NCBI RefSeq assembly: GCF_000025005.1
Contig: NC_013526.1
Span: 558,001-622,000 of the forward strand
DNA: 64,000 bases
Direction of reading: 5' to 3'
Source: Thermobaculum terrenum ATCC BAA-798
GTDB lineage: Bacteria > Chloroflexota > Chloroflexia > Thermobaculales > Thermobaculaceae
The notes beneath the pieces were generated by a model that saw only the letters and a list, made by a program, of their open reading frames with translations, was not told where the DNA came from and made no database searches. Every line of letters starts with the position of its first letter. Position 1 is the stretch's first letter. A program made the position numbers and the translations under genes. This document shows positions 1 through 64,000 of this stretch, piece by piece.

Positions 1-59
1 TCGCTACCTAGCACTTCGCAGGCGCGAGCTGAGGGACGACCAGGATATAGTCAATTAGG

Positions 60-533
60 TTAGGCACCCACCTTATTGAGTATCCCCTGAGCCTCATCTC
101 GAGAGGAGCCGGCGGCCACAACCACCACCGTCAGCCCTTGGGCGATCGCGCCCTCAACCTCGTCTATCTCCTCATCTGTGGCGCCCAGATCCTCTAGCAA
201 CTCGTCTATGGCCGCGTCCGGCTGGTGTGCATAGGCCACTGCCAGCGGGCCACCCACAACGGCGCCTAGGTTTGGCACTAGGATGCCGGTGCTGCCCACG
301 CTGATCCCCTCTCCAAACGGGACGTTCTCATCGGTCACCACCTCAAGCGAGCCCATGCGGCCTACCTCCATCTCCTCCTCGGAGGGTATCTGCTCCGGGT
401 CTGCTGGGTTGGGCACCACTATGCTGATCTGTTCGGTGCTGAAGCCTCCATCGCTGAGGGCGCGCACGGCGTCCAGCGCCAACTGCTGGCTCTCAAATGC
501 CCTCACCGCTACCCCTGGGATATCTTGGGCCAT
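60..533 (-). CDS. General stress protein 17M-like (YflT-type) protein
   Basis: The protein of about 157 residues begins with a beta-alpha unit (VAVRAFESQQLALDAVRALS) typical of the GSP17M/YflT N-terminal domain. A Gly-rich middle stretch follows (EGISVGSTGILVPNLGAVVG), then an acidic C-terminal half with a second such unit (LTVVVVAAGSSRDEAQGIL). Family members are small stress-induced proteins of unknown biochemical activity. The start is the ATG at 533 because GGGAGGTGAT sits just upstream; an upstream ATG in the same frame at 569 lacks such a site. The gene is divergent from the YHS gene. There is no signal peptide, so it is probably cytoplasmic. The family call rests on the overall pattern only. 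Confidence 0.6.
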   Translation of the reverse strand: MAQDIPGVAVRAFESQQLALDAVRALSDGGFSTEQISIVVPNPADPEQIPSEEEMEVGRMGSLEVVTDENVPFGEGISVGSTGILVPNLGAVVGGPLAVAYAHQPDAAIDELLEDLGATDEEIDEVEGAIAQGLTVVVVAAGSSRDEAQGILNKVGA

Positions 534-688
534 GCGATCACCTCCCCATATGGATTTCTCGATGACCATTGAGCAACAAGCATACCAAGCCCCAAAGAGG
601 TGGCAATGGCAGGGATAATACCTATAAGTGGTATCCTTCTTGCGATGTGGGGAGCGTCGCTTGTTGTACAGCCAATAGGAGGCGTGAG

Positions 689-859
689 ATGGCTGCGACT
701 GACGTGGTCTGTGGCATGCAGATCGATGAGGAGCAGGCAGAGGCTTCTGGCCTCACCAGCGAATATGGCGGCCAGACCTACTACTTCTGCTCGCCCGGGT
801 GCAAGCAGACGTTCGATCAGAACCCCGAGGCCTACGCTGCTGAGCAATCCGGTATCTAG
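689..859 (+). CDS. YHS-domain protein (small metal-binding)
   Basis: This 56-residue protein is a single YHS domain. It opens with the motif DVVCGMQID and ends with YYFCSPGCKQTFDQNPEAY; both are diagnostic for this family, which binds copper or other soft metals through the cysteines. Three conserved cysteines are visible (residues 8, 33 and 37). The start is ATG 689 because AGGAGG lies at 677-682; longer in-frame starts upstream have no good site. YHS proteins often accompany heavy-metal P-type ATPases. One such ATPase is in this window, but about 59 kb away, so no operon link can be claimed. Confidence 0.8.
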   Translation: MAATDVVCGMQIDEEQAEASGLTSEYGGQTYYFCSPGCKQTFDQNPEAYAAEQSGI

Positions 860-1159
860 ATGCTGGGGCGCCACGCACGTTTTGGGTGTGCGCGGGCCCC
901 CTGCTTACCTGTGGACTTCCACGCCTTTCTGCCCTATAGGCAGTAATGTAAAGCCCCGAATGCAGGCCGAAGCCCCGTATTGAGCGTACGCACCGCGCAT
1001 ATCGAGCGCCCGCTTGCCACCCCAACCTGAGATTTCCTCCTGATTTGTGGTGTAGCATGACAGAACTTTCATCGGTTCCTGGCTTGGCTCTCATTGGTTG
1101 TTCATGGCCAGCAAATAAGATAGAAGGGTAATCCTAAGATAGAACAGGAAGGAAGCCCC
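860..1159. other. Intergenic stretch without recognised gene
   Basis: About 300 bases separate the YHS gene from the metalloprotease gene. No reading frame with a plausible ribosome site, no consensus promoter pair and no clear terminator were found. Confidence 0.5.
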
Positions 1160-2521
1160 TTGCGCTGGATGCTGCTGACGCTCATGATGGCTGTGGCTCT
1201 TTACGCCGCCTGGATGCACGACACCAACCGTGCGCTGCCCTTTGCTAAGCTGCCGCCTGTCAGGGGCACAGAGATCGCTCGCGTGTTGCCCGATCCCACA
1301 GCCACACCGGTCAGCAAGGTACGCGTACCTCAAGGAGTGCCCATAAGACCGTCGCTGCAGAAGCAGGTAAACGCGTTGATGGCGGATGTAGAGCGGGTGC
1401 GAGGGCTGCGCTTTGAGCGCCGCATCGTCCCTCGCTTCCTCACCCCTGCCGATTTCAGGGTTTACTACAGCCATATGCTCGATAGAGAGTGGCCACAGGC
1501 CCAGCGGCAGGCTCAGGAAGACACCCTCATCATGTTCGGCCTGGCATCCCCTTCATTTAATATCAACCGTGTGTTGGAAGATGACCCCAGCAACTCCATT
1601 CTAGGTTTCTATGAGCTCGACAGCAAGCGTATGTTCATTATCGGACGACCCAACGATCTAGATCCGGCCAACAAGGTGACCTTGGCCCACGAGCTCACAC
1701 ACGCCCTGCAGGATCAGCACTTCCGTATCCAGTCCATGTATGAGCGAGCCCGCGACAACGAGGACGCCGAGCTGGCCCTCCGAGCGCTTGTGGAGGGCGA
1801 TGCCACCCTCTCCGAGATGCTGTACATGGGCGATACCAAGATCGATGAGTCCCGGGCGCAGGCCATCGCCCGTCAGGACGGTACCACGTTCACCAGCATC
1901 TCTACCGGTCCAGCTGTGCTGACCCTCAAGACCCTCTTCCCCTACCTGCAGGGAGCATCTTGGGTGGGGCAGCTGTACAGGAAGGGTGGGTGGGGAGCAG
2001 TGAACCGTGCGTACGGCGATCCTCCGGAGTCCACCGAGCAAGTGCTGCATCCTGGGAAGTACCTCAGGCGCGACCATCCGACCTCGATCAAGCTGCCCCG
2101 CATGGACGGCGCTCTTGGTCCTATGTGGCAGATGGTTGCCGAGAACACTCTAGGGGAGCTCCAGGTGCTGGCGATGTTCCTCCCTCAAGGGAGTGATGTG
2201 GCGAGGAAGGCGGCGAGCGGATGGGACGGCGACCGCTATCGGATATACCGGTACGGTGAGGGCAAGGTGTTGGTGTGGGAGTCAGTTTGGGACACCACGA
2301 AGGACGCCCGCGAAGCTGAGCAGGCGCTCAGGCAGCAGCAGATAGCGCTCAACGACGATGTGTTTGGGCGGGATCCCGTCACCCGCAACGGGGTGTTCTA
2401 TCTGGACGGCGCTGACAGCGACGTGCGCGTAGCGAGACAGGGCAAGCACTTGTATCTAGTGGTGTCCTCGGGAACGACCTCACGTACGGCCGACAAGGTC
2501 ATGCGAACCCTCCTGGACTAG
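1160..2521 (+). CDS. Membrane-anchored HExxH zinc metalloprotease
   Basis: The 453-residue protein begins with a hydrophobic segment (LLTLMMAVALYAA), probably a signal anchor that places the rest outside the cell. Residues 177-181 read HELTH inside AHELTHALQDQHF, the zincin zinc-binding helix with its catalytic Glu. It is followed downstream by ALRALVEGDATL, a Glu-containing helix that could supply the third zinc ligand, as in gluzincins. The start is TTG 1160 with GGAAGG about 7 bases upstream; the ATG three codons later is possible. It is not recognised as a named family beyond HExxH-type peptidases. The substrate is unknown. Confidence 0.7.
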   Translation: MRWMLLTLMMAVALYAAWMHDTNRALPFAKLPPVRGTEIARVLPDPTATPVSKVRVPQGVPIRPSLQKQVNALMADVERVRGLRFERRIVPRFLTPADFRVYYSHMLDREWPQAQRQAQEDTLIMFGLASPSFNINRVLEDDPSNSILGFYELDSKRMFIIGRPNDLDPANKVTLAHELTHALQDQHFRIQSMYERARDNEDAELALRALVEGDATLSEMLYMGDTKIDESRAQAIARQDGTTFTSISTGPAVLTLKTLFPYLQGASWVGQLYRKGGWGAVNRAYGDPPESTEQVLHPGKYLRRDHPTSIKLPRMDGALGPMWQMVAENTLGELQVLAMFLPQGSDVARKAASGWDGDRYRIYRYGEGKVLVWESVWDTTKDAREAEQALRQQQIALNDDVFGRDPVTRNGVFYLDGADSDVRVARQGKHLYLVVSSGTTSRTADKVMRTLLD

Positions 2522-2618
2522 CGCTACGAGCTTGCCTCGGATTGGCTGCCTTGGCTGTAACGCTGAGCGTTTTGGGGTGTCCTTATAAGGTGAACGCTCC
2601 TAAGAGCACGGAGGGATT

Positions 2619-2831
2619 ATGGAGAAGTTGTGCTCCAACTGTGGAGGCTACCATGTGGATCACCTGGAGATGTTGCGCCTGACTGGCGGCAAGCTGTGCT
2701 GGTGCGCCCGCTGCGGCTGCAAGCGGAAGCTTAAGGCGATGCTTGCGACACCCGATGGTGTGCGGGCGCTGGCGGAGATCCGGGGGCCACAGGTGGAGAG
2801 CGTTATGCGCGCGCTGATGAGCCAGGACTAA
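2619..2831 (+). CDS. Small zinc-ribbon protein
   Basis: A 70-residue protein with cysteines arranged as LCSNCGG near the N-terminus and LCWCARCGCKRKL in the middle, which suggests a treble-clef or zinc-ribbon fold. It is basic around the second cysteine group, compatible with nucleic-acid or protein binding. A good ribosome site (GGAGGG) precedes ATG 2619. It ends 17 bases from the convergently oriented ribonucleotide reductase. The function is unknown. Confidence 0.6.
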   Translation: MEKLCSNCGGYHVDHLEMLRLTGGKLCWCARCGCKRKLKAMLATPDGVRALAEIRGPQVESVMRALMSQD

Positions 2832-2848
2832 GCCATCCTGCATTGCTG

Positions 2849-4645
2849 CTAACTATGCAATGGCAGCTCCACCACGGGCTCCTCCGTTGGGAGACCGTCT
2901 TCCCGTGCGCAGGTCAGGCAATACCCTTCTAGGCTAAGCACCTGCTCGGGGCGACTACCGTAACGATAGACGGTGATCCCCTTGCACCCCAGCTCGTACG
3001 CCAGCCTGTAGGCAGACTCCACGTCCTCGGGCGTCGCCTCTTGTGGCAGGTTGATCGTCTTGCTCACGCCGTTGTCAACGTGCCTTTGGAAGGTGGCCTG
3101 CATCCGCACGTGCCACTCCGGGGATATCTCTAGCGCCGTGGCAAACACTCGCCGCAGGTCCTCTGGCAGGGTCGGTAGATTTCTCACCCTGCCGGTGGCT
3201 ACCACGTGCTCCCTGAGGTGGTCGTCTAGCACACCTCGCCTGCGGGCCTCCTCGAGAAAGACGGGGTGTATCTCCTGCTTGAGCTCCCTGCCTCCCAGGG
3301 CGCGGCGCGTGTAGGTGAGCGCGAAGAGGGGCTCTATGCCTGCAGAGCAGTTGGCGATGATGCCGATCGTGCCGGTCGGCGCTATGGTACGGGTAGTGGC
3401 GTTACGCATCCTTGGTCCACCCCGCCGATCGTAGTCGCTTCCTGGGTAGTTGGGAAAGACCCCGCGCCTCTCAGCAAGCTTGACCGAAGCCTCTACCGCT
3501 CTATCCTCCACGAAGCCCATCAGCTCTTCGGCCAACGATAGGGCCTCCTCTGAGTCGTAGGGCACGCCCAACTGGAAGAGCAGATCCGCCCAGCCCATTA
3601 CTCCCAGCCCTATCCTGCGGTTGCGGCGACATATGTCCTCGATCCTGGGATCGGGGTAATGGTTGATATCTATGACGTTGTCCAGGAAGTGCACTCCGAG
3701 ATCCACCAGCTCCCCTAGTTTGTGCCAGTCCAGTTGTCGTTGCTCCGGAGGGCCCGTCACTACCGCGTTGAGGTTGATCGAGCCCAGACAGCAGGCCTCG
3801 TAGGGGTGGAGCGGCTCCTCAGCGCAGGGGTTGGTCGCCTCGATCTCTCCCAGGTGCTTGGTGGGGTTCTGCCTGTTGATCGTGTCCAGCGCCACCAGCC
3901 CGGGCTCGCCGCTGTCCCACGCCTCCTGGATTATGAGCTCCCATATCCTCCTGGCGTCCTCATGCTCCCACACCGAGCGATCGCGCGGGTTGACTAGCGG
4001 ATACTTCTCGCCCTTCTCGATGGCGCGCATGAACTCATCGGTGACGCCGACCGAGATGTTGAAGTTGTTGAGGGCTCGCCTGTCTCGCTTGCTCGTCACG
4101 AACTCCCTGACGTCGGGATGGTCTACGCGCAGGATCCCCATGTTGGCGCCTCTGCGCTTGCTCCCCTGCTTGATCGTCTCCGTCATGGCGTTGTAGAGCA
4201 TCATGAAGGACACGGCACCGGAGGAAATACCCCCGGTGGAGTGGACCACATCCCCGCGTGGCCGCAGGCGCGAGAAGGAGAAGCCCGTGCCTCCTCCGGT
4301 CTGCTGGATCAGCGCCGCGAGCTTGAGCGTGTCGAAGATTCCCTCCAGCGAGTCCTCTACAGGCAACACGAAGCAGGCCATACACTGGGAGGAAGGCGTG
4401 CCAGCGTTCATGAGAGTAGGGCTGTTGGGTAGGAACTCCAGGTGCGCCATCGCCTGGTAGAACCTCTCGGCAGTGGCGGCTACCTGTGATCGCGGACCGT
4501 AGAGCGCATCGGCGTCCGCGACTGCCCTCGCCACACGCCAAAACATCTCGGCCGGTGTCTCTATGATCTCCAGTTTGGCGTTGCGCCGAAGGTACCTCTC
4601 CTCCAGCACGATCAGCGCGTTGGTGGAAAGCTTAGGCTCTTCCAT
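2849..4645 (-). CDS. nrdJ: Adenosylcobalamin-dependent (class II) ribonucleotide reductase
   Basis: Reduces ribonucleotides to deoxyribonucleotides with adenosylcobalamin as radical source. The roughly 598-residue protein shows class II/alpha-subunit motifs: NSPTLMNAGTP, SQCMACFVLPVEDS, a Gly-rich QTGGGTGFSFSRLRP substrate loop, NPCAEEPL (catalytic Cys and Glu of the radical site), CCLGSINL, and APTGTIGIIANCSAGIEP (phosphate binding). The C-terminus carries a short Cys pair (CLTC) suited to thioredoxin-type re-reduction. No N-terminal ATP-cone was seen, so it is shorter than many family members. The start is ATG 4645 behind GGAGAGGAGAC; an in-frame ATG 54 bases further upstream lacks a site. 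Transcribed divergently from the M15 peptidase gene. Confidence 0.92.
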   Translation of the reverse strand: MEEPKLSTNALIVLEERYLRRNAKLEIIETPAEMFWRVARAVADADALYGPRSQVAATAERFYQAMAHLEFLPNSPTLMNAGTPSSQCMACFVLPVEDSLEGIFDTLKLAALIQQTGGGTGFSFSRLRPRGDVVHSTGGISSGAVSFMMLYNAMTETIKQGSKRRGANMGILRVDHPDVREFVTSKRDRRALNNFNISVGVTDEFMRAIEKGEKYPLVNPRDRSVWEHEDARRIWELIIQEAWDSGEPGLVALDTINRQNPTKHLGEIEATNPCAEEPLHPYEACCLGSINLNAVVTGPPEQRQLDWHKLGELVDLGVHFLDNVIDINHYPDPRIEDICRRNRRIGLGVMGWADLLFQLGVPYDSEEALSLAEELMGFVEDRAVEASVKLAERRGVFPNYPGSDYDRRGGPRMRNATTRTIAPTGTIGIIANCSAGIEPLFALTYTRRALGGRELKQEIHPVFLEEARRRGVLDDHLREHVVATGRVRNLPTLPEDLRRVFATALEISPEWHVRMQATFQRHVDNGVSKTINLPQEATPEDVESAYRLAYELGCKGITVYRYGSRPEQVLSLEGYCLTCAREDGLPTEEPVVELPLHS

Positions 4646-4740
4646 GTCTCCTCTCCTCCGATCCTCAGAGTTTAACATAATCTGTGAGGTTTGTGACATA
4701 TTGCTGGCAACGTGGACATTGAGAGGCTATATTGCTTGGT

Positions 4741-5808
4741 ATGAGAGGTTACCACAGCAAGCAGGGAAGATCGAGACCCTGGATGGGTTACTTGGCAAGG
4801 GTGATCTTGGCAGCTGCGGCGCTGGTGCTGGTGAGCGCGGTTGGCTACTGGGTACTGGCCGAGGACGTGTCCCGGCCGTCTTCCGCCGCCCATACCGCTA
4901 CGCCCACGCCTGTCAAGGCAGCCTCCGCCGTGCCGACCAGCACGGTGGTGCGCCCGACGCCCACTCCCATCCCGCCAACCCCCACCGCCAAGGGTCGTAG
5001 TGTGAGTGTGGGACGGGAGGTGAGCCAAGTATACAGGAGTTCGGCCAACAGGGCCTACGCACGGGCCCGCGCGAGGCACAGGGAGAGCAGGATGCCCAAG
5101 GTGCCTCCCACGCCAACGCCTCACCCCACTCCAACAGCCCTGCCCACGCCCACCCCGACGCGCGTACCGCCAACTCCTACCCCAACTCCTCTCCCTCCAA
5201 CCCCGACGCCCACTCCTGCGCCTCCGCAGGACGACTTTGTAGGTTATGTAGGTCGTATAGATGCTGCCACTCGCAATCGTATGCGCTACTCCTGGAGGCC
5301 TGGATGCCCAGTGCCTCTTGAGGATCTCAGGCTGGTCACCGTCCGGTACTGGGGCTTCGACGGCAGACCCCATATGGGGGAGCTAGTGATCCACGAGAGG
5401 TACACCTATGCGATAGTGCAGGTGATGCACGAGCTGTACGATGCTAGGTATCCCATCGAGAGGATGCAGCTGGTGGACGTCTACGGCGGGGACGACGACA
5501 GGTCCATGGCCGCCAACAACACCTCGGCCTTCAACTGTCGTGCTGTGACGGGGCGTCCCGGTGTGTGGTCGGAGCACTCCTATGGCTGGGCGATAGACAT
5601 CAACCCTGTGCAGAATCCTTACGTCACAGCTAGTGGTGTGGTGTTGCCCCCTGCTGGCCAGCGCTACCTGGATCGCACTCAGGACCTTCCTGGGATGATC
5701 AAGCCGGGGGACGTCGTCGTGAGGGCCTTCGAGCGTATAGGTTGGCGATGGGGCGGCTATTGGTCGGATCCCAAAGATTACCAGCACTTCTCAGCGACCG
5801 GTAGGTGA
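4741..5808 (+). CDS. Cell-wall M15-type peptidase with TP-repeat linker
   Basis: The N-terminus is a membrane segment (VILAAAALVLVSAVGYWVLA). It is followed by a long linker of Thr-Pro repeats (TPTPT units at about residues 50-80 and 120-160) of the kind found in exported wall proteins. The C-terminal 190 residues match the D-Ala-D-Ala carboxypeptidase (peptidase M15_4) pattern: SEHSYGWAIDINP gives the zinc His and Asp, and DYQHFSA gives the final His. It probably trims peptidoglycan outside the cell. A possible TATATT -10 box at 4728-4733 lies so close to ATG 4741 that a leaderless or very short-leader transcript is possible. TTG 4732 is an alternative start. Confidence 0.8.
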   Translation: MRGYHSKQGRSRPWMGYLARVILAAAALVLVSAVGYWVLAEDVSRPSSAAHTATPTPVKAASAVPTSTVVRPTPTPIPPTPTAKGRSVSVGREVSQVYRSSANRAYARARARHRESRMPKVPPTPTPHPTPTALPTPTPTRVPPTPTPTPLPPTPTPTPAPPQDDFVGYVGRIDAATRNRMRYSWRPGCPVPLEDLRLVTVRYWGFDGRPHMGELVIHERYTYAIVQVMHELYDARYPIERMQLVDVYGGDDDRSMAANNTSAFNCRAVTGRPGVWSEHSYGWAIDINPVQNPYVTASGVVLPPAGQRYLDRTQDLPGMIKPGDVVVRAFERIGWRWGGYWSDPKDYQHFSATGR

Positions 5809-5832
5809 GACCAGGGGCCAGAGTGCTCAAGG

Positions 5833-5861
5833 ATTGACATTTTTCCATTGAAATGGTAGAC
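5833..5861 (+). promoter_or_regulatory. Sigma-A type promoter of terC
   Basis: TTGACA at 5833-5838 and TAGACT at 5856-5861 are separated by exactly 17 bases. Transcription would begin near 5868, at the 5' edge of the riboswitch. Confidence 0.8.
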
Positions 5862-5867
5862 TTTGAT

Positions 5868-5958
5868 CGACTGAGGGGGAGTATCTTAGTCAGGCGCCAT
5901 CGTCAGTACGGCCACAAGGCCCGGTGTCGCCGGCTGGATGAGCCAAGAGAGACCTTCA
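5868..5958 (+). ncRNA. yybP-ykoY family (Mn2+) riboswitch aptamer
   Basis: The leader of terC contains the conserved ends of the yybP-ykoY motif: GGGGGAGTA near 5875-5883, and GAGACC at about 5949-5954, with a GC-rich arm (GGCGCC, GGTGTCGCCGGC) between them. P1 can form between TGAGGG (from 5871) and CCTTCA (5953-5958). This RNA class binds Mn2+ and is known to sit upstream of TerC/Alx-type and MntP genes, exactly its place here. The call comes from motif and context, not from a covariance search. Confidence 0.78.
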
Positions 5959-5984
5959 GCTAGAAACTAGCTGGAGGTTTTGTT
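5952..5984 (+). terminator. Riboswitch expression platform: terminator hairpin covering the ribosome site
   Basis: Bases 5952-5963 pair with 5967-5978 in a 12-bp stem (one U-G wobble) around an AAA loop. The run TTTTGTT follows. The 3' arm contains the GGAGG ribosome site of terC (5973-5977). The 5' arm overlaps the riboswitch P1 strand (5953-5958), so aptamer closure and this hairpin exclude each other. Metal binding should therefore open the gene both at termination and at initiation. Confidence 0.75.
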
Positions 5985-6926
5985 ATGTCTGTTGACCTTT
6001 GGATCTGGACCGTATTTCTGGGCGTCATAGCTTTCTTCCTCTTACTCGACCTCTTTGTGTTCCACCGGGAGGCGCACGTAGTCTCCATGCGGGAGGCTGC
6101 GACATGGAGCGCGATCTGGGTGGCGATGGGGCTGGCCTTCGGAGGGCTCATCTGGGTGTGGTTTGGCCCCACTGCCGCGGGAGAGTACCTGGCAGGCTAC
6201 CTCATCGAAAAGAGCTTGTCGGTGGACAACGTCTTCGTGTTCGCGCTGATATTCTCCTACTTTGCGGTGCCGGCTGCCTACCAGCATAGGGTGCTGTTCT
6301 GGGGAGTGGTGGGTGCCATCCTCATGCGCGCTGCGTTCATCGCCGCGGGAGCCGCCCTGCTGGAGGCTTTCCACTGGATAATCTATGTGTTCGGCGCACT
6401 GCTGGTGGTCACGGGTGTGAGGATGGCTACCAGAAGGCATGAGGAGGTACACCCCGAGCAGAACCCTATCCTAAGGCTGGTCAGGCGCCTCATACCTATG
6501 CTGCCGGAGTACAGGAGTCAGAGGTTCTTCATCCGCGAGGGCGGCAGGTTGTGGGCCACGCCGCTGCTGGCGGTCCTGATAGTAGTGGAGACCACAGATG
6601 TCATCTTCGCGATCGATTCCATACCGGCGATCTTCGCGGTCACTCGCGAGCCATTCCTGGTGTTCACCTCCAACGCCTTCGCTATCCTGGGTCTGAGGGC
6701 ACTCTACTTCCTCCTCGCGGGGATGATGCATCGGTTCGTGTACCTGAAGTACGGCCTGGCGGGCATCCTGGTGTTCGTCGGCGCTAAGATGCTCCTGAGC
6801 GATATCTATAAGGTGCCTATCTGGATCTCTCTGGCGGTGATATCCGTCCTGGTGGGGGTATCGGTGGTGGCCTCCCTGCGCGCCACACGGAAGGAACCTT
6901 CCGAGCACGTGTACGAACACAGCTAA
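5985..6926 (+). CDS. TerC family membrane protein (Alx-like Mn2+ exporter)
   Basis: A 313-residue integral membrane protein with about eight to nine hydrophobic segments. Conserved TerC acidic motifs are present: SLSVDNVFVFALIF and VETTDVIFAIDSIPAIFAVT, which place Asp/Glu residues within the membrane. The family includes E. coli Alx and related manganese exporters. The Mn2+-type riboswitch in front of the gene supports a role in metal efflux or metalation of exported proteins rather than tellurite resistance. ATG 5985 is read with GGAGG at 5973-5977, which lies inside the regulatory hairpin. Confidence 0.88.
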   Translation: MSVDLWIWTVFLGVIAFFLLLDLFVFHREAHVVSMREAATWSAIWVAMGLAFGGLIWVWFGPTAAGEYLAGYLIEKSLSVDNVFVFALIFSYFAVPAAYQHRVLFWGVVGAILMRAAFIAAGAALLEAFHWIIYVFGALLVVTGVRMATRRHEEVHPEQNPILRLVRRLIPMLPEYRSQRFFIREGGRLWATPLLAVLIVVETTDVIFAIDSIPAIFAVTREPFLVFTSNAFAILGLRALYFLLAGMMHRFVYLKYGLAGILVFVGAKMLLSDIYKVPIWISLAVISVLVGVSVVASLRATRKEPSEHVYEHS

Positions 6927-7030
6927 TCACCCCTACTTTTTCTCAACCCTCCCTATACCCCTGGTCCACCCTAGCGGTGCGGCCAGGGTGTATGCTGTGA
7001 GGGTCGGGCGTACAACCGAGGAGGAGACAG

Positions 7031-7336
7031 ATGTACGGCACTATAGCCCAGCTGCGGGTGCGAGCGGGCATGGAGGGGACGCTGGAGGCGCTTATGGAAG
7101 GTCAGAGGATGAGGCACAGAGACATACCGGGACACCTGATGTCCTGTGTCCTGCGCTCCGATGCTGATCCCAATGAGTACTGGTTGGTGGCCCTATTTAC
7201 GGATAGAGAGTCCTATATACGCAATGCCGACAGCCCCGAGCAGGACGAGGAGTACCAGATGCTGAGATCCGTGCTGGAGTCGGACCCCATATGGCACGAC
7301 GGTGAGGTGGTGTACACTGACACAGGCAGAACCTAG
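7031..7336 (+). CDS. Antibiotic biosynthesis monooxygenase (ABM)-like domain protein
   Basis: A 101-residue single-domain protein with the ABM/dimeric alpha-beta barrel pattern: an N-terminal strand (TIAQLRVRAGMEG), a middle strand ending in YWLVALFTDRESYIRN, and a C-terminal helix. Members are small oxygenases or haem-degrading/quinol enzymes; the substrate cannot be assigned. GAGGAGGAGAC precedes ATG 7031. Its TAG stop (7334-7336) overlaps the stop of the convergent alcohol dehydrogenase gene. Confidence 0.6.
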   Translation: MYGTIAQLRVRAGMEGTLEALMEGQRMRHRDIPGHLMSCVLRSDADPNEYWLVALFTDRESYIRNADSPEQDEEYQMLRSVLESDPIWHDGEVVYTDTGRT

Positions 7337-8349
7337 CCCAACAGCCTGATCACGACCTTGCCGAAGTGCCTGCCGCTCTCGAGGTACCGGTAAGCCTCCG
7401 GAGCCTCTTCAAAGGGGAAGACGCGGTCGATCACGGGGCACAGCTGCCAGCGTTCGATCGCCTTGTTCATCTCCTCGAAGTCCCGCAAGCTGCCGACGTA
7501 AACGGAGTCCACCCGGATGCCCTTGTCGTTCCCCTTCGCAGCTTCCAGGTCCCCGGGAGCACCGCTCAGCAACCCCACGAGCGTGACGTGGCCTCCTTCA
7601 CGCGTGGCCCTGAGCGACTTAGGCAGCGTTTGGGCCCCGCCCACCTCCACCACGTGGTCAACGCCCAGGCCGTCGGTGAGCTTGAGAACCTCATCATCCC
7701 AGTTGGGCTGCTCTCGGTAGTTGATCCCGGCATCGGCGCCCAGCTGACGAGCCCGCGCGAGTTTCTCGTCGCTGCTGGAGGTCACTATGACCTTGGCTCC
7801 TGCATGTTTGGCGATCTGGAGCGCGAAGATGCTCACCCCGCCGGTTCCCAGCACGAGTACCGTCTGTCCGGGCTGAAGCTTACCCAGCGCCATCAGGCTG
7901 ACCCAGGCCGTGACGCCGGCACAGGGCAGCGTCGCCGCCTCCTCAAACGATAGGAAGTCCGGGATGTGGACCGCTCCCGTCTCCTCAAGCACTACGTACT
8001 CCGCCAGCACACCGTCCAGGTCTCCCCCCAGCGCCGATGAGGTCTTGGACTCATCCGGAGGACCATCCACCCATCTCTGGAAGAAGGCACTTGCCACCCT
8101 GTCCCCCGTCCGAAAGCGAGTCACTCCCTCTCCTACCTGCACCACTTCGCCGGCGCCATCGGACAGCGGTACCAACGGCAGGCGTGGCGATCCCCTTCTG
8201 TAGCTCCCGCGGGCTATAAGCAGGTCGCGGTAGTTGAGGCTCGTGGCATGCATCCTTACCAGCACCTGCCCCGGTGCGGGAGAGGGCGTGGGCCGCTCGA
8301 CGAGCGTCGGCGTCCCAGCTTGCAGGTCTCTAAGCTCATACGCTCGCAT
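7333..8349 (-). CDS. Zinc-type alcohol dehydrogenase / quinone reductase family (MDR)
   Basis: The 338-residue protein has the GroES-like N-terminal domain (PAPGQVLVRMHATSLNYRDLLIARG) and a Rossmann domain with VLVLGTGGVSIFALQIAKHAGAKVIVTSSSDEK for NAD(P)H. LNYRD instead of the usual catalytic-zinc Cys motif places it nearer to the zinc-free quinone-reductase branch. It probably reduces or oxidises small carbonyls. ATG 8349 follows GGGGG at suitable distance; a GTG two codons earlier is less well placed. Confidence 0.85.
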   Translation of the reverse strand: MRAYELRDLQAGTPTLVERPTPSPAPGQVLVRMHATSLNYRDLLIARGSYRRGSPRLPLVPLSDGAGEVVQVGEGVTRFRTGDRVASAFFQRWVDGPPDESKTSSALGGDLDGVLAEYVVLEETGAVHIPDFLSFEEAATLPCAGVTAWVSLMALGKLQPGQTVLVLGTGGVSIFALQIAKHAGAKVIVTSSSDEKLARARQLGADAGINYREQPNWDDEVLKLTDGLGVDHVVEVGGAQTLPKSLRATREGGHVTLVGLLSGAPGDLEAAKGNDKGIRVDSVYVGSLRDFEEMNKAIERWQLCPVIDRVFPFEEAPEAYRYLESGRHFGKVVIRLLG

Positions 8350-8358
8350 ATGCACCCC

Positions 8359-8988
8359 CTATCCACGGTTAGTATCCCTTCCAGTGTAGGGGTTGGCATC
8401 AGCACCCGCAAGTGCTAAGACCAGAGCTGGGGTGCCCTGCAGTTGAATGCTCCGCTGGAACTCGGCCAAGGGCTCACCTGTATCGGCATCCACCAGGACG
8501 TACACCCTCGATGGTATAGTTTGCACAGGCTGATCCGCCACAGTTTCTATAATTATCCCATCTGCCCTGTCCCAGATAACCATCCAGACAGGAGCGTTGT
8601 GGATAGATTCTGGCCCGTCGGGATAGGGCTCAAGGGTAAGTGTGGCTAGCCCATGCAGCGCCCTGGGCTCGCTGTGCAGCGCACCTCCCGGCCTGTTCCC
8701 GCTAGCCATTTGGATGGCCTCCTCCCTGCCTATCTTGGGTGGGTTGAGTGCTGGGGAGAGCAGGAGGTCTATGTCCTCAAACAGGACGGGCTCTGTGATG
8801 GAGGTGGGAGTGATGCTGGCACTCAGCCCGCTGCCCTTCCTGTCATCAGCCCACTCCTCTTGGGAGCGGCTGGGTGAGCCCACGCTCTCGTTCCCGGCTC
8901 CAGCCAGCACCGCATAAGCCACAAGCACCAGGGCCATCGAGACGGCCAGGGCAACTGTTCCTGCCAGCAACCTGCTTAACCTGCGCAC
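8359..8988 (-). CDS. Membrane-anchored protein of unknown function
   Basis: This 209-residue protein starts at GTG 8988 with AGGAGG about 8 bases upstream. It has one hydrophobic N-terminal segment (LLAGTVALAVSMALVLVAYAVLAGAG) followed by an exported part. That part contains IGREEAIQMAS and PVWMVIWDR... VYVLVDADTGEPLAEF, a pattern that resembles PepSY-like or lipoprotein folds that read sugar or protein ligands. The family is not recognised with confidence. It lies 17 bases behind the frameshifted secreted-protein gene, so the two were probably co-transcribed. Confidence 0.6.
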   Translation of the reverse strand: MRRLSRLLAGTVALAVSMALVLVAYAVLAGAGNESVGSPSRSQEEWADDRKGSGLSASITPTSITEPVLFEDIDLLLSPALNPPKIGREEAIQMASGNRPGGALHSEPRALHGLATLTLEPYPDGPESIHNAPVWMVIWDRADGIIIETVADQPVQTIPSRVYVLVDADTGEPLAEFQRSIQLQGTPALVLALAGADANPYTGRDTNRG

Positions 8989-9005
8989 CGTGTACTCCTC
9001 CTTGC

Positions 9006-9769
9006 CTACTGCCTGTCGTCGAAGGTCCAGTACTCGCTTTGAAAGGTGCCCTCCACACCTGCTGTTCGGGACGTAGTGGCTGAAGTCCCCATCGCGCGCA
9101 GATCTCGGTGGTCGATCGCCAGGTCCCGCTGAACATCGGCGGGTCGAGCGACCCGCCACGCATACGGTTATAGGTGTAGTTCGTCTCCGTAAAAGCGTCT
9201 ATCCTTGGCTTATCGAACCGCATGCGGTCTACAGTACTGATCCATGTCCTGTATCCCTGCGGGTTGATGAAGTCCGTCGTATAGCAGACGCAGTCGGTGA
9301 GGGAACGATTCCAGTACACGCGGAAATCGAGCCAGGTGACAGTAGGCGCGTCCAAGATAGCGTCAATGCCATGGGCTCCATCCTGGCCGATCCACCCCGC
9401 GAACACCTTGGTGGGGTAGGCATCGTTCAGTGTATGATCGAACACGACGCAACCCGCCTGGATCCACTTACAGTCTGGTGCCGGCTGGTTATTCCAGACC
9501 ATTATCCAAGCACTGGTAGAGCTGGGCTTGTCAGAGATTATGCAGAGCGTTGTAGGATCGTCCTGCTCTATTATCGCTCTCCCACCATAGTTTCCTTGCA
9601 AGCGATATCCACCTCTGTACCAGCGAGAGCCTCCTCCAATTGTGCGGTCTCCGCGATAGGCTGAGGCACCACTTGGAAAGAGGGTGAGTGCCACCGCGGC
9701 CAGATAAAGCCCGGGCGAATGAGCGCAAAGCGCACGGGGCAGATCATGATGCTCCTCCGATTTGCGCAT
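9006..9769 (-). pseudogene. Secreted protein of unknown function, interrupted by a one-base frameshift
   Basis: The first two thirds encode a signal peptide (LYLAAVALTLFPSGASA) and a Cys-containing exported domain (SGTWRSTTEICARWG). At the CCCC run 9087-9090 (GGGG on the coding strand) the frame runs into nonsense that overlaps the next gene. One extra G there would restore a natural ending, GTSATTSRTAG then VEGTFQSEYWTFDDRQ, with a TAG stop at 9006-9008. That stop lies 17 bases before the start of the following gene. This may be a real frameshift or a sequencing error. The unshifted frame would stop at 8846. ATG 9769 has only a weak ribosome site. Confidence 0.6.
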
Positions 9770-9852
9770 CTACATCTTGCCCGTACCTAATCGTAAACTT
9801 CAGCTGAGAGCACACCAGTTACATAGGTGCTCAATCCAGAGTACGCACGTAC

Positions 9853-10278
9853 TCAGTTCGCAGTGGAGGTGTGGACTCGCGCTGGGCCGTTGCCTTGCCC
9901 CATCGCCACGTGTCGCAGTATCTGCTGATGCTTGCGGCTCAGATGCGTGCGGGCAGTGGATATATGAAGGTATCTCATTCCCCCGTAGACGCCAATCACT
10001 ACCTGGCGCAGCATCTCTCCCAGCCGCTGCTCCTGTGGCATCACCTCGACCAGCAGCGCATGGGAGCCGAGATCCCATAGATCCTCAGCATGTTCGGGGC
10101 AGGGATTGCCCGTTACCACGACCACGTAGGGTCTCTTTGTCAGCACCCTCTCCACCACGTCGAGGGCGTAGCAGCGAGGTTCGTCAACCACCAAGTTCAT
10201 AGCTGCATCGGCGGAGAACTCGAAGCCCTGCATCCTGAGGGAGCCCTCGATGCTACGTCCGCAAACGGTGACCCGCAT
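9853..10278 (-). CDS. Response-regulator-like protein with truncated LuxR-type end
   Basis: A 141-residue protein whose first 100 residues follow a receiver-like alpha-beta pattern (CYALDVVERVLTKRPYVVVVTGNPCPEHAEDLWDLGSHALLVEV). The C-terminal part, LSRKHQQILRHVAMGQGN, resembles the first helices of a LuxR/NarL DNA-binding domain. The recognition helix is missing and the frame ends at once (HTSTAN), so it may no longer bind DNA. No typical phosphorylatable Asp is obvious. It may be a decayed regulator or an unusual stand-alone sensor. Confidence 0.5.
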   Translation of the reverse strand: MRVTVCGRSIEGSLRMQGFEFSADAAMNLVVDEPRCYALDVVERVLTKRPYVVVVTGNPCPEHAEDLWDLGSHALLVEVMPQEQRLGEMLRQVVIGVYGGMRYLHISTARTHLSRKHQQILRHVAMGQGNGPARVHTSTAN

Positions 10279-10341
10279 CGCACCCAGATGAGTTGCTGCT
10301 GATTGTCGCCAAGGTCTTGGCCTTCCACGGGACCTCTCCTT

Positions 10342-10357
10342 GTGGTGATATCACCAC
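10342..10357. promoter_or_regulatory. Perfect 16-bp palindrome, probable operator
   Basis: GTGGTGATATCACCAC reads identically on both strands. It lies about 40 bases upstream of the -35 box of the DUF1537/PdxA2 operon. The TGGT...ACCA core is compatible with a GntR-type site, but the binding protein is unknown. Confidence 0.5.
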
Positions 10358-10398
10358 TTGCTTTCCATAACGTTGTAGGTAGCTGTTTGGTCACGGGG

Positions 10399-10428
10399 TT
10401 GACCGCGCGGATGAAACCCGCATAATAG
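10399..10428 (+). promoter_or_regulatory. Promoter of the four-carbon acid sugar operon
   Basis: TTGACC at 10399-10404 and TAATAG at 10423-10428 are separated by 18 bases (ATAATA with a 17-base spacer is equally good). Transcription would start near 10435, shortly before the TTG start of the kinase. Confidence 0.55.
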
Positions 10429-10468
10429 GCTCAAGAATATTAGCTGCCAGGGCTGAAGGAGCCTTCCC

Positions 10469-11614
10469 TTGTGGTACGCGATCGTGGCTGACGACCTGAC
10501 CGGTGCCGCCGACAGTGCGGCTAGATGCCTGCCAAGCGGCCTGCGGGCGCGGGTGAGCATAGGCGGAGATGCCTCAGCTTGGTACGACGTCGAGGCGTTC
10601 GACACCGACACCCGCCACCTTCCCCCGGCTATGGCGAGCGAGATCGTTGCCGGGGTTGTGGAGCACTGCCTGCGGATGGGGGCCGTTGAGGTGTACAAGA
10701 AGGTGGACTCGGTCCTGAGGGGGAACGTAGGCGCCGAGCTCGAGGCCGCCATGCGGGCGGCCGGCGCGGAGCTCGTCCTGCTCTGCCCGGCCTTCCCTGA
10801 GCAGGGCAGGACTGTGGTCGAAAGCCATCTCCTGGTGAACGATACGCCCGTGACTGCTACTTCCCTGGGACGCGAGGTGGGAGCTTCCAGCTACGTCCCG
10901 GAGATCCTCGGGGCGCAGACTTCGCTGCCGGTGGGGCTGCTAGGGCTGCGGAGCGTGCGCAGTGGCCGTGAGGTGATCGTCCAAGAGCTGGAGGCGTTGA
11001 GGCGATCGGGCGCTAGGATCGTCGTGGCCGATGCCTGCTCCGGCGAGGACCTCGCGGCTGTAGCCGACGGAGCACGGGCCCTGGGCCGCAGCTGCCTGCT
11101 TGCCGGCTCCGCGGGGCTGATCTCAGTACTCGCTCCTCATTGGGCCCGGGCGCTGCCGCCGCCTCAAGTGCTTGTGGTAGTGGGCTCGCTGCACCCTACC
11201 GCCCGGGCGCAGGTGCGGCTGCTTCTGGAGAAGGAGTCCTGCGCGCTGGTGCACACTGGGAATGATGAGGAGCCCGACGACTCCAGCAGGGTGATCGTCC
11301 TCCTCACCCCGGATGAGGGCACGGAGGGGGATCATGTTGGAGAGCTGGCGAAGCGGGCCGCGCAGGTACTGCGCTCGCGCCGGGTATCTGGGATGGTGGT
11401 CACCGGCGGCGACTCGGCGAGGGCCGTCCTAGAGGCCATCGGGGCCTCAGGAGTAGCGCTGCTGGGCGAGGTCGTGCCAGGCTTGCCCTGTGGACGCCTG
11501 GTCGGCGGGGATTACGACGGCCTGCCGGTGGTGACTAAGGCTGGCAGTTTTGGTCGAGAGGAGGCACTGTGGTGGGGAGTGATCAAAGTGGAGGAGATGA
11601 TTGGTGAGAGATAG
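10469..11614 (+). CDS. Four-carbon acid sugar kinase (DUF1537 family)
   Basis: The 381-residue protein matches the OtnK/DtnK family, kinases of D-threonate, D-erythronate and similar acids. It has an N-terminal VADDLTGAADSAAR motif and YKKVDSVLRGNVGAEL. The C-terminal nucleotide-binding domain carries VVTGGDSARAVLEAIG and GLPCGRLVGGDYDGLPVVTKAGSFG. The start is TTG 10469 with AAGGAG seven bases upstream. It overlaps the downstream PdxA-type dehydrogenase by about 11 bases. That gene pair is the known arrangement for oxidising the 4-phosphate product to a ketose phosphate. The exact stereoisomer used cannot be read from the sequence. Confidence 0.88.
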   Translation: MWYAIVADDLTGAADSAARCLPSGLRARVSIGGDASAWYDVEAFDTDTRHLPPAMASEIVAGVVEHCLRMGAVEVYKKVDSVLRGNVGAELEAAMRAAGAELVLLCPAFPEQGRTVVESHLLVNDTPVTATSLGREVGASSYVPEILGAQTSLPVGLLGLRSVRSGREVIVQELEALRRSGARIVVADACSGEDLAAVADGARALGRSCLLAGSAGLISVLAPHWARALPPPQVLVVVGSLHPTARAQVRLLLEKESCALVHTGNDEEPDDSSRVIVLLTPDEGTEGDHVGELAKRAAQVLRSRRVSGMVVTGGDSARAVLEAIGASGVALLGEVVPGLPCGRLVGGDYDGLPVVTKAGSFGREEALWWGVIKVEEMIGER

Positions 11615-12632
11615 ACCTTTGCTAGCGATAACTATGGGAGATCCGGCGGGTATAGGTCCCGAAGTGATAGCGAAGGCGCTGTCGCGCCGCGAGCTGTACG
11701 ACCTGTGCAGGCCGATCGTGGTGGGGGACACCTCTACCATGGAGCGCCAGCTCACGTGCGCCCCGGGGGTGAGGTCGGTCCGACAGGTGGGGGAGCCCGA
11801 TGAGGCTGTTTGCGAGTACGGGACGCTGGAAGTACTCCAGATAGCCACGGACGTCTCCGCCGTGCGGCCCGGACAGCTCTCGCCCGAGGCCGGGAGGGCG
11901 GCGGTGGAGTGCGTGCGGGTCGCGGCCGCTCTGGCGCGTGACGGCAGGGCAGATGCCATCGTCACAGCTCCCCTCAACAAGGCGGCGATGCACCTGGCCG
12001 GGTACAGCTACCCGGGCCACACAGAGCTGTTGGCTGAGTTCTTCGGCGTTCAGCGGTACTCGCTCGTGCTCACCACCGGCGAGCTCTTCGTGTTCCACGT
12101 GACGACGCACGTGTCGCTGCGGGAGGCCATCGAGCTGCTGACCGTCGACAGGGTGCAGGGCACAATCGAGCTGGCGCATAGCTTTGCCACCACCCTGGGC
12201 AGGGAGCGGAAGTCGATCGGCGTGGCAGGACTGAATCCTCACGCCGGAGAAGGAGGACTCTTCGGGCGTGAGGACGAGGAGGTCATCCGACCTGCGATCG
12301 AGGCCGCCAGGCTGGAAGGAGTCGACGTCGAGGGCCCCATGCCCGCCGACGCACTCTTCCCAAAGGCCGCCCAAGGGAAGTACGACTTCGTCGTGATGAT
12401 GTACCATGACCAGGGCCACGTGCCCTTCAAGAGTCTCTACTTCGACAAGGGGGTAAACATCACCGTCGGTCTGCCGGTGGTGCGCACCTCGGTGGACCAT
12501 GGCACGGCGTTCGACATAGCTGGGAGGTGCATGGCCAGCGAGGAGAGCATGGTCAAGGCGATAGAGCTGGCCGCGGCCCTCGCACCCGCTTGGGGCAAGG
12601 TGTGGGAGGCGGTGAAGACGGACGTGGCTTAG
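11604..12632 (+). CDS. PdxA2-type four-carbon acid sugar 4-phosphate dehydrogenase
   Basis: A 342-residue PdxA-family NAD-dependent decarboxylating dehydrogenase. Family residues are present: MGDPAGIGPEVIAKAL at the N-terminus, PGHTELLAE and MMYHDQGHVPFK giving metal-binding His residues, and VRTSVDHGTAFDIAG near the C-terminus. Because it is translationally coupled to a DUF1537 kinase, it most likely acts on D-threonate/D-erythronate 4-phosphate. Pyridoxal phosphate synthesis is less likely. The start is GTG 11604, seven bases after GGAGGAG; TTG 11601 is the alternative. Confidence 0.88.
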   Translation: MRDRPLLAITMGDPAGIGPEVIAKALSRRELYDLCRPIVVGDTSTMERQLTCAPGVRSVRQVGEPDEAVCEYGTLEVLQIATDVSAVRPGQLSPEAGRAAVECVRVAAALARDGRADAIVTAPLNKAAMHLAGYSYPGHTELLAEFFGVQRYSLVLTTGELFVFHVTTHVSLREAIELLTVDRVQGTIELAHSFATTLGRERKSIGVAGLNPHAGEGGLFGREDEEVIRPAIEAARLEGVDVEGPMPADALFPKAAQGKYDFVVMMYHDQGHVPFKSLYFDKGVNITVGLPVVRTSVDHGTAFDIAGRCMASEESMVKAIELAAALAPAWGKVWEAVKTDVA

Positions 12633-12920
12633 GTCCCGATCAGGCAGAGAAATACGCAAAGGGTCTTCAGGGGCTGATGCCGGTGGAACTCCCTGGCAAA
12701 CCCCATCCCTTGCGTGTGCACCTGGGTATACACAGCATGTGCCACGAGCGGGGATCCATGTGCCTCCCGACAGGGGGTAAGCTCTCGCAACTCCCCGAGG
12801 ATGTCCCGTAAATGGGATGCTTGCCCTCGGTCGCATGTGCTCTCTGGTGTTAGCCTCACGGGGTCGGGATAGCCCTGGCTAGGTTTATAATACACATATC
12901 TTGATAGGTGGGTGATGACC
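12633..12920. other. Intergenic region with a structured hairpin and a -10 box
   Basis: This stretch holds several inverted repeats. The clearest is CCGAGG (12795-12800) with CCTCGG (12825-12830) enclosing GTCCC/GGGAT. A perfect TATAAT lies at 12885-12890 without a good -35 and would serve the NERD-helicase gene. The structured part could be an RNA element or a bidirectional terminator. No known riboswitch consensus fits. Confidence 0.4.
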
Positions 12921-14600
12921 ATGGCACGGATGTACCCCAGGGAGATCAAGCGGAGCACCACCAGCGGTGCGGAGAGGCTGCTGTTCGAGGAACTCAGGCG
13001 ACAGCTGCCGGACGAGATCATGGTGTTCCACAGCGTCTGCTGGCAGGATCCGCCGGTAGATGGTAGGGGTCTGAGTCGCGACCGGGAGGCTGACTTCGTG
13101 ATCCTGGATCCATCGCGCGGGATCCTCGTGCTAGAGGTGAAGGGTGGCCAGGTGTGGCGCGATCCCGACACGGGCCTGTACTACAGCAACGAACACCTTC
13201 TCGAGGAGAGCCCCTTCGAACAGGCTAAGACCAACATGTACTCGCTGATGCAGAGGGTGAGAACAGCCAACACCACGGCTCGATGGGCTGGATCCTATCG
13301 CTTCGAGTACGCAGTGGCATTCCCCGATTGCTATCTTCTGCCAAATATGGCGGATGTGATGCCATTGCCCCGGCACAAGGTGATGGACTCCACCGACTTA
13401 GAAGATCTGGGCTCCTGGGTGCGCAGGGCGCTCGGCCGAGGGGATCCCAGCAGGAAGCTTGAAGGTGAGGCACGGGCGGCGCTGGTGCGGCTGCTATCCG
13501 CATCCTCCGAGCCCCCGCCGCTTGGGCTTCTAGCGCTGATCGAGGCGCAGAACAGGAGGTTCGAGGAGCTTACGCAGGGCCAGCGAAACATCCTTCTAGC
13601 CATGTCGGAGTACAGGCGACTAGCGGTTGCGGGATGCGCGGGCTCGGGCAAGACCTTCCTGGCGATGGAGCAAGCCTACCGACTGGTGAGCCAGGGGCTC
13701 AGGGTGCTCTTCACCTGCCACAACAGAGCTCTCGCCGATTGGGTACGCGAGAGCCTCACGAAGACGTTAGGCGGCTTACCCGATAACCTACACGTGGACG
13801 AGTTCGATGGCGTGGCCATCGAGCTCTGCAGGCGCCATGGCGTGTCGGTGCCGGATCCCGAAAGGCTGTCCGAGGCTCAGAAGACCGAGTTCTACCGAGA
13901 GACCCTGCCGGAGCTGCTGGACACTGCCCTGGGGCATATGACACAGGAGGATAAGTTCGATGCCGTGGTGGTCGACGAAGCGCAGGACTTCCACGTGCTT
14001 CGCTGGGGGCCCCTCCTGGGGTTGCTGAAGGATCCCGGCGAAGGCCACCTATACATCTTCTACGACAGCAACCAGAACTTGTTCGTGCCAGAGGTTGACT
14101 TCCCCATCCCCAGGCCGCACCTCATGCTCAGGCAGAACTGCCGCAACACGCAGGCCATCCACTCCCTCGCGGCCAAGTACCATTCTGATCCCGATAGCCT
14201 CAGCTGCCTGGGTCCCGAGGGGCTACCCCCGAAGGTTGTGGAGTGCGAGCCTACCGCACAGCTCGCGGCGCTGCGACGGGAGATCATAGAGCTCCGCGAG
14301 CAGGGGCTATCGCCGTCCCAGATAGTGGTGCTCACACCTCGCAGCTCCAGGCACAGCGATTTTAAGGAAGGCACAGATGTAGGTCACGGCCTCCGGCTCA
14401 CGTGGGGTAAACCGGACTCAGGGCACGTAGCGATCCGGAACATCTACGCCTACAAGGGGTTGGAGGCTGATGTGGCGATCGTAGTCGAGCCCCATCACAT
14501 CCATAGGGAGAAGCTCTCGCAGGTGCTGTACGTGGCTTTCTCGCGTGCCAGGCACCACCTGGTAGTGCTGGGTGGCCTACCTGAACCTCGCTCAAGCTAA
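12921..14600 (+). CDS. NERD-domain nuclease fused to UvrD-like helicase
   Basis: The N-terminal part is a NERD domain (nuclease-related, PD-(D/E)XK-like): READFVILDP with Asp near 58 and LEVKGG with Glu 72 and Lys 74. The rest is a superfamily I helicase: Walker A GCAGSGKT (about 238-245), VVVDEAQDFH (about 350), LRQNCRNTQAIH, and the C-terminal YKGLEADVAIVV and VAFSRARHHL motifs VI-like. The 559-residue length is shorter than UvrD itself. Such fusions occur in defence islands and DNA repair. It precedes the cas operon on the same strand but the latter has its own promoter. ATG 12921 fits AGGTGG best; ATG 12915 is possible. Confidence 0.82.
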   Translation: MARMYPREIKRSTTSGAERLLFEELRRQLPDEIMVFHSVCWQDPPVDGRGLSRDREADFVILDPSRGILVLEVKGGQVWRDPDTGLYYSNEHLLEESPFEQAKTNMYSLMQRVRTANTTARWAGSYRFEYAVAFPDCYLLPNMADVMPLPRHKVMDSTDLEDLGSWVRRALGRGDPSRKLEGEARAALVRLLSASSEPPPLGLLALIEAQNRRFEELTQGQRNILLAMSEYRRLAVAGCAGSGKTFLAMEQAYRLVSQGLRVLFTCHNRALADWVRESLTKTLGGLPDNLHVDEFDGVAIELCRRHGVSVPDPERLSEAQKTEFYRETLPELLDTALGHMTQEDKFDAVVVDEAQDFHVLRWGPLLGLLKDPGEGHLYIFYDSNQNLFVPEVDFPIPRPHLMLRQNCRNTQAIHSLAAKYHSDPDSLSCLGPEGLPPKVVECEPTAQLAALRREIIELREQGLSPSQIVVLTPRSSRHSDFKEGTDVGHGLRLTWGKPDSGHVAIRNIYAYKGLEADVAIVVEPHHIHREKLSQVLYVAFSRARHHLVVLGGLPEPRSS

Positions 14601-14655
14601 AGCTGTTCGGCGCCGATTTTACATAAGCGACAAGATGACAATTTATTCATCTATA

Positions 14656-14684
14656 TTGACACCATTCCCAAAGGGACTTATATT
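14656..14684 (+). promoter_or_regulatory. Promoter of the cas operon
   Basis: TTGACA (14656-14661) and TATATT (14679-14684) have a 17-base spacer, a near-consensus sigma-A promoter. Transcription should begin near 14691, leaving a leader of about 63 bases before cas8b. Confidence 0.82.
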
Positions 14685-14699
14685 AGGGTGCAGATCGAG

Positions 14700-14716
14700 G
14701 TGACATCTTAGGTCAC
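14700..14716. promoter_or_regulatory. Short inverted repeat in the cas leader
   Basis: GTGAC (14700-14704) and GTCAC (14712-14716) form an inverted repeat with seven bases between the arms, about ten bases after the expected transcription start. It could be a repressor site. The arms are short, so chance is possible. Confidence 0.3.
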
Positions 14717-14753
14717 AGTACTTCCAGCTCCTGGCTGGGGATAGGAGAGTCCT

Positions 14754-16739
14754 TTGATCGAGAGCATTTACCAGATAGGGGAAGCCGTGCGCAAAGAAGG
14801 CCAGGGTACACGCGCTTTCTTGGAGTCGCTGGCTGTCGAGGTGCCTCCTGTCAAAAAGGGCTCGGCACACATAGCTATATTCGACTTCAATCTAGAATCG
14901 GGAAAAGTTAAGGTAGAGCTTAGAGAGGCCGGCCGAGAAACGCCCCAGAGATACCTTTGGATAGGTAATGCCTCGGGGATGAACGACCAGGACAGAGTAA
15001 CCACGAAGGATCTCAAGTACTTAGTGTCCCAGATAGTGCCAAACCTGTTGTTGGGAGCCAGGTTGTCCGATCACTGTCCTCTGCGTGAAAAGCTGCAGCA
15101 GCTTGTAGACGTCTTTTACCTCGACATTGGGGAAGCCTATGAGCTGGGTCTGCCTATGGACAGTGGCTACCGCCGGTACAGAAGGCTATGGGACCTAAAC
15201 AGGATGGGTAAGGAAGGTCCGGACCTAGAGGCTTTGCGAGAGCTTGCTAAGCAAAATGGGGATGCTAAGGCATTACCGGAGGTAGTAGCTCAGGCTGTGA
15301 TAAAGGCTTTTGGCCTCGATAGTACTGTTGTGCTATTCACACTCTCAATAGATGGTGAGTTAGTGGTTGATGACCCTGATTATCAGGCTTACTTAGAAAG
15401 GTCCTATATAGAGGATGCTTTCGAGGATCCTCTTGAGGGTGTATGTTACCTGACGGGCAAGAGAGGACAGGTAACCACGGATATGACCAAGTTTAAATTT
15501 AAATATTACATCACCGATAAGCCTGGATTCGCATCTGGTGCTACCAAGAAGGGGTTTATGTCGAATCTAACTATAGGCAAAGAAGCCTATGTGTCGTTGC
15601 TTGTAGGTGAAAGGTTTATACAGCGATATCTAGGATTCAGGTTGCAGAGTATAGGCGCCAACGGGTACGTAATTCCGGATGTCTTTACAAATGAGCTCTC
15701 AAATAGGTATGCCCGTAACCTCCTGATATCTATCCAGGATTTGAAGCGGAAAGTAGATTATGACCTTGGACTGCAGGATCGTGTGGACTTAGTCCTAAGC
15801 AATGAGAGAAGTTTTGGAAGCTACATGGTCAATCTTCTCTTTTATAAGCAGAGCAAGGAAAACTTCAAGGTGCTTCGCCTCATACAAGATGTGCCCGAGT
15901 ACAGGCTGCAGGAGATCAGGCGTGCCTTGGACGATATCTCGGAGCTGTTCCCCGAGCTGTACGGCTTCCGCTACGGACTAACCCTGAGCAACCTTGGATG
16001 GCTGCTGCCGGTGCGCAAGAGCGGTACCGACCTGCTGGTCAAATCCGTGCTCGATTTCTACTCCTCGATCATAGAGGGCGGGGTGCTGGAGAGGCGGGAG
16101 CTGGTCGAGGCGTTCCTAGAGCTGGTGCGGGTCTATATGTTCGGCAACCCCAACTACCAGGTGAGCATCCCCAAGGATGACGAGCGAGATTGGACGGTAC
16201 TGAGATACCTGGCACAAACGAACGTACTGCTGGCCTTCCTTAGGAGCATGGGCCAGTTGAAGGAGGAAGAGATGGACCAAGGTTATCTACAAGACCTCAT
16301 GCTCTTGGACGAGCAGAGGGAGTACCTCTCGCGCCTGAGGTACACCCCTCAGCAGACAGCGCTCTACCTGTTGGGCACGATCATGGCCGACATAGCCAGA
16401 GAGCAGGCGACCATGGGGGGTGAGAACGGCTCGGGTGAGAAGGTTATCCTGAACAAGCTCAACTACGAGGGTATGACCCTGCAGCGCGTGCAGCGCCTGG
16501 CGGTCGAGCTGTTCGACAAGATGAGGCAGTACAAAGTGCTCACCCCCTGGAACGAGCAAGCCTTCGCTCAGGCACAGGGCCTGTTGAGCGAGTACGCCTC
16601 TCGTTGGAATCTCACCCCCGCCGAGAACGTATACTACATCCTCAGCGGGTACAGCCACTCCACCCTCCAGGCCATGAAGCATGCCCGGTCCCGCTCGAGG
16701 GAGGGGGCACAAGCCATAACTACATTGAATGGGGAGTAA
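14754..16739 (+). CDS. cas8b: CRISPR type I-B large subunit Cas8b (TM1802/Csh1 type)
   Basis: A 661-residue protein with the TM1802-family opening (KGSAHIAIFDFN, YLWIGNASGMNDQ, LKYLVSQIVPNLL) and a middle Cys segment (GVCYLTGKRGQ). It is the large Cascade subunit, which in type I systems takes part in PAM recognition and target loading. Translation starts at TTG 14754 after AGGAGAG. The first ~1,100 bases are A+T-rich (sample lines 35-40% G+C, codons TTA, ATA, GTA). From about 15850 the gene turns to ~60% G+C. That suggests recombination inside the gene. The next gene, cas7, starts seven bases after the stop. Confidence 0.88.
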   Translation: MIESIYQIGEAVRKEGQGTRAFLESLAVEVPPVKKGSAHIAIFDFNLESGKVKVELREAGRETPQRYLWIGNASGMNDQDRVTTKDLKYLVSQIVPNLLLGARLSDHCPLREKLQQLVDVFYLDIGEAYELGLPMDSGYRRYRRLWDLNRMGKEGPDLEALRELAKQNGDAKALPEVVAQAVIKAFGLDSTVVLFTLSIDGELVVDDPDYQAYLERSYIEDAFEDPLEGVCYLTGKRGQVTTDMTKFKFKYYITDKPGFASGATKKGFMSNLTIGKEAYVSLLVGERFIQRYLGFRLQSIGANGYVIPDVFTNELSNRYARNLLISIQDLKRKVDYDLGLQDRVDLVLSNERSFGSYMVNLLFYKQSKENFKVLRLIQDVPEYRLQEIRRALDDISELFPELYGFRYGLTLSNLGWLLPVRKSGTDLLVKSVLDFYSSIIEGGVLERRELVEAFLELVRVYMFGNPNYQVSIPKDDERDWTVLRYLAQTNVLLAFLRSMGQLKEEEMDQGYLQDLMLLDEQREYLSRLRYTPQQTALYLLGTIMADIAREQATMGGENGSGEKVILNKLNYEGMTLQRVQRLAVELFDKMRQYKVLTPWNEQAFAQAQGLLSEYASRWNLTPAENVYYILSGYSHSTLQAMKHARSRSREGAQAITTLNGE

Positions 16740-16745
16740 ACACAT

Positions 16746-17705
16746 ATGCCGATACTAGATAGCGATATCCTCTACTTGTACGATGCCAAGCTGACCAACC
16801 CCAACGGTGATCCAGACGATGAGAACCGACCGCGCATGGACTCCGTGACCGGAAGGAACTTGGTATCCGATGTCCGGCTCAAGCGTTACCTGCGAGACTA
16901 CTGGCTCGATGATGGACAGGATATATGGGTTCGCAAGAACGAGGACGGCACCACCACGGATGCCAAGAGCCGGATGAGCGTGCTGCTGGAGGAGTACAAC
17001 CGGACCAGCGGGCAGAAGCTGTCGACGAAGGAGGCGCGCAACAGCGGGGAGTTCCGATCCTGGTTGCTGGACCGCCTGATGGACGTCCGGCTGTTTGGAG
17101 CCACCATGCCCATGGAGAACAGCTCTATCACCTTCACTGGGCCGGTGCAGTTCAGCTGGGGTTACTCTCTCCACAGGGTGGAGATCAATAACTCCGCGAC
17201 CATATCCAGCCACTTCGCTGGCAGGGATACTGAAGGGAAGGGGGATTACGGCACGTTCGGCAAGGACTGGCGGGTACTGTACTCGCTCATAGGCTTTCAC
17301 GGCATAGTCAGCCGCAACAGAGCCAGGCATACGGGGCTGCGAGAGAGCGACCTGGAAGCGTTGGACAGGGCCATGCTGGAGGCGATCCCGACCGAGGCCA
17401 CTTCCAGGAGCAAGATAGGGCAGATACCTCGCTTCTATCTGCGACTCGAGTACAGTGAGGGCTATCCCTACAGGGTCGGCGACCTGCGCGAGGACGTGGT
17501 GCTGGAGCCGGTCCAGGGCAAGACCTTGGACACGCTGCGCGATGTGAGGGATTACGTTATCAACCTGGAGAAGGTGGCTGACAGGATAGCCGTCAGGCTC
17601 GATGGTCTGGCAGGGGCCAGGCTCTACGTACATCCCGATGTGACGTTCCGGGGCCTGGACAGCCTGACTGGGGTGCTCGGGGATAAGCTGCAAACACTCT
17701 CGTAG
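16746..17705 (+). CDS. cas7: Cas7 (Csh2/Cas7b), Cascade backbone subunit
   Basis: The 319-residue protein matches the Csh2/Csd2 family that coats the crRNA as repeated backbone subunits. Family signals are the N-terminal LYLYDAKLTNPNGDPDDENRP, followed by SVTGRNLVSDVRLKRYLRDY, VRLFGATMP, and the Gly-rich turn FAGRDTEGKGDYGTFGKD. It starts at ATG 16746, six bases after the cas8b stop codon, and is followed at 11 bases by cas5. Base composition is uniform and G+C-rich, unlike the 5' half of cas8b. Confidence 0.92.
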   Translation: MPILDSDILYLYDAKLTNPNGDPDDENRPRMDSVTGRNLVSDVRLKRYLRDYWLDDGQDIWVRKNEDGTTTDAKSRMSVLLEEYNRTSGQKLSTKEARNSGEFRSWLLDRLMDVRLFGATMPMENSSITFTGPVQFSWGYSLHRVEINNSATISSHFAGRDTEGKGDYGTFGKDWRVLYSLIGFHGIVSRNRARHTGLRESDLEALDRAMLEAIPTEATSRSKIGQIPRFYLRLEYSEGYPYRVGDLREDVVLEPVQGKTLDTLRDVRDYVINLEKVADRIAVRLDGLAGARLYVHPDVTFRGLDSLTGVLGDKLQTLS

Positions 17706-17716
17706 AGGGACAGAAA

Positions 17717-18511
17717 GTGCCCAACAAGATGATCATATTCGACCTAGCGGGCGCCTATGCGATGTTCCGCAAGTTCTACACCAACTCCTCGTCCCTGTCC
17801 TACCCGTTTCCTCCGAGGACCGTGCTGGCAGGGCTGATAGCGGGGATAATGGGGTACGAGCGGCAGGGGCACAGGAACACCTATGCCGAGCACCTGGCAC
17901 CAGGTGTGGCGGACATCGCGCTGTCGGTACGTGTGCCGGTGCGCCGTGTGATGCAGACCGTCAACTACGTGATGACCGAGGGCAACGTGTGGTCCAGGAA
18001 TGCAGGTGGGTTCGATGGCAGCAGGGAGCGCACACTGACACCGGTAGAGTGGGTCTTCCCGGCGTCAGGACGCCGCCAGCTCCGCTATCGAGTCTACCTC
18101 ACGCACCGCGATGAGGGTTGGCTGGAACGCTTTGCCGGCTACCTGCGATCGGGAGCAGTGTACCCACCCTATCTCGGGATGACGGAATGCCCGGCGGTGA
18201 TCGAGCCCGTAGCGGAGGTCGAGGACTGGGAGTTGGGGGTCCGGGAGGAGGTCCTGCCCATCTCGACCGTGATCAACGCCGACAAGATAGTGGATCTGCC
18301 GTTGCCGGATGCGGACGCACAGATCGTGAAGGAGCGCATGCCGATCGCCCTGGACAACGATAGGAGGTTGCTGCAGATAGGCAACTTCGTGTACGAGCAG
18401 CGTCACAACAGACCCATCGAGGCCAAGGTGTCCGTGCCGGTATTCACCGTCACTTACACCGACATCGATGGAGGACAGCTCACAGAGCACGGGGTATTCA
18501 TGTCGGAATGA
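17717..18511 (+). CDS. cas5: Cas5 (Cas5b/h), Cascade subunit
   Basis: A 264-residue RAMP protein with the Cas5 N-terminus FDLAGAYAMFRKFYTNSSSLSYPFPPRTVLAGLIAGIMGYER, in which the PFPPRTVLAGLIAG stretch is typical. Cas5 holds the 5' handle of the crRNA; with Cas8b and Cas7 it completes the type I-B effector. The start is GTG 17717. The stop codon overlaps the ATG of cas3 (ATGA), so the two are translationally coupled. No cas6 is present in this window, so crRNA processing must rely on a gene elsewhere or be absent. Confidence 0.9.
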   Translation: MPNKMIIFDLAGAYAMFRKFYTNSSSLSYPFPPRTVLAGLIAGIMGYERQGHRNTYAEHLAPGVADIALSVRVPVRRVMQTVNYVMTEGNVWSRNAGGFDGSRERTLTPVEWVFPASGRRQLRYRVYLTHRDEGWLERFAGYLRSGAVYPPYLGMTECPAVIEPVAEVEDWELGVREEVLPISTVINADKIVDLPLPDADAQIVKERMPIALDNDRRLLQIGNFVYEQRHNRPIEAKVSVPVFTVTYTDIDGGQLTEHGVFMSE

Positions 18512-21084
18512 AGTTCATTGCCAGGCCAGCCGAGACCAGAGGGGGTAGGGAGTATCCAGAGGAGCTCCTAGCAGACCACCTAAGGGTGGTGGCGGAGGCC
18601 GCTCGAGGGTACTTGGTGGGGCCTTGGCCCGACTCCGAGAGGCTATCCGAGCTTGCGTGGGTGGCGGGGGCCACCCACGACTTCGGCAAGTACACCACCT
18701 TCTTCCAGGAGAAGCTTCCCCCTCTGGAGAAACCTCCCCCCAAGCCCGAGTACACCCACCACGCGCCGGTCTCGGCCTTGCTGGGCGCCTACGTCTGCCG
18801 CCAGCGCTGGCACAGCGACCGGGAAGCTGCCCTGTTGGTGTTTCTGGCGATATGGAGGCACCACGGCGCCTTGGTATGCCCGTCCATGATCCTGCCCGGT
18901 AAGCAGCAGTTGCGGGATAGCCCGTTCTACAAGCGCATGATCGGAGGCATAAAGGCCGAGTACGAGGCGATAGCTGCCCAGATAGCCAACATGCAGGGGG
19001 AGCACAAAGGGCAGATAATCTCCGAGATGAGTGCTCTGGGCGTGCCCGAGGTGGAGGGCTTCCTCTCGGGAGACGTGGTCCCCGGCCTGATGAGGGATCT
19101 GTATGAGGCTTACATGGACCTGTTCTTTGCCTCGGAGGATCCCGGGGCGATGCGCACCTACTGGCACGCGCTGCTGCTGTTCTCGGCCCTGATAGATGCC
19201 GACAAGCACATCTCCTCGCGAGTGGGGACGCGAGATGCGCCCCGCTACGACATCCCGTACGAGCTGGTTGAGCGGTACGTGCAGCGCATGCAGCGGGAGC
19301 ACCAGAGTGTGGCTCGAGCCGAGCTGCTCGAGATCAGGGACGGCGTGTTCCAGGAGAGCACACGCTTCTTCGAGGAGACGCCTGTGGAGGAACTCTTTCC
19401 TGGTCTCTTCAGCCTCACGGCGCCAACGGGATCGGGCAAGACCTTGGCAGCGCTCGGTGCGGCCCTCAAGCTGCGGGAGCGCGTCCGGAACACCAAGGGG
19501 TGGACGCCACGGATCATCTACGCTCTACCGTTCACGAACATCATCGACCAGAACCATGATGTAATCCAGAAGGTGCTCAGTGAGCTGCCAGGGTACTCAA
19601 GTGATCCCCTGGGATACCTCATCAAGCATCACCACCTCGCCACTATCCAGGGGAGTAAGGGCTCTGAGGAGGACGTCCCCACGGAGGAGCAGCTGCTGAT
19701 GGTAGAATCCTGGGACTCGGAGGTGGTGGTCACCACCTTCGTCCAGCTGTTTGAGTCCATGGTAACCAACTCCAACCGCAGGCTGAAGAAGCTGCACAAC
19801 GTCGCCGGCAGCATCATCATCCTCGATGAGATCCAGAGTATACCCTACGAGCAGTGGAGCCTAGTGCACGAGACCATCACCACGCTGGCTCAACACCTAG
19901 GCTGCACCGTGATCCAGATGACTGCCACTCGCCCGCGCATACTCCCCGAAGCCCGGGAGGTGCTGCCACAGCCGGATAAATACTTCGGGCTATTGGACCG
20001 CACGCAGATCGTCCCGAGAGCGGATGTGCGGTCGCTCGAGGATCTGCAGGACTTGGTGCTCGAGCTGGGCGAGAGATACCACTCCGTGCTCGTGATACTC
20101 AACACCATACCCAGCGCTGTAAGCTTCTATCAGCAGCTGACATCCTTGGACGGCATAGAGGGTTACCGTGAGCCCTCGGAGCTAGATAGATCTAAGGATG
20201 ATTGGGACCGCTATTGGGACGACTATTCCCCCAAGGGGCGCATGCTGGTGCACCTGTCGACTAACGTAGTGCCCTGGCAGAGACGCCATCGGGTAGTTGG
20301 CCTCGCAAGGATCCTGCGGCGACGCAAGGAAGAACTTCGCCCTATAGTCGTCTCCACCCAGGTGGTGGAAGCTGGGGTGGACCTGGATTTTGATGTCGTC
20401 GTGCGGGATCACGCGCCGCTGGACTCTATAGTGCAGGCAGCGGGACGCTGCAACCGCTCCTGGGCTGCCGATGACCAGCGCCCAGTCTACGTTGTCGGGC
20501 TGCGTGATGAGCGAGAGCGCCACCTAGCCGAGCGCATCTACGGGAAGGTACTCACTAGGAAGATGGAGGAGGTGCTCTCCTCGCCAAAGGACGAGCCCGA
20601 GCTGTACGCAGACATAGAACAGTACTTCGCGCTGCTGCCCGATCTCCTGACGGACGATGAATACAGGGCGTACATATGGGCCATGCGCAAGCTCAACTTT
20701 CGCGGCAAGGAGGGCGAAGTCTCGATCTCGCAGTACCGGCACATCGAGGAGGCGGGCGAAGCCTATCCTGTGATCGTCGAGCTGGGGGAGATCGGCCGTA
20801 GGGCGCTGAAGAGGCTGCTGGAGGCGCGCGAGGCCTACGCTAGGGTCTCTGCAGCGAGCGTAGACGAGAAGTTTCGGGCTCGCACGCAGCTCAGGAACGC
20901 TTATAGTTGCCTTGGCGAGTTCATCATCACACCTTACTCTTACAGGCTTCTGGCCAACAGGCCTCCAAGGCACTCAGAATTGGAGGACCACTTCTACATA
21001 AGCACTGACGACCTGGCCGAGTACTACGATCTTGAGACTGGGTTTCGATTGGACAAGATGGGAGACGAGGCGGTGATGCTATGA
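18508..21084 (+). CDS. cas3: Cas3 HD nuclease-helicase
   Basis: The 858-residue protein fuses an N-terminal HD nuclease (ATHDFGKY with His57-Asp58, later LAIWRHHGAL) to a superfamily II helicase. The helicase has APTGSGKT at 305-312 (Walker A), IILDEIQSIP with DEIQ at 440-443, ATRPR, and STQVVEAGVDLDFD with QAAGRCNR for motifs V and VI. It degrades target DNA after Cascade binding. All visible catalytic motifs are intact, so the interference module looks functional. It overlaps cas5 and cas4 by four bases each. Confidence 0.94.
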   Translation: MKFIARPAETRGGREYPEELLADHLRVVAEAARGYLVGPWPDSERLSELAWVAGATHDFGKYTTFFQEKLPPLEKPPPKPEYTHHAPVSALLGAYVCRQRWHSDREAALLVFLAIWRHHGALVCPSMILPGKQQLRDSPFYKRMIGGIKAEYEAIAAQIANMQGEHKGQIISEMSALGVPEVEGFLSGDVVPGLMRDLYEAYMDLFFASEDPGAMRTYWHALLLFSALIDADKHISSRVGTRDAPRYDIPYELVERYVQRMQREHQSVARAELLEIRDGVFQESTRFFEETPVEELFPGLFSLTAPTGSGKTLAALGAALKLRERVRNTKGWTPRIIYALPFTNIIDQNHDVIQKVLSELPGYSSDPLGYLIKHHHLATIQGSKGSEEDVPTEEQLLMVESWDSEVVVTTFVQLFESMVTNSNRRLKKLHNVAGSIIILDEIQSIPYEQWSLVHETITTLAQHLGCTVIQMTATRPRILPEAREVLPQPDKYFGLLDRTQIVPRADVRSLEDLQDLVLELGERYHSVLVILNTIPSAVSFYQQLTSLDGIEGYREPSELDRSKDDWDRYWDDYSPKGRMLVHLSTNVVPWQRRHRVVGLARILRRRKEELRPIVVSTQVVEAGVDLDFDVVVRDHAPLDSIVQAAGRCNRSWAADDQRPVYVVGLRDERERHLAERIYGKVLTRKMEEVLSSPKDEPELYADIEQYFALLPDLLTDDEYRAYIWAMRKLNFRGKEGEVSISQYRHIEEAGEAYPVIVELGEIGRRALKRLLEAREAYARVSAASVDEKFRARTQLRNAYSCLGEFIITPYSYRLLANRPPRHSELEDHFYISTDDLAEYYDLETGFRLDKMGDEAVML

Positions 21085-21578
21085 GCGATGGGGTGACTGG
21101 AACTTTAGTTTGGCAATATTTAGTTTGCCCAAGGCAAGTATGGCTTATGTCTCATGAGATAGAGGGTGAACAGGAGCATGACCTGCTGGCAGAAGGAAGG
21201 CAGATACAAGAAGAGTACTATCAGAGGTCTGCTAGAGAAGTATCGCTACCGGGCATGCGCATAGACCGCATCAGGAGGGAGAAAGGACAGCTCGTGATCT
21301 CAGAGGTGAAGAAGTCCTCCAGGTACATGAGAGCTGCCCGGCTCCAAGTATGCTACTATCTGTGGCGGCTCCAGCAGGAGGGAGTGCAGGCCAAGGGGGA
21401 GGTGCTGGTGCCAGAGGAGCGCAAGCGCGAGGTAGTTGAGCTAACCCCGGAGGCGCAGGCGGAGCTTGAGGAGGTCATGCGAGGCATCCAGGAAGTTATG
21501 CAGGCCGAACGCCCCCCGGACGCTCGGAAGATCCGCTACTGCGGTAGCTGTGCCTATGAGGAGTTCTGCTGGGCATGA
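21081..21578 (+). CDS. cas4: Cas4 exonuclease of spacer acquisition
   Basis: A 165-residue Cas4/RecB-like nuclease with the iron-sulfur cysteines at both ends: YLVCPRQVWLM near the N-terminus and CGSCAYEEFC at the C-terminus. In the middle are the Glu/Lys of the nuclease core (ISEVKKSS). It trims prespacers and helps choose PAM-adjacent ends. The first ~250 bases are noticeably poorer in G+C (one 60-base line is 47%) than the end of the gene and cas1 (one line 65%). Four-base overlaps tie it to cas3 and cas1. Confidence 0.92.
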   Translation: MSDGVTGTLVWQYLVCPRQVWLMSHEIEGEQEHDLLAEGRQIQEEYYQRSAREVSLPGMRIDRIRREKGQLVISEVKKSSRYMRAARLQVCYYLWRLQQEGVQAKGEVLVPEERKREVVELTPEAQAELEEVMRGIQEVMQAERPPDARKIRYCGSCAYEEFCWA

Positions 21579-22567
21579 GGAAGCCGGTCTACATCTTCAA
21601 CGCTGGCACGCTCGAGAGGGAGCAGAACACCTTACGGTTCGTCACGGCCAACGCCAAGCGCTTCGTGCCCGTGGAGACCACGAGCGAGATCCATGTCTTC
21701 GGTGAGGTAACGGTCAACGCCAAGCTCCTGAACTTCCTCAGCCAGCACGGCATCCCCCTGCACATCTACAACTACTACGGTTACTGGGCGGGCTCGTACA
21801 TGCCGCGGGAGCAGTACGTCTCGGGCTACATGACCCTGCAGCAGGCAGCCCACTACTTGGACGATGCCAAGAGGATGCAGCTTGCGAGGTCGTTCGTGGG
21901 CGGGGCGCTGGAGAACATGCGCAAGGTGCTCGCCTACTACAACCGCCGAGGTGCCGGCCTCTCAAGCACTTTGACCGAAATGGAAGCCGCTGCCCCGCTT
22001 CTGGAAGCCTGCCGAACCACCAGCGAGCTGATGGCGGTGGAGGGGCGCTGCCGAGAGGCGTACTACGGCTGCTGGGACGAGATCTTCCGCAGCGACGAGT
22101 TCAGCTTCGGCAGCAGGACTCGCAGGCCTCCGGAGAACAGGGTGAACGCACTGGTCTCCTTTGGAAACAGCCTGCTGTACGTGACGGTGCTGAGCGAGAT
22201 CTACCGCACCCACCTGGATCCCCGCATAGGTTTCCTGCATACCACCAACCACCGCAGGTACACCCTCAACCTCGACGTGGCGGAGATATTCAAGCCGGTC
22301 ATAGTCGACCGGGTGATCTTTAGCCTTGTCAACCGGGGAGAGATCAAGGCCAGCGACTTCCGAGCAGACTCTTCGGGAGTGTTCCTCAACGACCACGGTC
22401 GCAAGGCGTTCGTGGAGGCGTACGAGGAGCGTCTAAGGGACACCTTCCAGCATCCCAGGCTAGGCAGGGCGGCCTCCTACCGCAGGCTCATACGCCTGGA
22501 GCTGTACAAGCTCGAGAAGCACCTCCTGGGGGATGAACCCTACGTACCTTACGTAAGCAGGTGGTAG
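21575..22567 (+). CDS. cas1: Cas1 integrase
   Basis: The 330-residue protein is a type I-B Cas1. N-terminal beta-domain signals include HVFGEVTVNAKLLNFLSQHGIPLHIYNYYG. The helical catalytic domain contains ALVSFGNSLLYVTVLSEI, IGFLHTTNHRRYTLNLDVAEIFKPVIVDRVIF, which supply the Glu/His/Asp metal ligands, and FLNDHGRKAFVEAYEERL. It inserts new spacers together with Cas2. It begins four bases inside cas4 and ends two bases before the cas2 start. The catalytic motifs appear intact. Confidence 0.94.
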   Translation: MRKPVYIFNAGTLEREQNTLRFVTANAKRFVPVETTSEIHVFGEVTVNAKLLNFLSQHGIPLHIYNYYGYWAGSYMPREQYVSGYMTLQQAAHYLDDAKRMQLARSFVGGALENMRKVLAYYNRRGAGLSSTLTEMEAAAPLLEACRTTSELMAVEGRCREAYYGCWDEIFRSDEFSFGSRTRRPPENRVNALVSFGNSLLYVTVLSEIYRTHLDPRIGFLHTTNHRRYTLNLDVAEIFKPVIVDRVIFSLVNRGEIKASDFRADSSGVFLNDHGRKAFVEAYEERLRDTFQHPRLGRAASYRRLIRLELYKLEKHLLGDEPYVPYVSRW

Positions 22568-22568
22568 C

Positions 22569-22832
22569 GTGTTCGTGATCATGACCTACGATGTGGGCGT
22601 GGACAGGGTGAGCAAGGTGCTCAAGGTGGGCAGGAAGTACCTAGTGCACATCCAGAACTCCGTGCTCGAGGGAGAGCTCTCGCAGGCACAGTACAGAGCG
22701 CTACTGTCCGAGGTGCGCAGGGTGATCCGGGAGGACACGGACTCCGTGCGCTTCTACGTCCTCCGCACTACCCAGTACATGCGGGTGGAGGAGCTGGGCA
22801 CCCCCCGCCGCGAGGAGGGCAATTTCTTATGA
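22569..22832 (+). CDS. cas2: Cas2
   Basis: An 87-residue ferredoxin-fold protein with the Cas2 opening FVIMTYDVGVDRVSKVLKVGRKYLVHIQNSVLEGEL and the strand-helix pattern VRFYVLRTTQYM. It dimerises to bridge Cas1 dimers during spacer acquisition. The start is GTG 22569, directly after the cas1 stop. It is the last gene of the operon. No CRISPR repeat follows in the 86 bases to the next gene or anywhere else in the window. Confidence 0.94.
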   Translation: MFVIMTYDVGVDRVSKVLKVGRKYLVHIQNSVLEGELSQAQYRALLSEVRRVIREDTDSVRFYVLRTTQYMRVEELGTPRREEGNFL

Positions 22833-22918
22833 AATTACCACCTATTAGCTCTCGTCAACGATGCTAGGACGAGGGGTGCAAGGGGTTGTAAGTTGAGGTA
22901 CGTATGTTTCCTTGCAGC

Positions 22919-23539
22919 CTAAGCTGGGAGCGTGTGCCTGCATCTGGGGTAGTTGGTGCATCCCCAGAATTGCCCCCTGCTGGAGCTCCGTAGCTCCATG
23001 AGACCCCCACACCTCTCGCACCTGTGCTCGGCGCGTGGCCTCTCCACTTGGGCTGCCGAGATCGGCGTCCCCGACCAAGCCCTAGCGATCGCCTCCCTCA
23101 GCTCAGCGGGGTTGTACGCTCGGCGTGCGGGCACGCGCAGCAAGGGAAGCCCGCAGCTCTCGAGGACTCCATCCACGAAGTCATCCCTCTCCCTGCGGTC
23201 TTGCCGGCTATGGGACTTGTCGTCGAGCTCTATGGCCAGCCTCGGGCGCAAGCTATCCATGTCGCACAGCACGAAGTCCAGATGCTTGCGGTTGATCCTG
23301 TTCCAGGCAGCAAACTGGCCCTCCCGCCTGGGAGCGTACACCAGGTCCGCCAGGTTAACCTTGGGACATACGAGCACGCCGTCGCCGCAGATAGCAAGCA
23401 GAGTGCGCAAGAAGGAGCTCTCCGCCGGGCTGAGGAAGTCATCCCTCAGCCTGTATACGTGCGTGCTTGTGCTGCGTGGCTTGATCCCCAACAACGCGAG
23501 CAGCGTCCCAAGGCATCCGGGTCTTGTGGAGTCTCTCAA
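22919..23539 (-). CDS. DUF2726 nuclease-like protein with C-terminal topoisomerase zinc ribbon
   Basis: Residues about 35-150 form a DUF2726 / restriction-endonuclease-like domain. They include AESSFLRTLLAICGD, an LDFVLCD strand, and AIELDDKSHSRQDRRERDDFVDGVLESCGLPLLRVPA, the ELD...H...R..D signature seen in Vsr/DUF559-type folds. The C-terminal 35 residues form a topoisomerase-type C4 zinc ribbon: CERCGG...GQFWGCTNYPRC. It probably binds and perhaps cuts nucleic acid. It faces the cas operon from the opposite strand. TTG 23539 is read behind AGGAGG. No further evidence ties it to CRISPR function. Confidence 0.75.
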   Translation of the reverse strand: MRDSTRPGCLGTLLALLGIKPRSTSTHVYRLRDDFLSPAESSFLRTLLAICGDGVLVCPKVNLADLVYAPRREGQFAAWNRINRKHLDFVLCDMDSLRPRLAIELDDKSHSRQDRRERDDFVDGVLESCGLPLLRVPARRAYNPAELREAIARAWSGTPISAAQVERPRAEHRCERCGGLMELRSSSRGQFWGCTNYPRCRHTLPA

Positions 23540-23694
23540 CTTAATTCGCCTCCTGTGTTGGTTGTTTCTCGGGCATTATGACGTCTGGGGATGAAATCTA
23601 GCTTACAGGCGGCTATCAAGTAGGTGACTAATTTAATACCTCGGCCCGCGTTCGCGGTAATATAGTCGCTAAGTGCTGGACGGAGGTTGAGAGC

Positions 23695-24732
23695 ATGTTC
23701 ACTTTGGAAGCTTACGTGAGGGGCTTGGAGGGGGATACGCCCCGCAGGTACGGCTTTAGTGCCGGCAGTACGCGGGAGGTCGTGGATTGGCAGTACGCCT
23801 TCCGACATGCCCTGAGGCGCGCTCTGGGGCTGGAGGCGATAAGGCAGCGGGTACCAACGGCTCCTCCGAGTGCCCAGCGTCTCTCCATGGAGCAGCTGGA
23901 GGATCACGTGCGCGAGGACTGGTTGCTGGAGACGGAGCCAGGTGTATCGCTGCCGTTCTACCTGCTCAGGCCCCTGGGCACGGACGGACCGTTGCCCGTA
24001 GTGATCACCCCGCACGGGCACGAGCCGGGTGGCAGGCAGGCCGCGGTGGGGATAGCTCAGTCCGAGGAAATACAGCGGGCGGTGGACGAGCTCGAACAGG
24101 ATGTGGCCCGCCAGGTGGTCCGCCGAGGGTACCTGGCGATCGCCCCAGGGATGCGTGGGCTCTGGGATATGCGCTTGCCAGATGACCTTCGGCAGGGGAC
24201 CTTCAGCTCATGCGCCCGCCTGCAGTACAGGGCGCTGCTCTTCGGGCGGACCCTGCTAGGGGAGAGGGTGTGGGATATGATCAGGCTGATCGATTGGGCA
24301 ATCAGCAGACAGGACGTGGACGCTCGACGTATCGCGATCACAGGCAACTCGGGCGGAGGCACCGTGTCGCTCTTCACCGCCGCAGTGGATGAGAGGGTGG
24401 GCGTCTGCGTGCCCAGCTGCTACTTCTGTACCTTCATCGATTCCATAGGGCTAATAGAGCACTGCGCGTGCAACTATGTGCCAGGGCTGCTGGGCCTGGG
24501 GGAGATGGCCGATGTGGCGGGACTGGTGGCGCCTCGCCCGTTCATGGCGGTGTGCGGCGAGGCAGACCCGATATTCCCGATCGAGGCCTCGAGGCGTGCA
24601 TTCGGGCAACTGCGGGAGATCTACGAGCTGCTGGGAGCTGGCGATCTGTGCAGGCTGAGCGCACAGCCTGGCGGTCACCGCTACTACGGGAGGGATGTGT
24701 GGCCCTTCCTGCGCGAGGTATGGGGCGTGTAG
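23695..24732 (+). CDS. Alpha/beta hydrolase, acetyl-xylan-esterase-like
   Basis: A 345-residue hydrolase with the nucleophile elbow GNSGGGT, an oxyanion strand PVVITPHGHEPGG, a probable acid residue in CGEADPIFP and the final His in GGHRYYG. The pattern matches the acetyl-xylan esterase / dienelactone hydrolase group found beside glycoside hydrolases. It probably removes acyl groups from plant polysaccharide. No signal peptide is seen, so it would act on imported oligosaccharides. ATG 23695 follows GGAGGTTGAGAGC. The neighbouring gene on the other strand is a disrupted FAD oxidoreductase. Confidence 0.75.
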   Translation: MFTLEAYVRGLEGDTPRRYGFSAGSTREVVDWQYAFRHALRRALGLEAIRQRVPTAPPSAQRLSMEQLEDHVREDWLLETEPGVSLPFYLLRPLGTDGPLPVVITPHGHEPGGRQAAVGIAQSEEIQRAVDELEQDVARQVVRRGYLAIAPGMRGLWDMRLPDDLRQGTFSSCARLQYRALLFGRTLLGERVWDMIRLIDWAISRQDVDARRIAITGNSGGGTVSLFTAAVDERVGVCVPSCYFCTFIDSIGLIEHCACNYVPGLLGLGEMADVAGLVAPRPFMAVCGEADPIFPIEASRRAFGQLREIYELLGAGDLCRLSAQPGGHRYYGRDVWPFLREVWGV

Positions 24733-24736
24733 AGCT

Positions 24737-26207
24737 CTACCCCAGCTCCAGCACCTGCCCGTCCGCAAGCAACCTGGCGCGCAGCTTGGGATAGCTGACC
24801 TCCTGCAGGCTCACGGCGTCCTCGATCGCGATCACTGCTGCCGTAGCGGCCGCCTGAGCGAGCGCCATGAACGTCCACTCCAACCGAACCGCCCCGTAGC
24901 CTACGTGGCTTGCGGACAAGGTGGTGGGGGTGATGAGGTTGCCACACTCCTCCGATCGCGGTACCAGCGCGCGGTAGGAGATCCCGAAAGGGCCCCATTG
25001 GCGCCCACCGAAGACGAACCCCTCGTTGTAAGCGGCACCGTCGCGGACGATGCGCCGTGTGGCGTGCATGTCTGGGGGCCAGTAAGCCACCGCCACGGGA
25101 TCCGGTACGCTCGCGCGTCCTGACGTATGGCGCTCCGTGATGACGTAGTCGCTCACCATGCGGCGAGCTTCGCGGACGTAGAATCGGCGAGGCCAGCCAT
25201 GGTTGTCCACGAACTCGTCCTTGGCCAGCCCCCACTGCGACCACTCCTCTCTGACCTCTCTCGGCACTCGGGGGTCGTTGGCCAAGAACCAGCAGAGCCC
25301 CTGCGTGAACAGTAGATGCTCCCGCAGCACCCGCTCGCGTACCTCGTAGCTCCCGCCGGGATAGGCGTGGTTCATACCGTAGAGGTTGGCCGACAGGGCG
25401 TGCCAGCTGCCGAGGTCCGTTTTGCCGTGGGGGATATTGGCTGCAGGTATCCAGAGATGCCCGCCTGCCTCCGCGTACCGCCGGTAGATCTCATATTGCC
25501 AGGGGTCGTAGCCCGGCGGCTTGCTGAAGGGAATCATGTTGGCTGGGTCGCGCGTGAGGCACAGCCGAAAGCAGTAAGCCTGCACCCTATGATCCCCCTC
25601 GCCAGGGGTTCCCAAGGGCTCGTCCTGGATTGTAGGGATGACCCCGCTCTGCGGGTCGCCCGGCGTGCAGTACGGGTCCACGCGAACCTCGAATTGACGG
25701 TAGGTGTTCTCTCCCCGGATGCCGTTGAGCGTCTCCCCGTAGAGGCAATTGGGCTCCCGACCTATCGTGGTGGACACGCCTGCAGCAGCCAGTAGATCGC
25801 CCTCATAAGTGGCATCTATGAACACGGTGCCGGGTACCTGAGTGCCGTCCTCGCAGCGCAGCGCCGATATCCTCCCGTTGGCATCCAGGCGCGCGCCGTG
25901 CTCCTGATCCAGCCGCTTCCCGAGGATCACCATCACGCCGTGCTCCCTAACCAGGGAGTTGAACACCTCCTCCGCGACGTGAGGCTCAAACCTCCACAGC
26001 TCCGGCACCTTGCGGCGAGCAGCCAGCATCTCTTCGAAAGCCTCTAGCCGGTGGTAGCGCTCGCTGATGCGTCGGTAATACTCCAGCGCCAGTCCTCCCA
26101 CACATCCCGCCCAGGTGGTAGCCAGGCTCGACGATCAGGGCCCTCAGGCCCATGCTCGCCACCTGTACGGCGGCCATCACCCCGGCGCTCGTGCCTCCAT
26201 AGATCAC
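24737..26207 (-). pseudogene. FAD-dependent oxidoreductase (PF12831-like), internally deleted and frameshifted
   Basis: The N-terminal part reads VVIYGGTSAGVMAAVQVASMGLRALIVEPGYHLGGM, the FAD-binding Rossmann motif, in one frame. Just after LGGM (about 26105) the frame is lost. The rest of the protein continues in another frame as GGLALEYYRRISERYHRLE and on to the end with family motifs such as GTVFIDATYEGDLLAAAGV and VGYGAVRLEW. In intact relatives about 20 conserved residues (GGLGATD-like) separate these two parts. The lesion is therefore a small deletion that also shifts the frame. The enzyme is very probably inactive. The exact 5' start is uncertain; GTG 26207 is only one candidate. Confidence 0.7.
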
Positions 26208-26387
26208 GACGTCTGGATCTCTTATCCTTCTACCTCCCAGGATAGCTTGTCCTCCATTGTGCCAGCCGCCAGCTGCCCCCGCAAGCCAGGACCATTGATA
26301 CTCTTGTCCTAGGACCTTTTGGCCACTGACCGCTGGCAGCTTCTCCTCTATACTGGCTGAGTCGTAGATGTACAGGGAGATGATGTT

Positions 26388-27200
26388 TTGAGAGACCGCG
26401 TCATACTGAAGGCTCTGATCCTTGTGGTCTGCCTGCTGCTGAGCTTCCCAGCGGTTGCAGCCCCGCATGCCAAGGCGCTGGATAGCGAGGAGAGCGAGTT
26501 CCTCAGGCTGATCAACGCCCACCGTGCTGAGCTAGGGCTGCCGGAGCTCAAGTTGTCTCCCAGGTTGACCAGGGCCGCGGAGTGGATGAGCCGCGATATG
26601 GCCGATAAGGGATACTTCTCGCACACGGACTCGGAGGGTAGGGACCCGTTCGAGCGGATGGCGGCTTTCGGGTACGCCTACAGCACCGCCAAGGGCGAGA
26701 ACCTGGCGCTGGGCTATGGCTCCGCGGAGAGCGCCTTTAGAGCCTGGATGGGATCTGCGGGTCATCGCCAGAACATGGAGAGTCCGTACTACAGAGCCAT
26801 CGGTATAGGCAGAGCCTATAGCTCGACCTACGGCTGGTTCTGGACGACGGACTTCGGCGGGCTGAGAGACACCGAGATCTCCCTGTCCCTTGGAGGGTAC
26901 TCAGCTCGAGATGGCAGCTGGTACGTGTACTCGGGGGAGCAGCTGCCGTTGGCCACCGGTCGGGTGGTCGGGAGCTACCCAGGATGGGGCGTGGATCTCC
27001 GGATACAGAGGCTAGTGCTGGTGGACGGCAGGTACACCTGGCGGGACTACGCTTCCCTGGGGGACACCCTGTCGTCCAGCTCCCGTTACAGCAGGACTGT
27101 CTCCCTGCCTGCCGGACGCTACAGGGTAAAGGCTGTGTTCCCAGGGGGTAGGGATGTCCTCCGCTCAGTTAGCGGCTATCGCTACCTGCGCGTGCGCTAG
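26388..27200 (+). CDS. Secreted CAP-domain protein (YkwD/SCP-like)
   Basis: A signal peptide (ALILVVCLLLSFPAVAAPHAKA) leads into a CAP domain at about residues 35-165: EFLRLINAHRAELGLPEL, YFSHTDSEGRDPFERM, GENLALGYGSAESAFRAWMGSAGHRQNM and YGWFWTTDFGG. These include the conserved His and Glu positions. The C-terminal 95 residues form a separate beta-rich domain (GGYSARDGSWYVYSGEQ... LPAGRYRVKAVFPGG), perhaps for wall or sugar binding. The biochemical role of bacterial CAP proteins is unsettled. The start is TTG 26388 with GGGAGATG upstream. The stop overlaps the stop of the convergent GH38 gene. Confidence 0.82.
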   Translation: MRDRVILKALILVVCLLLSFPAVAAPHAKALDSEESEFLRLINAHRAELGLPELKLSPRLTRAAEWMSRDMADKGYFSHTDSEGRDPFERMAAFGYAYSTAKGENLALGYGSAESAFRAWMGSAGHRQNMESPYYRAIGIGRAYSSTYGWFWTTDFGGLRDTEISLSLGGYSARDGSWYVYSGEQLPLATGRVVGSYPGWGVDLRIQRLVLVDGRYTWRDYASLGDTLSSSSRYSRTVSLPAGRYRVKAVFPGGRDVLRSVSGYRYLRVR

Positions 27201-29764
27201 TCCCTGGCCAGGGTCAGCGAGAGGGTTGCGAGGGCTCTTGGGAGCATGGCGAGGGCGACGCCCCCGTCACGCACGGGCAGCTCCTCCAGCTCTCCTCCCC
27301 ACAGGTCACACCTGTGCGCGGACTCTACCCGCAGCAGCCCCGAGCCCACCATCGCCAGGCTCTCCTCGTCGGCCGCGTTCTGTAGCCGCAGCAGCACCCT
27401 CTCTCCATCCCTCCAGATGTGGAGCGTTATCACCGGGAGCTCAGGCAGCTGCAGCCAACTGCCCTCCTCCGGCAGCTCGCCGCCCGTCGGCTCCCACAGA
27501 GGCTGTACCAGTGGTGGGAGGGCCATCTCCAGCCCCAGCCTGTGCGCTCTAGTCTCCTGGAACTCTCCCCTGTAGGGCAGCAGCCTGTACCTGGCGCTCA
27601 CCCTGCCGGGTTGGTGGGCCCGGAAGTTCGTCTCCCAGTAGTTGTTGGTGACCCATCCCAGCACCAAGGGAGCCTCCAGCTCCACCCGCTGCTGGTCCCA
27701 GCCGAAGGTGAAGCCCCCCAGCTGCACCATCGGGGCATCTGGGCAGGCGATCGTCACACCCCCATCGATCCCCTCCAGGTCCACCCAGCCCTGCACCGTG
27801 TAGTAGTCCCGACAGGCCCTGGGCAGCTGGTCCTCCTCCACCCGCATAGCCTGGCCGCCCACGTCCACCCTGGCGCGTGGGGACCGCAGGGCCAGGGGGA
27901 AGGCCAGGTAGGTGGCCTCGGGGTAGGTGTGCTGCCCCATGTCCCAGCTGGCCTCCACCTCCAGCCAGTCCTCGTCGTGGGGGATGATGGTCCTCTCCAT
28001 GAGCTGCCCTCCCACGGGCAGCTCCAGCTCCTGGAGCACCTCCACGCCCCAGGACCACCTGTACACCACGTGCCGCAGCAGCCTGGTGGGCCCCGACCTC
28101 CGGGCCTGCCAGCGCCCTCGCCAACCCCTGGCGAGGCCCAGGCGCCTCTCCACCGGCGCCCACAGCGCTCTGCGAGGGTGCTCCAGCCCCGGCTCCCCTA
28201 CCGGCGTCTCGTGCACCCAGCCGCCCAGGGTGTAGGGGGAGTCCGGGTCCACCAACTCCCCGTTGAGGGCGGTGTGCCAGGACCTGATGCCTCCCCGCTG
28301 GGGATCGAACTCCACCCTGTGGCGACGGGTCTGTACCACCAGCTCCTCTCCCTCGCCCAGGGGAGATGCCAGGAGCTCCCGGGACACCACCTTGTAGCCG
28401 CAGGCCGGGACCTCCACGGCCTCCGCTAGCGCCCAGCGCATCCCCAAGTCTCTGCTGGCCCAGTGGCGAGCGGCGGTGGGATCATCCGCCCTCCCCCTGG
28501 GCAGGAGGTGTGCCCCTCGCAGGGGACCCACGACCCTGGTGGGGAAGGGCAGGGAGTTGCAGAGCAGGATATCACCCTGTTGCCCCCTCACCCTCCTGCC
28601 CAGCTCGGCGGAGGCATCACGCGCCAGCAGCAGCGACAGGCTCCTGGCGGTGTGGGCGTAGGAGGCCTTGTGCTGCCACTGGCAGAGGGTGTCCTCCGCC
28701 TGGGGCTGGTGCACGCTGATGTCCGCTCCCCAGGTGTGCTCGTCCCACAGCATGAGCGCCTCCCAAGCCTCATCCCGCAGCCCTGACCATCGCCGCGTGG
28801 GAGTCCCCAGGGCAGCCACCAGCGCATCGGCCGCCCTCAGCCTGCCACGGCTTGCGCGGTTGATCGCCGTCTCCCTGGCGCTGGAGCCGCAGCCGAAGTT
28901 CCAAAAATCCGTCCAATCCCCTCGATGGGTGGGCAGCAGGTCAGCATGCTCCTTCACCGCCCGCCACCAATGGGATGGCAGGGAGATGCGCAGCCTGGGG
29001 GTGCCCACCTCCTGGTTCCACCTGCGGACGAACTCTGGTAGGGTAGGGCTGGGGGGAGCGTTGTCCCCGAAGGCGTCGTAGATCTGCAGCATGAGCACCG
29101 GCAGGGAGTAGTCCTGGGAGCGCAGCCAGGACTCTATCCTGGGCCACCAGATGTCGCGGAACTCCTGGAGGTCGCGATCTATGCCGGCGTCGCGTGCGAA
29201 GCCGTAGTCCCAGCCGTTCCATGCCAGGATGCTCCTGCCGCTGGGTCCCTGCCACCAGAAGGCGTTGGGCCAGCGCAGGGGGGAGCCGCCGAAGTGGATG
29301 TTGGTGGCCATGGAGAAGCCCTCGATGCCCGCCTCCAGCAGCACGTCCACCAGGGGCCAGTTGTGGCCGTTGACGTCCGACTGCATGGCGTACCTGATGG
29401 GGATCCCCATCTCCCGCAGCCTCGCCACTGGTTGCAGCCCCTGGCAGAGCTCGTCGGTGTCGTACAGGGGAGTGATGTTGTAGGACATAGCGGTCACCTC
29501 GATGTTGCCAGCCTCCACCAACCTCAACAGCGCCTCCACCTCCTGGTCGGATGCCCCCTCCAGCCACCGAAGCAGCACGCCGGTGTTCTCCACCGTCCAT
29601 CGCAGGGCGTGGGGCTCTTGGCTGCCCTCCCACTCCCTGCACAGCGCTATGGCCCTCTCTAGGAACCGTTGGTGCAGCTCCCACACCACGGGCTGATCGT
29701 GTGTGTACCCCACGTCCGTGTGGCTGTGGTGTATCAGGTGCACCTCCTCTATCCCTATGTACAT
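27197..29764 (-). CDS. Glycoside hydrolase family 38 (alpha-mannosidase-like)
   Basis: The 855-residue protein opens with VHLIHHSHTDVGYTHDQ, in which His15 and Asp17 match the GH38 zinc site. The nucleophile region is AMQSDVNGHNWPLVDVLLEAG, where Asp is the likely nucleophile, and TNIHFGG follows. The C-terminal half has beta-sandwich domains typical of the family. It hydrolyses alpha-mannosides or related links. No signal peptide is present, so it acts in the cytoplasm on imported oligosaccharides. ATG 29764 follows AGGAGGAGGCGAGC. It ends on the stop codon of the convergent CAP-protein gene. Confidence 0.88.
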   Translation of the reverse strand: MYIGIEEVHLIHHSHTDVGYTHDQPVVWELHQRFLERAIALCREWEGSQEPHALRWTVENTGVLLRWLEGASDQEVEALLRLVEAGNIEVTAMSYNITPLYDTDELCQGLQPVARLREMGIPIRYAMQSDVNGHNWPLVDVLLEAGIEGFSMATNIHFGGSPLRWPNAFWWQGPSGRSILAWNGWDYGFARDAGIDRDLQEFRDIWWPRIESWLRSQDYSLPVLMLQIYDAFGDNAPPSPTLPEFVRRWNQEVGTPRLRISLPSHWWRAVKEHADLLPTHRGDWTDFWNFGCGSSARETAINRASRGRLRAADALVAALGTPTRRWSGLRDEAWEALMLWDEHTWGADISVHQPQAEDTLCQWQHKASYAHTARSLSLLLARDASAELGRRVRGQQGDILLCNSLPFPTRVVGPLRGAHLLPRGRADDPTAARHWASRDLGMRWALAEAVEVPACGYKVVSRELLASPLGEGEELVVQTRRHRVEFDPQRGGIRSWHTALNGELVDPDSPYTLGGWVHETPVGEPGLEHPRRALWAPVERRLGLARGWRGRWQARRSGPTRLLRHVVYRWSWGVEVLQELELPVGGQLMERTIIPHDEDWLEVEASWDMGQHTYPEATYLAFPLALRSPRARVDVGGQAMRVEEDQLPRACRDYYTVQGWVDLEGIDGGVTIACPDAPMVQLGGFTFGWDQQRVELEAPLVLGWVTNNYWETNFRAHQPGRVSARYRLLPYRGEFQETRAHRLGLEMALPPLVQPLWEPTGGELPEEGSWLQLPELPVITLHIWRDGERVLLRLQNAADEESLAMVGSGLLRVESAHRCDLWGGELEELPVRDGGVALAMLPRALATLSLTLARD

Positions 29765-29872
29765 GCTCGCCTCCTCCTGGGTTTTAGCCTTCAGGGTACA
29801 ACGGCTGGGTGGGCGCTGGCAAGCCCTCAGCTTGGGGTAAACTATAGCTGACTACGCGCACGGAGGTTGAAC

Positions 29873-31759
29873 ATGCTGGATCGCCTGAGGCGGTGGCTGG
29901 TGTACAGGCTGCTGACGACCTTGCCTCCCCGCAGCCGCACGGAGGTGTTGTGGGCGCTGCAGGCGGCTGCCAGGGGCAGGGCCATACCGCGCAGGGAGCT
30001 CGACTGGCTCATCTCGGCCCTGACGCTGGGGGAGCTGAGGCTGCGCAACGCCATGGTCCCCCGGGTGGACGTGGTGGCGGTGGAGGAGAGCTCCTCGCTG
30101 CAAGAGGTGGCCGAGAAGATGCTGACGCATGGCAGGCGCAGGCTCGTGGTGTACCGGGAATCGATCGACGACCCAAGGGGTGTGGTGCACGCGCTGGATG
30201 TGCTGGGGGCGCTGGTGCGCGGCGAGGAGGCGCGGGCTGGCGACCTCGCGCGCGGCTGCCCGATGCTGCCGGAGTCGCTGCCCCTGCCCGAGGTGATAGA
30301 GGTGATGCGTACCCAGAGGAGCCAGCTGGTGATGGCTGTGGATGAAAGGGGAGGACTCGCGGGCATCGCCACCCAGGAGGACGTCCTCGAGCAGCTCACC
30401 GGCCCTCTGCCGGACGAGTACTCCCGGGAGGACGAGCGGCTGGTGCGCGTCGTGCGTCCCGGCGTGGCTATAGTCCGCGCAAGCACCGGGATAGCGGATG
30501 TCGAGCGAGCCCTCGGGATCAAGATGCCCCATGAGGACTTCGTGTCGCTCGGAGGGCTCGTGTACGAGCGATTGGGCAGGGTCCCCCGAGAGGGGGACGT
30601 GCTCGAGCTGCCCGGCGTCCGGATCGAGGTGCTCGCCATGGAGGGCGCCCGGATTAGGGAGCTGCGGGTCGAGGTGCCGTCCTTGGCGGGCAGTCGCTAT
30701 CCCCAGCCCCCACAAGGAGACCGACGGAGGCTGGAACTCCGCATCGGCCGGGATGTGGTCTGCGGCGCGGATACCATCGGCGCGCTCTCCAAGGTGGTGG
30801 TGGATCCCGTGGCCGGCAAGATCAGCCAGCTCGTGGTGCGTGGCCGGGACGACGTGGAGCGGCTGGTACCGATCGACCTGGTGGAGCGCGAGGAGGAGGG
30901 TTACATCTTCCTCCGTGAGGAGTGCTCCAGCCGCAAGCTTTCGACCTACGACCCCCGCGCGTACGTGGGGGTCGCCGGGGGCTGGAGCTCGGAGCGCACG
31001 GCCTACTCCCAGGAAGAAGCGGTGTACTCCCTGGAAGGTGTGCCCCAGGAGCTGGGACACAGGCCCACGGCCAACCATGGCACCGCCTTCACGGGTGTGG
31101 AGATCACCCGCAGAACCGTTGTCAGGTGCGATGGAGGGACCGTGGGGAGGGTGGACCTCGTGCTGTTCGACAGGTCTTTCGGGGGCGCTACCCACGTGGT
31201 GGTCCGGCGGGGCCTGGCTGGCATGCTGGCCCCGAGGGACATCATCGTGCCCCTCTCCTGGGCTACGCGGATCACCCCGGAGGAGATCGAGCTGGGAGTG
31301 AGCTGCGACGAGGTGGAGCTCCTGCCGGAGTACAGGCCCGACGTGGAGATCCTGGGGGAGGTCTACCAGGCGCTGAGGGAGGACCCTCGGTTCGAGGGCG
31401 TCGACTTCTACGCTGTGCACGTGGAGGTGGACGAGGGCATTGTCAGGCTGCGGGGACACGTGCGGACGCGGGAGCTGCGCCAGGCAGCGGAGGAGCTGGC
31501 CTGGCGGGTGAGGGGCGTGCTTGGGGTCGACAACGGCCTCTTCGCCGACGAGGAGATCACCCAGGAGGTAGCCAAGGCAATCGAGGGGGATTCCAGGGTG
31601 ACGGTGCGCGACCTGAAGGTGACCTCCCTGCTGGGGGCGGTGGAGCTGGAGGGGGTAGTCTCCTCGGATGCCGAGCGAGAGGTGGTCGCCGAGATAGCTC
31701 GCCGGGTACCAGGGGTGCAGGGGGTGAACAACCTGCTGCGGGTCGAACCCAAGTCCTGA
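29873..31759 (+). CDS. CBS-CorC/HlyC-PRC-BON multi-domain protein
   Basis: The 628-residue protein has a CorC-like CBS pair at about 45-185 (RNAMVPRVDVVAVEE, then VIEVMRTQRSQLVMAVDERGGLAGIATQEDVLEQLTG). A transporter-associated CorC_HlyC domain follows at 195-275 (MPHEDFVSLGGLVYERLGRVPREGDVLELPG). Next come two PRC-barrel units (IGRDVVCGADTIGALSKVVVDP near 290 and VVRCDGGTVGRVDLVLFDRS near 420). Two BON domains end the protein (IVRLRGHVRTRELRQAAEEL and GAVELEGVVSSDAEREVVAEIA). It lacks the DUF21 membrane domain of CorC proteins. It may sense nucleotides and surfaces, but the role is unknown. ATG 29873 follows GGAGG. Confidence 0.82.
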   Translation: MLDRLRRWLVYRLLTTLPPRSRTEVLWALQAAARGRAIPRRELDWLISALTLGELRLRNAMVPRVDVVAVEESSSLQEVAEKMLTHGRRRLVVYRESIDDPRGVVHALDVLGALVRGEEARAGDLARGCPMLPESLPLPEVIEVMRTQRSQLVMAVDERGGLAGIATQEDVLEQLTGPLPDEYSREDERLVRVVRPGVAIVRASTGIADVERALGIKMPHEDFVSLGGLVYERLGRVPREGDVLELPGVRIEVLAMEGARIRELRVEVPSLAGSRYPQPPQGDRRRLELRIGRDVVCGADTIGALSKVVVDPVAGKISQLVVRGRDDVERLVPIDLVEREEEGYIFLREECSSRKLSTYDPRAYVGVAGGWSSERTAYSQEEAVYSLEGVPQELGHRPTANHGTAFTGVEITRRTVVRCDGGTVGRVDLVLFDRSFGGATHVVVRRGLAGMLAPRDIIVPLSWATRITPEEIELGVSCDEVELLPEYRPDVEILGEVYQALREDPRFEGVDFYAVHVEVDEGIVRLRGHVRTRELRQAAEELAWRVRGVLGVDNGLFADEEITQEVAKAIEGDSRVTVRDLKVTSLLGAVELEGVVSSDAEREVVAEIARRVPGVQGVNNLLRVEPKS

Positions 31760-31784
31760 GATCCCGATCACCAAGCTCGCGGGG

Positions 31785-31814
31785 TTCACAGCTTGGGTGT
31801 AAGCCTGCTATGAT
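31785..31814 (+). promoter_or_regulatory. Probable promoter of tenA-GH36
   Basis: TTCACA (31785-31790) and TATGAT (31809-31814) have an 18-base spacer. The start of transcription would lie near 31821, about 33 bases before tenA. Confidence 0.5.
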
Positions 31815-31853
31815 GCTAGGACGAACCTGCTACATGTTGGGAGGAGTTGCTCT

Positions 31854-32549
31854 ATGGAGCAAGAGCATCGAGCCTACCTGGGATACGCTGGCGAGCTGCG
31901 CAGGCGGGCCGAGCCCCTGTTCGAGTCGATCTATCAGCACCCGTTCGTGCAAGGGATCGCACGCGGCGAGCTAACTAGCGAACAGTTGGCGCACTACGTC
32001 CGCCAGGACTTTCAGTACCTCACAGTGTTCTGCCAGGTGTACGGCCTGGCCATAGCTAAGAGCCGGCGTCGGGAGGACATAGCCTTCTTCAACGGCCAGA
32101 TAGGCTTCATCCTGGACAGCGAGCATCACCCCCACAACAACTTCGCCCGGGTAGCTGGCTGCTCGCTCGAGGAGCTGGCCAGGGACGCGGAGCTGGCGCC
32201 GACCGCCCACAGCTACACCCGCCATATGCTCTACGTAGCTCATAGCGGGACCCTTGGGGAGCTGCTGTGCGCGCTGTATCCCTGTCCGCTGACCTACTGG
32301 GAGATCGGCCGGCGGCTGCAGGCCGAGGTGGCCCCGGATGCTTCCCATCCATTCAAGGAATGGATAGAGTTCTACGCTAGCCCCACCGTAGGTGACATCT
32401 GCGGCGAGTTCGGGGAGAGGATAGCACGATGGGCAGAGGGCACCGGCGAGGAGGAGCGCGCCCGTATGGCGGAGTACTTCCTGACCAGCTGCCGCATGGA
32501 GTACATGTTCTGGGATATGGCATACAAACTGGAGCGATGGCCAATCTAG
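31854..32549 (+). CDS. tenA: TenA/thiaminase II family protein
   Basis: A 231-residue helical protein with TenA signatures: HPFVQGIARGELTSEQLAHYVRQDFQYL at the N-terminus, and the active-site segment LCALYPCPLTYWEIGRRL with the catalytic Cys. TenA_C proteins hydrolyse aminopyrimidine or thiamine breakdown products for thiamine salvage. Its neighbour 16 bases downstream is an alpha-galactosidase, an odd partner; no thiamine gene lies nearby. ATG 31854 is preceded by GGGAGGAG. The Cys in YPCPL supports a true salvage enzyme rather than a non-catalytic relative. Confidence 0.85.
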   Translation: MEQEHRAYLGYAGELRRRAEPLFESIYQHPFVQGIARGELTSEQLAHYVRQDFQYLTVFCQVYGLAIAKSRRREDIAFFNGQIGFILDSEHHPHNNFARVAGCSLEELARDAELAPTAHSYTRHMLYVAHSGTLGELLCALYPCPLTYWEIGRRLQAEVAPDASHPFKEWIEFYASPTVGDICGEFGERIARWAEGTGEEERARMAEYFLTSCRMEYMFWDMAYKLERWPI

Positions 32550-32565
32550 CACGGAGGAGGATGAG

Positions 32566-34665
32566 ATGCCTATCGTTGAGAGAGATGGTACCTGGTGGAT
32601 AGCGGGGCAGAGGTTCTGCTACGCGCTGCGGCGCGACGAGGAGGGCCAGCTGCGTCACCTACACTTCGGCTCCCTTTTGACGGATGCGGATGTATTGGGG
32701 CGGGCTGCCAAATTCACTGGCCCATTCATGGGAAACTTGGGACTGGAGTACCCGGCATGGGGAGGTTTGTACTTTGAGGAGCCGTGCCTGAAGCTCTCGT
32801 TTGCAGACGGCAGCAGGGGAGCCTTGCTGGAGTACTCCTCGCACAGGATCTGGGAGGAGGAGGGTGTCAGCTGGCTGGAGATCACCTTGCGGGATCCAGC
32901 TTACCCACTGCTGGTGAGGCTGGCTTATGGGCTGCACGAGGGCTATGACCTCCTCGAGAGGTACGCTGAGGTGGTCAACGAGTCGGGGGAGCCGGTGCAG
33001 CTGGAGGAGGTGCTCTCCGCCGCTTGGCACCTGCCCCCGGGAGGGGGCTATACCCTGGTGCACCTCGCCGGCCGCTGGGGCGCGGAGACCCAGGTCATAG
33101 AGGAGCCCGTGACCCCGGGCAAGAAGGTGCTCGAGAGCCGCAGGGGACACACCAGCCACTTCGCCAACCCGTGGTACGCGATCACCCGGGGAAAACCCCT
33201 CGAGGAGAGCTGCGAGGTTTGGTTCGGGGCCGTGGCCTGGAGCGGCAACTGGAAGCTGGCGGTCGAGGCCGACACCACTGGCAGGGTTCAGGTCTCCGGC
33301 GGCATCAACGACTTTGACTTCGCTTGGCGGTTGGGGCCAGGCGAGAGCTTCCGAACCCCCTCATTCTTCGGCGGCTTCACCTCCGGGGGGCTGGGGGATG
33401 CGAGCCGCGTCCTGCACAGGTTCGAGCGGGAGAGGGTGCTGCCCAGGGAGTTCGCCTCCCAGCCACGGCCGGTGCTGTACAACTCTTGGGAGGCCACGGG
33501 CTTCGACATCAACGAGGAGAACCAGTCCCGCTTGGCGGAGATAGCCGCCTCGCTGGGGGTCGAGCTGTTCGTGGTGGATGACGGCTGGTTCGGCGCCCGC
33601 GACAGCGACCGCGCTGGGTTGGGCGACTGGACCCCCAGCCCCAAGAAGTTCCCCCAGGGGTTGGGTCCCCTCATACAGAGAGTGAAGGACCTTGGGATGG
33701 CGTTCGGGCTGTGGGTGGAGCCTGAGATGGTCAATCCGGACAGCGACCTGTACCGAGCCCATCCTGACTGGGTGTATCACTTCCCGAAGAGGCCACGCAC
33801 GGAGAGCCGCAACCAGCTGGTGCTCAACCTGGCTCGGCCGGAAGTCGAGGAACATATCACCAGCGTGCTGGACAAGCTCCTGTCGGAGTACGACATCGAC
33901 TTCATCAAGTGGGACATGAACCGCCCGTTCTCGGAGCCTGGTTGGCCCGATGCGCCGCCGGAGCGGCAGCGGGAGGTGTGGGTGCGGCATGTGCAGGCCG
34001 TCTACCGGATCCTGCGCACCCTGCGGGAGCGGCACCCACGCGTCGCGTTTGAGTCCTGCTCAGGGGGCGGAGGCAGGGTGGACCTGGGGATCATGGCGCT
34101 TACCGACCAGGTATGGACGAGCGACAACACCGACGCCTACGACCGCCTGTGGATCCAGGAGGGCTACTCCATGGCCTACTGCGCCCGGACGATGATGTGC
34201 TGGGTGACGGACTCTCCCTCCCACTTCTCCAACCGCGCCGTGCCGCTGCGCTTTCGCTTCCACTGCGCGATGATGGGGGGGCTGGGCATCGGTGGCAACC
34301 TGCTGAAGTGGTCTGAGCCGGAGCTGGAGGAGGCTCGTAGGCTGGTAGCCAGGTACAAGGAGATCAGGCACATCGTGCAGTTCGGTGACCAGTACAGGCT
34401 GTCCTCCCCTCGCAAGGGGGACGTGACTGCCGTGCAGTACGTGTCCCCAGAGCGTGGGGAGTCGGTGTGCTTCGTGCTGAGGCCCGTGCACAGATTGATG
34501 GATCCCATGCCGAGGGTGCGGCTGCTAGGACTTGACCCCGATGCCACGTACCAGGTCGAGCCTCTGGGAGTCAAGCTCAGGGGTGACGTACTGATGGCCC
34601 ACGGCCTCGAGCTGCCGCTTTGGGGAGACTGGGCGAGCGAGCTGCTCTGGCTCAGGAGGGGCTGA
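32566..34665 (+). CDS. Glycoside hydrolase family 36 alpha-galactosidase
   Basis: The 699-residue length is normal for bacterial GH36. Key motifs are LFVVDDGWFGARDSDRAGLGDW, GLWVEPEMVNPDSDLYRAHPDW, FIKWDMNR, whose Asp is the nucleophile, FESCSGGGGRVDLGIM, and VWTSDNTDAYDRL, whose Asp is the probable acid/base. It releases alpha-galactose from raffinose-type or galactomannan oligosaccharides. No signal peptide is seen. The ribosome site GGAGGAGGATG precedes ATG 32566. The 3' end overlaps the convergent ABC permease gene by 14 bases. Confidence 0.94.
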   Translation: MPIVERDGTWWIAGQRFCYALRRDEEGQLRHLHFGSLLTDADVLGRAAKFTGPFMGNLGLEYPAWGGLYFEEPCLKLSFADGSRGALLEYSSHRIWEEEGVSWLEITLRDPAYPLLVRLAYGLHEGYDLLERYAEVVNESGEPVQLEEVLSAAWHLPPGGGYTLVHLAGRWGAETQVIEEPVTPGKKVLESRRGHTSHFANPWYAITRGKPLEESCEVWFGAVAWSGNWKLAVEADTTGRVQVSGGINDFDFAWRLGPGESFRTPSFFGGFTSGGLGDASRVLHRFERERVLPREFASQPRPVLYNSWEATGFDINEENQSRLAEIAASLGVELFVVDDGWFGARDSDRAGLGDWTPSPKKFPQGLGPLIQRVKDLGMAFGLWVEPEMVNPDSDLYRAHPDWVYHFPKRPRTESRNQLVLNLARPEVEEHITSVLDKLLSEYDIDFIKWDMNRPFSEPGWPDAPPERQREVWVRHVQAVYRILRTLRERHPRVAFESCSGGGGRVDLGIMALTDQVWTSDNTDAYDRLWIQEGYSMAYCARTMMCWVTDSPSHFSNRAVPLRFRFHCAMMGGLGIGGNLLKWSEPELEEARRLVARYKEIRHIVQFGDQYRLSSPRKGDVTAVQYVSPERGESVCFVLRPVHRLMDPMPRVRLLGLDPDATYQVEPLGVKLRGDVLMAHGLELPLWGDWASELLWLRRG

Positions 34666-36238
34666 GCAGCCGCTCCAGCTGGAGCGGTCCCAGGGCCAGC
34701 AGGACCATGATAGCCAACCCGCTCGTCGCCAGCGGCAGCGCTCCCAAAGGCAGCGCGAGCAGCGGGTGGGTGTCCCACAGCCATAACGCGCCCAGGGCAG
34801 GCAGCGCCACGGCCGCCAGCACCCCTAGCCCTGCCAAGCCGCCCACCGCACTGGCCACGAAGCTGACCTGTCGTCCAGCGTCCTGCCAGTCGAGGCGCGG
34901 CCACCTGACAGCCACCCAGAGCAGAACGCCAGCCAGCGTCACAGCCAGCAACGTAGTGATGAGCAGCATGTAGATGGTCGCCAGTGGGTGCAGGCCAGCC
35001 CACAGCCCGTACGCGATGTCAAGGGCCGCTGCCAGGGCAAGGGGAGGTACGGCCGCGTAGAGCCACTTGCCCACGAAGATCTCCCTCGGTGACAGGGGGC
35101 AAAGGGTCAGGAGGTAGAGCCTCCTCCCCTCCCGGTTGATACTTGGCTGCGCAAGCGTCATGATCATGAAGTACATGCCCATGTCTATCGTCGCGAAGAT
35201 CGGCCACCCCTCACCCCTGGTGGAGGCTACCGCCAGGCTACGGTAGACGCCAGCGCCGAAGATCACCAGCGGATACAGCAGCCCCACCAAGTGCTGGGGA
35301 TCCCTGCGCAGCTCCTTCCAGTCCTTGGAGGCTAGCGACCACCAGGGAGGGCGAGCACCCGCGCGATCACGCCCGGATCTATGCGACCGCGTGCTGGTGG
35401 CTACCTCCTGGAAGGACGCCCAGCCCAACTCAAACACCCGTACGGAGAGCCAGAGCCCCAGCGCTCCGGCGGCCGCGGAGGTCACGGCGGTCCCCAGCAG
35501 GTAGGCGGCAGCCCTCAGTTCGTCTCCCTGTAGAGCCAGAGCGAGCGCTTGCCCAGGCCAGCTCGTTGGCAGGCGTCCAAGCCACTCGAGCACTGCCCCC
35601 GAGCCAAGGATCTCGACAGCCCTCTGGGCCAACAGCTGCGAGCCCGCGTAATACGCCAGCCCCAGCCCAGCACCCAACAGGGAGGCGATCGCCCTTGCCC
35701 GAGCAGGAGGGATCCACCGCAGCACCGCCACCGTCAGCAGCGTCGCTGCTGCCAGCGGCGCCGCTGGCAGCAGCAGGACTGCGAGCATAGCCAGCGGCCA
35801 GTAACTGCACGGGTGGTCGAACGTCAACCCGAGCCCGGCGACAACCAGCGCCGAGGGCAGCAACGCCAGGCCCAGCAACCGCAGGTAGGATGCTATCAGC
35901 TTCTCCAACACCACCCACCAGGAGGCTACCGGCGTCAGGAGGAGCAATCGCAGATCTCCCTTCGTCGTCAGCGACTCTAGCAGCGCGGGTACGGCCATAA
36001 GGAATAGGAACGTCACGCCGGCGGTCGAGCACCACAGGAGGAAAGTTCGCAGGTAGCCCCCGCTTTGTGCCTCCCCGAAGAGCGATACGATGACGAGCAG
36101 CACTGCGGCGGCCACGCACAGCACCGCGACTGCTGAGCTCACAAGCCCCAGCCAGGGCCTGCGGGAGTCCTGCCGGGGGGATGGGCGGAGGAGCATCTTG
36201 ATCCTTAGAGTCAGCAAGGTCCGCATATAGTGCCACAT
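34652..36238 (-). CDS. ABC-2 type transporter permease
   Basis: A 528-residue membrane protein with about twelve hydrophobic segments, for example VAVLCVAAAVLLVIVSLF, LALLPSALVVAGLGLTF and VALPALGALWLWDTHPLLALPLG. There is no recognisable sugar-permease loop. It follows the ATP-binding gene at 36242 with a gap of only three bases, a common arrangement for two-component export systems. The cargo is unknown; drug, lipid or polysaccharide export are all possible. ATG 36238 is used, and another in-frame ATG lies 12 bases downstream. The gene's last 14 bases overlap the GH36 gene on the other strand. Confidence 0.78.
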   Translation of the reverse strand: MWHYMRTLLTLRIKMLLRPSPRQDSRRPWLGLVSSAVAVLCVAAAVLLVIVSLFGEAQSGGYLRTFLLWCSTAGVTFLFLMAVPALLESLTTKGDLRLLLLTPVASWWVVLEKLIASYLRLLGLALLPSALVVAGLGLTFDHPCSYWPLAMLAVLLLPAAPLAAATLLTVAVLRWIPPARARAIASLLGAGLGLAYYAGSQLLAQRAVEILGSGAVLEWLGRLPTSWPGQALALALQGDELRAAAYLLGTAVTSAAAGALGLWLSVRVFELGWASFQEVATSTRSHRSGRDRAGARPPWWSLASKDWKELRRDPQHLVGLLYPLVIFGAGVYRSLAVASTRGEGWPIFATIDMGMYFMIMTLAQPSINREGRRLYLLTLCPLSPREIFVGKWLYAAVPPLALAAALDIAYGLWAGLHPLATIYMLLITTLLAVTLAGVLLWVAVRWPRLDWQDAGRQVSFVASAVGGLAGLGVLAAVALPALGALWLWDTHPLLALPLGALPLATSGLAIMVLLALGPLQLERLLSPS

Positions 36239-36241
36239 GGC

Positions 36242-36994
36242 CTAGGCCTCCGGCACGCCCTCCGCCTCCTGCGTCAACCGCAGGAAGACGTCCTCGAGGG
36301 TCGCGTCCTCTCCGGCCCTGGCGGCATCCCTCAGCTCCTCCAACGATCCCTGCGCTACTATCCTGCCGCGGTCCAAGATGGCCACCCGGTCGCAGATCTG
36401 CTCTGCCATCTCCAGGATGTGCGTGCAGATCAGCACGGTGCGGCCCTCGTCAGCCATCGCCCGGAGCGTGTCCTTTAGCAGGCGCGCGCTGCGGGGATCG
36501 AGGCCAACGGTGGGCTCATCCAGGAACAGCACCTGTGGCTGGTGGACGAGCTGCCCGCATAGCGCGACCTTCTCCCGCATGCCCCGAGAGTAGCTCCCGA
36601 TCTGCGAGTCAGCGACCTCCCTCAGCCCGAAGCGCTCTAGCAGCTCATCTACCATGGCAGCTACTGGCCCCCTCACCCTGTACAGCTCAGCCATGAGGGT
36701 GACGAACTCCCTGCCGGTGAGCTTCTCATAAAGGTAGGGCTCGTCCGGCACGTAGCCGATCAGCCTCTTGACCACGATCGGCTCCCTCTCCGGGTCGTGG
36801 CCGCATATGCGCACGCGACCGGCGGTCGGTCGCAGCAGGCCGGTGAGCATCCCGACCGTGGTGGTTTTCCCCGCGCCGTTAGGTCCCAGCAGGCCGACTA
36901 TCTCGCCCTCCCTCAGCACCAGGTCGATGCCGTCCACCGCGAGGTTGCGGCCGTAACGCTTGGTCAACCCCTGCGCCAATACTGCCCCTTCCAA
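36242..36994 (-). CDS. ABC transporter ATP-binding protein
   Basis: The 250-residue ATPase has Walker A GPNGAGKTTTVGML, signature IGSYSRGMREKVALCGQLVHQPQVLFLDEP (SRGM in place of the usual LSGGQ) with Walker B, and the H-loop CTHILEMAEQ. It pairs with the permease gene directly downstream. The tight family of Cu-/multidrug-type exporters with TKRYGRNLAVDGIDLVL at the N-terminus is the best match. The start is TTG 36994 behind GGAGGTAGACC. The system probably exports rather than imports. Confidence 0.9.
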   Translation of the reverse strand: MEGAVLAQGLTKRYGRNLAVDGIDLVLREGEIVGLLGPNGAGKTTTVGMLTGLLRPTAGRVRICGHDPEREPIVVKRLIGYVPDEPYLYEKLTGREFVTLMAELYRVRGPVAAMVDELLERFGLREVADSQIGSYSRGMREKVALCGQLVHQPQVLFLDEPTVGLDPRSARLLKDTLRAMADEGRTVLICTHILEMAEQICDRVAILDRGRIVAQGSLEELRDAARAGEDATLEDVFLRLTQEAEGVPEA

Positions 36995-37090
36995 GGTCTA
37001 CCTCCGAGCGTAACCAGATCGTAGCTATTGTACATACTGGCAGCGTGGCATGCATCTGGCTGTAAGGGCCGCAAAAACCAAGGAGGGCTT

Positions 37091-38020
37091 ATGGAGACTC
37101 GCAGGATAGGAAGCTTGGGGGTATCTGTGGTAGGCCTGGGATGCAACAACTTCGGCCGCAGGCTGGACTACGAGGGCACCAAGAGGGTGATTGACGCCGC
37201 GCTGGACGCGGGGATCAACTTCCTGGACACCGCTGACGTGTACGGTGGTGGACAGAGCGAGGAGTTCATAGGGCGTGCGTTGGAGGGCAGGCGGCAGCAG
37301 GTGGTGATCGCCACCAAGTTTGGCAACCCTATGGAGGGCCAGGGCCAGGGAGCCAGCGCAGCATATGTGCGGGTGGCGGTGGAGGCCAGCCTGCGCAGGT
37401 TGCGCACCGACTACATCGACCTCTATCAATTGCACAGGCCGGACCCGAGCGTGCCGATCGAGGAGACGCTGGCTGCGCTAGACCAGCTGGTGCGCGAGGG
37501 CAAGGTGCGGGAGATAGGCTGCTCCAACTTCTCTGCCCAGCAGCTGAGGGAGGCCGAGGATGCCGCGAGAAGCGCCAACACAGCGCGCTTTGTGAGCGTG
37601 CAGAACCACTACAACCTGCTCCACAGGGAGGCAGAACGCGAGGTGCTGGGGGAGTGCGAGCGCCTGGGCTTGGCGTTCCTGCCTTACTTCCCGCTCGCGA
37701 GCGGCCTGCTGACTGGTAAGTACCGCAAAGGACAGCCCCCTCCCGAGGGCACCAGGCTGGCATCCAGGCCAGAGTCGCTGCGCGACGAGGTCTTGGAGAG
37801 GGTCGAGGCGCTGATCGCCTTTGCCGAGGCAAGGGGACGCACCGTGCTGGATCTGGCCGTTTCCTGGCTGCTCTCCCGCCCGGCCGTGGCCTCGGTCATA
37901 GCCGGCGCGACCAGTCCCGAGCAGGTCAAGCACAACGTGGCAGCTGCGAGCTGGCAACTATCCCAGGAGGAACTAGAGGAGCTGGACCGTATAGTGCCTC
38001 CTGGGGAGAACTTGGCGTAG
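37091..38020 (+). CDS. Aldo/keto reductase
   Basis: A 309-residue NADPH-dependent aldo/keto reductase. It shows the TIM-barrel motifs GLGCNNFG, AGINFLDTADVYGGGQSEEFIGRAL with Asp and Tyr of the catalytic tetrad, VIATKFGNP with the catalytic Lys, IDLYQLHRPDP with the catalytic His, REIGCSNFSAQQL, and the cofactor loop VIAGATSPEQVKHN. It reduces aldehydes or ketoses. ATG 37091 follows AGGAGGGCTT; upstream ATG codons lack a site. It is a separate transcription unit, divergent from the ABC genes. Confidence 0.9.
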   Translation: METRRIGSLGVSVVGLGCNNFGRRLDYEGTKRVIDAALDAGINFLDTADVYGGGQSEEFIGRALEGRRQQVVIATKFGNPMEGQGQGASAAYVRVAVEASLRRLRTDYIDLYQLHRPDPSVPIEETLAALDQLVREGKVREIGCSNFSAQQLREAEDAARSANTARFVSVQNHYNLLHREAEREVLGECERLGLAFLPYFPLASGLLTGKYRKGQPPPEGTRLASRPESLRDEVLERVEALIAFAEARGRTVLDLAVSWLLSRPAVASVIAGATSPEQVKHNVAAASWQLSQEELEELDRIVPPGENLA

Positions 38021-38083
38021 CGTTGCCCCGCTCACCCCTCTCGTGAGACAATGTCGATCATAGCATCGTTGGGAGGTGAGAAG

Positions 38084-38536
38084 TTGTCGGACGTGAGCGC
38101 GCTAGGGCCCATCGTGCAGGTGGGCATGGTGGTGAAGGACATAGAGAAGGCGGCGCGCCGCTGGGCGGCGCTGCTGGGCAGCCCAATGCCCGAGGTGATC
38201 GTGACAGCCCCATGGGAACAGGCGCACACCGAGTATCGCGGGGCACCGACTCCGGCCCGCGCCAAGCTGGCCTTCTTCCATCTAGGGCAGGTAGACCTCG
38301 AGCTGATAGAGCCCATCGACGGCCCCAGCACCTGGCAGGATCACTTGCAGACGCATGGGGAGAGCATCCATCACGTGGCGTTCCGCGTGCAGGATATGGA
38401 GGAGGTGATCGCCGCGCTGGAGGCTAAGGGGCTGTCGCTTCTGCAGCGAGGGGATTACACCGGCGGACGCTACGCCTATCTGGAAGACTCCGGGGCGATC
38501 ATCGAGCTGCTGGAGGACCTTCCTACCAGCCCATAA
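38084..38536 (+). CDS. VOC superfamily (glyoxalase/methylmalonyl-CoA epimerase-like) protein
   Basis: A 150-residue protein made of two beta-alpha-beta-beta-beta units: VQVGMVVKDIEKAARRWAALLG and IHHVAFRVQDMEEVIAALEAKG. The metal-binding pattern, a His in each repeat plus LELIEP and AIIELLED, resembles methylmalonyl-CoA epimerase. The substrate is not certain. The preferred start is TTG 38084, because GGGAGGTGAG lies right before it. The ATG at 38051 has no good ribosome site. Confidence 0.7.
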   Translation: MSDVSALGPIVQVGMVVKDIEKAARRWAALLGSPMPEVIVTAPWEQAHTEYRGAPTPARAKLAFFHLGQVDLELIEPIDGPSTWQDHLQTHGESIHHVAFRVQDMEEVIAALEAKGLSLLQRGDYTGGRYAYLEDSGAIIELLEDLPTSP

Positions 38537-38602
38537 CCTGGAAGAACGGGTAGGTGCTCCCCTAGCCGAACGAGGGATACCCCTGCCATCTCCCGCGGGC
38601 TA

Positions 38603-38630
38603 TCCTTGAGGCAAGGACTCAAGGAGGTGA
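38603..38630 (+). promoter_or_regulatory. Inverted repeat over the HtrA ribosome site (HAIR-like or thermometer-like)
   Basis: TCCTTGAG (38603-38610) and CTCAAGGA (38618-38625) are perfect inverted repeats with a seven-base loop. As RNA the 3' arm covers the start of the AGGAGGTGAT ribosome site. As DNA it resembles the HspR element CTTGAG...CTCAAG, but with 7 rather than the usual 9 bases between the hexamers. Confidence 0.5.
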
Positions 38631-38636
38631 TCTATC

Positions 38637-39542
38637 ATGGCAGAGAAGCAAGGCGCTTTGGCGGAGCTATCCGACCAGCTGGCGGACGTGGTGGAGGCCG
38701 CCGGCACGTGGGTGGTGCGGGTGGACGCGCGTCGTGGGCACCCGGCCTCGGGGATAGTGTGGTCGGCGGACGGCAGGATAGTCGCCGCTGACCACACCCT
38801 GGAGCGAGAGGAGGACATCCGCGTGACGTTGCCCAACGGGGAGTCCCATCGAGCCCGGCTGTTAGCGCGCGACCCCGGCGCGGACCTGGCGCTGTTGGCG
38901 GTAGAGGCTGAGGGGCTCGCATCCCCTGTGCTCGCAGATCCGTCCGAGGTACGCGTAGGGCAGATAGCCCTGGCCCTGGGCAGGCCCTCGGGACTCATGG
39001 CCTCGCTGGGCGTGGTAAGCGCCCTGGGTGGGCGCTGGCGCACCGCCACCGGGGGCGTGCTGGATGCCTATGTGCGCAGCGACGCGATGCTTTACCCCGG
39101 TTTCTCAGGTGGGCCGCTGGTGGACGTGCGGGGCCGATTGGTGGCGATCAACAGCTGGCATCTGAGCGGCGGAGCGGGATTCGGCCTGCCGGCGGCTACG
39201 GCGCAGAGGCTGGTGGAGGCGCTGGCCAGCGGGGGCGTCAAGAGGGGCTACCTGGGTATAGCCACCCAGCCAGTGGCGATCGACGAATCGCTCAGGGCCC
39301 GCCTGGGGCTCAGCCAGGGGAGAGCGCTGCTGCTGGTGGGGGTGGAGCCCGGGTCTCCGGCGGATAGGGCTGGGCTGTTGCTAGGAGACGTGCTGCTGGC
39401 GTTCGATAACGCGGAGCTCTCCGGTCCCGAGGACCTGCAGGCTCTCCTCACCCACGACAGGGTGGGGCGGCCAGTGCCCATCAGGGTCTTAAGAGGTGGC
39501 CAGCTGACGGAGCTCCAGGTGGTGCCTGGGGAAAGGAGCTAG
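38637..39542 (+). CDS. HtrA-like serine protease with PDZ domain, no signal peptide
   Basis: The 301-residue protein has a trypsin-like domain with catalytic triad His53 (ADHTLE), Asp83 (PGADLALL) and Ser157 (GFSGGP). A PDZ domain follows from about residue 215 (GRALLLVGVEPGSPADRAGLLLGDVLLAFDNAEL). Unlike DegP/DegQ it has neither an export signal nor a membrane anchor, so it is predicted to be cytoplasmic. GFSGGP deviates by one residue from the usual GNSGGP. It is the first gene of a three-gene unit with a second such protease and a LuxR-type regulator. A stable hairpin overlaps its ribosome site. Confidence 0.86.
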   Translation: MAEKQGALAELSDQLADVVEAAGTWVVRVDARRGHPASGIVWSADGRIVAADHTLEREEDIRVTLPNGESHRARLLARDPGADLALLAVEAEGLASPVLADPSEVRVGQIALALGRPSGLMASLGVVSALGGRWRTATGGVLDAYVRSDAMLYPGFSGGPLVDVRGRLVAINSWHLSGGAGFGLPAATAQRLVEALASGGVKRGYLGIATQPVAIDESLRARLGLSQGRALLLVGVEPGSPADRAGLLLGDVLLAFDNAELSGPEDLQALLTHDRVGRPVPIRVLRGGQLTELQVVPGERS

Positions 39543-39545
39543 GCG

Positions 39546-40394
39546 ATGCTTGGTAGGTGGTCCGTGTTTGCGGCCTCGGATGAGGCCGCTGAGCTATCGC
39601 AGAGACTACTCGATCGTGTGGTGATGATACGTTCCCGCCACGGGGTGGGCTCAGGCATCATCTGGGCGCCCAGCGGCCTGGTGGTGACTAACAGCCACGT
39701 CGTGCCCCAGCAGGAGGCCGAGGTCCGGACGCGGTCCGGCGAGGAGGTGCGGGGTACTCTCCTGGCGAGGGACACCAGGCGGGACCTGGCCGCGCTCTCC
39801 ATACCCTTGCGGGACTTGCCCAGCGTGGAGGTGGGCGACTCCGGCTCGGTGCGCGTGGGCCAGCTCGTGCTGGCGGCTGGGTCCCCCTTTGGCGTGAGGG
39901 ACGTGATCACCGCCGGGGTGGTGACGGCTGTGGGGCCCGTGAGCGCGCTGCGCAGCCCCCTGTCGTTCATCCAGTCGGACGTGTCGCTCGTGCCGGGCAA
40001 TTCCGGGGGGCCGCTGGTGGACGTTGGCGGCAAGGTCATCGGGCTCAACTCGATGGTGATCACGCCCGGCCTGTCGCTCGCCGTCCCCTCGGCAGAGGTG
40101 ACCGCCTTCCTTCAGGAAGCGTTCCGTCCCAGGGCTTTCCTCGGCGTGCGGGTGGTCGATGCTCCCGTGGGCGGCGTCATGGTCGTAGGTGTGGAGCCTG
40201 GGAGTGCGGCCGAGCGTGCCGGTATCCAGCGCTTCGACCTGCTGCTGGCCGTCAACGACCGCGATGTCCGGAGCGTAGGGGATCTCGAGCGGGCGCTCAG
40301 GACCTCATCCTCCTCTCCCCTGCGGGTGAGATTGCTCAGGGACGGGAGAGCGATCCTCTTGGAGCTCGAGCCGGACCTCCGGACCGCGGCCTGA
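39546..40394 (+). CDS. HtrA-like serine protease with PDZ domain, second copy
   Basis: A 282-residue protein with intact triad His51 (TNSHVV), Asp80 (TRRDLAAL) and Ser153 (GNSGGPLVD), and a C-terminal PDZ domain (GGVMVVGVEPGSAAERAGIQRFDLLLAVNDRDV). It is only distantly like its neighbour in sequence but has the same domain order. Again no signal peptide or membrane helix is present. It starts at ATG 39546, three bases after the first protease gene, which implies co-translation. The two may form mixed oligomers or act on different clients. Confidence 0.87.
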   Translation: MLGRWSVFAASDEAAELSQRLLDRVVMIRSRHGVGSGIIWAPSGLVVTNSHVVPQQEAEVRTRSGEEVRGTLLARDTRRDLAALSIPLRDLPSVEVGDSGSVRVGQLVLAAGSPFGVRDVITAGVVTAVGPVSALRSPLSFIQSDVSLVPGNSGGPLVDVGGKVIGLNSMVITPGLSLAVPSAEVTAFLQEAFRPRAFLGVRVVDAPVGGVMVVGVEPGSAAERAGIQRFDLLLAVNDRDVRSVGDLERALRTSSSSPLRVRLLRDGRAILLELEPDLRTAA

Positions 40395-40403
40395 GGGCTG
40401 CCG

Positions 40404-40970
40404 ATGATCAGGGTCGGTCTGGTGTCCCCCTACCCAGCGCTGAGGGCTGGCCTGAGGGCGATGCTATCGGGCCAGCCGGAGGTGGAGGTCGTGGCCGAGG
40501 GTGAAGACCCAGGGGCTGTGGCCTCCGCGGGGGTGGACGTGCTCCTGCTAGATGCCCCCGAGGGAGGTCATCCTCCTGGCGTGGAGCAAGGCTTGATTAT
40601 CCTTGGTGATAGGCTGGAGGCCGATCTACTGGGGAGCGGCCATCCGGTGGGCTTCCTCCCGCGCGATGCCTCCGTGGAGGAGGTGATCGCCGCAGTCAGG
40701 GCAGTCGCCAGTGGGCTCTCCGTGGTCGCGCCCACCCTGGCAGCTCGTATAGTCCGGCGCGAGCCCGAGGAGGTCCCCTTGACGCAGCGGGAGGTCGAGG
40801 TGCTGGCCCTCATGGCTGACGGACTACCGAACAAGGCCATAGCCGCGAGGCTGGGCATCAGCGAGCACACGGTGAAGTTCCACGTGGGTTCCATCCTCGC
40901 AAAGCTCGGAGCCTCCAGCCGAGCGGAGGCCGTGGCGATCGCCGCCCGCAAGGGCCTCCTATTCCTGTAA
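40404..40970 (+). CDS. NarL/LuxR-type response regulator
   Basis: The 188-residue protein has a short receiver-like N-terminus (IRVGLVSPYPALRAGLRAML, with VDVLLLDAPEG giving a possible phosphorylation Asp). The LuxR DNA-binding domain is complete: LTQREVEVLALMADGLPNKAIAARLGISEHTVKFHVGSILAKLGASSRAEAV. The receiver is shorter and Asp/Lys poor, so phosphorylation is uncertain. It lies nine bases after the second protease. No sensor kinase gene is adjacent. It may control its own operon. Confidence 0.85.
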   Translation: MIRVGLVSPYPALRAGLRAMLSGQPEVEVVAEGEDPGAVASAGVDVLLLDAPEGGHPPGVEQGLIILGDRLEADLLGSGHPVGFLPRDASVEEVIAAVRAVASGLSVVAPTLAARIVRREPEEVPLTQREVEVLALMADGLPNKAIAARLGISEHTVKFHVGSILAKLGASSRAEAVAIAARKGLLFL

Positions 40971-41129
40971 TCTTAGGTCGCTACGTGTGGTAAGCTGTAC
41001 GGAGGCTACGGGCTACCAACACCCATCGCTTCCCTTATGCCGCGATCTCCTCTGATAGAGGCAGAGAAGCTTACCATGGAAATCAGACACGAAACGAAGT
41101 AAGGCTCACCGTAGATGCCTTTCGAAAGT

Positions 41130-43163
41130 TTATGGCAGCGGATTGGCAGCTCCCTTGAACTCGTTGTAGACCAACCTGTGGGCTTCCGTATCGAACGTGA
41201 CCAAACCCATGGTCGAGATGCCGTTCAGGTTGCGATTATAGGTCATAAGCTCCTTGTAGTCCTTAAGCAACCAGAACGTATATCCAGCTATGAAGCCTAG
41301 CCTGCTTGGATCCATCACCTGCTGCCAATGTGCTAGGAACTTGGCAGCATGCCATTCCTCTGTGCCTGGTTGTTCCGCGGATCCGTGATCACCGTAGATG
41401 GACCAGGTACCGTTCTCTGTAATGAGAATGGGCTTGTCGGGATACGAGGCATGTACGGCGTCAAGGACTGGCCCAAGATCGGAATCCTGACCATAGAAGT
41501 ACCCGAAGTACTCATTGAATCCTATGACGTCCGCAAGATCGAACGCTGGATCCCAGCTGCTGGAAGAGGCCCAAGTCACGGGTCTGTGCTGCAAGTCGAT
41601 GCTCTGCACCGCCTCCTTCATGTCCCTGATCCACTCTCTGTAGACCTGAGTGTCCGCCCAGATCTGTGATTCGTTCTGCAGACACCACATGATCACTGAT
41701 GGATGGTTTGCCTGGTTCCAGGCCATCATCAGTGCTAAGGCCCGAGATAATCCATAACTCTGGGTCTGCAGGTCCTCCTGTGCTGTGTCGAGCCACATGT
41801 TGTCTATATCATCGAGCACAAGCAGACCATGTGTATCGGCGAACTCGTACACATAAGGGTGGCGGTTGTAGACACAGTTTCTTATAAAGTTAGCATGCGT
41901 ATCCAAGACTAATCCTAGCTCTCTGTCGTACTCCTCGAGCGTTAGCGATCGCCCACGCTCTGCCGTCTCTTCATGCCAGTTAACCCCTTTCAGGAATATT
42001 GGTCTACCGTTGAGCAGCAACCTGCCATTGCGCACCTCCACGCTTCGCACGCCATAACGCACGGACAGACTATCCTCAGGAGGACGTCGATTCTCCACCC
42101 CTCTATCCCCTCTCCCAGGATAGAGCGTGGCCACCAATCGATAGAGTATAGGGTGGGCCGTATCCCACGGCGTAGCGCTTGGTAGCTCGAATGTGAACTG
42201 GACGGCCGTCACCTGATTAGGCGACAGCTGTATAACTCTCGACTGGGGCGCTGCTCCAGTCCCCTCGCCGGGGTCTACAGATAACGTTCTAGTGAGGTGC
42301 TTATGGCTGTTGTTCTGTACTATGACCCTGAGATCTAGCGTGCTTGCGCTCGTGGCAGTGAGTAGTTTCACTATGTTGATCTGCGACGTAGCTTCTATGT
42401 AGACATCTCTGATTAGCCCCGCATACGGCCAGTAGTCAACAGGTTTGTAGGGTAACTCTCGATCGTCAGTAATGGGTGTTGGATTAGGCACTGAGGGATC
42501 GTAGGAGCTCCACCACGGCCTCCTATATACCCTAACGGCGATAGTGTTTTCCCCCTTGAGGATGTGGGTAGTAATGTCTAGGGCAAATGGTGTGTGTCCT
42601 CCCTCGTGCACACCCACCAACTGGCCGTTGATGTATACCCAAGTCCTATAGTTAGCGCCCAAAAAGAACAGCCGGACGATCTTGTTACTCCAATTAGCTG
42701 GAACATGGACTTGCTTCCTATACCAGGCATAGCCATCGTAGAAGGCTGTGCCAGTGCCGTATCTGCTACCATCATATGACCCGAAGTTGGGAGTATCATA
42801 CAGATCCCAGGGTAGCGGTACCTGCACTCTATGCCAACCCGAGTCATCGTGGCCTGGAGTATGCCAACCCTTCGACAGCCCATCATCTGCTGGATCGAAC
42901 CGAAACTTCCATAGGCCGTTGAGGTCGATGTACTCTCGACACGGCTCCCTCTCCCTCCAAGTGTCAAACGACGGTACTGGCTGACCATACTGAAACACGA
43001 CCGGTGTGCCGTCTATATCTCGAACTTCCGTACGCATAGGTTCGCGCTGCTGTACAGCCCTCATCGCACGAGCTTGGGCTAAAGACAGCGCCATTAAGGT
43101 ACCGGCAGCGCCAGCACTGGCCTTTAGGAAATCCCGCCTTGACAGTTTGTGTGATGTATCCAT
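41130..43163 (-). CDS. Tat-exported glycoside hydrolase family 2 enzyme
   Basis: A 677-residue GH2 protein with a twin-arginine signal (KLSRRDFLKASAGAAGTLMALSLAQA). Sugar-binding jelly-roll, immunoglobulin-like and TIM-barrel domains follow. The acid/base is the Glu of CLQNESQIW and the nucleophile is the Glu of ITENGTW. It acts outside the cell as a beta-galactosidase, beta-glucuronidase or related enzyme. G+C is low for this region (one 60-base line 43%), which suggests recent transfer. ATG 43163 follows GGGAGGTACAGC; the upstream promoter overlaps a palindrome. Confidence 0.86.
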   Translation of the reverse strand: MDTSHKLSRRDFLKASAGAAGTLMALSLAQARAMRAVQQREPMRTEVRDIDGTPVVFQYGQPVPSFDTWREREPCREYIDLNGLWKFRFDPADDGLSKGWHTPGHDDSGWHRVQVPLPWDLYDTPNFGSYDGSRYGTGTAFYDGYAWYRKQVHVPANWSNKIVRLFFLGANYRTWVYINGQLVGVHEGGHTPFALDITTHILKGENTIAVRVYRRPWWSSYDPSVPNPTPITDDRELPYKPVDYWPYAGLIRDVYIEATSQINIVKLLTATSASTLDLRVIVQNNSHKHLTRTLSVDPGEGTGAAPQSRVIQLSPNQVTAVQFTFELPSATPWDTAHPILYRLVATLYPGRGDRGVENRRPPEDSLSVRYGVRSVEVRNGRLLLNGRPIFLKGVNWHEETAERGRSLTLEEYDRELGLVLDTHANFIRNCVYNRHPYVYEFADTHGLLVLDDIDNMWLDTAQEDLQTQSYGLSRALALMMAWNQANHPSVIMWCLQNESQIWADTQVYREWIRDMKEAVQSIDLQHRPVTWASSSSWDPAFDLADVIGFNEYFGYFYGQDSDLGPVLDAVHASYPDKPILITENGTWSIYGDHGSAEQPGTEEWHAAKFLAHWQQVMDPSRLGFIAGYTFWLLKDYKELMTYNRNLNGISTMGLVTFDTEAHRLVYNEFKGAANPLP

Positions 43164-43210
43164 GCTGTACCTCCCGATCACGGTCTCAATCCTAGGATGG
43201 AGAGGGTATG

Positions 43211-43255
43211 CACTACGTAGTGTATATTCTATATGCAATAAGACTATTTAGACAA
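43211..43255 (-). promoter_or_regulatory. Promoter and operator of the GH2 gene
   Basis: On the minus strand TTGTCT (43255-43250) and TATAGA (43233-43228) form a promoter with a 16-base spacer. A perfect 12-bp palindrome CACTACGTAGTG (43211-43222) covers the expected start of transcription, the position of a LacI- or DeoR-type repressor site. Confidence 0.55.
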
Positions 43256-43285
43256 AACTACCGTGGAAGCGCTCGTGTAAAAACT

Positions 43286-45312
43286 TCACGATACCAGCTT
43301 ACCTATTAGGAGCACGCTAGCATGTCTAGCCACAGAGATCTCCAGCAGCCCCTTACCGTGCATCTGGAAGGATTCTCCGGTGTCCAGATTCATTAGGATG
43401 TAGTCCTCCTCAGGAGAGATGCTCCTAGGAGCGACCCTAACGCTACTTATGGCCGATGGGTCTCGGAAGGCCAGGATGGTGAACTCTCCCGAGCGTGGGT
43501 GGCAGAGCTGCCACACGTCCCAGCCTTCATGCCAGGGAGAGCTCAGGAGGGACCTGTGCCCGGAGAGCAGCGGCCTTATCACGGCTTTGTACTCGGCTAT
43601 CCCTCGGGCGAGCAGCTCCAGCTGTTGCTGGCTCCAGCTGCCGAGGCGGGCGGAGATCCCCAAGGCACCGCCCATCCTGCTGCGGAACTCGTAGGCATCT
43701 GCGCCCTCGAGCACCCAAGCGTTGAGCCACTGCAGCGGCAAGTAGTAACCCGCCCCCTGCACATGCCGCCGACAAGACGCAGCCCGGTGAGTGTAGTCGG
43801 ACAGCCATTGGATGTGTGAGTGAGTGAGCATGCCCAGGTCTGCCCTGTGGCCGCCACTGGCGCAGTTCTCGATGATGAGCCCGGGGCAGGATTCCCGCAC
43901 CGTGGCCAGCACTCGGTACAGCCCCATCGTGTGAGCGTAGTGCCCATCGCCCGCCTGATGGCCGTGGTCCTCCCTGTTGCATCCGGCGGCGTACCCCATG
44001 TTGTAGTCCCACTTGAGCCACTGCACACCGTACTCGTGCACCACCCTGACCACCTCGCTCGCCATCCAATCCTGGACATCAGGGTTGCCCAGGCAGAGGT
44101 GCCCCGCGATCTCATCCCCCCATCTACGGGTGATGGGCACCCCGTCTCTTGCCGCCAGCCACTCGGGATGCTCCGTGGCTACCTCCCCCTGCATGTCCAC
44201 CCGCTCGGGCTCCACCCACAGCCCAAAGCGCATTCCCAGCTGCCTGATGCGCTCGCCGAAGCCCCACAAGCCCGAGGGAAAGCGGCTGCGGTCCTCCCGC
44301 CACTGCCCCCACCATGAGACGTAGGAATCGGGCCTCCTGCCAGCGAACCAGCCATCGTCTATGACGAAGACCTCGCATCCCACCCGCGCAGCTATCTCCG
44401 CCTCGGCCAGCAGCCTAGCCTCGTCTATATCCCCTTCGTAGGCGTACCAGTGGTTGTACTGTACCCAGGGCCAGTTCTCTGGGATGGGAGGCGCGAGATA
44501 CCTTAGCTCCCATACGCGCAGGGCGTTAGCTGCCTCGTCCAGGTCCCCCGAGAACCCCAGCAAGAGGGCCCTCGGCAGCTGCAGAGCGCCTCCGGGGGCC
44601 AGCAGGTGTTCGAAGTTAGATAGTCCCAGCGCCATCCTCGCACCCGCTGGGGTGTACCTAGCTTCCATCCGCCAGTGGCCGGACCAGAGCAGCGCCCCCA
44701 TGACCCCACCGCCGCCTCCTTGTAGGCAGAACCAGGGGACGAACTCTCCAGTGGACCTGCCGTCCCCTGCGGAGGCGTAGACCCTCGGCCTGGATAGGCT
44801 ATAGCTCAGCCTGTCCAGGGTCTGCAGGGCGTATCCCTTGGGCGGTAGCGCGTCGTCGTAGGCCCCTCCTCTGAGCACGCTCAGCGTAGCGTCGCCGGTC
44901 GGCCTACAGGTCAGCTGCAGGGAGGAGGGATTGCCGATCGCTACCGGCAGGTCGGAGATGTTCTGGATCTCTGTGTCCTAGCTGATGACACCCGAATCGG
45001 GATAGGCCTTCAAAGTCAGCAGGACGCGAACGGGGGTATCTCCAAGCTGGCCGGTGATGTGCAGCGCCTGCTCGCCGGATGGCTCCGCCGACGCCCACCC
45101 ACGCAGCTCGCACAGCTCGTCCAGTGCGCGCGAGCCCACGGACACGTTCAGCACCGGACTGGGGACGGGCTCCAATCCCCGCCCCCACACGCCACCCTCG
45201 CCAGCCTGAGACGCCCCAGGTCATCCCTGACCAGCTCTAAGGAGAGCGCCGTGCTACCGATGACGTATCTGCCCAGCTCGTCGTCGGCCTCGGCATGGAC
45301 TCCGGCCACCAC
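43286..45312 (-). pseudogene. GH36-like alpha-galactosidase, broken by an amber stop and a frameshift
   Basis: The main piece (from 44878 down) contains CEVFVIDDGWFAGRRPDSY, GLWVEPERVDMQGEV, LKWDYNMGY with the nucleophile Asp, and ENCASGGHRADLGML. Upstream in the same frame the sequence runs YPDSGVIS, TAG (44980-44978), DTEIQNISDLPVAIGN, a continuous family pattern interrupted only by the stop. Further upstream the start (GTG 45312 or 45309, then VVAGVHAEADDELGRY) is in another frame, joined through a G-rich run near 45176-45187. With both lesions repaired the length would be about 675 residues, normal for GH36. It directly follows the sugar-binding protein gene. Confidence 0.75.
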
Positions 45313-45323
45313 CGAGCGCTCCC

Positions 45324-46673
45324 TCAGGAGACCTTCCCGGTCTTCAGGAGGTTCTCCAGCTTGGGTCTCACCTCCTTCATGGCATCTGCTGCCTGCTTGT
45401 CGCCCCTGAGCACCGCATCCCACGCTGGGTTGAATATGTCCCGGAACTCCACGACGTAGCCTCCGAAGTACTTGCCCATTTTGTCTCCCGGCGTCCTCAG
45501 GATGCTCTGATCCAGCTGATCAAGGAACACCTGTTTGTGCTCTGGTGGTACCTTGGGGTTGAGGAACACCTGGCTGTTGGCAAGCTTCTTCAAGGGTGGG
45601 ACGCTCTGCCCCAGCTCGGCAACTATCCTCTGTCCTTCCTCCGAGCAGCAGAAGGAGATCCACTTCCAGGCAGCTTCCTTGTTCCTTGCCGCGGCGGTCA
45701 TCGACAGGGGAGAGTACCATCCCGTGGACACCCTGACCTTGCCCTTGGGGAAGGGGGCCACGTCCCACTCGAAGAGGAAGGAGATCTGCCCCTGTTGTTG
45801 GAACTGAGGGCTTGGGGAGATGTAGTGCTTGGTGCCCAGATCGGCCACGAACTGTAGGCCCTCCGCGGCCGCGGGTTCATCCAGGGGTACCTTGCCGTCT
45901 TTGGTAATTACCTCGCCTCCGTTGCCCCAGACCCACAGCCAGGGAACCCAGGATGCCTGGGGGTCGAAGGCGTACTGCTTGATGCGCCGAGGGTCGAAGC
46001 CGGCCTCGCCTGGGTGCTTGCCGTTGCGGTCGAGCGTGAGCTTCCGGCCGTACTCCAACAGCTGGTCCCAGGTTATGGGCTCCTCCGGGCTGAGGGGTGG
46101 TATGCCCGCCTGCTTGAACAGATCCTTGTTGTAGAACATCGCCATGGAGCCTCCGTCGTAGGGCAGGCCATAAGTCTTGCCCTCGTACTCTGAGGTGTAC
46201 CAGGCTATGGGCAGGTAGTCGCTCTTGTCGAACCTGGCGTCGTTGGCTATGAAGCTGTCCAGGGGCTCCAGGGCTCCTGCCCTGATCGAGGAAGTTATCG
46301 TACAGTCGCACTCGAACAGGCAGTCGGGCGGGGTGCCGCTGGCGAGCTTGAGCTGGAACTTCTGATAGAAGTCTCCTGGCACCTCCTCTATCTGGACCTG
46401 GATGTTGGGCTCCCTCTTCTGGAACTCGTCACGCAGCCTGTGGAAGACCTTGAAGATGGCCTCGTCTCCCCTCGCAAAGAAGTTCACTGTGCCGCTGGCC
46501 GAGCCACCGCTCGGCGGGCTGGAGGCTATGGGGGTGGCGCTGCCGCCCGTGCTGGGGGTGTTGGCCGAACCACCCGAGCTGCCACAGGAGCTCAGGGCTC
46601 CCCCCAGCGCGATGGTCGCGCCCAGCGTCCCCATCTGCTTCAGAAAACTGCGTCTGCTGTAAGTACCTGCCAT
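45324..46673 (-). CDS. Sugar ABC transporter substrate-binding lipoprotein
   Basis: A 449-residue family 1 solute-binding protein. The N-terminus combines a twin-arginine-like motif (YSRRSFLKQ) with a lipobox (ALSSCGSSGG), so it is a lipoprotein held at the outer face of the membrane. The two-lobe fold is recognised by FHRLRDEFQKREPNIQVQIEEVPGDFYQKFQLKLASGTPPDCLFE, and by GLPYDGGSMAMFYNKDLFKQAGI and GQISFLFEWDVAPFPKG. It collects oligosaccharide for the two permeases just upstream. AGGAGGAAAGTC precedes ATG 46673. No ATPase is encoded here, so a shared MsmK-type ATPase must power it. Confidence 0.92.
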   Translation of the reverse strand: MAGTYSRRSFLKQMGTLGATIALGGALSSCGSSGGSANTPSTGGSATPIASSPPSGGSASGTVNFFARGDEAIFKVFHRLRDEFQKREPNIQVQIEEVPGDFYQKFQLKLASGTPPDCLFECDCTITSSIRAGALEPLDSFIANDARFDKSDYLPIAWYTSEYEGKTYGLPYDGGSMAMFYNKDLFKQAGIPPLSPEEPITWDQLLEYGRKLTLDRNGKHPGEAGFDPRRIKQYAFDPQASWVPWLWVWGNGGEVITKDGKVPLDEPAAAEGLQFVADLGTKHYISPSPQFQQQGQISFLFEWDVAPFPKGKVRVSTGWYSPLSMTAAARNKEAAWKWISFCCSEEGQRIVAELGQSVPPLKKLANSQVFLNPKVPPEHKQVFLDQLDQSILRTPGDKMGKYFGGYVVEFRDIFNPAWDAVLRGDKQAADAMKEVRPKLENLLKTGKVS

Positions 46674-46691
46674 GACTTTCCTCCTGTAGTT

Positions 46692-47591
46692 TTATGCCTT
46701 GATGCCTGTCAGGACTATGCCTTCGATGAAGGTGCGTTGCGCTAGGAAGAACAGCAAGATGATGGGAGCTATCATGATCACCGATACGGCCATCACCAGA
46801 TGGGTCATGTCGCGGCCCCACTGCAGACCCTGCAGCGCCGCCAGGCCCAGTGCCAGCGTCCTCTTGTCAGCTGAGGAGAGGTACACCAGGGGGCCGAAGA
46901 AGTCGTTCCAGTGCGATAGGAAGGAGAAGATCGTCACCACCGCCAGGGCGGGCTTGGAGAGGGGCAGTATGATGCGGGTGAAGATCACCCAGGAGCTGGC
47001 GCCGTCTATCCTCGCGGACTCGTCCAGGTCCAGCGGGATGGTTCTGAAGAACTGCCTCAACAGGAAGATGAAGAAGGCGCCGCCTCCGAACCAGTAGGGC
47101 ACGATCAGCGGCAGGAAGGTGTCCAGCCAGCGCAGCGCCTTGAACAGGATGAAGGTGGGGATCAGGGTCACGGTGTAGGGCACCATGATGGTAGCCAGGA
47201 CGACCGCGAACACGAAGTCCCTGCACGGCCAACGCAGGCGCGCGAAGGCGTAGGCGCCCATCGCCGAGGTGGTCACCTGGCCGATCATCGCCAGAAAGGT
47301 GATCGTCAAGGTGTTGCGCAGGTACCTGAGGAAAGGCAGCGCCGAGAGCACCTCAGTGTAGTTGCTCCACCTGGGAGGATTGGGGATCCATTCCGGGGGC
47401 AGCACGAAGATCTCGTTGGGCCCCTTGAGCGAGCTGCTCACCAGCCAGGCGAAGGGCAGCAGCATCAATAGGCCGCCGAGCGTCAACAGCGCGTAGGCTA
47501 TGGCGCTACCGATCAACCTCCGAGCCCTCTTGCCCAGGAGCACGCCCTTGCGTGCCTGTGTGTAGCCTTCCGCAGTTCTTACCGTGGTCAT
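46692..47591 (-). CDS. Carbohydrate ABC transporter permease (MalG type)
   Basis: A 299-residue inner-membrane protein with six predicted helices. It contains the EAA-type cytoplasmic loop LDESARIDGASSWVIFTRIILPLSKPALAVV, characteristic of MalG/LacG permeases that contact the ATPase. It begins four bases after the MalF-type permease gene and is followed 18 bases later by the binding protein. It forms half of the sugar channel. Confidence 0.93.
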   Translation of the reverse strand: MTTVRTAEGYTQARKGVLLGKRARRLIGSAIAYALLTLGGLLMLLPFAWLVSSSLKGPNEIFVLPPEWIPNPPRWSNYTEVLSALPFLRYLRNTLTITFLAMIGQVTTSAMGAYAFARLRWPCRDFVFAVVLATIMVPYTVTLIPTFILFKALRWLDTFLPLIVPYWFGGGAFFIFLLRQFFRTIPLDLDESARIDGASSWVIFTRIILPLSKPALAVVTIFSFLSHWNDFFGPLVYLSSADKRTLALGLAALQGLQWGRDMTHLVMAVSVIMIAPIILLFFLAQRTFIEGIVLTGIKA

Positions 47592-47595
47592 GGCA

Positions 47596-48540
47596 TCACC
47601 CCGCTCTCTCAGCTTCGTAATACACCCAACGGTGCTGGAACTTGAACATCAGATAGGTCAGCACGACTATGATCAGGAACAGCACCCAGGAAAGGGCCGC
47701 GGCGTAGCCCACCTTGAAGTACTGGAAGGCGTTGCGGTACAGGTACACCATGTAGAACAGTGCCGAGTCGCTCGGGCCAGCGCTGCCCGAGCCCGTGGGC
47801 GTGTATATAAGGTAGACGATCGTGAAGACCTGGAAGGAGTTTATGATCCCTAGAATCAGGTTGAAGAAGATGATCGGAGACATCATGGGGATGGTGATGT
47901 GTCGGAACTTGTGCCAGAAGTTGGCCCCATCTATCTCCGCCGCCTCGTACAGGTGGGTGGGTACCCCCTGCAGACCCGCGAGAAACACCAGCATGGTGCT
48001 CCCCAAGCCCATCCATAGGCCTATCATCACGAGTGAAGGGATCGTCCACCGCGGCTCTATCAGCCACCCTGGGGTGGGCAGGCCCAGGTTACCCAACATG
48101 ATGTTGAGCAGTCCGAAGTCCCTGTTGAGGATCCACCTCCACAGCGCGGCTCCTGCTGCAGCCGGTACCAGGCTGGGCAGGTACCATATCGTGCGGTAGA
48201 AAGCGATGCCCCTCACCTTCTGGTTCATCAAGAGCGCCACCAGGAAGCTCAGGATCAGGCTAGCTGGGATGCTAACCACGCTGTAGTAGAGCGTCGCTTT
48301 CAGGGACGTCCGGAACAGCTGGTCCTGGAGGAGCATCTGCTCGTAGTTGGCGAGCCCCACGAAGCGCGGTGGGCTAATGATGTTGTACTCCGTGAAGCTC
48401 AGGTAGAACGAGTAGATGATGGGATAGGCCGTGAAGATCAGCAGCCCCAGGATCGCTGGCCCCGCGAAGAGCAGCCCATCCAGGCTCTCCCTGCCCCTCA
48501 GACCTCTGAATCCGCCACTCTTAGCTATACCTCCTGCCAT
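47596..48540 (-). CDS. Carbohydrate ABC transporter permease (MalF type)
   Basis: The 314-residue protein has six predicted helices and the EAA loop LYEAAEIDGANFWHKFRHITIPMMSPIIFFN, typical of MalF/LacF. The N-terminus contains LLFAGPAILGLLIFTAYPIIYSFYLSF. It is the first gene of the importer operon, transcribed from the promoter at 48574-48602 and divergent from the eight-gene catabolic operon. The cargo is probably an oligosaccharide cut by one of the GH2 enzymes. Confidence 0.93.
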   Translation of the reverse strand: MAGGIAKSGGFRGLRGRESLDGLLFAGPAILGLLIFTAYPIIYSFYLSFTEYNIISPPRFVGLANYEQMLLQDQLFRTSLKATLYYSVVSIPASLILSFLVALLMNQKVRGIAFYRTIWYLPSLVPAAAGAALWRWILNRDFGLLNIMLGNLGLPTPGWLIEPRWTIPSLVMIGLWMGLGSTMLVFLAGLQGVPTHLYEAAEIDGANFWHKFRHITIPMMSPIIFFNLILGIINSFQVFTIVYLIYTPTGSGSAGPSDSALFYMVYLYRNAFQYFKVGYAAALSWVLFLIIVVLTYLMFKFQHRWVYYEAERAG

Positions 48541-48573
48541 ATCTAACCCCTGCTTGCACTACGTCTTGGCTAG

Positions 48574-48602
48574 ACTCTAACACAGCCTGATCGCTATGTC
48601 AA
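48574..48602 (-). promoter_or_regulatory. Promoter of the sugar importer operon
   Basis: On the minus strand TTGACA (48602-48597) and TAGAGT (48579-48574) are 17 bases apart. Transcription starts near 48567, about 27 bases before the permease gene. Confidence 0.75.
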
Positions 48603-48625
48603 TACTTTGTGCTTCTTTTAGCCAA

Positions 48626-48649
48626 ATATAATCAGAAATATGATTATAT
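48626..48649. promoter_or_regulatory. Operator palindrome between the divergent sugar operons
   Basis: ATATAATCA and TGATTATAT are perfect 9-base inverted arms around a 6-base centre. The site lies 23 bases upstream of the importer -35 box and 13 bases upstream of the catabolic operon -35 box, so one regulator could act on both. The DeoR-type regulator of the operon is the natural candidate. Confidence 0.55.
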
Positions 48650-48662
48650 ATCTCTTAAATGA

Positions 48663-48691
48663 TTGACAACGTGGAGCCCGTGTAGTAACCT
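48663..48691 (+). promoter_or_regulatory. Promoter of the eight-gene catabolic operon
   Basis: TTGACA (48663-48668) and TAACCT (48686-48691) have a 17-base spacer. The -10 box is imperfect, fitting a regulated promoter. Confidence 0.5.
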
Positions 48692-48721
48692 GATGGCTAG
48701 ATCTGGTCATTGGAGGTAGGG

Positions 48722-50125
48722 TTGGAAGAGCTGAGGAGAGAGGGTTTAGAGGTATCGGAATCTCTGGTGGACAGGCTGGCCTACTCGCACGATGCCTGGC
48801 CGCTGGAGCTGAAGGCCGCAGTGCTCGGTCGGCCTCACTGGCTGCCCAGGGCCGTGGCCTGGCCCGAGACCACCGAGCAGGTGGCCGTGCTCCTGCGCTG
48901 GGCCCAGCGTCACCGGGTACCGGTGGTGCCGTATGGTGGGGGCTCGGGCATCGTGGGAGGTGCGCTGGCGGATGGGTCGGCCCTGGTGGTGGACCTCAAG
49001 CGCATGGGGCGGGTGTTGGAGGTGGACGAGAGCTCGCTATGGGTGCGCGCGCAGGTCGGGATCAGCGGGCAGTACCTGGAGGACCGCCTCAACGCCAGGG
49101 GGCTGACGCTGGGGCACTTCCCCCAGTCGATGCGGGCCTCCACGCTTGGCGGGTGGCTGGCGCACAGGGCTGCCGGGGTGGCCTCCACCCGCTACGGCAA
49201 GATAGAGGACATGGTGCTGGCGCTGGAGGTGGTGCTGCCGGATGGCGAGGTGGTGCGCACCTCTCGGGTGCCCCGCGCGGCCACGGGTCCGGACCTGGAC
49301 CAGCTGTTCGTGGGCTCTGAGGGGTGCTACGGCATCATCACCGAGGCCACTCTCCAGCTGCACGCCTTGCCCGAGGTCCGTCGCTGGCGGTGCTACGCCG
49401 TGGGCGAGTTCGAGCGGGGGCTCGAGGCGGTGCGACGCGTGCTGCAGCGCGACCTGCGACCAGCCATCGTGAGGCTGTACGACGCAGTGGAGGCCACCCC
49501 CTACCTTGAGCCCTGGGGGCGAGCCGGGGAGTGCCTGCTGCTGTGGGGCTGCGAGGGGTACGCTGACATGGTGGCGCTGGAGGTGGAGCACATAGAGGCG
49601 ACCTGCCGGGGGCAAGGGTGGAGCGACCTGGGGGATGGCCCCGCGGAGCTGTGGTGGAGTCGACGGTTCAACACCCTGGGACTGGTCCGCCCGCTGCTGG
49701 AGTCTCGGGGGGTGGCCGATGCGCTGGAGGTGTCGGCCGACTGGAGCTGCCTAGGCAGGGTCTACGAGGGCATGCGGGAGGCCATGCTGGCGGCGGTGGG
49801 GGAGCGCGGGAAGGTCTACGGCCACCTCTCCCACGCCTATCTGACGGGGGCCAACCTGTACATGATCTTCTCCGCGGAGGCCGAGGACGAGGAGGCGGTG
49901 GCCCACACCTACTGGCGGGTGCTGGAGGCGGCGTTCGAGGCTTGCCTGTCGCTGGGTGGCAGCCTCTCCCACCACCACGGGGTGGGGCTGGCCAAGGCGC
50001 GGTGGCTGGGGAGGGAGTGGGGAGCCTCAGGGCTGCGGGTGCTGTGGCGGCTACAGCAGGCGCTGGACCCTGGAGGGATCATGAACCCCGGCAAGGGGCT
50101 GCACCCGGAGGTGGGCGATGCTTGA
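48722..50125 (+). CDS. FAD-binding oxidase/dehydrogenase (GlcD/AGPS-like)
   Basis: A 467-residue protein with the FAD_binding_4 domain: RVPVVPYGGGSGIVGGAL, GHFPQSMRASTLGGWLAHRAAGVASTRYGKIEDMVLALEVVLPDG, and a GlcD-like C-terminus with SLSHHHGVGLAKARWL and ALDPGGIMNPGKGL. The family oxidises 2-hydroxy acids (GlcD, lactate) or handles alkyl-DHAP. With an adjacent CCG-like protein, a GlcD-GlcF-type pair is suggested. The start is TTG 48722, five bases after GGAGG; TTG 48710 is less likely. It overlaps the next gene by eight bases. Confidence 0.82.
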   Translation: MEELRREGLEVSESLVDRLAYSHDAWPLELKAAVLGRPHWLPRAVAWPETTEQVAVLLRWAQRHRVPVVPYGGGSGIVGGALADGSALVVDLKRMGRVLEVDESSLWVRAQVGISGQYLEDRLNARGLTLGHFPQSMRASTLGGWLAHRAAGVASTRYGKIEDMVLALEVVLPDGEVVRTSRVPRAATGPDLDQLFVGSEGCYGIITEATLQLHALPEVRRWRCYAVGEFERGLEAVRRVLQRDLRPAIVRLYDAVEATPYLEPWGRAGECLLLWGCEGYADMVALEVEHIEATCRGQGWSDLGDGPAELWWSRRFNTLGLVRPLLESRGVADALEVSADWSCLGRVYEGMREAMLAAVGERGKVYGHLSHAYLTGANLYMIFSAEAEDEEAVAHTYWRVLEAAFEACLSLGGSLSHHHGVGLAKARWLGREWGASGLRVLWRLQQALDPGGIMNPGKGLHPEVGDA

Positions 50126-51200
50126 GAGGTACAGGGAAGCTATCCGGCGCAACGCCATGGCGCACGAGCAGGAGCTTTTCGCCACTCCCGAGGTGTGGGC
50201 GCTGGGCAGTCACGCCCACACGGTGTCGCGGCGGGCGCTGCTGCTGTGGCTGGTGCTCACGGGCCACATGGACTGGTCGAGGGAGCTGGGGGATGTGCTG
50301 TACGCGGCGCTCACCGACGGCGCCCAGTGCGCCTTCTCCGTGTACCGCTACTCCGAGGAGGGCTGCCCGGAAGAGACCCCCTACCTGCGGGCGGCCAGGG
50401 CGGAGCTGGTGCGGCGGGGGCTGGCTCCCGAGTACGTGGAGCGGGCCAGGGAGGCCTACCTCTCAGAGGGTACGCCCTGGGGCAAGCTGGAGCGGTGGAC
50501 GGCGCCCGGGGAGGTTGTGCTGCTGGTGGACGCCTCCACCCTGGCGCTCTCGCCCGAGGTCGCCGAGGCCTGCCGGCGGGTGGCCCAGCGGGTGCGCCCG
50601 GAGGTGGGGCTGCTCGCCGGAGTGACCACGGGCTACGAGCTGTACGACCTGGGGCTGTGGGACGAGGCCGAGCGCGCCGCCAGGGAGGTTGCCGGGGGCC
50701 TCCAGGCGCTGGGGGCGCGGCTGGTGGTTGCGGACTCGGCGGAGGCCGCCTACGCGCTACGGCGCATCTGCCCGGAGCTCGGGGTAGAGCTCGGGTGCGA
50801 GGTGGTGCACGTATCGCAGTGGCTGTGCGGGCTTGGGGACGGCCTGCCACCCTGGAGGTACGAGGGGGTGGTCACCCTGCACGACTCCTCCCGTCTGGGG
50901 AGGGGGCTGGGGGTGTACGATCCTCCCCGCGAGCTCATCAGGCGTACCGGTGCGCAGCTGCGAGAGCTGCGCTATCATCGAGAGCAAGCGCTGCCATCGG
51001 GGCCCACCTTCGGCTACCCCTATCCCGAGGCCGTCGAGGCGATAGCGCGGCGGCGGCTGGTGGAGGTCCTGGAGACCGGGGTGGAGGCGGTGATCACCAC
51101 CTCCCCCTACGCCCGGCGCAACCTCCGCCTGGTGGCCCCGGGGGCCGAGCTGAGGGTGTTGGACCTTGTGGAGTGGCTACAACACTGTTGGGAGGGATGA
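50118..51200 (+). CDS. CCG-domain (HdrD/GlpC/LutA-like) protein lacking cluster cysteines
   Basis: The 360-residue protein follows the two-fold CCG-domain pattern of GlcF/GlpC/HdrD Fe-S proteins. Examples are GYELYDLGLWDEAERAAREVAGGLQALGARLVVADSAEAAYALRR, HDSSRLGRGLGVYDPPRELIRR and AVITTSPYARRNLRL. At each position where relatives have cluster cysteines there is another residue: VTTGY for CCG, HDSS for HDPC, ADSAEA for SCPGC, SGPTFG for CCGGGG and SPYARR for CPFCKR. Seven cysteines remain elsewhere. It probably cannot hold the usual [4Fe-4S] cluster. The gene overlaps its neighbours' frames and is clearly translated with the operon. Confidence 0.6.
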   Translation: MLERYREAIRRNAMAHEQELFATPEVWALGSHAHTVSRRALLLWLVLTGHMDWSRELGDVLYAALTDGAQCAFSVYRYSEEGCPEETPYLRAARAELVRRGLAPEYVERAREAYLSEGTPWGKLERWTAPGEVVLLVDASTLALSPEVAEACRRVAQRVRPEVGLLAGVTTGYELYDLGLWDEAERAAREVAGGLQALGARLVVADSAEAAYALRRICPELGVELGCEVVHVSQWLCGLGDGLPPWRYEGVVTLHDSSRLGRGLGVYDPPRELIRRTGAQLRELRYHREQALPSGPTFGYPYPEAVEAIARRRLVEVLETGVEAVITTSPYARRNLRLVAPGAELRVLDLVEWLQHCWEG

Positions 51201-51204
51201 GCGG

Positions 51205-52044
51205 ATGGACGCGCGCACTGGCAAGAAGATCAGGCTGGGCAGGCTGTTTAGGCCCTCCAGCGGCCGAGCCATCGTGGTGGCCTACTCGCACGGGCTGCTG
51301 ATGGGGCCCATGGAGGGGATGGTCACGCTGGAGGAGATGAGGTGGAGGGCGTCGGCGCTGCGGGCGGCCGAGGGGTTGATGGTCTCCCCGGGCATGCTGG
51401 GGCACCTGGAGGAGGTGTTCGTGGGGCCTGACGCGCCGGCGCTGGTGCTGCACCTGGACTGGCAGAACTTCAGCCGCAGGGTGCTGGCCTACCCGCAGGG
51501 CGTGTCGGTGGCGCTGGCGACGGTGGAGGAGGCGCTGGCCGCGGGGGCGTCGGCGGTGATGACGTACATGTTCGTGGGGCACGCCGACCCTCACGACGAG
51601 CGGGAGGAGATAGAGCGCAACGCTCGCATCGCGCGGGAGTGCGAGCGGCTGGGGCTGCCGCTGATCATCGAGCCCAGGAGCGCTCGGGAGAAGACGCACC
51701 CGGAGGACAGGACGGACGTGGGAGTGCTGGGGATGTACGTGCGCGTGGCGGCGGAGGTGGGGGCGGACGTGGTCAAGTGCATCTACCCTGGGGAAGGCGA
51801 CGCCATGGCCAGGGTGGTGGAGGGTTGCCCCGTGCCGGTGTTGGTGGCTGGAGGGCCTCGCAAGGAGACGCTGCGGGAGGCGCTGGAGGTGGCCGAGGTG
51901 TGCGTGAGGGTCGGCTGCGGGGGCATCATGTTCGGCCGCAACATCTACCAGGCGGAGGATCCCAGGGCGGCGCTGGAGGCCTTCCAGCGCGTGGTGCATG
52001 AGGGGCTGAGCGCCCAGGAAGCACTAGCTAAGATGCAGAAGTGA
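51205..52044 (+). CDS. Class I aldolase of the DhnA/FbaB/LsrF family
   Basis: A 279-residue TIM-barrel aldolase. The Schiff-base Lys lies in AEVGADVVKCIYPG. Phosphate binding is given by VPVLVAGGPRKET and VGCGGIMFGRNIYQAEDP. The N-terminal segment usually reading DHG is SHG here (AIVVAYSHGLLMGP), an unusual change next to the active site. It would cleave a ketose 1,6-bisphosphate into DHAP and an aldehyde phosphate, or act as a sulfosugar or LsrF-type enzyme. It starts at ATG 51205 after GGAGGGATGAG, four bases behind the CCG-like gene. Confidence 0.8.
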   Translation: MDARTGKKIRLGRLFRPSSGRAIVVAYSHGLLMGPMEGMVTLEEMRWRASALRAAEGLMVSPGMLGHLEEVFVGPDAPALVLHLDWQNFSRRVLAYPQGVSVALATVEEALAAGASAVMTYMFVGHADPHDEREEIERNARIARECERLGLPLIIEPRSAREKTHPEDRTDVGVLGMYVRVAAEVGADVVKCIYPGEGDAMARVVEGCPVPVLVAGGPRKETLREALEVAEVCVRVGCGGIMFGRNIYQAEDPRAALEAFQRVVHEGLSAQEALAKMQK

Positions 52045-52053
52045 GGTGACAAG

Positions 52054-52845
52054 ATGTCGTTGATAGATCTTTCGCAGGTGGCAGGCTTTGAGGTGGCTCT
52101 GGACCCGCACGGGCTGGAGCTGCGCTTTGGGGAGGGGATAACGAGCGATCCCCCCGAGGTGCGGCGCAGGGCGGACATCCGGCAGATGCTGCTGGACCCC
52201 CAGGCAGAGGGCCCGGACCACCTCTACACCATATATATGCACATCCGCCTGGGGCGGGCGGCGGCGCTCGAGGAGCGTGGCCTTGGCCTGGGGGCGGTGG
52301 TCTACGCCGCCGGCACCGTGGGGCGAGAGCGGGTGCGCAGCCAGGGGCACGTGCACTCCTGTCCGCCCGGCACGGAGCTGGCCTACTCGGAGGTGTACGA
52401 GTTCTGGCACGGCAGCGGGCTGATGTACCTGCAGGACGTGGCCTCCCCGGAGGTGTCGCGGGTGCTGCTGGTGCCGGTGGGGCCCGGGGACAAGGTGCCC
52501 ATCCCTCCGGGCTGGGTGCACGTGGTGGTCAACACGGGGGAGGAGCCCCTCGTGCTCGGGGCGGTGTACGCGTTGGAGACCAGGCTGCTGTACGAGCCGC
52601 TGCGGGAGCTTGGAGGTACCGCGTACTACGTGCTGGCGGATGGTGGGTTGGAGAGGAACCCACGCTACCGACGGGTGCCCGAGCCCAGGAGGGTGTCGGT
52701 GCCTCGGGGCCGGCAAGCCTGCCTGGAGCCCGATCTGCCGATGGTCCGAGCTCTCATGGAGGATCCCTCCTGCTACGACTACGTCTCCAGGCCCCAGGAG
52801 CACAGGGCTCTGTGGGACTGGCTGCTGGGGGAATGGGGAGGATGA
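52054..52845 (+). CDS. Cupin-type phosphoglucose isomerase
   Basis: The 263-residue protein matches the archaeal/cupin PGI family (PF06560): GHVHSCPPGTELAYSEVYEFWHGSGLMYLQD, with metal ligands His-x-His and Glu, and the later PPGWVHVVVNTG with the fourth His. The enzyme interconverts an aldose 6-phosphate and a ketose 6-phosphate with a bound Fe or Mn ion. Finding it in a bacterial sugar operon suggests a dedicated isomerase. It overlaps the PfkB gene by four bases. The sugar could be glucose or galactose derived. Confidence 0.9.
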   Translation: MSLIDLSQVAGFEVALDPHGLELRFGEGITSDPPEVRRRADIRQMLLDPQAEGPDHLYTIYMHIRLGRAAALEERGLGLGAVVYAAGTVGRERVRSQGHVHSCPPGTELAYSEVYEFWHGSGLMYLQDVASPEVSRVLLVPVGPGDKVPIPPGWVHVVVNTGEEPLVLGAVYALETRLLYEPLRELGGTAYYVLADGGLERNPRYRRVPEPRRVSVPRGRQACLEPDLPMVRALMEDPSCYDYVSRPQEHRALWDWLLGEWGG

Positions 52846-53813
52846 TCCTGACGGTATCTCCCAACACCTCCACCGACAGGGTGTACGTCGTCTCGGGGTT
52901 CCGTCCCGGGGCGACGATGCGCAGCCACCTGAGCTTCGACCAGGCTGGGGGGTCGGGCGCCCACGTCAGCGGCGTGGTGGGGCAGTTGGGCGGGGAGAGC
53001 AGGGCGCTCGTGGTGCTGGGCGGAGGCAACGGCCTGCGGTGGCGGGCTGCGGCCGCCCGCCAGGGCATAGACTACCGGGCGGTGGAGATCGACGTCGAGA
53101 ACAGGTCCTCCGTGGTGGTGGTGGACAGGCAGCTGGGGTTGGTGGCCGAGATCGTGGATGGGGGGCCGCGGCTGGGGGGAAGGGAGCACGAGGCCCTGCT
53201 GGAGCTGCTTAGGCGGGAGCTGCCGGCGGCCTCCCTGCTGGTGCTCTCCGGCAGCCTGCCCGCCGGCATGCCCCAGGACCTGTACTTCTCGGCGATCGAG
53301 GTGGCCAGGGGGCACGGAGTGAGGGTCATCATCGACGCGCACTCGGAGCCTATGGAGGCCGCGCTGGGGGCTCGTCCATGGATGGTGAAGGTCAACCTGG
53401 AGGAGTTCGGGGGGCTCATGGGGGGATACCCCAGGGACATGGCTGAGAGGGTGGGGGCAGCGCAGGAGTTTGCCGCCCGACATGGGATCGAGGTGTTGCT
53501 GCTCTCCATGGCGCAGGAGGGGGCCGTGTTGGCCTATGGGGGGCATGCCTGGCACCTGCCAGTGCCCCCGGTTCCCAGCCACCTGCCGGGCTCGGAGGGC
53601 ATCAATCCAGTGGGGTGCGGCGACGCCATGGTGGGGGCATTCGCCTGGGCCTACGAACGGACGGGCGATGTACTGGAGGCCGCCCGCTGGGGAGTGGCGG
53701 CGGCGCACGTCAACTTGGCCAAGTACGAGGTGCCCTCGTGCCCGCTGCCCGAGGTGGAGGCGGTGCTGAGTTTCGTGGAGACCAGGATGGTGGCGCAGGA
53801 GGAGAAGGTATGA
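52842..53813 (+). CDS. PfkB-family sugar phosphate kinase (1-phosphofructokinase/LacC-like)
   Basis: A 323-residue ribokinase-fold protein. The N-terminus is ILTVSPNTSTDRVYVVSGFRPGAT, with the substrate loop QAGGSGAHVSGVVGQLGG. The ATP-site motif is INPVGCGDAMVGAF, whose Asp is the catalytic base. It most likely phosphorylates a ketose 6-phosphate or 1-phosphate to a bisphosphate for the aldolase. The start ATG 52842 overlaps the isomerase stop (ATGA). Confidence 0.88.
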   Translation: MILTVSPNTSTDRVYVVSGFRPGATMRSHLSFDQAGGSGAHVSGVVGQLGGESRALVVLGGGNGLRWRAAAARQGIDYRAVEIDVENRSSVVVVDRQLGLVAEIVDGGPRLGGREHEALLELLRRELPAASLLVLSGSLPAGMPQDLYFSAIEVARGHGVRVIIDAHSEPMEAALGARPWMVKVNLEEFGGLMGGYPRDMAERVGAAQEFAARHGIEVLLLSMAQEGAVLAYGGHAWHLPVPPVPSHLPGSEGINPVGCGDAMVGAFAWAYERTGDVLEAARWGVAAAHVNLAKYEVPSCPLPEVEAVLSFVETRMVAQEEKV

Positions 53814-54751
53814 GCCAGGTGTACCTAGCGTACGATGTGGGGGGCACGCGCATCAAGAGCGGGCTGGTGAGCGCGGACGGCAGGGTGCTCCGGAGGCTGG
53901 TGGTGCCCACGGAGGGGCATCTGGGTGTCCGGCACGTGCTGGGCAAGCTGGTGGAGCTGGGTAGGCAGCTAGCTGGGGGGCAAGACCTGGGAGGGATAGG
54001 CGTGGGCTTCACAGGGGTGATAGATCCCTCCACCGGCACCGTCCTGCAGCTCAACGGCAAGATCCCGGACGTGGAGGGAGTCAGCGTCGGGGGGTATCTA
54101 CAGGAAGCTTTTGGAGTGCCCACCAAGGTGGACAACGATGCCCGGGTGTACGCGCTGGGGGAGTGGGTGTACGGGGCTGGTCGGGGTTACTCTGATGTGG
54201 TGTGCGTCACGATCGGTACCGGGGTGGGCACCGGGGTGATAGCTGGCGGCAGGCTGCTGAGGAGCTCTGGGCTGCTCGCTGGGATCCTCGGGGGACACTT
54301 CACGGTGGACGTCAACGGGAGCCTGTGCTCCTGTGGGAACATAGGGTGCTGGGAGGTGTACGCCTCGGCCACAGCACTGGTCAACGCGATGGCGGATCAC
54401 CTGGGGAGGGGCTGTGGCTCGGAGCTTGTGGGAGGCGAGCTGAGCGTGGAGAGGGTGTTGGGTGCTGTGGAACGTGGAGATGGGCTGGCTTGCTGGGTGT
54501 TCGAGCGTTGGCTGCGGTACCTGGCCAGCGGGGTGGTGACGCTGATCCACGCCTACGACCCTCAGGTGGTGGTGATAGGCGGTGGGGTGATGGCCAGGGG
54601 AGAGCTGGTGCTGCCCAGGGTGAGGGAGCATGTGCGCGCCCACGCCTGGACATACCCCAAGGGCAGGGTGGAGGTGAGGGGGGCAGAGCTGGGAGATGAC
54701 GCAGCGCTGCTGGGAGCAGCAGCGCTGGTGATGGGAGGTTACGATGGCTGA
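53810..54751 (+). CDS. ROK-family sugar kinase
   Basis: A 313-residue ROK protein with phosphate loop YDVGGTRIKSGLV, a sugar-binding segment VDNDARVYALGEWVYGAG, GTGVGTGVI for ATP, and the zinc-binding CSCGNIGCWEVYAS. All catalytic features are present, so it is a kinase rather than a repressor; no DNA-binding domain is attached. It probably makes a sugar 6-phosphate from a free hexose. It overlaps the neighbouring genes by four and eight bases. Confidence 0.92.
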   Translation: MSQVYLAYDVGGTRIKSGLVSADGRVLRRLVVPTEGHLGVRHVLGKLVELGRQLAGGQDLGGIGVGFTGVIDPSTGTVLQLNGKIPDVEGVSVGGYLQEAFGVPTKVDNDARVYALGEWVYGAGRGYSDVVCVTIGTGVGTGVIAGGRLLRSSGLLAGILGGHFTVDVNGSLCSCGNIGCWEVYASATALVNAMADHLGRGCGSELVGGELSVERVLGAVERGDGLACWVFERWLRYLASGVVTLIHAYDPQVVVIGGGVMARGELVLPRVREHVRAHAWTYPKGRVEVRGAELGDDAALLGAAALVMGGYDG

Positions 54752-55538
54752 GCCTAAGACGAAGCATTCCCAGCTGCGCAAGGAGCAGATCTTGCAGCGG
54801 CTGCTGGAGCGAGCCGAGGTCACTGTGGAGGAGCTGGTGGAGGAGCTCGGGGCGTCTCCGGCCACGATTCGCCGCGATCTGGCGGAGCTGGAGCGGGAGG
54901 GTTTGCTACGGCGCACGCACGGGGGCGCCTCTCTTGCCGAGCGGATGCTGTACGAGCCCTTCCTGCACGATTCCTCCTTCGAGGCCCAGGTCCGCAGAGA
55001 GAGCGAGGCCAAGAGGAGGATCGGCCTGGCGGCCGCCTCCCTGGTGGCCGACAACGAGACTATCTCGTTGACACCTGGCACCACCACCACGCAGGTGGCC
55101 AGGAGCATCCGCCATCGCAGGGGCATCACCGTGATCACGACCACGGTAAACGTGGCGATGGAGCTCAGCAATCGCGAGGACCTGACCGTGTTCGTGGCCG
55201 GCGGCTTCCTGCGCGGCAGTTGGTTCTCTCTGGTCGGCAGCTTCACCATCCGTGCAGTGAGCGAGTTCTTCGTGGACAAGGTGTTCATAGGCGTCAACGG
55301 TATCCATGCTGAGAAAGGGCTCACCTGCTGGAATGCCGAGGAGGCGGCCGTCAACAGGGCACTCATCGAGCACGCCAAGCAGAAGATAGTTGTGGCCGAC
55401 CACACCAAGCTGGGTGCCCTGGCCACAGCCCTGATATGCCCCACCAATTGGGTGGACATACTCATCACGGACACAGGGGCTGCCGAGGAAGCTGTGCAGC
55501 CCTTCAGAGATCTTGGGATTGAGGTGATACTGGTATGA
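54744..55538 (+). CDS. DeoR-family transcriptional regulator
   Basis: The 264-residue protein has the DeoR winged helix at the N-terminus (RKEQILQRLLERAEVTVEELVEELGASPATIRRDLAELEREGLLRRTHGG). The sugar-phosphate sensing domain follows: TISLTPGTTTTQVARSI, FVAGGFLRGSWFSLVG, FIGVNGIHAEKGLTCWNAEEA and VVADHTKLG. A phosphorylated intermediate of this operon is the likely inducer. The palindrome at 48626-48649 is a candidate target. It starts eight bases inside the ROK gene and overlaps the GH2 gene by four. Confidence 0.93.
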   Translation: MAEPKTKHSQLRKEQILQRLLERAEVTVEELVEELGASPATIRRDLAELEREGLLRRTHGGASLAERMLYEPFLHDSSFEAQVRRESEAKRRIGLAAASLVADNETISLTPGTTTTQVARSIRHRRGITVITTTVNVAMELSNREDLTVFVAGGFLRGSWFSLVGSFTIRAVSEFFVDKVFIGVNGIHAEKGLTCWNAEEAAVNRALIEHAKQKIVVADHTKLGALATALICPTNWVDILITDTGAAEEAVQPFRDLGIEVILV

Positions 55539-58324
55539 TGATCTATCCTGGCTTGCTGCCCTCCCACGACAGGGAGCAGCTGGACCTCACGGGTGAGTGG
55601 AGCTTTGCGCTGGATCCCGATGGCAGGGGTGAAGCTGAGGAGTGGTACAGGAGGCTGCAGAGCGGGCGCATCCTGGTGCCCGGCTCCTGGGAGGAACAGG
55701 GCTACGGCGAGCGTCCTCCCGAGCAGATCATCGGCTGGAGCAAGAAGCGTAGCTACGAAGGAGCTGCCTGGTATGTGCGCCAGGTGGAGATCCCAAACGT
55801 CTGGCGCGGCAAGAAGATCTGGTTGCAGCTGGAGGGGGTCAACTGGACGACAGGCGTATGGCTCAATGGCACCTATGCGGGCTCTGGAGATTCGCTGAGC
55901 ACGCCCCATAGGTTCGACCTGACGGACCTCGCTCATCCGGGTGAACCTAACCTGCTGGCCATCAAAGTGAACAATAAGGTAGAGGGGATCTTGAACTACG
56001 AGGCCCACATCCACTCGAGGCACACTGCCACAAACTGGGGTGGCATCGTGGGCGCTGTACGATTGGTGGCCACCCCGCGGACTTGGATAGAGGGGTTGAA
56101 GATCTTCCCAGACGCCCACCGGCGCACGGTGCGCTGCGAAGTCTTGGTGGCCTCCACCACTGGGGCGAGGGGTACGGTGGAGGCCAGGGCTGAAGTCGAG
56201 GGGCGCAGGATCGCTGGAGCGAAGATGCCCCTGGAGATAGCCCAACCGGGAGTGAAGGGCCTTACCCTGACCCTCGAGTTAGGGCCGGATGCTAGGCTGT
56301 GGTCGGACCGCGACCCTTTCCTCTACGAACTGCACCTGGAGCTTGCCACGGAGGAAGGTGTGGACGTCGTGGACACGAGGTTCGGGCTGCGCACGTTTGA
56401 GGTGCGCGGCAGGAAGCTGTACCTCAACGACGAGCCCCTCTACCTGCGTGGGTACGTGGACTGCTGCATATTTCCCCTCACCGGCTATCCTCCACACGAC
56501 AAGAGCGTGTACCTGCAGCAGTTTCGGAGGGCCAAGGACTACGGTTTCAATCACGTTAGGCTGCACTCCTGGACGCCCCCAGATGCCTTCTATGAGGCCG
56601 CAGACGAGGTGGGGATGCTGGTGCAGAACGAGCTCCCCAACTGGGGGAACTGCAACGACCCTCGGTACCTGGCTGGTGCCGGCAATTTCCTGAGATCGGA
56701 GCTGGAGAGGGTGGTGTTGCACCTGCAGCGGCATCCTTCATTAGTGATCCATTGCATGGGCAACGAGCTGCTGCAATCTGCACCTCACGGAGCCTCTCAT
56801 CGGTACAGCCCGTTCCTCAACCAGCTGGTACGCAGGGGCAGGGAGCTGGACCCTTCCAGGCTGTACCTGGACCAAAGCGGGTTTGGGCACCTGCCCGAGG
56901 AGCCGGACAGGGAGACCGACCTCAACTCCTACAGGTCTTTCCGGGGCACGACCCCGGATAGCACGACCACCTGGTCCACCAGGGTTGCCGGTGGGCGGCT
57001 GCCGGTGATCGCCCACGAGCACACCCAGATGGACATGTACACAAGGCTGGACTCATCCCCCAAGTTCACCGGAGTGATCGAGCCCTCCTGGGAGGCCCAG
57101 GCGATGGATGCTCTCGCGGCCAAGCAGCTGCTCGATGAAGCGGATAGATACTACCGAGCATCGGCGCGACTGCAACTGGTGTGCATCAAGGAGCAGTTCG
57201 AGAGGATCAGGCGCACTCTGGAGCTCAGCGGCCTACAGATGCTCAACCTGACCGACTTCCCCGGGCAGGGCACTGCCCTCAACGGCGTGCTGGACGTTTT
57301 CTGGGAACCCAAGGGGCACGCATCAGCTGAGGTCTTCAGGCAGTTCAACGCCGAGACGGTGTTGCTGTGCGCGTGTCCGAGGCGTACTTTCCCCGAGGGT
57401 GGGTGGCTGGAGGCCAGGTTGCTCCTGTCCCACTATGGTCCAGACAGAGTGCGCGGTGATGTGCGTTGGGAGCTGGCGGCAGGCCAGGACGTCCTGGCCT
57501 GTGGCAAGTTGGCTGTGGGAGACGTGCCGCCTGGGGGGTTGTACGAGGTGGGAACCCTGGCCCTCAGGATGCCTACAGGGCCCAAGAAGCTAACGCTGCG
57601 GGCTCATCTGGAGGGCAGCCACGTGCACAACTCCTGGGACTTCTGGGTGTTCCCCACAGGTAGGACCCAAGAGGTGGGCGCAGGAGTGCGGCTGAGCCCA
57701 GGCCTCGCCTGGCTGGCGGACTACTACGACCAGATGGAGGTCATTGACCGCCGTGAGCACCACCGAGGGGTGATACTTACCGATCGTCTGAACGTGCGCT
57801 ATGTGGAGGAGATGTACAACGGGGCCACTGTGGTGTACCTGGCGGAGAACGACGAGCTGCAGGACGCGATACCCACAGGTTTTGAATCCCTCTTCTGGAC
57901 CTACCTGTGGTTTCCCAACCAACCGCGCACCACGATGGGCCTGGTTGTGGAGGACCACCCCCTCATGCGGCGTTTCCCCCACGATGGGCACTCCGATTGG
58001 CAGTGGTACCATCTCGTGGAGGGTGCCAAGGCGGTGGGGATGGAGGTCTTGCCCTCGGATCTCAGACCTATCGTGGCTGTGGTGGACAACTGGCACAGGG
58101 CGAGGAAGCTGGGGTACATGCTCGAGGGACGTGTGGGCAGGGGCAGGTTCCTGATGACGACGCTGCAGCTGCTGGGGGAGTATCCCTGCCATCCCGAGGC
58201 CGTGTACCTGCTGGACCAGCTGCTGGGCTACATCCAGGGAGAGGAGTTCTCTCCAGCCACCAGGCTTACCCTAGCTCACATCTGGTCACTGCCCAGATCC
58301 CCCATCCATGGTGGCCATCTGTAA
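55535..58324 (+). CDS. Glycoside hydrolase family 2 (cytoplasmic)
   Basis: A 929-residue GH2 enzyme with the N-terminal sugar-binding domain (LTGEWSFALDPDGRGEAEEWY... VPGSWEEQGYG), an Ig-like domain and a TIM barrel. The acid/base Glu lies in HCMGNELLQS, and a likely nucleophile region is PVIAHEHTQMDMY. A long C-terminal domain of about 300 residues follows. No signal peptide is present, so it would cut imported oligosaccharide. It is the last gene of the operon, overlapping the DeoR stop by four bases. Substrate specificity cannot be read from the sequence. Confidence 0.88.
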   Translation: MMIYPGLLPSHDREQLDLTGEWSFALDPDGRGEAEEWYRRLQSGRILVPGSWEEQGYGERPPEQIIGWSKKRSYEGAAWYVRQVEIPNVWRGKKIWLQLEGVNWTTGVWLNGTYAGSGDSLSTPHRFDLTDLAHPGEPNLLAIKVNNKVEGILNYEAHIHSRHTATNWGGIVGAVRLVATPRTWIEGLKIFPDAHRRTVRCEVLVASTTGARGTVEARAEVEGRRIAGAKMPLEIAQPGVKGLTLTLELGPDARLWSDRDPFLYELHLELATEEGVDVVDTRFGLRTFEVRGRKLYLNDEPLYLRGYVDCCIFPLTGYPPHDKSVYLQQFRRAKDYGFNHVRLHSWTPPDAFYEAADEVGMLVQNELPNWGNCNDPRYLAGAGNFLRSELERVVLHLQRHPSLVIHCMGNELLQSAPHGASHRYSPFLNQLVRRGRELDPSRLYLDQSGFGHLPEEPDRETDLNSYRSFRGTTPDSTTTWSTRVAGGRLPVIAHEHTQMDMYTRLDSSPKFTGVIEPSWEAQAMDALAAKQLLDEADRYYRASARLQLVCIKEQFERIRRTLELSGLQMLNLTDFPGQGTALNGVLDVFWEPKGHASAEVFRQFNAETVLLCACPRRTFPEGGWLEARLLLSHYGPDRVRGDVRWELAAGQDVLACGKLAVGDVPPGGLYEVGTLALRMPTGPKKLTLRAHLEGSHVHNSWDFWVFPTGRTQEVGAGVRLSPGLAWLADYYDQMEVIDRREHHRGVILTDRLNVRYVEEMYNGATVVYLAENDELQDAIPTGFESLFWTYLWFPNQPRTTMGLVVEDHPLMRRFPHDGHSDWQWYHLVEGAKAVGMEVLPSDLRPIVAVVDNWHRARKLGYMLEGRVGRGRFLMTTLQLLGEYPCHPEAVYLLDQLLGYIQGEEFSPATRLTLAHIWSLPRSPIHGGHL

Positions 58325-58696
58325 GCTTGAGCTATAAAACGGATAACAGAAATATTTGACATAAATACGCCAAGGTCAACCGGAGATGGAGTATATTTGA
58401 AATAGTAGCTCATATGTGCTATTAGCTTCGTAGATGCCTTAGGCCGGTAAGGAGCATCTCAGAGTAAGTTGTAGTCGAAGGAACACCTGGCTGAACTCCA
58501 TGGCAATGTAATACATACTACACCACTTAGGAGAGTGGCAACACACAAGGAGCGAGCGTTTATATTTTTACATAATAATGTATGATAGGTTATGCTTGTC
58601 TGCCCCAGGTAGGCTTGTAAGCTGTCAGGCGCAGGCGAATTGGTACTGGATAGGGTAGAGTGGAATGGGGAGATAAATCGTCCAGTGAGCGTGTCC

Positions 58697-58877
58697 AATA
58701 GGCCTTGAGGAATCGAATAACCCTCATAGGGCCACCTGCCACCACTGGGTCGAACAGCTGTGGGTGACGCGGGGCCTCCCCCAGGAGTAGTCGGGCCAGC
58801 CTGATCGTCGCCGGGCGTGATACGAACTCCCCGTAGGCATCCGCCAACTTGTGGAGCACGACATCTGGTGGAAGCAA
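58697..58877 (-). pseudogene. TetR-type regulator fragment (C-terminal part only)
   Basis: The translated fragment reads LADAYGEFVSRPATIRLARLLLGEAPRHPQLF followed by GGPMRVIRFLKAYW, which resembles the ligand-binding end of TetR/AcrR regulators. The DNA-binding N-terminal domain is missing, and the downstream part of the frame is unrelated. It is therefore a remnant. Confidence 0.4.
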
Positions 58878-58887
58878 AAATGTATAT

Positions 58888-58911
58888 TTCGCAGAAGATA
58901 CATTCTGCGAA
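58888..58911. repeat. Inverted repeat with 9-base arms
   Basis: TTCGCAGAA and TTCTGCGAA flank the centre GATACA. It could be an operator for a lost regulator or a transposon end; nothing further supports either. Confidence 0.5.
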
Positions 58912-59462
58912 GTAACAGGAGGTAACAGGCGAATGGTGGCTAGAGAGGTCCGTCCAGAGCCTTCGCGTTGTCAGGGTGCTCGAGGCCTACGCTTGTACGT
59001 CGCCATAAGCCCTAGCCATGGTTGGCAAGAGGCCTATGCCGGATGGAGGTCGGAGGGACTATGGATGCTCGACCTGCCTGTACACGCCCCGCCGCTGCTG
59101 CCAACCACCCATCGCCTTGTTCCAAAGCTCCCCGCCTTTCAACCCGTAGTGGTCCATAGAGCTGGCAGTGTCGTCTGGCTACAGCTAAGAGACCTCTAAA
59201 TAGCCATCTTAGATCATAACATCCTTGGACTGGCTCGTTCTAGGAGCTGGAAAGCATACCAGCGGAGGTCTGTGCTACGGGGATGTGCGGGAGATGGTGC
59301 ACGTAGCTGATAGCGACCAATAGACGCGAGCAGACGGATTGGCTAGCTGCTTGTGCTGCTCCTCAGCACGCATGGTGCCGTGAGCAAGGCATCCTCGAGC
59401 CCATCTCTGAACCTGGCCGCCACGGAGAGAGGTAGAGCGAGCTCGACAGTGCGCCTCGGTAC

Positions 59463-59494
59463 TTGACCTTCCAGCTACCTGAAAGGTTTAAAAT
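59463..59494 (+). promoter_or_regulatory. MerR-type promoter of the regulator gene
   Basis: TTGACC (59463-59468) and TAAAAT (59489-59494) are 20 bases apart. The spacer carries the dyad ACCTTCCAGCTACCTGAAAG GT. An overlong spacer with a dyad inside is the hallmark of promoters that MerR proteins activate by bending DNA. Confidence 0.75.
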
Positions 59495-59504
59495 AGAGTT
59501 AGTG

Positions 59505-59942
59505 ATGTCACGCGCTCAGGGTGATCCTTTGCCAGGGAAGAAGTTGCGAATCGGGGACCTCGCCGCCGAACTGGGGCTGAACCCGAAGACGATCCGCTAC
59601 TACGAACAGATCGGGCTGCTGCCCGCCGCGCCCCGTACCGAGTCGGGGTACCGGGTGTATGGACCCGGCGATGTGGAACGGCTGCGTTTTGTCCTGAAGG
59701 CGAAGGCCGTCGGCCTCAGCCTCAAGGAGATCAAGGAGATCCTCCTGCTCCAGCAGTCCGGGCAGCAGCCATGTGAACACGTGCTTGCGCTGCTTGACCG
59801 CAAGATCACCGCGGTCGAGCAGCAGCTGTTGGCCCTGACCTCTATCCGCCAGGAGCTAGTTGCCCTGCGAGACCAGGCAGCCCAGACGATGGGCAACGAG
59901 ACATGCATCTGCGGGCTCATTGAGCACTACGAGCGACACTAA
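59505..59942 (+). CDS. MerR-family metal-responsive regulator
   Basis: A 145-residue MerR protein with the winged helix LRIGDLAAELGLNPKTIRYYEQIGLLPAAPRTESGYRVYGPGDVERLRFV. A long dimerisation helix (ALLDRKITAVEQQLLALTSIRQELVALRDQ) and a C-terminal Cys loop (ETCICGLIEHYE) follow, with another Cys in QQPCEHV. The Cys pattern resembles Zn/Cd/Pb-responsive members. It probably activates both its own promoter and that of the ATPase 195 bases downstream. The start is ATG 59505; upstream in-frame ATG 59463 would overlap the promoter itself. Confidence 0.88.
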   Translation: MSRAQGDPLPGKKLRIGDLAAELGLNPKTIRYYEQIGLLPAAPRTESGYRVYGPGDVERLRFVLKAKAVGLSLKEIKEILLLQQSGQQPCEHVLALLDRKITAVEQQLLALTSIRQELVALRDQAAQTMGNETCICGLIEHYERH

Positions 59943-60045
59943 CAGCGCGCTGCGTGCCGTTGGTGCCGCTCCCTCGCAAGGGTGGATCCATGCGTCCTCA
60001 GCGATCCACAGCTGCCCTCATCGCCCGATGCCCTGCACTGTCCGC

Positions 60046-60077
60046 TTGACATTCCAGCTAACTGGAACATGTAGTAT
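60046..60077 (+). promoter_or_regulatory. MerR-type promoter of the metal ATPase gene
   Basis: TTGACA (60046-60051) and TAGTAT (60072-60077) again have a 20-base spacer. The dyad ACATTCCAGCTAACTGGAACATGT overlaps it and shares CATTCCAGCTA/CCTTCCAGCTA with the MerR promoter upstream. Confidence 0.78.
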
Positions 60078-60135
60078 CTGCTAGGGCTAGGGCGATGTCC
60101 CACCTGCCAGCCGAAGTCGAAGGGAGGAACAGCTG

Positions 60136-62766
60136 ATGGAGCAGAGAACGTTTCGGGTAGCGGGTCTGCGCTGCAAGACTTGCGAGTATCGGATTCAGAA
60201 GGCGCTGTCGCGCCTCGAGGGCGTAAGGCGCAGCCGCGCCGACCACCGGTGCGGCGAGGTGCTGGTGGTCTTCGATGCCACGCGCACCCCTGAGTCGGTG
60301 GTGCGAGCCTGCCTCGAGCGCGCCGGCTGCAAGATCCTCGAACGCTATTGGGCCGAGGTCCTGCCCGACGGCAGGGCACGATTCCGTGCCAAGATCAGAG
60401 GACTGCACTGCTCCCTGTGCACCGCCACGATCGAGAAGGCGCTCGGTCGTCAACCTGGGGTGTACAAGGTGGCCGTCAGCCTGACCCACGAGCAGGCGCT
60501 CATCGAGTACGACCCGGCACGCGTCCAGCCGGAGGAGCTCCTCCAGACGCTGCGGGAGATCGGCTACACGATCTGGGACCCGCGCAAGACGCGTCCCTAC
60601 GAGGAGGAAGAGGCCGACCTGGCGCGCGAGGCTCAGCGCCTCTTCGCCGCGATCGGCTTCAGCCTCGCCACGCTGGCGCTCATCCTGCGCTTCGAGGGCC
60701 TCTGGATGCTGCTCGTGCCCGCGGTCACGGCCGCGACGCTCCTCACGGTGGCCTTCCTGCTGCTGCGCGGGCAGGGCCGCGGGCGGGCGGTCGGGGGGAC
60801 CGCGGCGCTCGCGCTCGTCACGGGCACGCTAGCGGCGTCCAACCTGCTGCAGATCGGCCGGCCGCTGGTGCCCTGGGTCGTCGGGGGCTTCGCCCTGGCG
60901 GTCGTCCTCGGCGTGGCGCCGCACATCCTCGCGATGGCCTTCCAGTCCCTGCGCCGGGGCATTCTCAATCAGCACGTGCTGCTGGAGGTCGGCGCGTTCG
61001 CGGGCATCGCCGGTGGCCTGATCGGTCTCGTCTTCCGTCCGGCCGGCTACCCCACGGCAGCGTTCTTCGCGGTGAGCGTGCTGGTGGCGAACTACCATAT
61101 CTTCTCGGAGTGGCTCTCGCTGCTCGTGAAGACCCGCAGCTCGCAGGCCGTGAAGCGCCTGCTGGACCTCCAGCCCGACACAGCCCGGGTCGTGCGGCCG
61201 ACCCCGGCCGGCCAGGAGGAGGTCGTGGTGGCGATCGGCGACGTCGCCGTCGGCGACCTGGTGCGCGTGCGCCCCGGCGAGCGCGTGCCGGTGGACGGCG
61301 AGGTGGTCGAGGGCCGCTCGGCGGTGGACCAGGCGCTGGTCACCGGTGAGCCGCTGCCCGTCGAGAAGGCCGCGGGCGACACGGTCATTGGCGGCTCGAT
61401 CAACGGGTCGGGCACGCTCCTGGTACGCGTCACTGCTGTTGGCGAGCAGAGCTTCCTCCAGCAGGTGGTGCGCAGCGTCGAGGACGCACGAGCGCTCAAG
61501 CCCGGCATCCTGCACCTCGTCGACCGCATCCTCGTCGTCTACACCCCCGGCGTGCTGATCCTCGCCGCCCTGGCGCTGATCGGCTGGATCGTCGGGCCCT
61601 GGCTGCTCGCCGGGCAGCCGGACGTCGAGCGAGCGGTCTTCGCCGCCCTCTCGGTGCTGGTGATGGGCTACCCCTGCGCCGTGGGCATCGCCGCGCCGCT
61701 GGCGATCGTGCGCGGTGCTGGCGAGGCGGCCGACCACGGCATCCTGATGCGGACCGGGGAGGCGTTCCAGGCCTTCCGGTCGGTGCGAACCGTGGTACTG
61801 GACAAGACCGGCACGCTCACGGTGGGCAAGCCGACGGTGCTGGAGATCGAGCCCGCGCCCGGCGCGGGGAGGGCCGAAGAGCTGCTCGCGGTCGCGGCAG
61901 CCGCCGAGTCGGCCTCGGAGCACCCCCTCGGCCAGGCGGTGCTGGACGCCGCGCTCGACCGGGGCCTGGACGTGCCGGCGGTGGACGACTTCGAGGCCGT
62001 CCCGGGCCGAGGGGTGGCCGCGCGCCTGGCCGGCCAGCTGGTGCTGGTTGGCCGGCCGAGCTTTCTGGAGGAGCAGGGCATCGATACGACCGCGCTGGCC
62101 GCCCGGATCGCCGAGCTGGAGTCCGCCGGCCGCACGGTCGTCGCGGTCGCCTGGGGCGGCCGCCTGCGCGGCATCATCGCGCTGGGCGACGAGCTGCGCC
62201 CCGACGCCGCGGCGGTCGTGGCCGCCCTGCGCCGGGCGGGCCTGCGGCCGGTCCTGGTGACCGGCGATAACCGGCGCGCGGCCGAGCGTGTGGCCCAGGC
62301 CGTGGGCATCGAGCCGCAGCATGTGTACGCCGGCGTGCTCCCCGGCGAGAAGGCGGAGCTGGTCCGGCGGCTGCAGGGCGAGGGACGCGGGCGTGTGGCG
62401 ATGGTGGGCGACGGGATCAACGACGCGCCGGCGCTGATGCAGGCGGACGTGGGGATCGCCATGGGCACCGGCACCGACATCGCCCTCGAGTCGGCCGACA
62501 TCATCATCGTCAGTGACCGGCTCGAGGCGATCGTCGATGCGCGTACGATCAGCATGCGTAGCTACCGTAAGACGCTACAGAATGTGGCGCTCGCCTTTCT
62601 CTTCAACGGCATTGGTCTCCCCCTAGCCGCTGCTGGCCTGATCTACCCGGTCTGGGCCATGGTAGCTATGGCGCTTTCGGTCACTGCGATTTTCCTGAAC
62701 TCGCTTGGGGACCGGCCTACGCTCTTCATCAATGCCGTCCTCAGCGTCGGCCGCTCGGCAAACTAA
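60136..62766 (+). CDS. Heavy-metal translocating P1B-type ATPase with two HMA domains and a YPC motif
   Basis: An 876-residue P1B ATPase. Two N-terminal metal-binding domains carry GLRCKTCEYR (Cys13/Cys16) and GLHCSLC. About eight membrane helices follow. The transmembrane metal motif is GYPCAVG at residues 511-517 instead of CPC. DKTGTLT at 556-562 is the phosphorylation site, SASEHPLGQAV gives the HP motif, and GDGINDAPAL the hinge. The pump exports or imports a soft metal, probably under control of the MerR gene. G+C is extreme (one 60-base line 82%), unlike neighbours, which suggests transfer. The changed CPC makes the metal hard to predict. Confidence 0.88.
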   Translation: MEQRTFRVAGLRCKTCEYRIQKALSRLEGVRRSRADHRCGEVLVVFDATRTPESVVRACLERAGCKILERYWAEVLPDGRARFRAKIRGLHCSLCTATIEKALGRQPGVYKVAVSLTHEQALIEYDPARVQPEELLQTLREIGYTIWDPRKTRPYEEEEADLAREAQRLFAAIGFSLATLALILRFEGLWMLLVPAVTAATLLTVAFLLLRGQGRGRAVGGTAALALVTGTLAASNLLQIGRPLVPWVVGGFALAVVLGVAPHILAMAFQSLRRGILNQHVLLEVGAFAGIAGGLIGLVFRPAGYPTAAFFAVSVLVANYHIFSEWLSLLVKTRSSQAVKRLLDLQPDTARVVRPTPAGQEEVVVAIGDVAVGDLVRVRPGERVPVDGEVVEGRSAVDQALVTGEPLPVEKAAGDTVIGGSINGSGTLLVRVTAVGEQSFLQQVVRSVEDARALKPGILHLVDRILVVYTPGVLILAALALIGWIVGPWLLAGQPDVERAVFAALSVLVMGYPCAVGIAAPLAIVRGAGEAADHGILMRTGEAFQAFRSVRTVVLDKTGTLTVGKPTVLEIEPAPGAGRAEELLAVAAAAESASEHPLGQAVLDAALDRGLDVPAVDDFEAVPGRGVAARLAGQLVLVGRPSFLEEQGIDTTALAARIAELESAGRTVVAVAWGGRLRGIIALGDELRPDAAAVVAALRRAGLRPVLVTGDNRRAAERVAQAVGIEPQHVYAGVLPGEKAELVRRLQGEGRGRVAMVGDGINDAPALMQADVGIAMGTGTDIALESADIIIVSDRLEAIVDARTISMRSYRKTLQNVALAFLFNGIGLPLAAAGLIYPVWAMVAMALSVTAIFLNSLGDRPTLFINAVLSVGRSAN

Positions 62767-64000
62767 CCTTGCCCCGGCAGCTACGGCAGCCCCATCGGTC
62801 GCCCACGCTGCAGGGCAGAACTCTGGAACCCTTGCCTTCATGCATCTGGCCTTGAATCCCGAGTTCGGCGAACGTCAGCGCGTTCGCCGCTGTTTTGACT
62901 ATGCCGCCGTAGGACTCCTTCATGTGAGGCATACCCGTCCGGGGCCCTCCAGTGGACGTAAGTCAGGAAGGAGAGTCCGGGGTCCACTACCCAGAAGATG
63001 GCTTCAGAACGCGCGGCAGGTCCTGCAAGCCTCCTACCCACAACCCCAAATAACCTACTCCTGCCCTCCGAAGACTCTGCCCCTACTTCCTATATCTACC
63101 AAACAAGTGGGCGAGGCCGCTGGAGCTCTAACATGCGGGCACAGATCCCTCATCCTCATGTCAGGTCATCGAGGTTCCTATAGCGGATCCCCAGCCCTTG
63201 TTCCCTTTCATCGCAGAGGCAAAGGACCTCGGCATGACGGCCGCTAGCCTAGCGCGCAGCCTGTAGTGCCCACTCATGCAATTATGTAAACTGTTGCTGT
63301 TAACGCAGGCCATTGGATCCATGTTCGGTGCCACCCACTTCATCAGGGATAGCGTCAGCCTGCTGGGTGCCTATGGATTCCTCCCGCAGCAGATCTATTG
63401 AGATCAGGATACTTTCAGTAGTCATCAGCCCCTCACACTCCCCCGACGCGAGGGTGACCTCCTGTCCAAAAGCTAGTGGTAGGGAGATCCAGAAAGTACA
63501 TGCAAGGTACATTCTACGAGGTAGCCCACGACCCCTCCCTCAGCCGACGCCAGCGCAGCAGCCCGCTCGTGATCAGTAGCAGCCCCTCCTTCCACGTTCA
63601 ATCGAACACCACTTGGCCTCACACCATTACTCGTCCTCAAATAGCATCTCCATGGGCGCAGCGTCGCCAGCAGGAGGATTTTCGGGCACGAGCTCCCAGA
63701 TGGCACCTCGCATGTGCACGTGTTATGTTGAGCATCTCGTGCCTGGATCTTCTGTAGGCCCCGTTTGACAGCCCATAGCTCGCCTAAGGCAGTAACTTGT
63801 GCTCGAGGCGCTACAGAGGGTTGGCCTGAGGGGGTGATCGTCAGGTACGAACTGTGCTCGCCAGCAACCTGGTAACAACATGTGACTAAGCGCGGGGGAA
63901 GTCCAGCTCCCATCACTCATCATAAGTCCGAGGTGAGCATGGAACCACCCCTCTCGCCAGCCCGGGATAGTTAGTAGGCGCCGCAGTGCTGCTCTGGATG
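62767..64000. other. Gene-poor 1.2 kb at the window end
   Basis: No intact gene could be supported. Short protein-like stretches on the minus strand (MKESYGGIVKTAANALTFAELGI near 62850-62930; GLSFLTYVHWRAPDG near 62945-62985) hint at a decayed gene. A 21-base stretch at 63505-63525 matches 58896-58916 at 17 positions. Confidence 0.35.

Follow-up and report, generated by a model that had tools for sequence, protein, structure and literature searches.

The iron-sulfur subunit of GlcDEF-like and GlpABC-like enzymes carries electrons from FAD to quinone. The locus described here raises the question of what becomes of a subunit of this type when none of the cysteines that would hold its clusters is left. 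The protein concerned, 360 residues long, is encoded on the forward strand at positions 50118..51200 of the 64,000-nucleotide stretch of DNA that was analysed ("the window"). The window belongs to chromosome 2 of Thermobaculum terrenum, whose finished genome consists of two contigs and 3,101,581 bp. An ordinary, intact GlcF-type protein with 18 cysteines is encoded elsewhere in the genome, on chromosome 1, showing that the T. terrenum cell does encode such proteins. T. terrenum YNP1 is strictly aerobic and grows best near 67 °C (PMC3035366).

The open reading frame of the CCG-like protein is intact from the ATG at 50118 to the stop at 51200, and its start overlaps the stop of the preceding gene by 8 nt (ATGCTTGA). 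A GGAGGT motif (50107..50112, +), read directly from the sequence 5 nt before the ATG at 50118, is the probable ribosome-binding site. The preceding gene (48710..50125, +) encodes an FAD-linked oxidase of the AGPS/GlcD-like type with a PCMH fold (Pfam FAD_binding_4, 4e-40; FAD-oxidase_C, 3e-36), which is the putative catalytic partner. The oxidase retains the GGGSG and SHHHGVG motifs; among solved structures it comes closest to alkyl-DHAP synthases (E 4e-58) and to D-lactate/glycolate oxidases.

A DeoC/DhnA-type class I aldolase gene of the same operon begins 4 nt after the CCG-like gene (51205..52044, +; Pfam DeoC, 2e-27). It is followed on the same strand by a cupin-type, archaeal-like phosphoglucose isomerase homologue (52054..52845; Pfam GPI, 2e-21), a PfkB-family hexose kinase resembling 1-PFK (52812..53813; TIGR03168, 2e-60; Pfam PfkB, 2e-27), a ROK-type sugar kinase or regulator (53615..54751; assigned from the open reading frame and sequence features only, its true start probably lying downstream of 53800), a DeoR-family regulator (54744..55538; Pfam DeoRC, 2e-47) and an open reading frame for a GH2-like glycoside hydrolase (55535..58324; tblastn 6e-37 to a neighbour at locus L071). 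A homologue of this hydrolase adjoins a related FAD oxidase in genome G024 (L071). The open reading frames of a divergent cluster (43286..48540, -) encode an alpha-galactosidase-like glycoside hydrolase, a sugar-binding protein and two ABC permeases, homologues of which flank the FAD oxidase at loci L071 and L077. The setting of the operon is sugar catabolism, and the aldolase, isomerase and kinase neighbours indicate that the oxidase substrate is probably a hydroxy acid or a sugar derivative.

Intact homologues encoded beside related oxidases served as the reference for the ligand positions. They have 18 conserved cysteine columns, of which the ferredoxin segment contains eight and each CCG domain five, and in the alignment the window protein has a cysteine at none of them. 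In the former 2x[4Fe-4S] ferredoxin segment (residues 12-74; 50151..50339, +) the eight ligands are replaced by N12, A15, E19 and T23 and by A64, D67, Q70 and S74. The five ligands of the former CCG domain 1 (residues 139-210; 50532..50747, +) have become A139, T170, T171, S207 and A210, and those of the former CCG domain 2 (residues 258-332; 50889..51113, +) S258, P293, S294, S329 and A332. The seven cysteines that are left (72, 83, 150, 218, 227, 237 and 357) all lie outside the ligand columns. The HD..RLGR.LGVY.PPRELI scaffold of the former CCG domain 2 is retained, and 25 of the 36 other conserved positions are unchanged, against 0 of the 18 cysteines (Fisher p=6.9e-7), so that the loss of the cysteines is not due to chance.

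The initial annotation had described a recognisable GlcF/HdrD scaffold with its cluster cysteines replaced, quoting VTTGY, HDSS, ADSAEA, SGPTFG and SPYARR. All of these motifs are present, and the scaffold is borne out by the conserved non-cysteine positions and by a predicted fold that matches EtfD. Its account of the cysteines was correct for the CCG sites but incomplete, as the two N-terminal 4Fe-4S sites are gone too. With no ligand left, the sequence agrees with its term "cluster-free". Of the checks it had suggested, the profile search gave a sub-threshold score with Pfam CCG (PF02754; 13.1 bits against a gathering cut-off of 20.6), so automatic annotation would miss the protein; the NCBIfam equivalogs were all far below their cut-offs. 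The structure prediction yielded a confident model of the GlcF type.

This model, calculated by AlphaFold2 from 22 aligned sequences, covers the full length with a mean pLDDT of 94.6 and a pTM of 0.93. Its top structural match is EtfD of Mycobacterium smegmatis (PDB 9ojn; Z 27.3 over 346 residues, spanning residues 1-360 of the model, rmsd 2.7), followed by LutA (Z 26.0), an H. pylori protein of the same three-part fold that is listed only as uncharacterised (PDB 3kwl; Z 22.4 over 310 residues, 8% identity) and HdrB (Z 21-22 over residues 131-360). Because AlphaFold2 gives cofactor proteins their fold even though the cofactor is missing, and intact homologues were part of the alignment, the confident model speaks for compatibility with the fold rather than for stability of the apo-protein. 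A profile search of the solved structures gave significant matches, in contrast to a search with the window sequence alone, which found nothing significant. Used as a single query against genome contigs and viral contigs, the window protein found no relatives.

The window protein shares with GlcF/GlpC/LdhH/TfrB/HdrD-type subunits the domain order (two [4Fe-4S] ferredoxin sites and two CCG domains), the length, the HD..xLGR..GVY..PRE and C-terminal DL.E.L motifs and a gene position immediately after that of a GlcD/AGPS-like FAD enzyme. It differs from them in that 0 of the 18 cluster-ligand positions hold a cysteine. EtfD, a membrane protein, carries a cluster in each of its four sites, whereas the window protein has ligands for none of the four; it begins at the ferredoxin-like segment, aligns with EtfD residues 283-747 only and, judged from this start and alignment, would lack the transmembrane region that precedes the soluble iron-sulfur domains in EtfD, FadF and DgcB. 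Since the three-part fold and the adjoining FAD gene are present while the ferredoxin cysteines (0/8) and the CX(n)CCG...CXXC sets (0/10) are absent, the protein is classed as a variant of these subunits that has become cluster-free, rather than among the iron-sulfur proteins. Judged from its sequence, it would carry no bound metal. Among the ETF-quinone oxidoreductases, the EtfD homologues FadF and DgcB lack the cysteine ligands of one CCG cluster, D1 of EtfD (PMC13083937). Only the D1 ligands are reported missing there, whereas all four sites are gone in the window protein. In the literature searched, which covered few subscription papers, FadF and DgcB were the only precedent for cluster-free GlcF/CCG proteins and complete loss was not found. 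A whole two-ferredoxin, two-CCG relay subunit that has lost its 18 ligands but neither its fold nor its position next to the oxidase thus appears undescribed in that literature.

The closest oxidase among the 158 genomes searched at class level is that of G498, a genome of a different family, which is 59% identical to the window oxidase. Gene order is the same, the start of the CCG-like gene overlapping the oxidase stop by 4 nt. The G498 gene runs into a contig end after 198 residues; 197 of these align with the window protein at 49% identity, and of the 11 ligand cysteines that fall within this part none is present. Several ligand sites carry the same replacement in both proteins (N12, A15, Q70, S74 and T170), and no frameshift or stop has arisen between the two genes, which belong to two families of the class. 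The differences at codon positions 1, 2 and 3 are 0.37, 0.35 and 0.57, against 0.67, 0.75 and 0.60 for shuffled codons, showing constraint at positions 1 and 2 with position 3 near saturation; NG86 dN/dS is about 0.5, but with dS itself near saturation this ratio carries little weight. The identity, the shared ligand-free state, the overlap and the codon-position pattern together show that the ligand-free state is inherited and constrained. For the CCG-2 half of the window protein, the constraint rests on the fold and on residual identity to intact relatives, because the G498 orthologue is truncated. The earlier statement that the gene is not simply decayed is upheld by this diverged, equally ligand-free relative, by the conserved overlap and by the confident fold prediction. 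Close relatives with intact cysteines, which would have spoken against a cluster-free protein, were looked for, and the closest relative is ligand-free too, intact ones occurring only at about 30% identity or less. The proposed survey of homologues for the same substitutions showed the loss to be shared by G498 and to form a graded series in others.

The series emerged from oxidase scans at phylum and class level, of GTDB contigs (a sample of at least 80 loci) and of plasmids. By their neighbourhood the oxidase loci fell into three kinds: those with an intact partner, those whose partner had lost some or all of its ligands, and those without a partner. The pair of FAD oxidase and CCG-type protein occurs in L070, L071, L073, L074, L086 and others, and the cysteines kept across the sampled pairs number 16-18, 13, 11, 6-9, 3, 2 or 0 of 18. 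Intact or nearly intact partners are found in L070, L073, L074, L075, L090, L091 and L109, with all 18 present in L070, L074, L090, L091 and L109. Thirteen remain in L101a, 11 in L077, nine in L093 (where the partner is cut by a contig end), eight, exactly the ferredoxin set, in L087, L101b, L114 and L118, seven in L098 and L127, six in L100, three in L071 and two in L084; the window protein and the partial L086 have none. In most depleted partners, the CCG ligands were lost before the ferredoxin ligands. The L071 partner also models as a GlcF-type fold, with EtfD as its best match (pLDDT 81.6). According to sequence features and record annotation, the operons with depleted partners contain FGGY kinases, class II aldolases, cupins or sugar transporters and are again those of sugar catabolism.

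The oxidases of the window, G498 and G024 form one group in the tree (UFBoot/SH-aLRT 94/94; SH-aLRT 96 in a larger tree), and L084 falls into a separate, strongly supported clade in which most partners are ferredoxin-only. A topology that constrained the four "lost" rows, a group named after the first tree had been seen, to a single clade was rejected (p-AU 1.6e-6); near-complete loss therefore arose at least twice. The ferredoxin-only partners of clade B (L087, L101b, L114 and L118) resemble the window protein in oxidase family, gene pairing and the loss of all ten CCG ligands, but keep all eight ferredoxin cysteines, so that a short relay may remain in them.

The L084 partner (L084:7374-8498) is WP_140758438.1 of a Mesorhizobium sp. 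B2-1-8 plasmid, a "hypothetical protein" of GlcF type with 2 of 18 cysteines, encoded beside an FAD oxidase and a xylulokinase; a plasmid search for further copies found only the protein itself. The clade of L087, L101, L114 and L118, to which L098, L100 and L127 also belong, keeps all or part of the ferredoxin cysteines, has lost most or all of the CCG ligands, and extends over Bacillota, Planctomycetota, Lentisphaerota and Chloroflexota; the genes next to its members encode kinases, aldolases and cupins. Two oxidase/partner pairs lie on a single Firmicutes contig (L101:1620-4155 and L101:6881-9439), with 13 and 8 of 18 cysteines, offering a natural comparison of ligand loss inside one genome.

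Many related oxidases among the loci sampled have no CCG protein downstream and often an FGGY kinase instead, showing that the oxidase can work without the relay. A search of these loci for diverged, hidden partners with a lax profile (HMMER --max) found none. The "hypothetical protein" downstream of the oxidase in L083 (Microbacterium) was considered as a CCG relative and rejected, being an unrelated membrane-like protein. AGPS-like FAD oxidases without an iron-sulfur partner lie in apparent sugar operons in L072, L088, L089, L094, L095 and L105, several of which have an FGGY-type kinase directly after the oxidase.

The partnerless loci bear on the main rival to a partner role, namely that the CCG-like subunit is a relict without a function of its own, heading for deletion. 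Because oxidases related to those of clade A lack a partner (L072, L083, L088 and L089), this stays a live reading, and the L071 partner is already more divergent, with 20% identity to the window protein and the lower pLDDT given above. Nevertheless, it is unlikely: a relict would hardly be expected to keep 49% identity across two families free of frameshifts and stops, the five common replacement residues, the start-stop overlap and a very confident full-length fold.

Somewhat less likely still, the emptied pockets might bind another metal, a substrate or a regulator, making the protein a sensor or a subunit that completes an active site rather than a passive scaffold. The former ligand sites hold small residues (T, S, A) and not bulky fill, and the two-CCG module superposes on the pseudo-twofold Asp/Glu racemase fold, in which the ligand lies between two domains. 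With a Z of about 6-9 and an rmsd above 6, however, the superposition is weak and might also be obtained with ordinary CCG proteins, and a new, conserved set of metal ligands did not show up.

It is very improbable that at least one iron-sulfur cluster is still bound, through non-cysteine ligands or the off-site C72, C83, C218, C227 and C237. Non-cysteine ligands do exist in the family, His583 of EtfD binding cluster D2 (PMC13083937), but no ligand column of the window protein has a cysteine or histidine, and none of its cysteines up to residue 197 recurs in the G498 relative, whose 198 residues include a single cysteine. The unusual loss of otherwise invariant residues might finally suggest a pseudogene, a sequencing error or a miscalled frame, which can be dismissed in view of the finished genome, the intact frame with its ribosome-binding site, the full-length homology and the same state in the G498 orthologue of a second genome.

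On balance, the probable explanation is that the window protein is a GlcF-type subunit whose electron relay became dispensable while the folded protein stayed on as a partner of the AGPS/GlcD-like oxidase. The ancestor would have been a GlcF/GlpC/HdrD-type relay subunit, with two [4Fe-4S] ferredoxin sites and two CCG domains, of an AGPS/GlcD-like FAD dehydrogenase. A ligand-free subunit cannot relay electrons, and many related oxidases lack a subunit of this type altogether, so another route must be open to the oxidase; the FAD enzyme may reduce an acceptor for which clusters in the CCG-like subunit are not required, such as O2, a quinone or a soluble carrier. The clusters would then have been lost and the folded polypeptide retained, most likely for stability of the complex, for substrate-tunnel or membrane docking, or for regulation. 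A role as partner or scaffold, as first proposed for this gene, would fit the conserved gene pair, and the CCG-like protein may be in physical contact with the oxidase. Exposure to O2 as the sole cause of the loss was set aside, ferredoxin-only forms being present in Clostridiales and Oligosphaera, which are anaerobic groups.

Since the loss was stepwise and happened more than once among relatives, the protein seems to have outlived its wiring, and the order in which the ligands disappeared can be read from the living intermediates, with 18, 13, 11, 8, 3, 2 and 0 cysteines. More tentatively, though still plausibly, there may be a recurrent class of "de-wired" GlcF-type subunits, which lost first the CCG and then the ferredoxin clusters in several bacterial lineages and survive as dedicated subunits, with a structural or regulatory task, in FAD oxidases whose electrons now go to another acceptor. 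Such proteins are named "hypothetical", as in Mesorhizobium, or fall under family cut-offs, which is a warning for annotation, and an iron-sulfur relay should not be assumed in operons that carry depleted partners. The survival of a redox subunit after the loss of its cofactors thereby becomes testable with a handful of expressible proteins.
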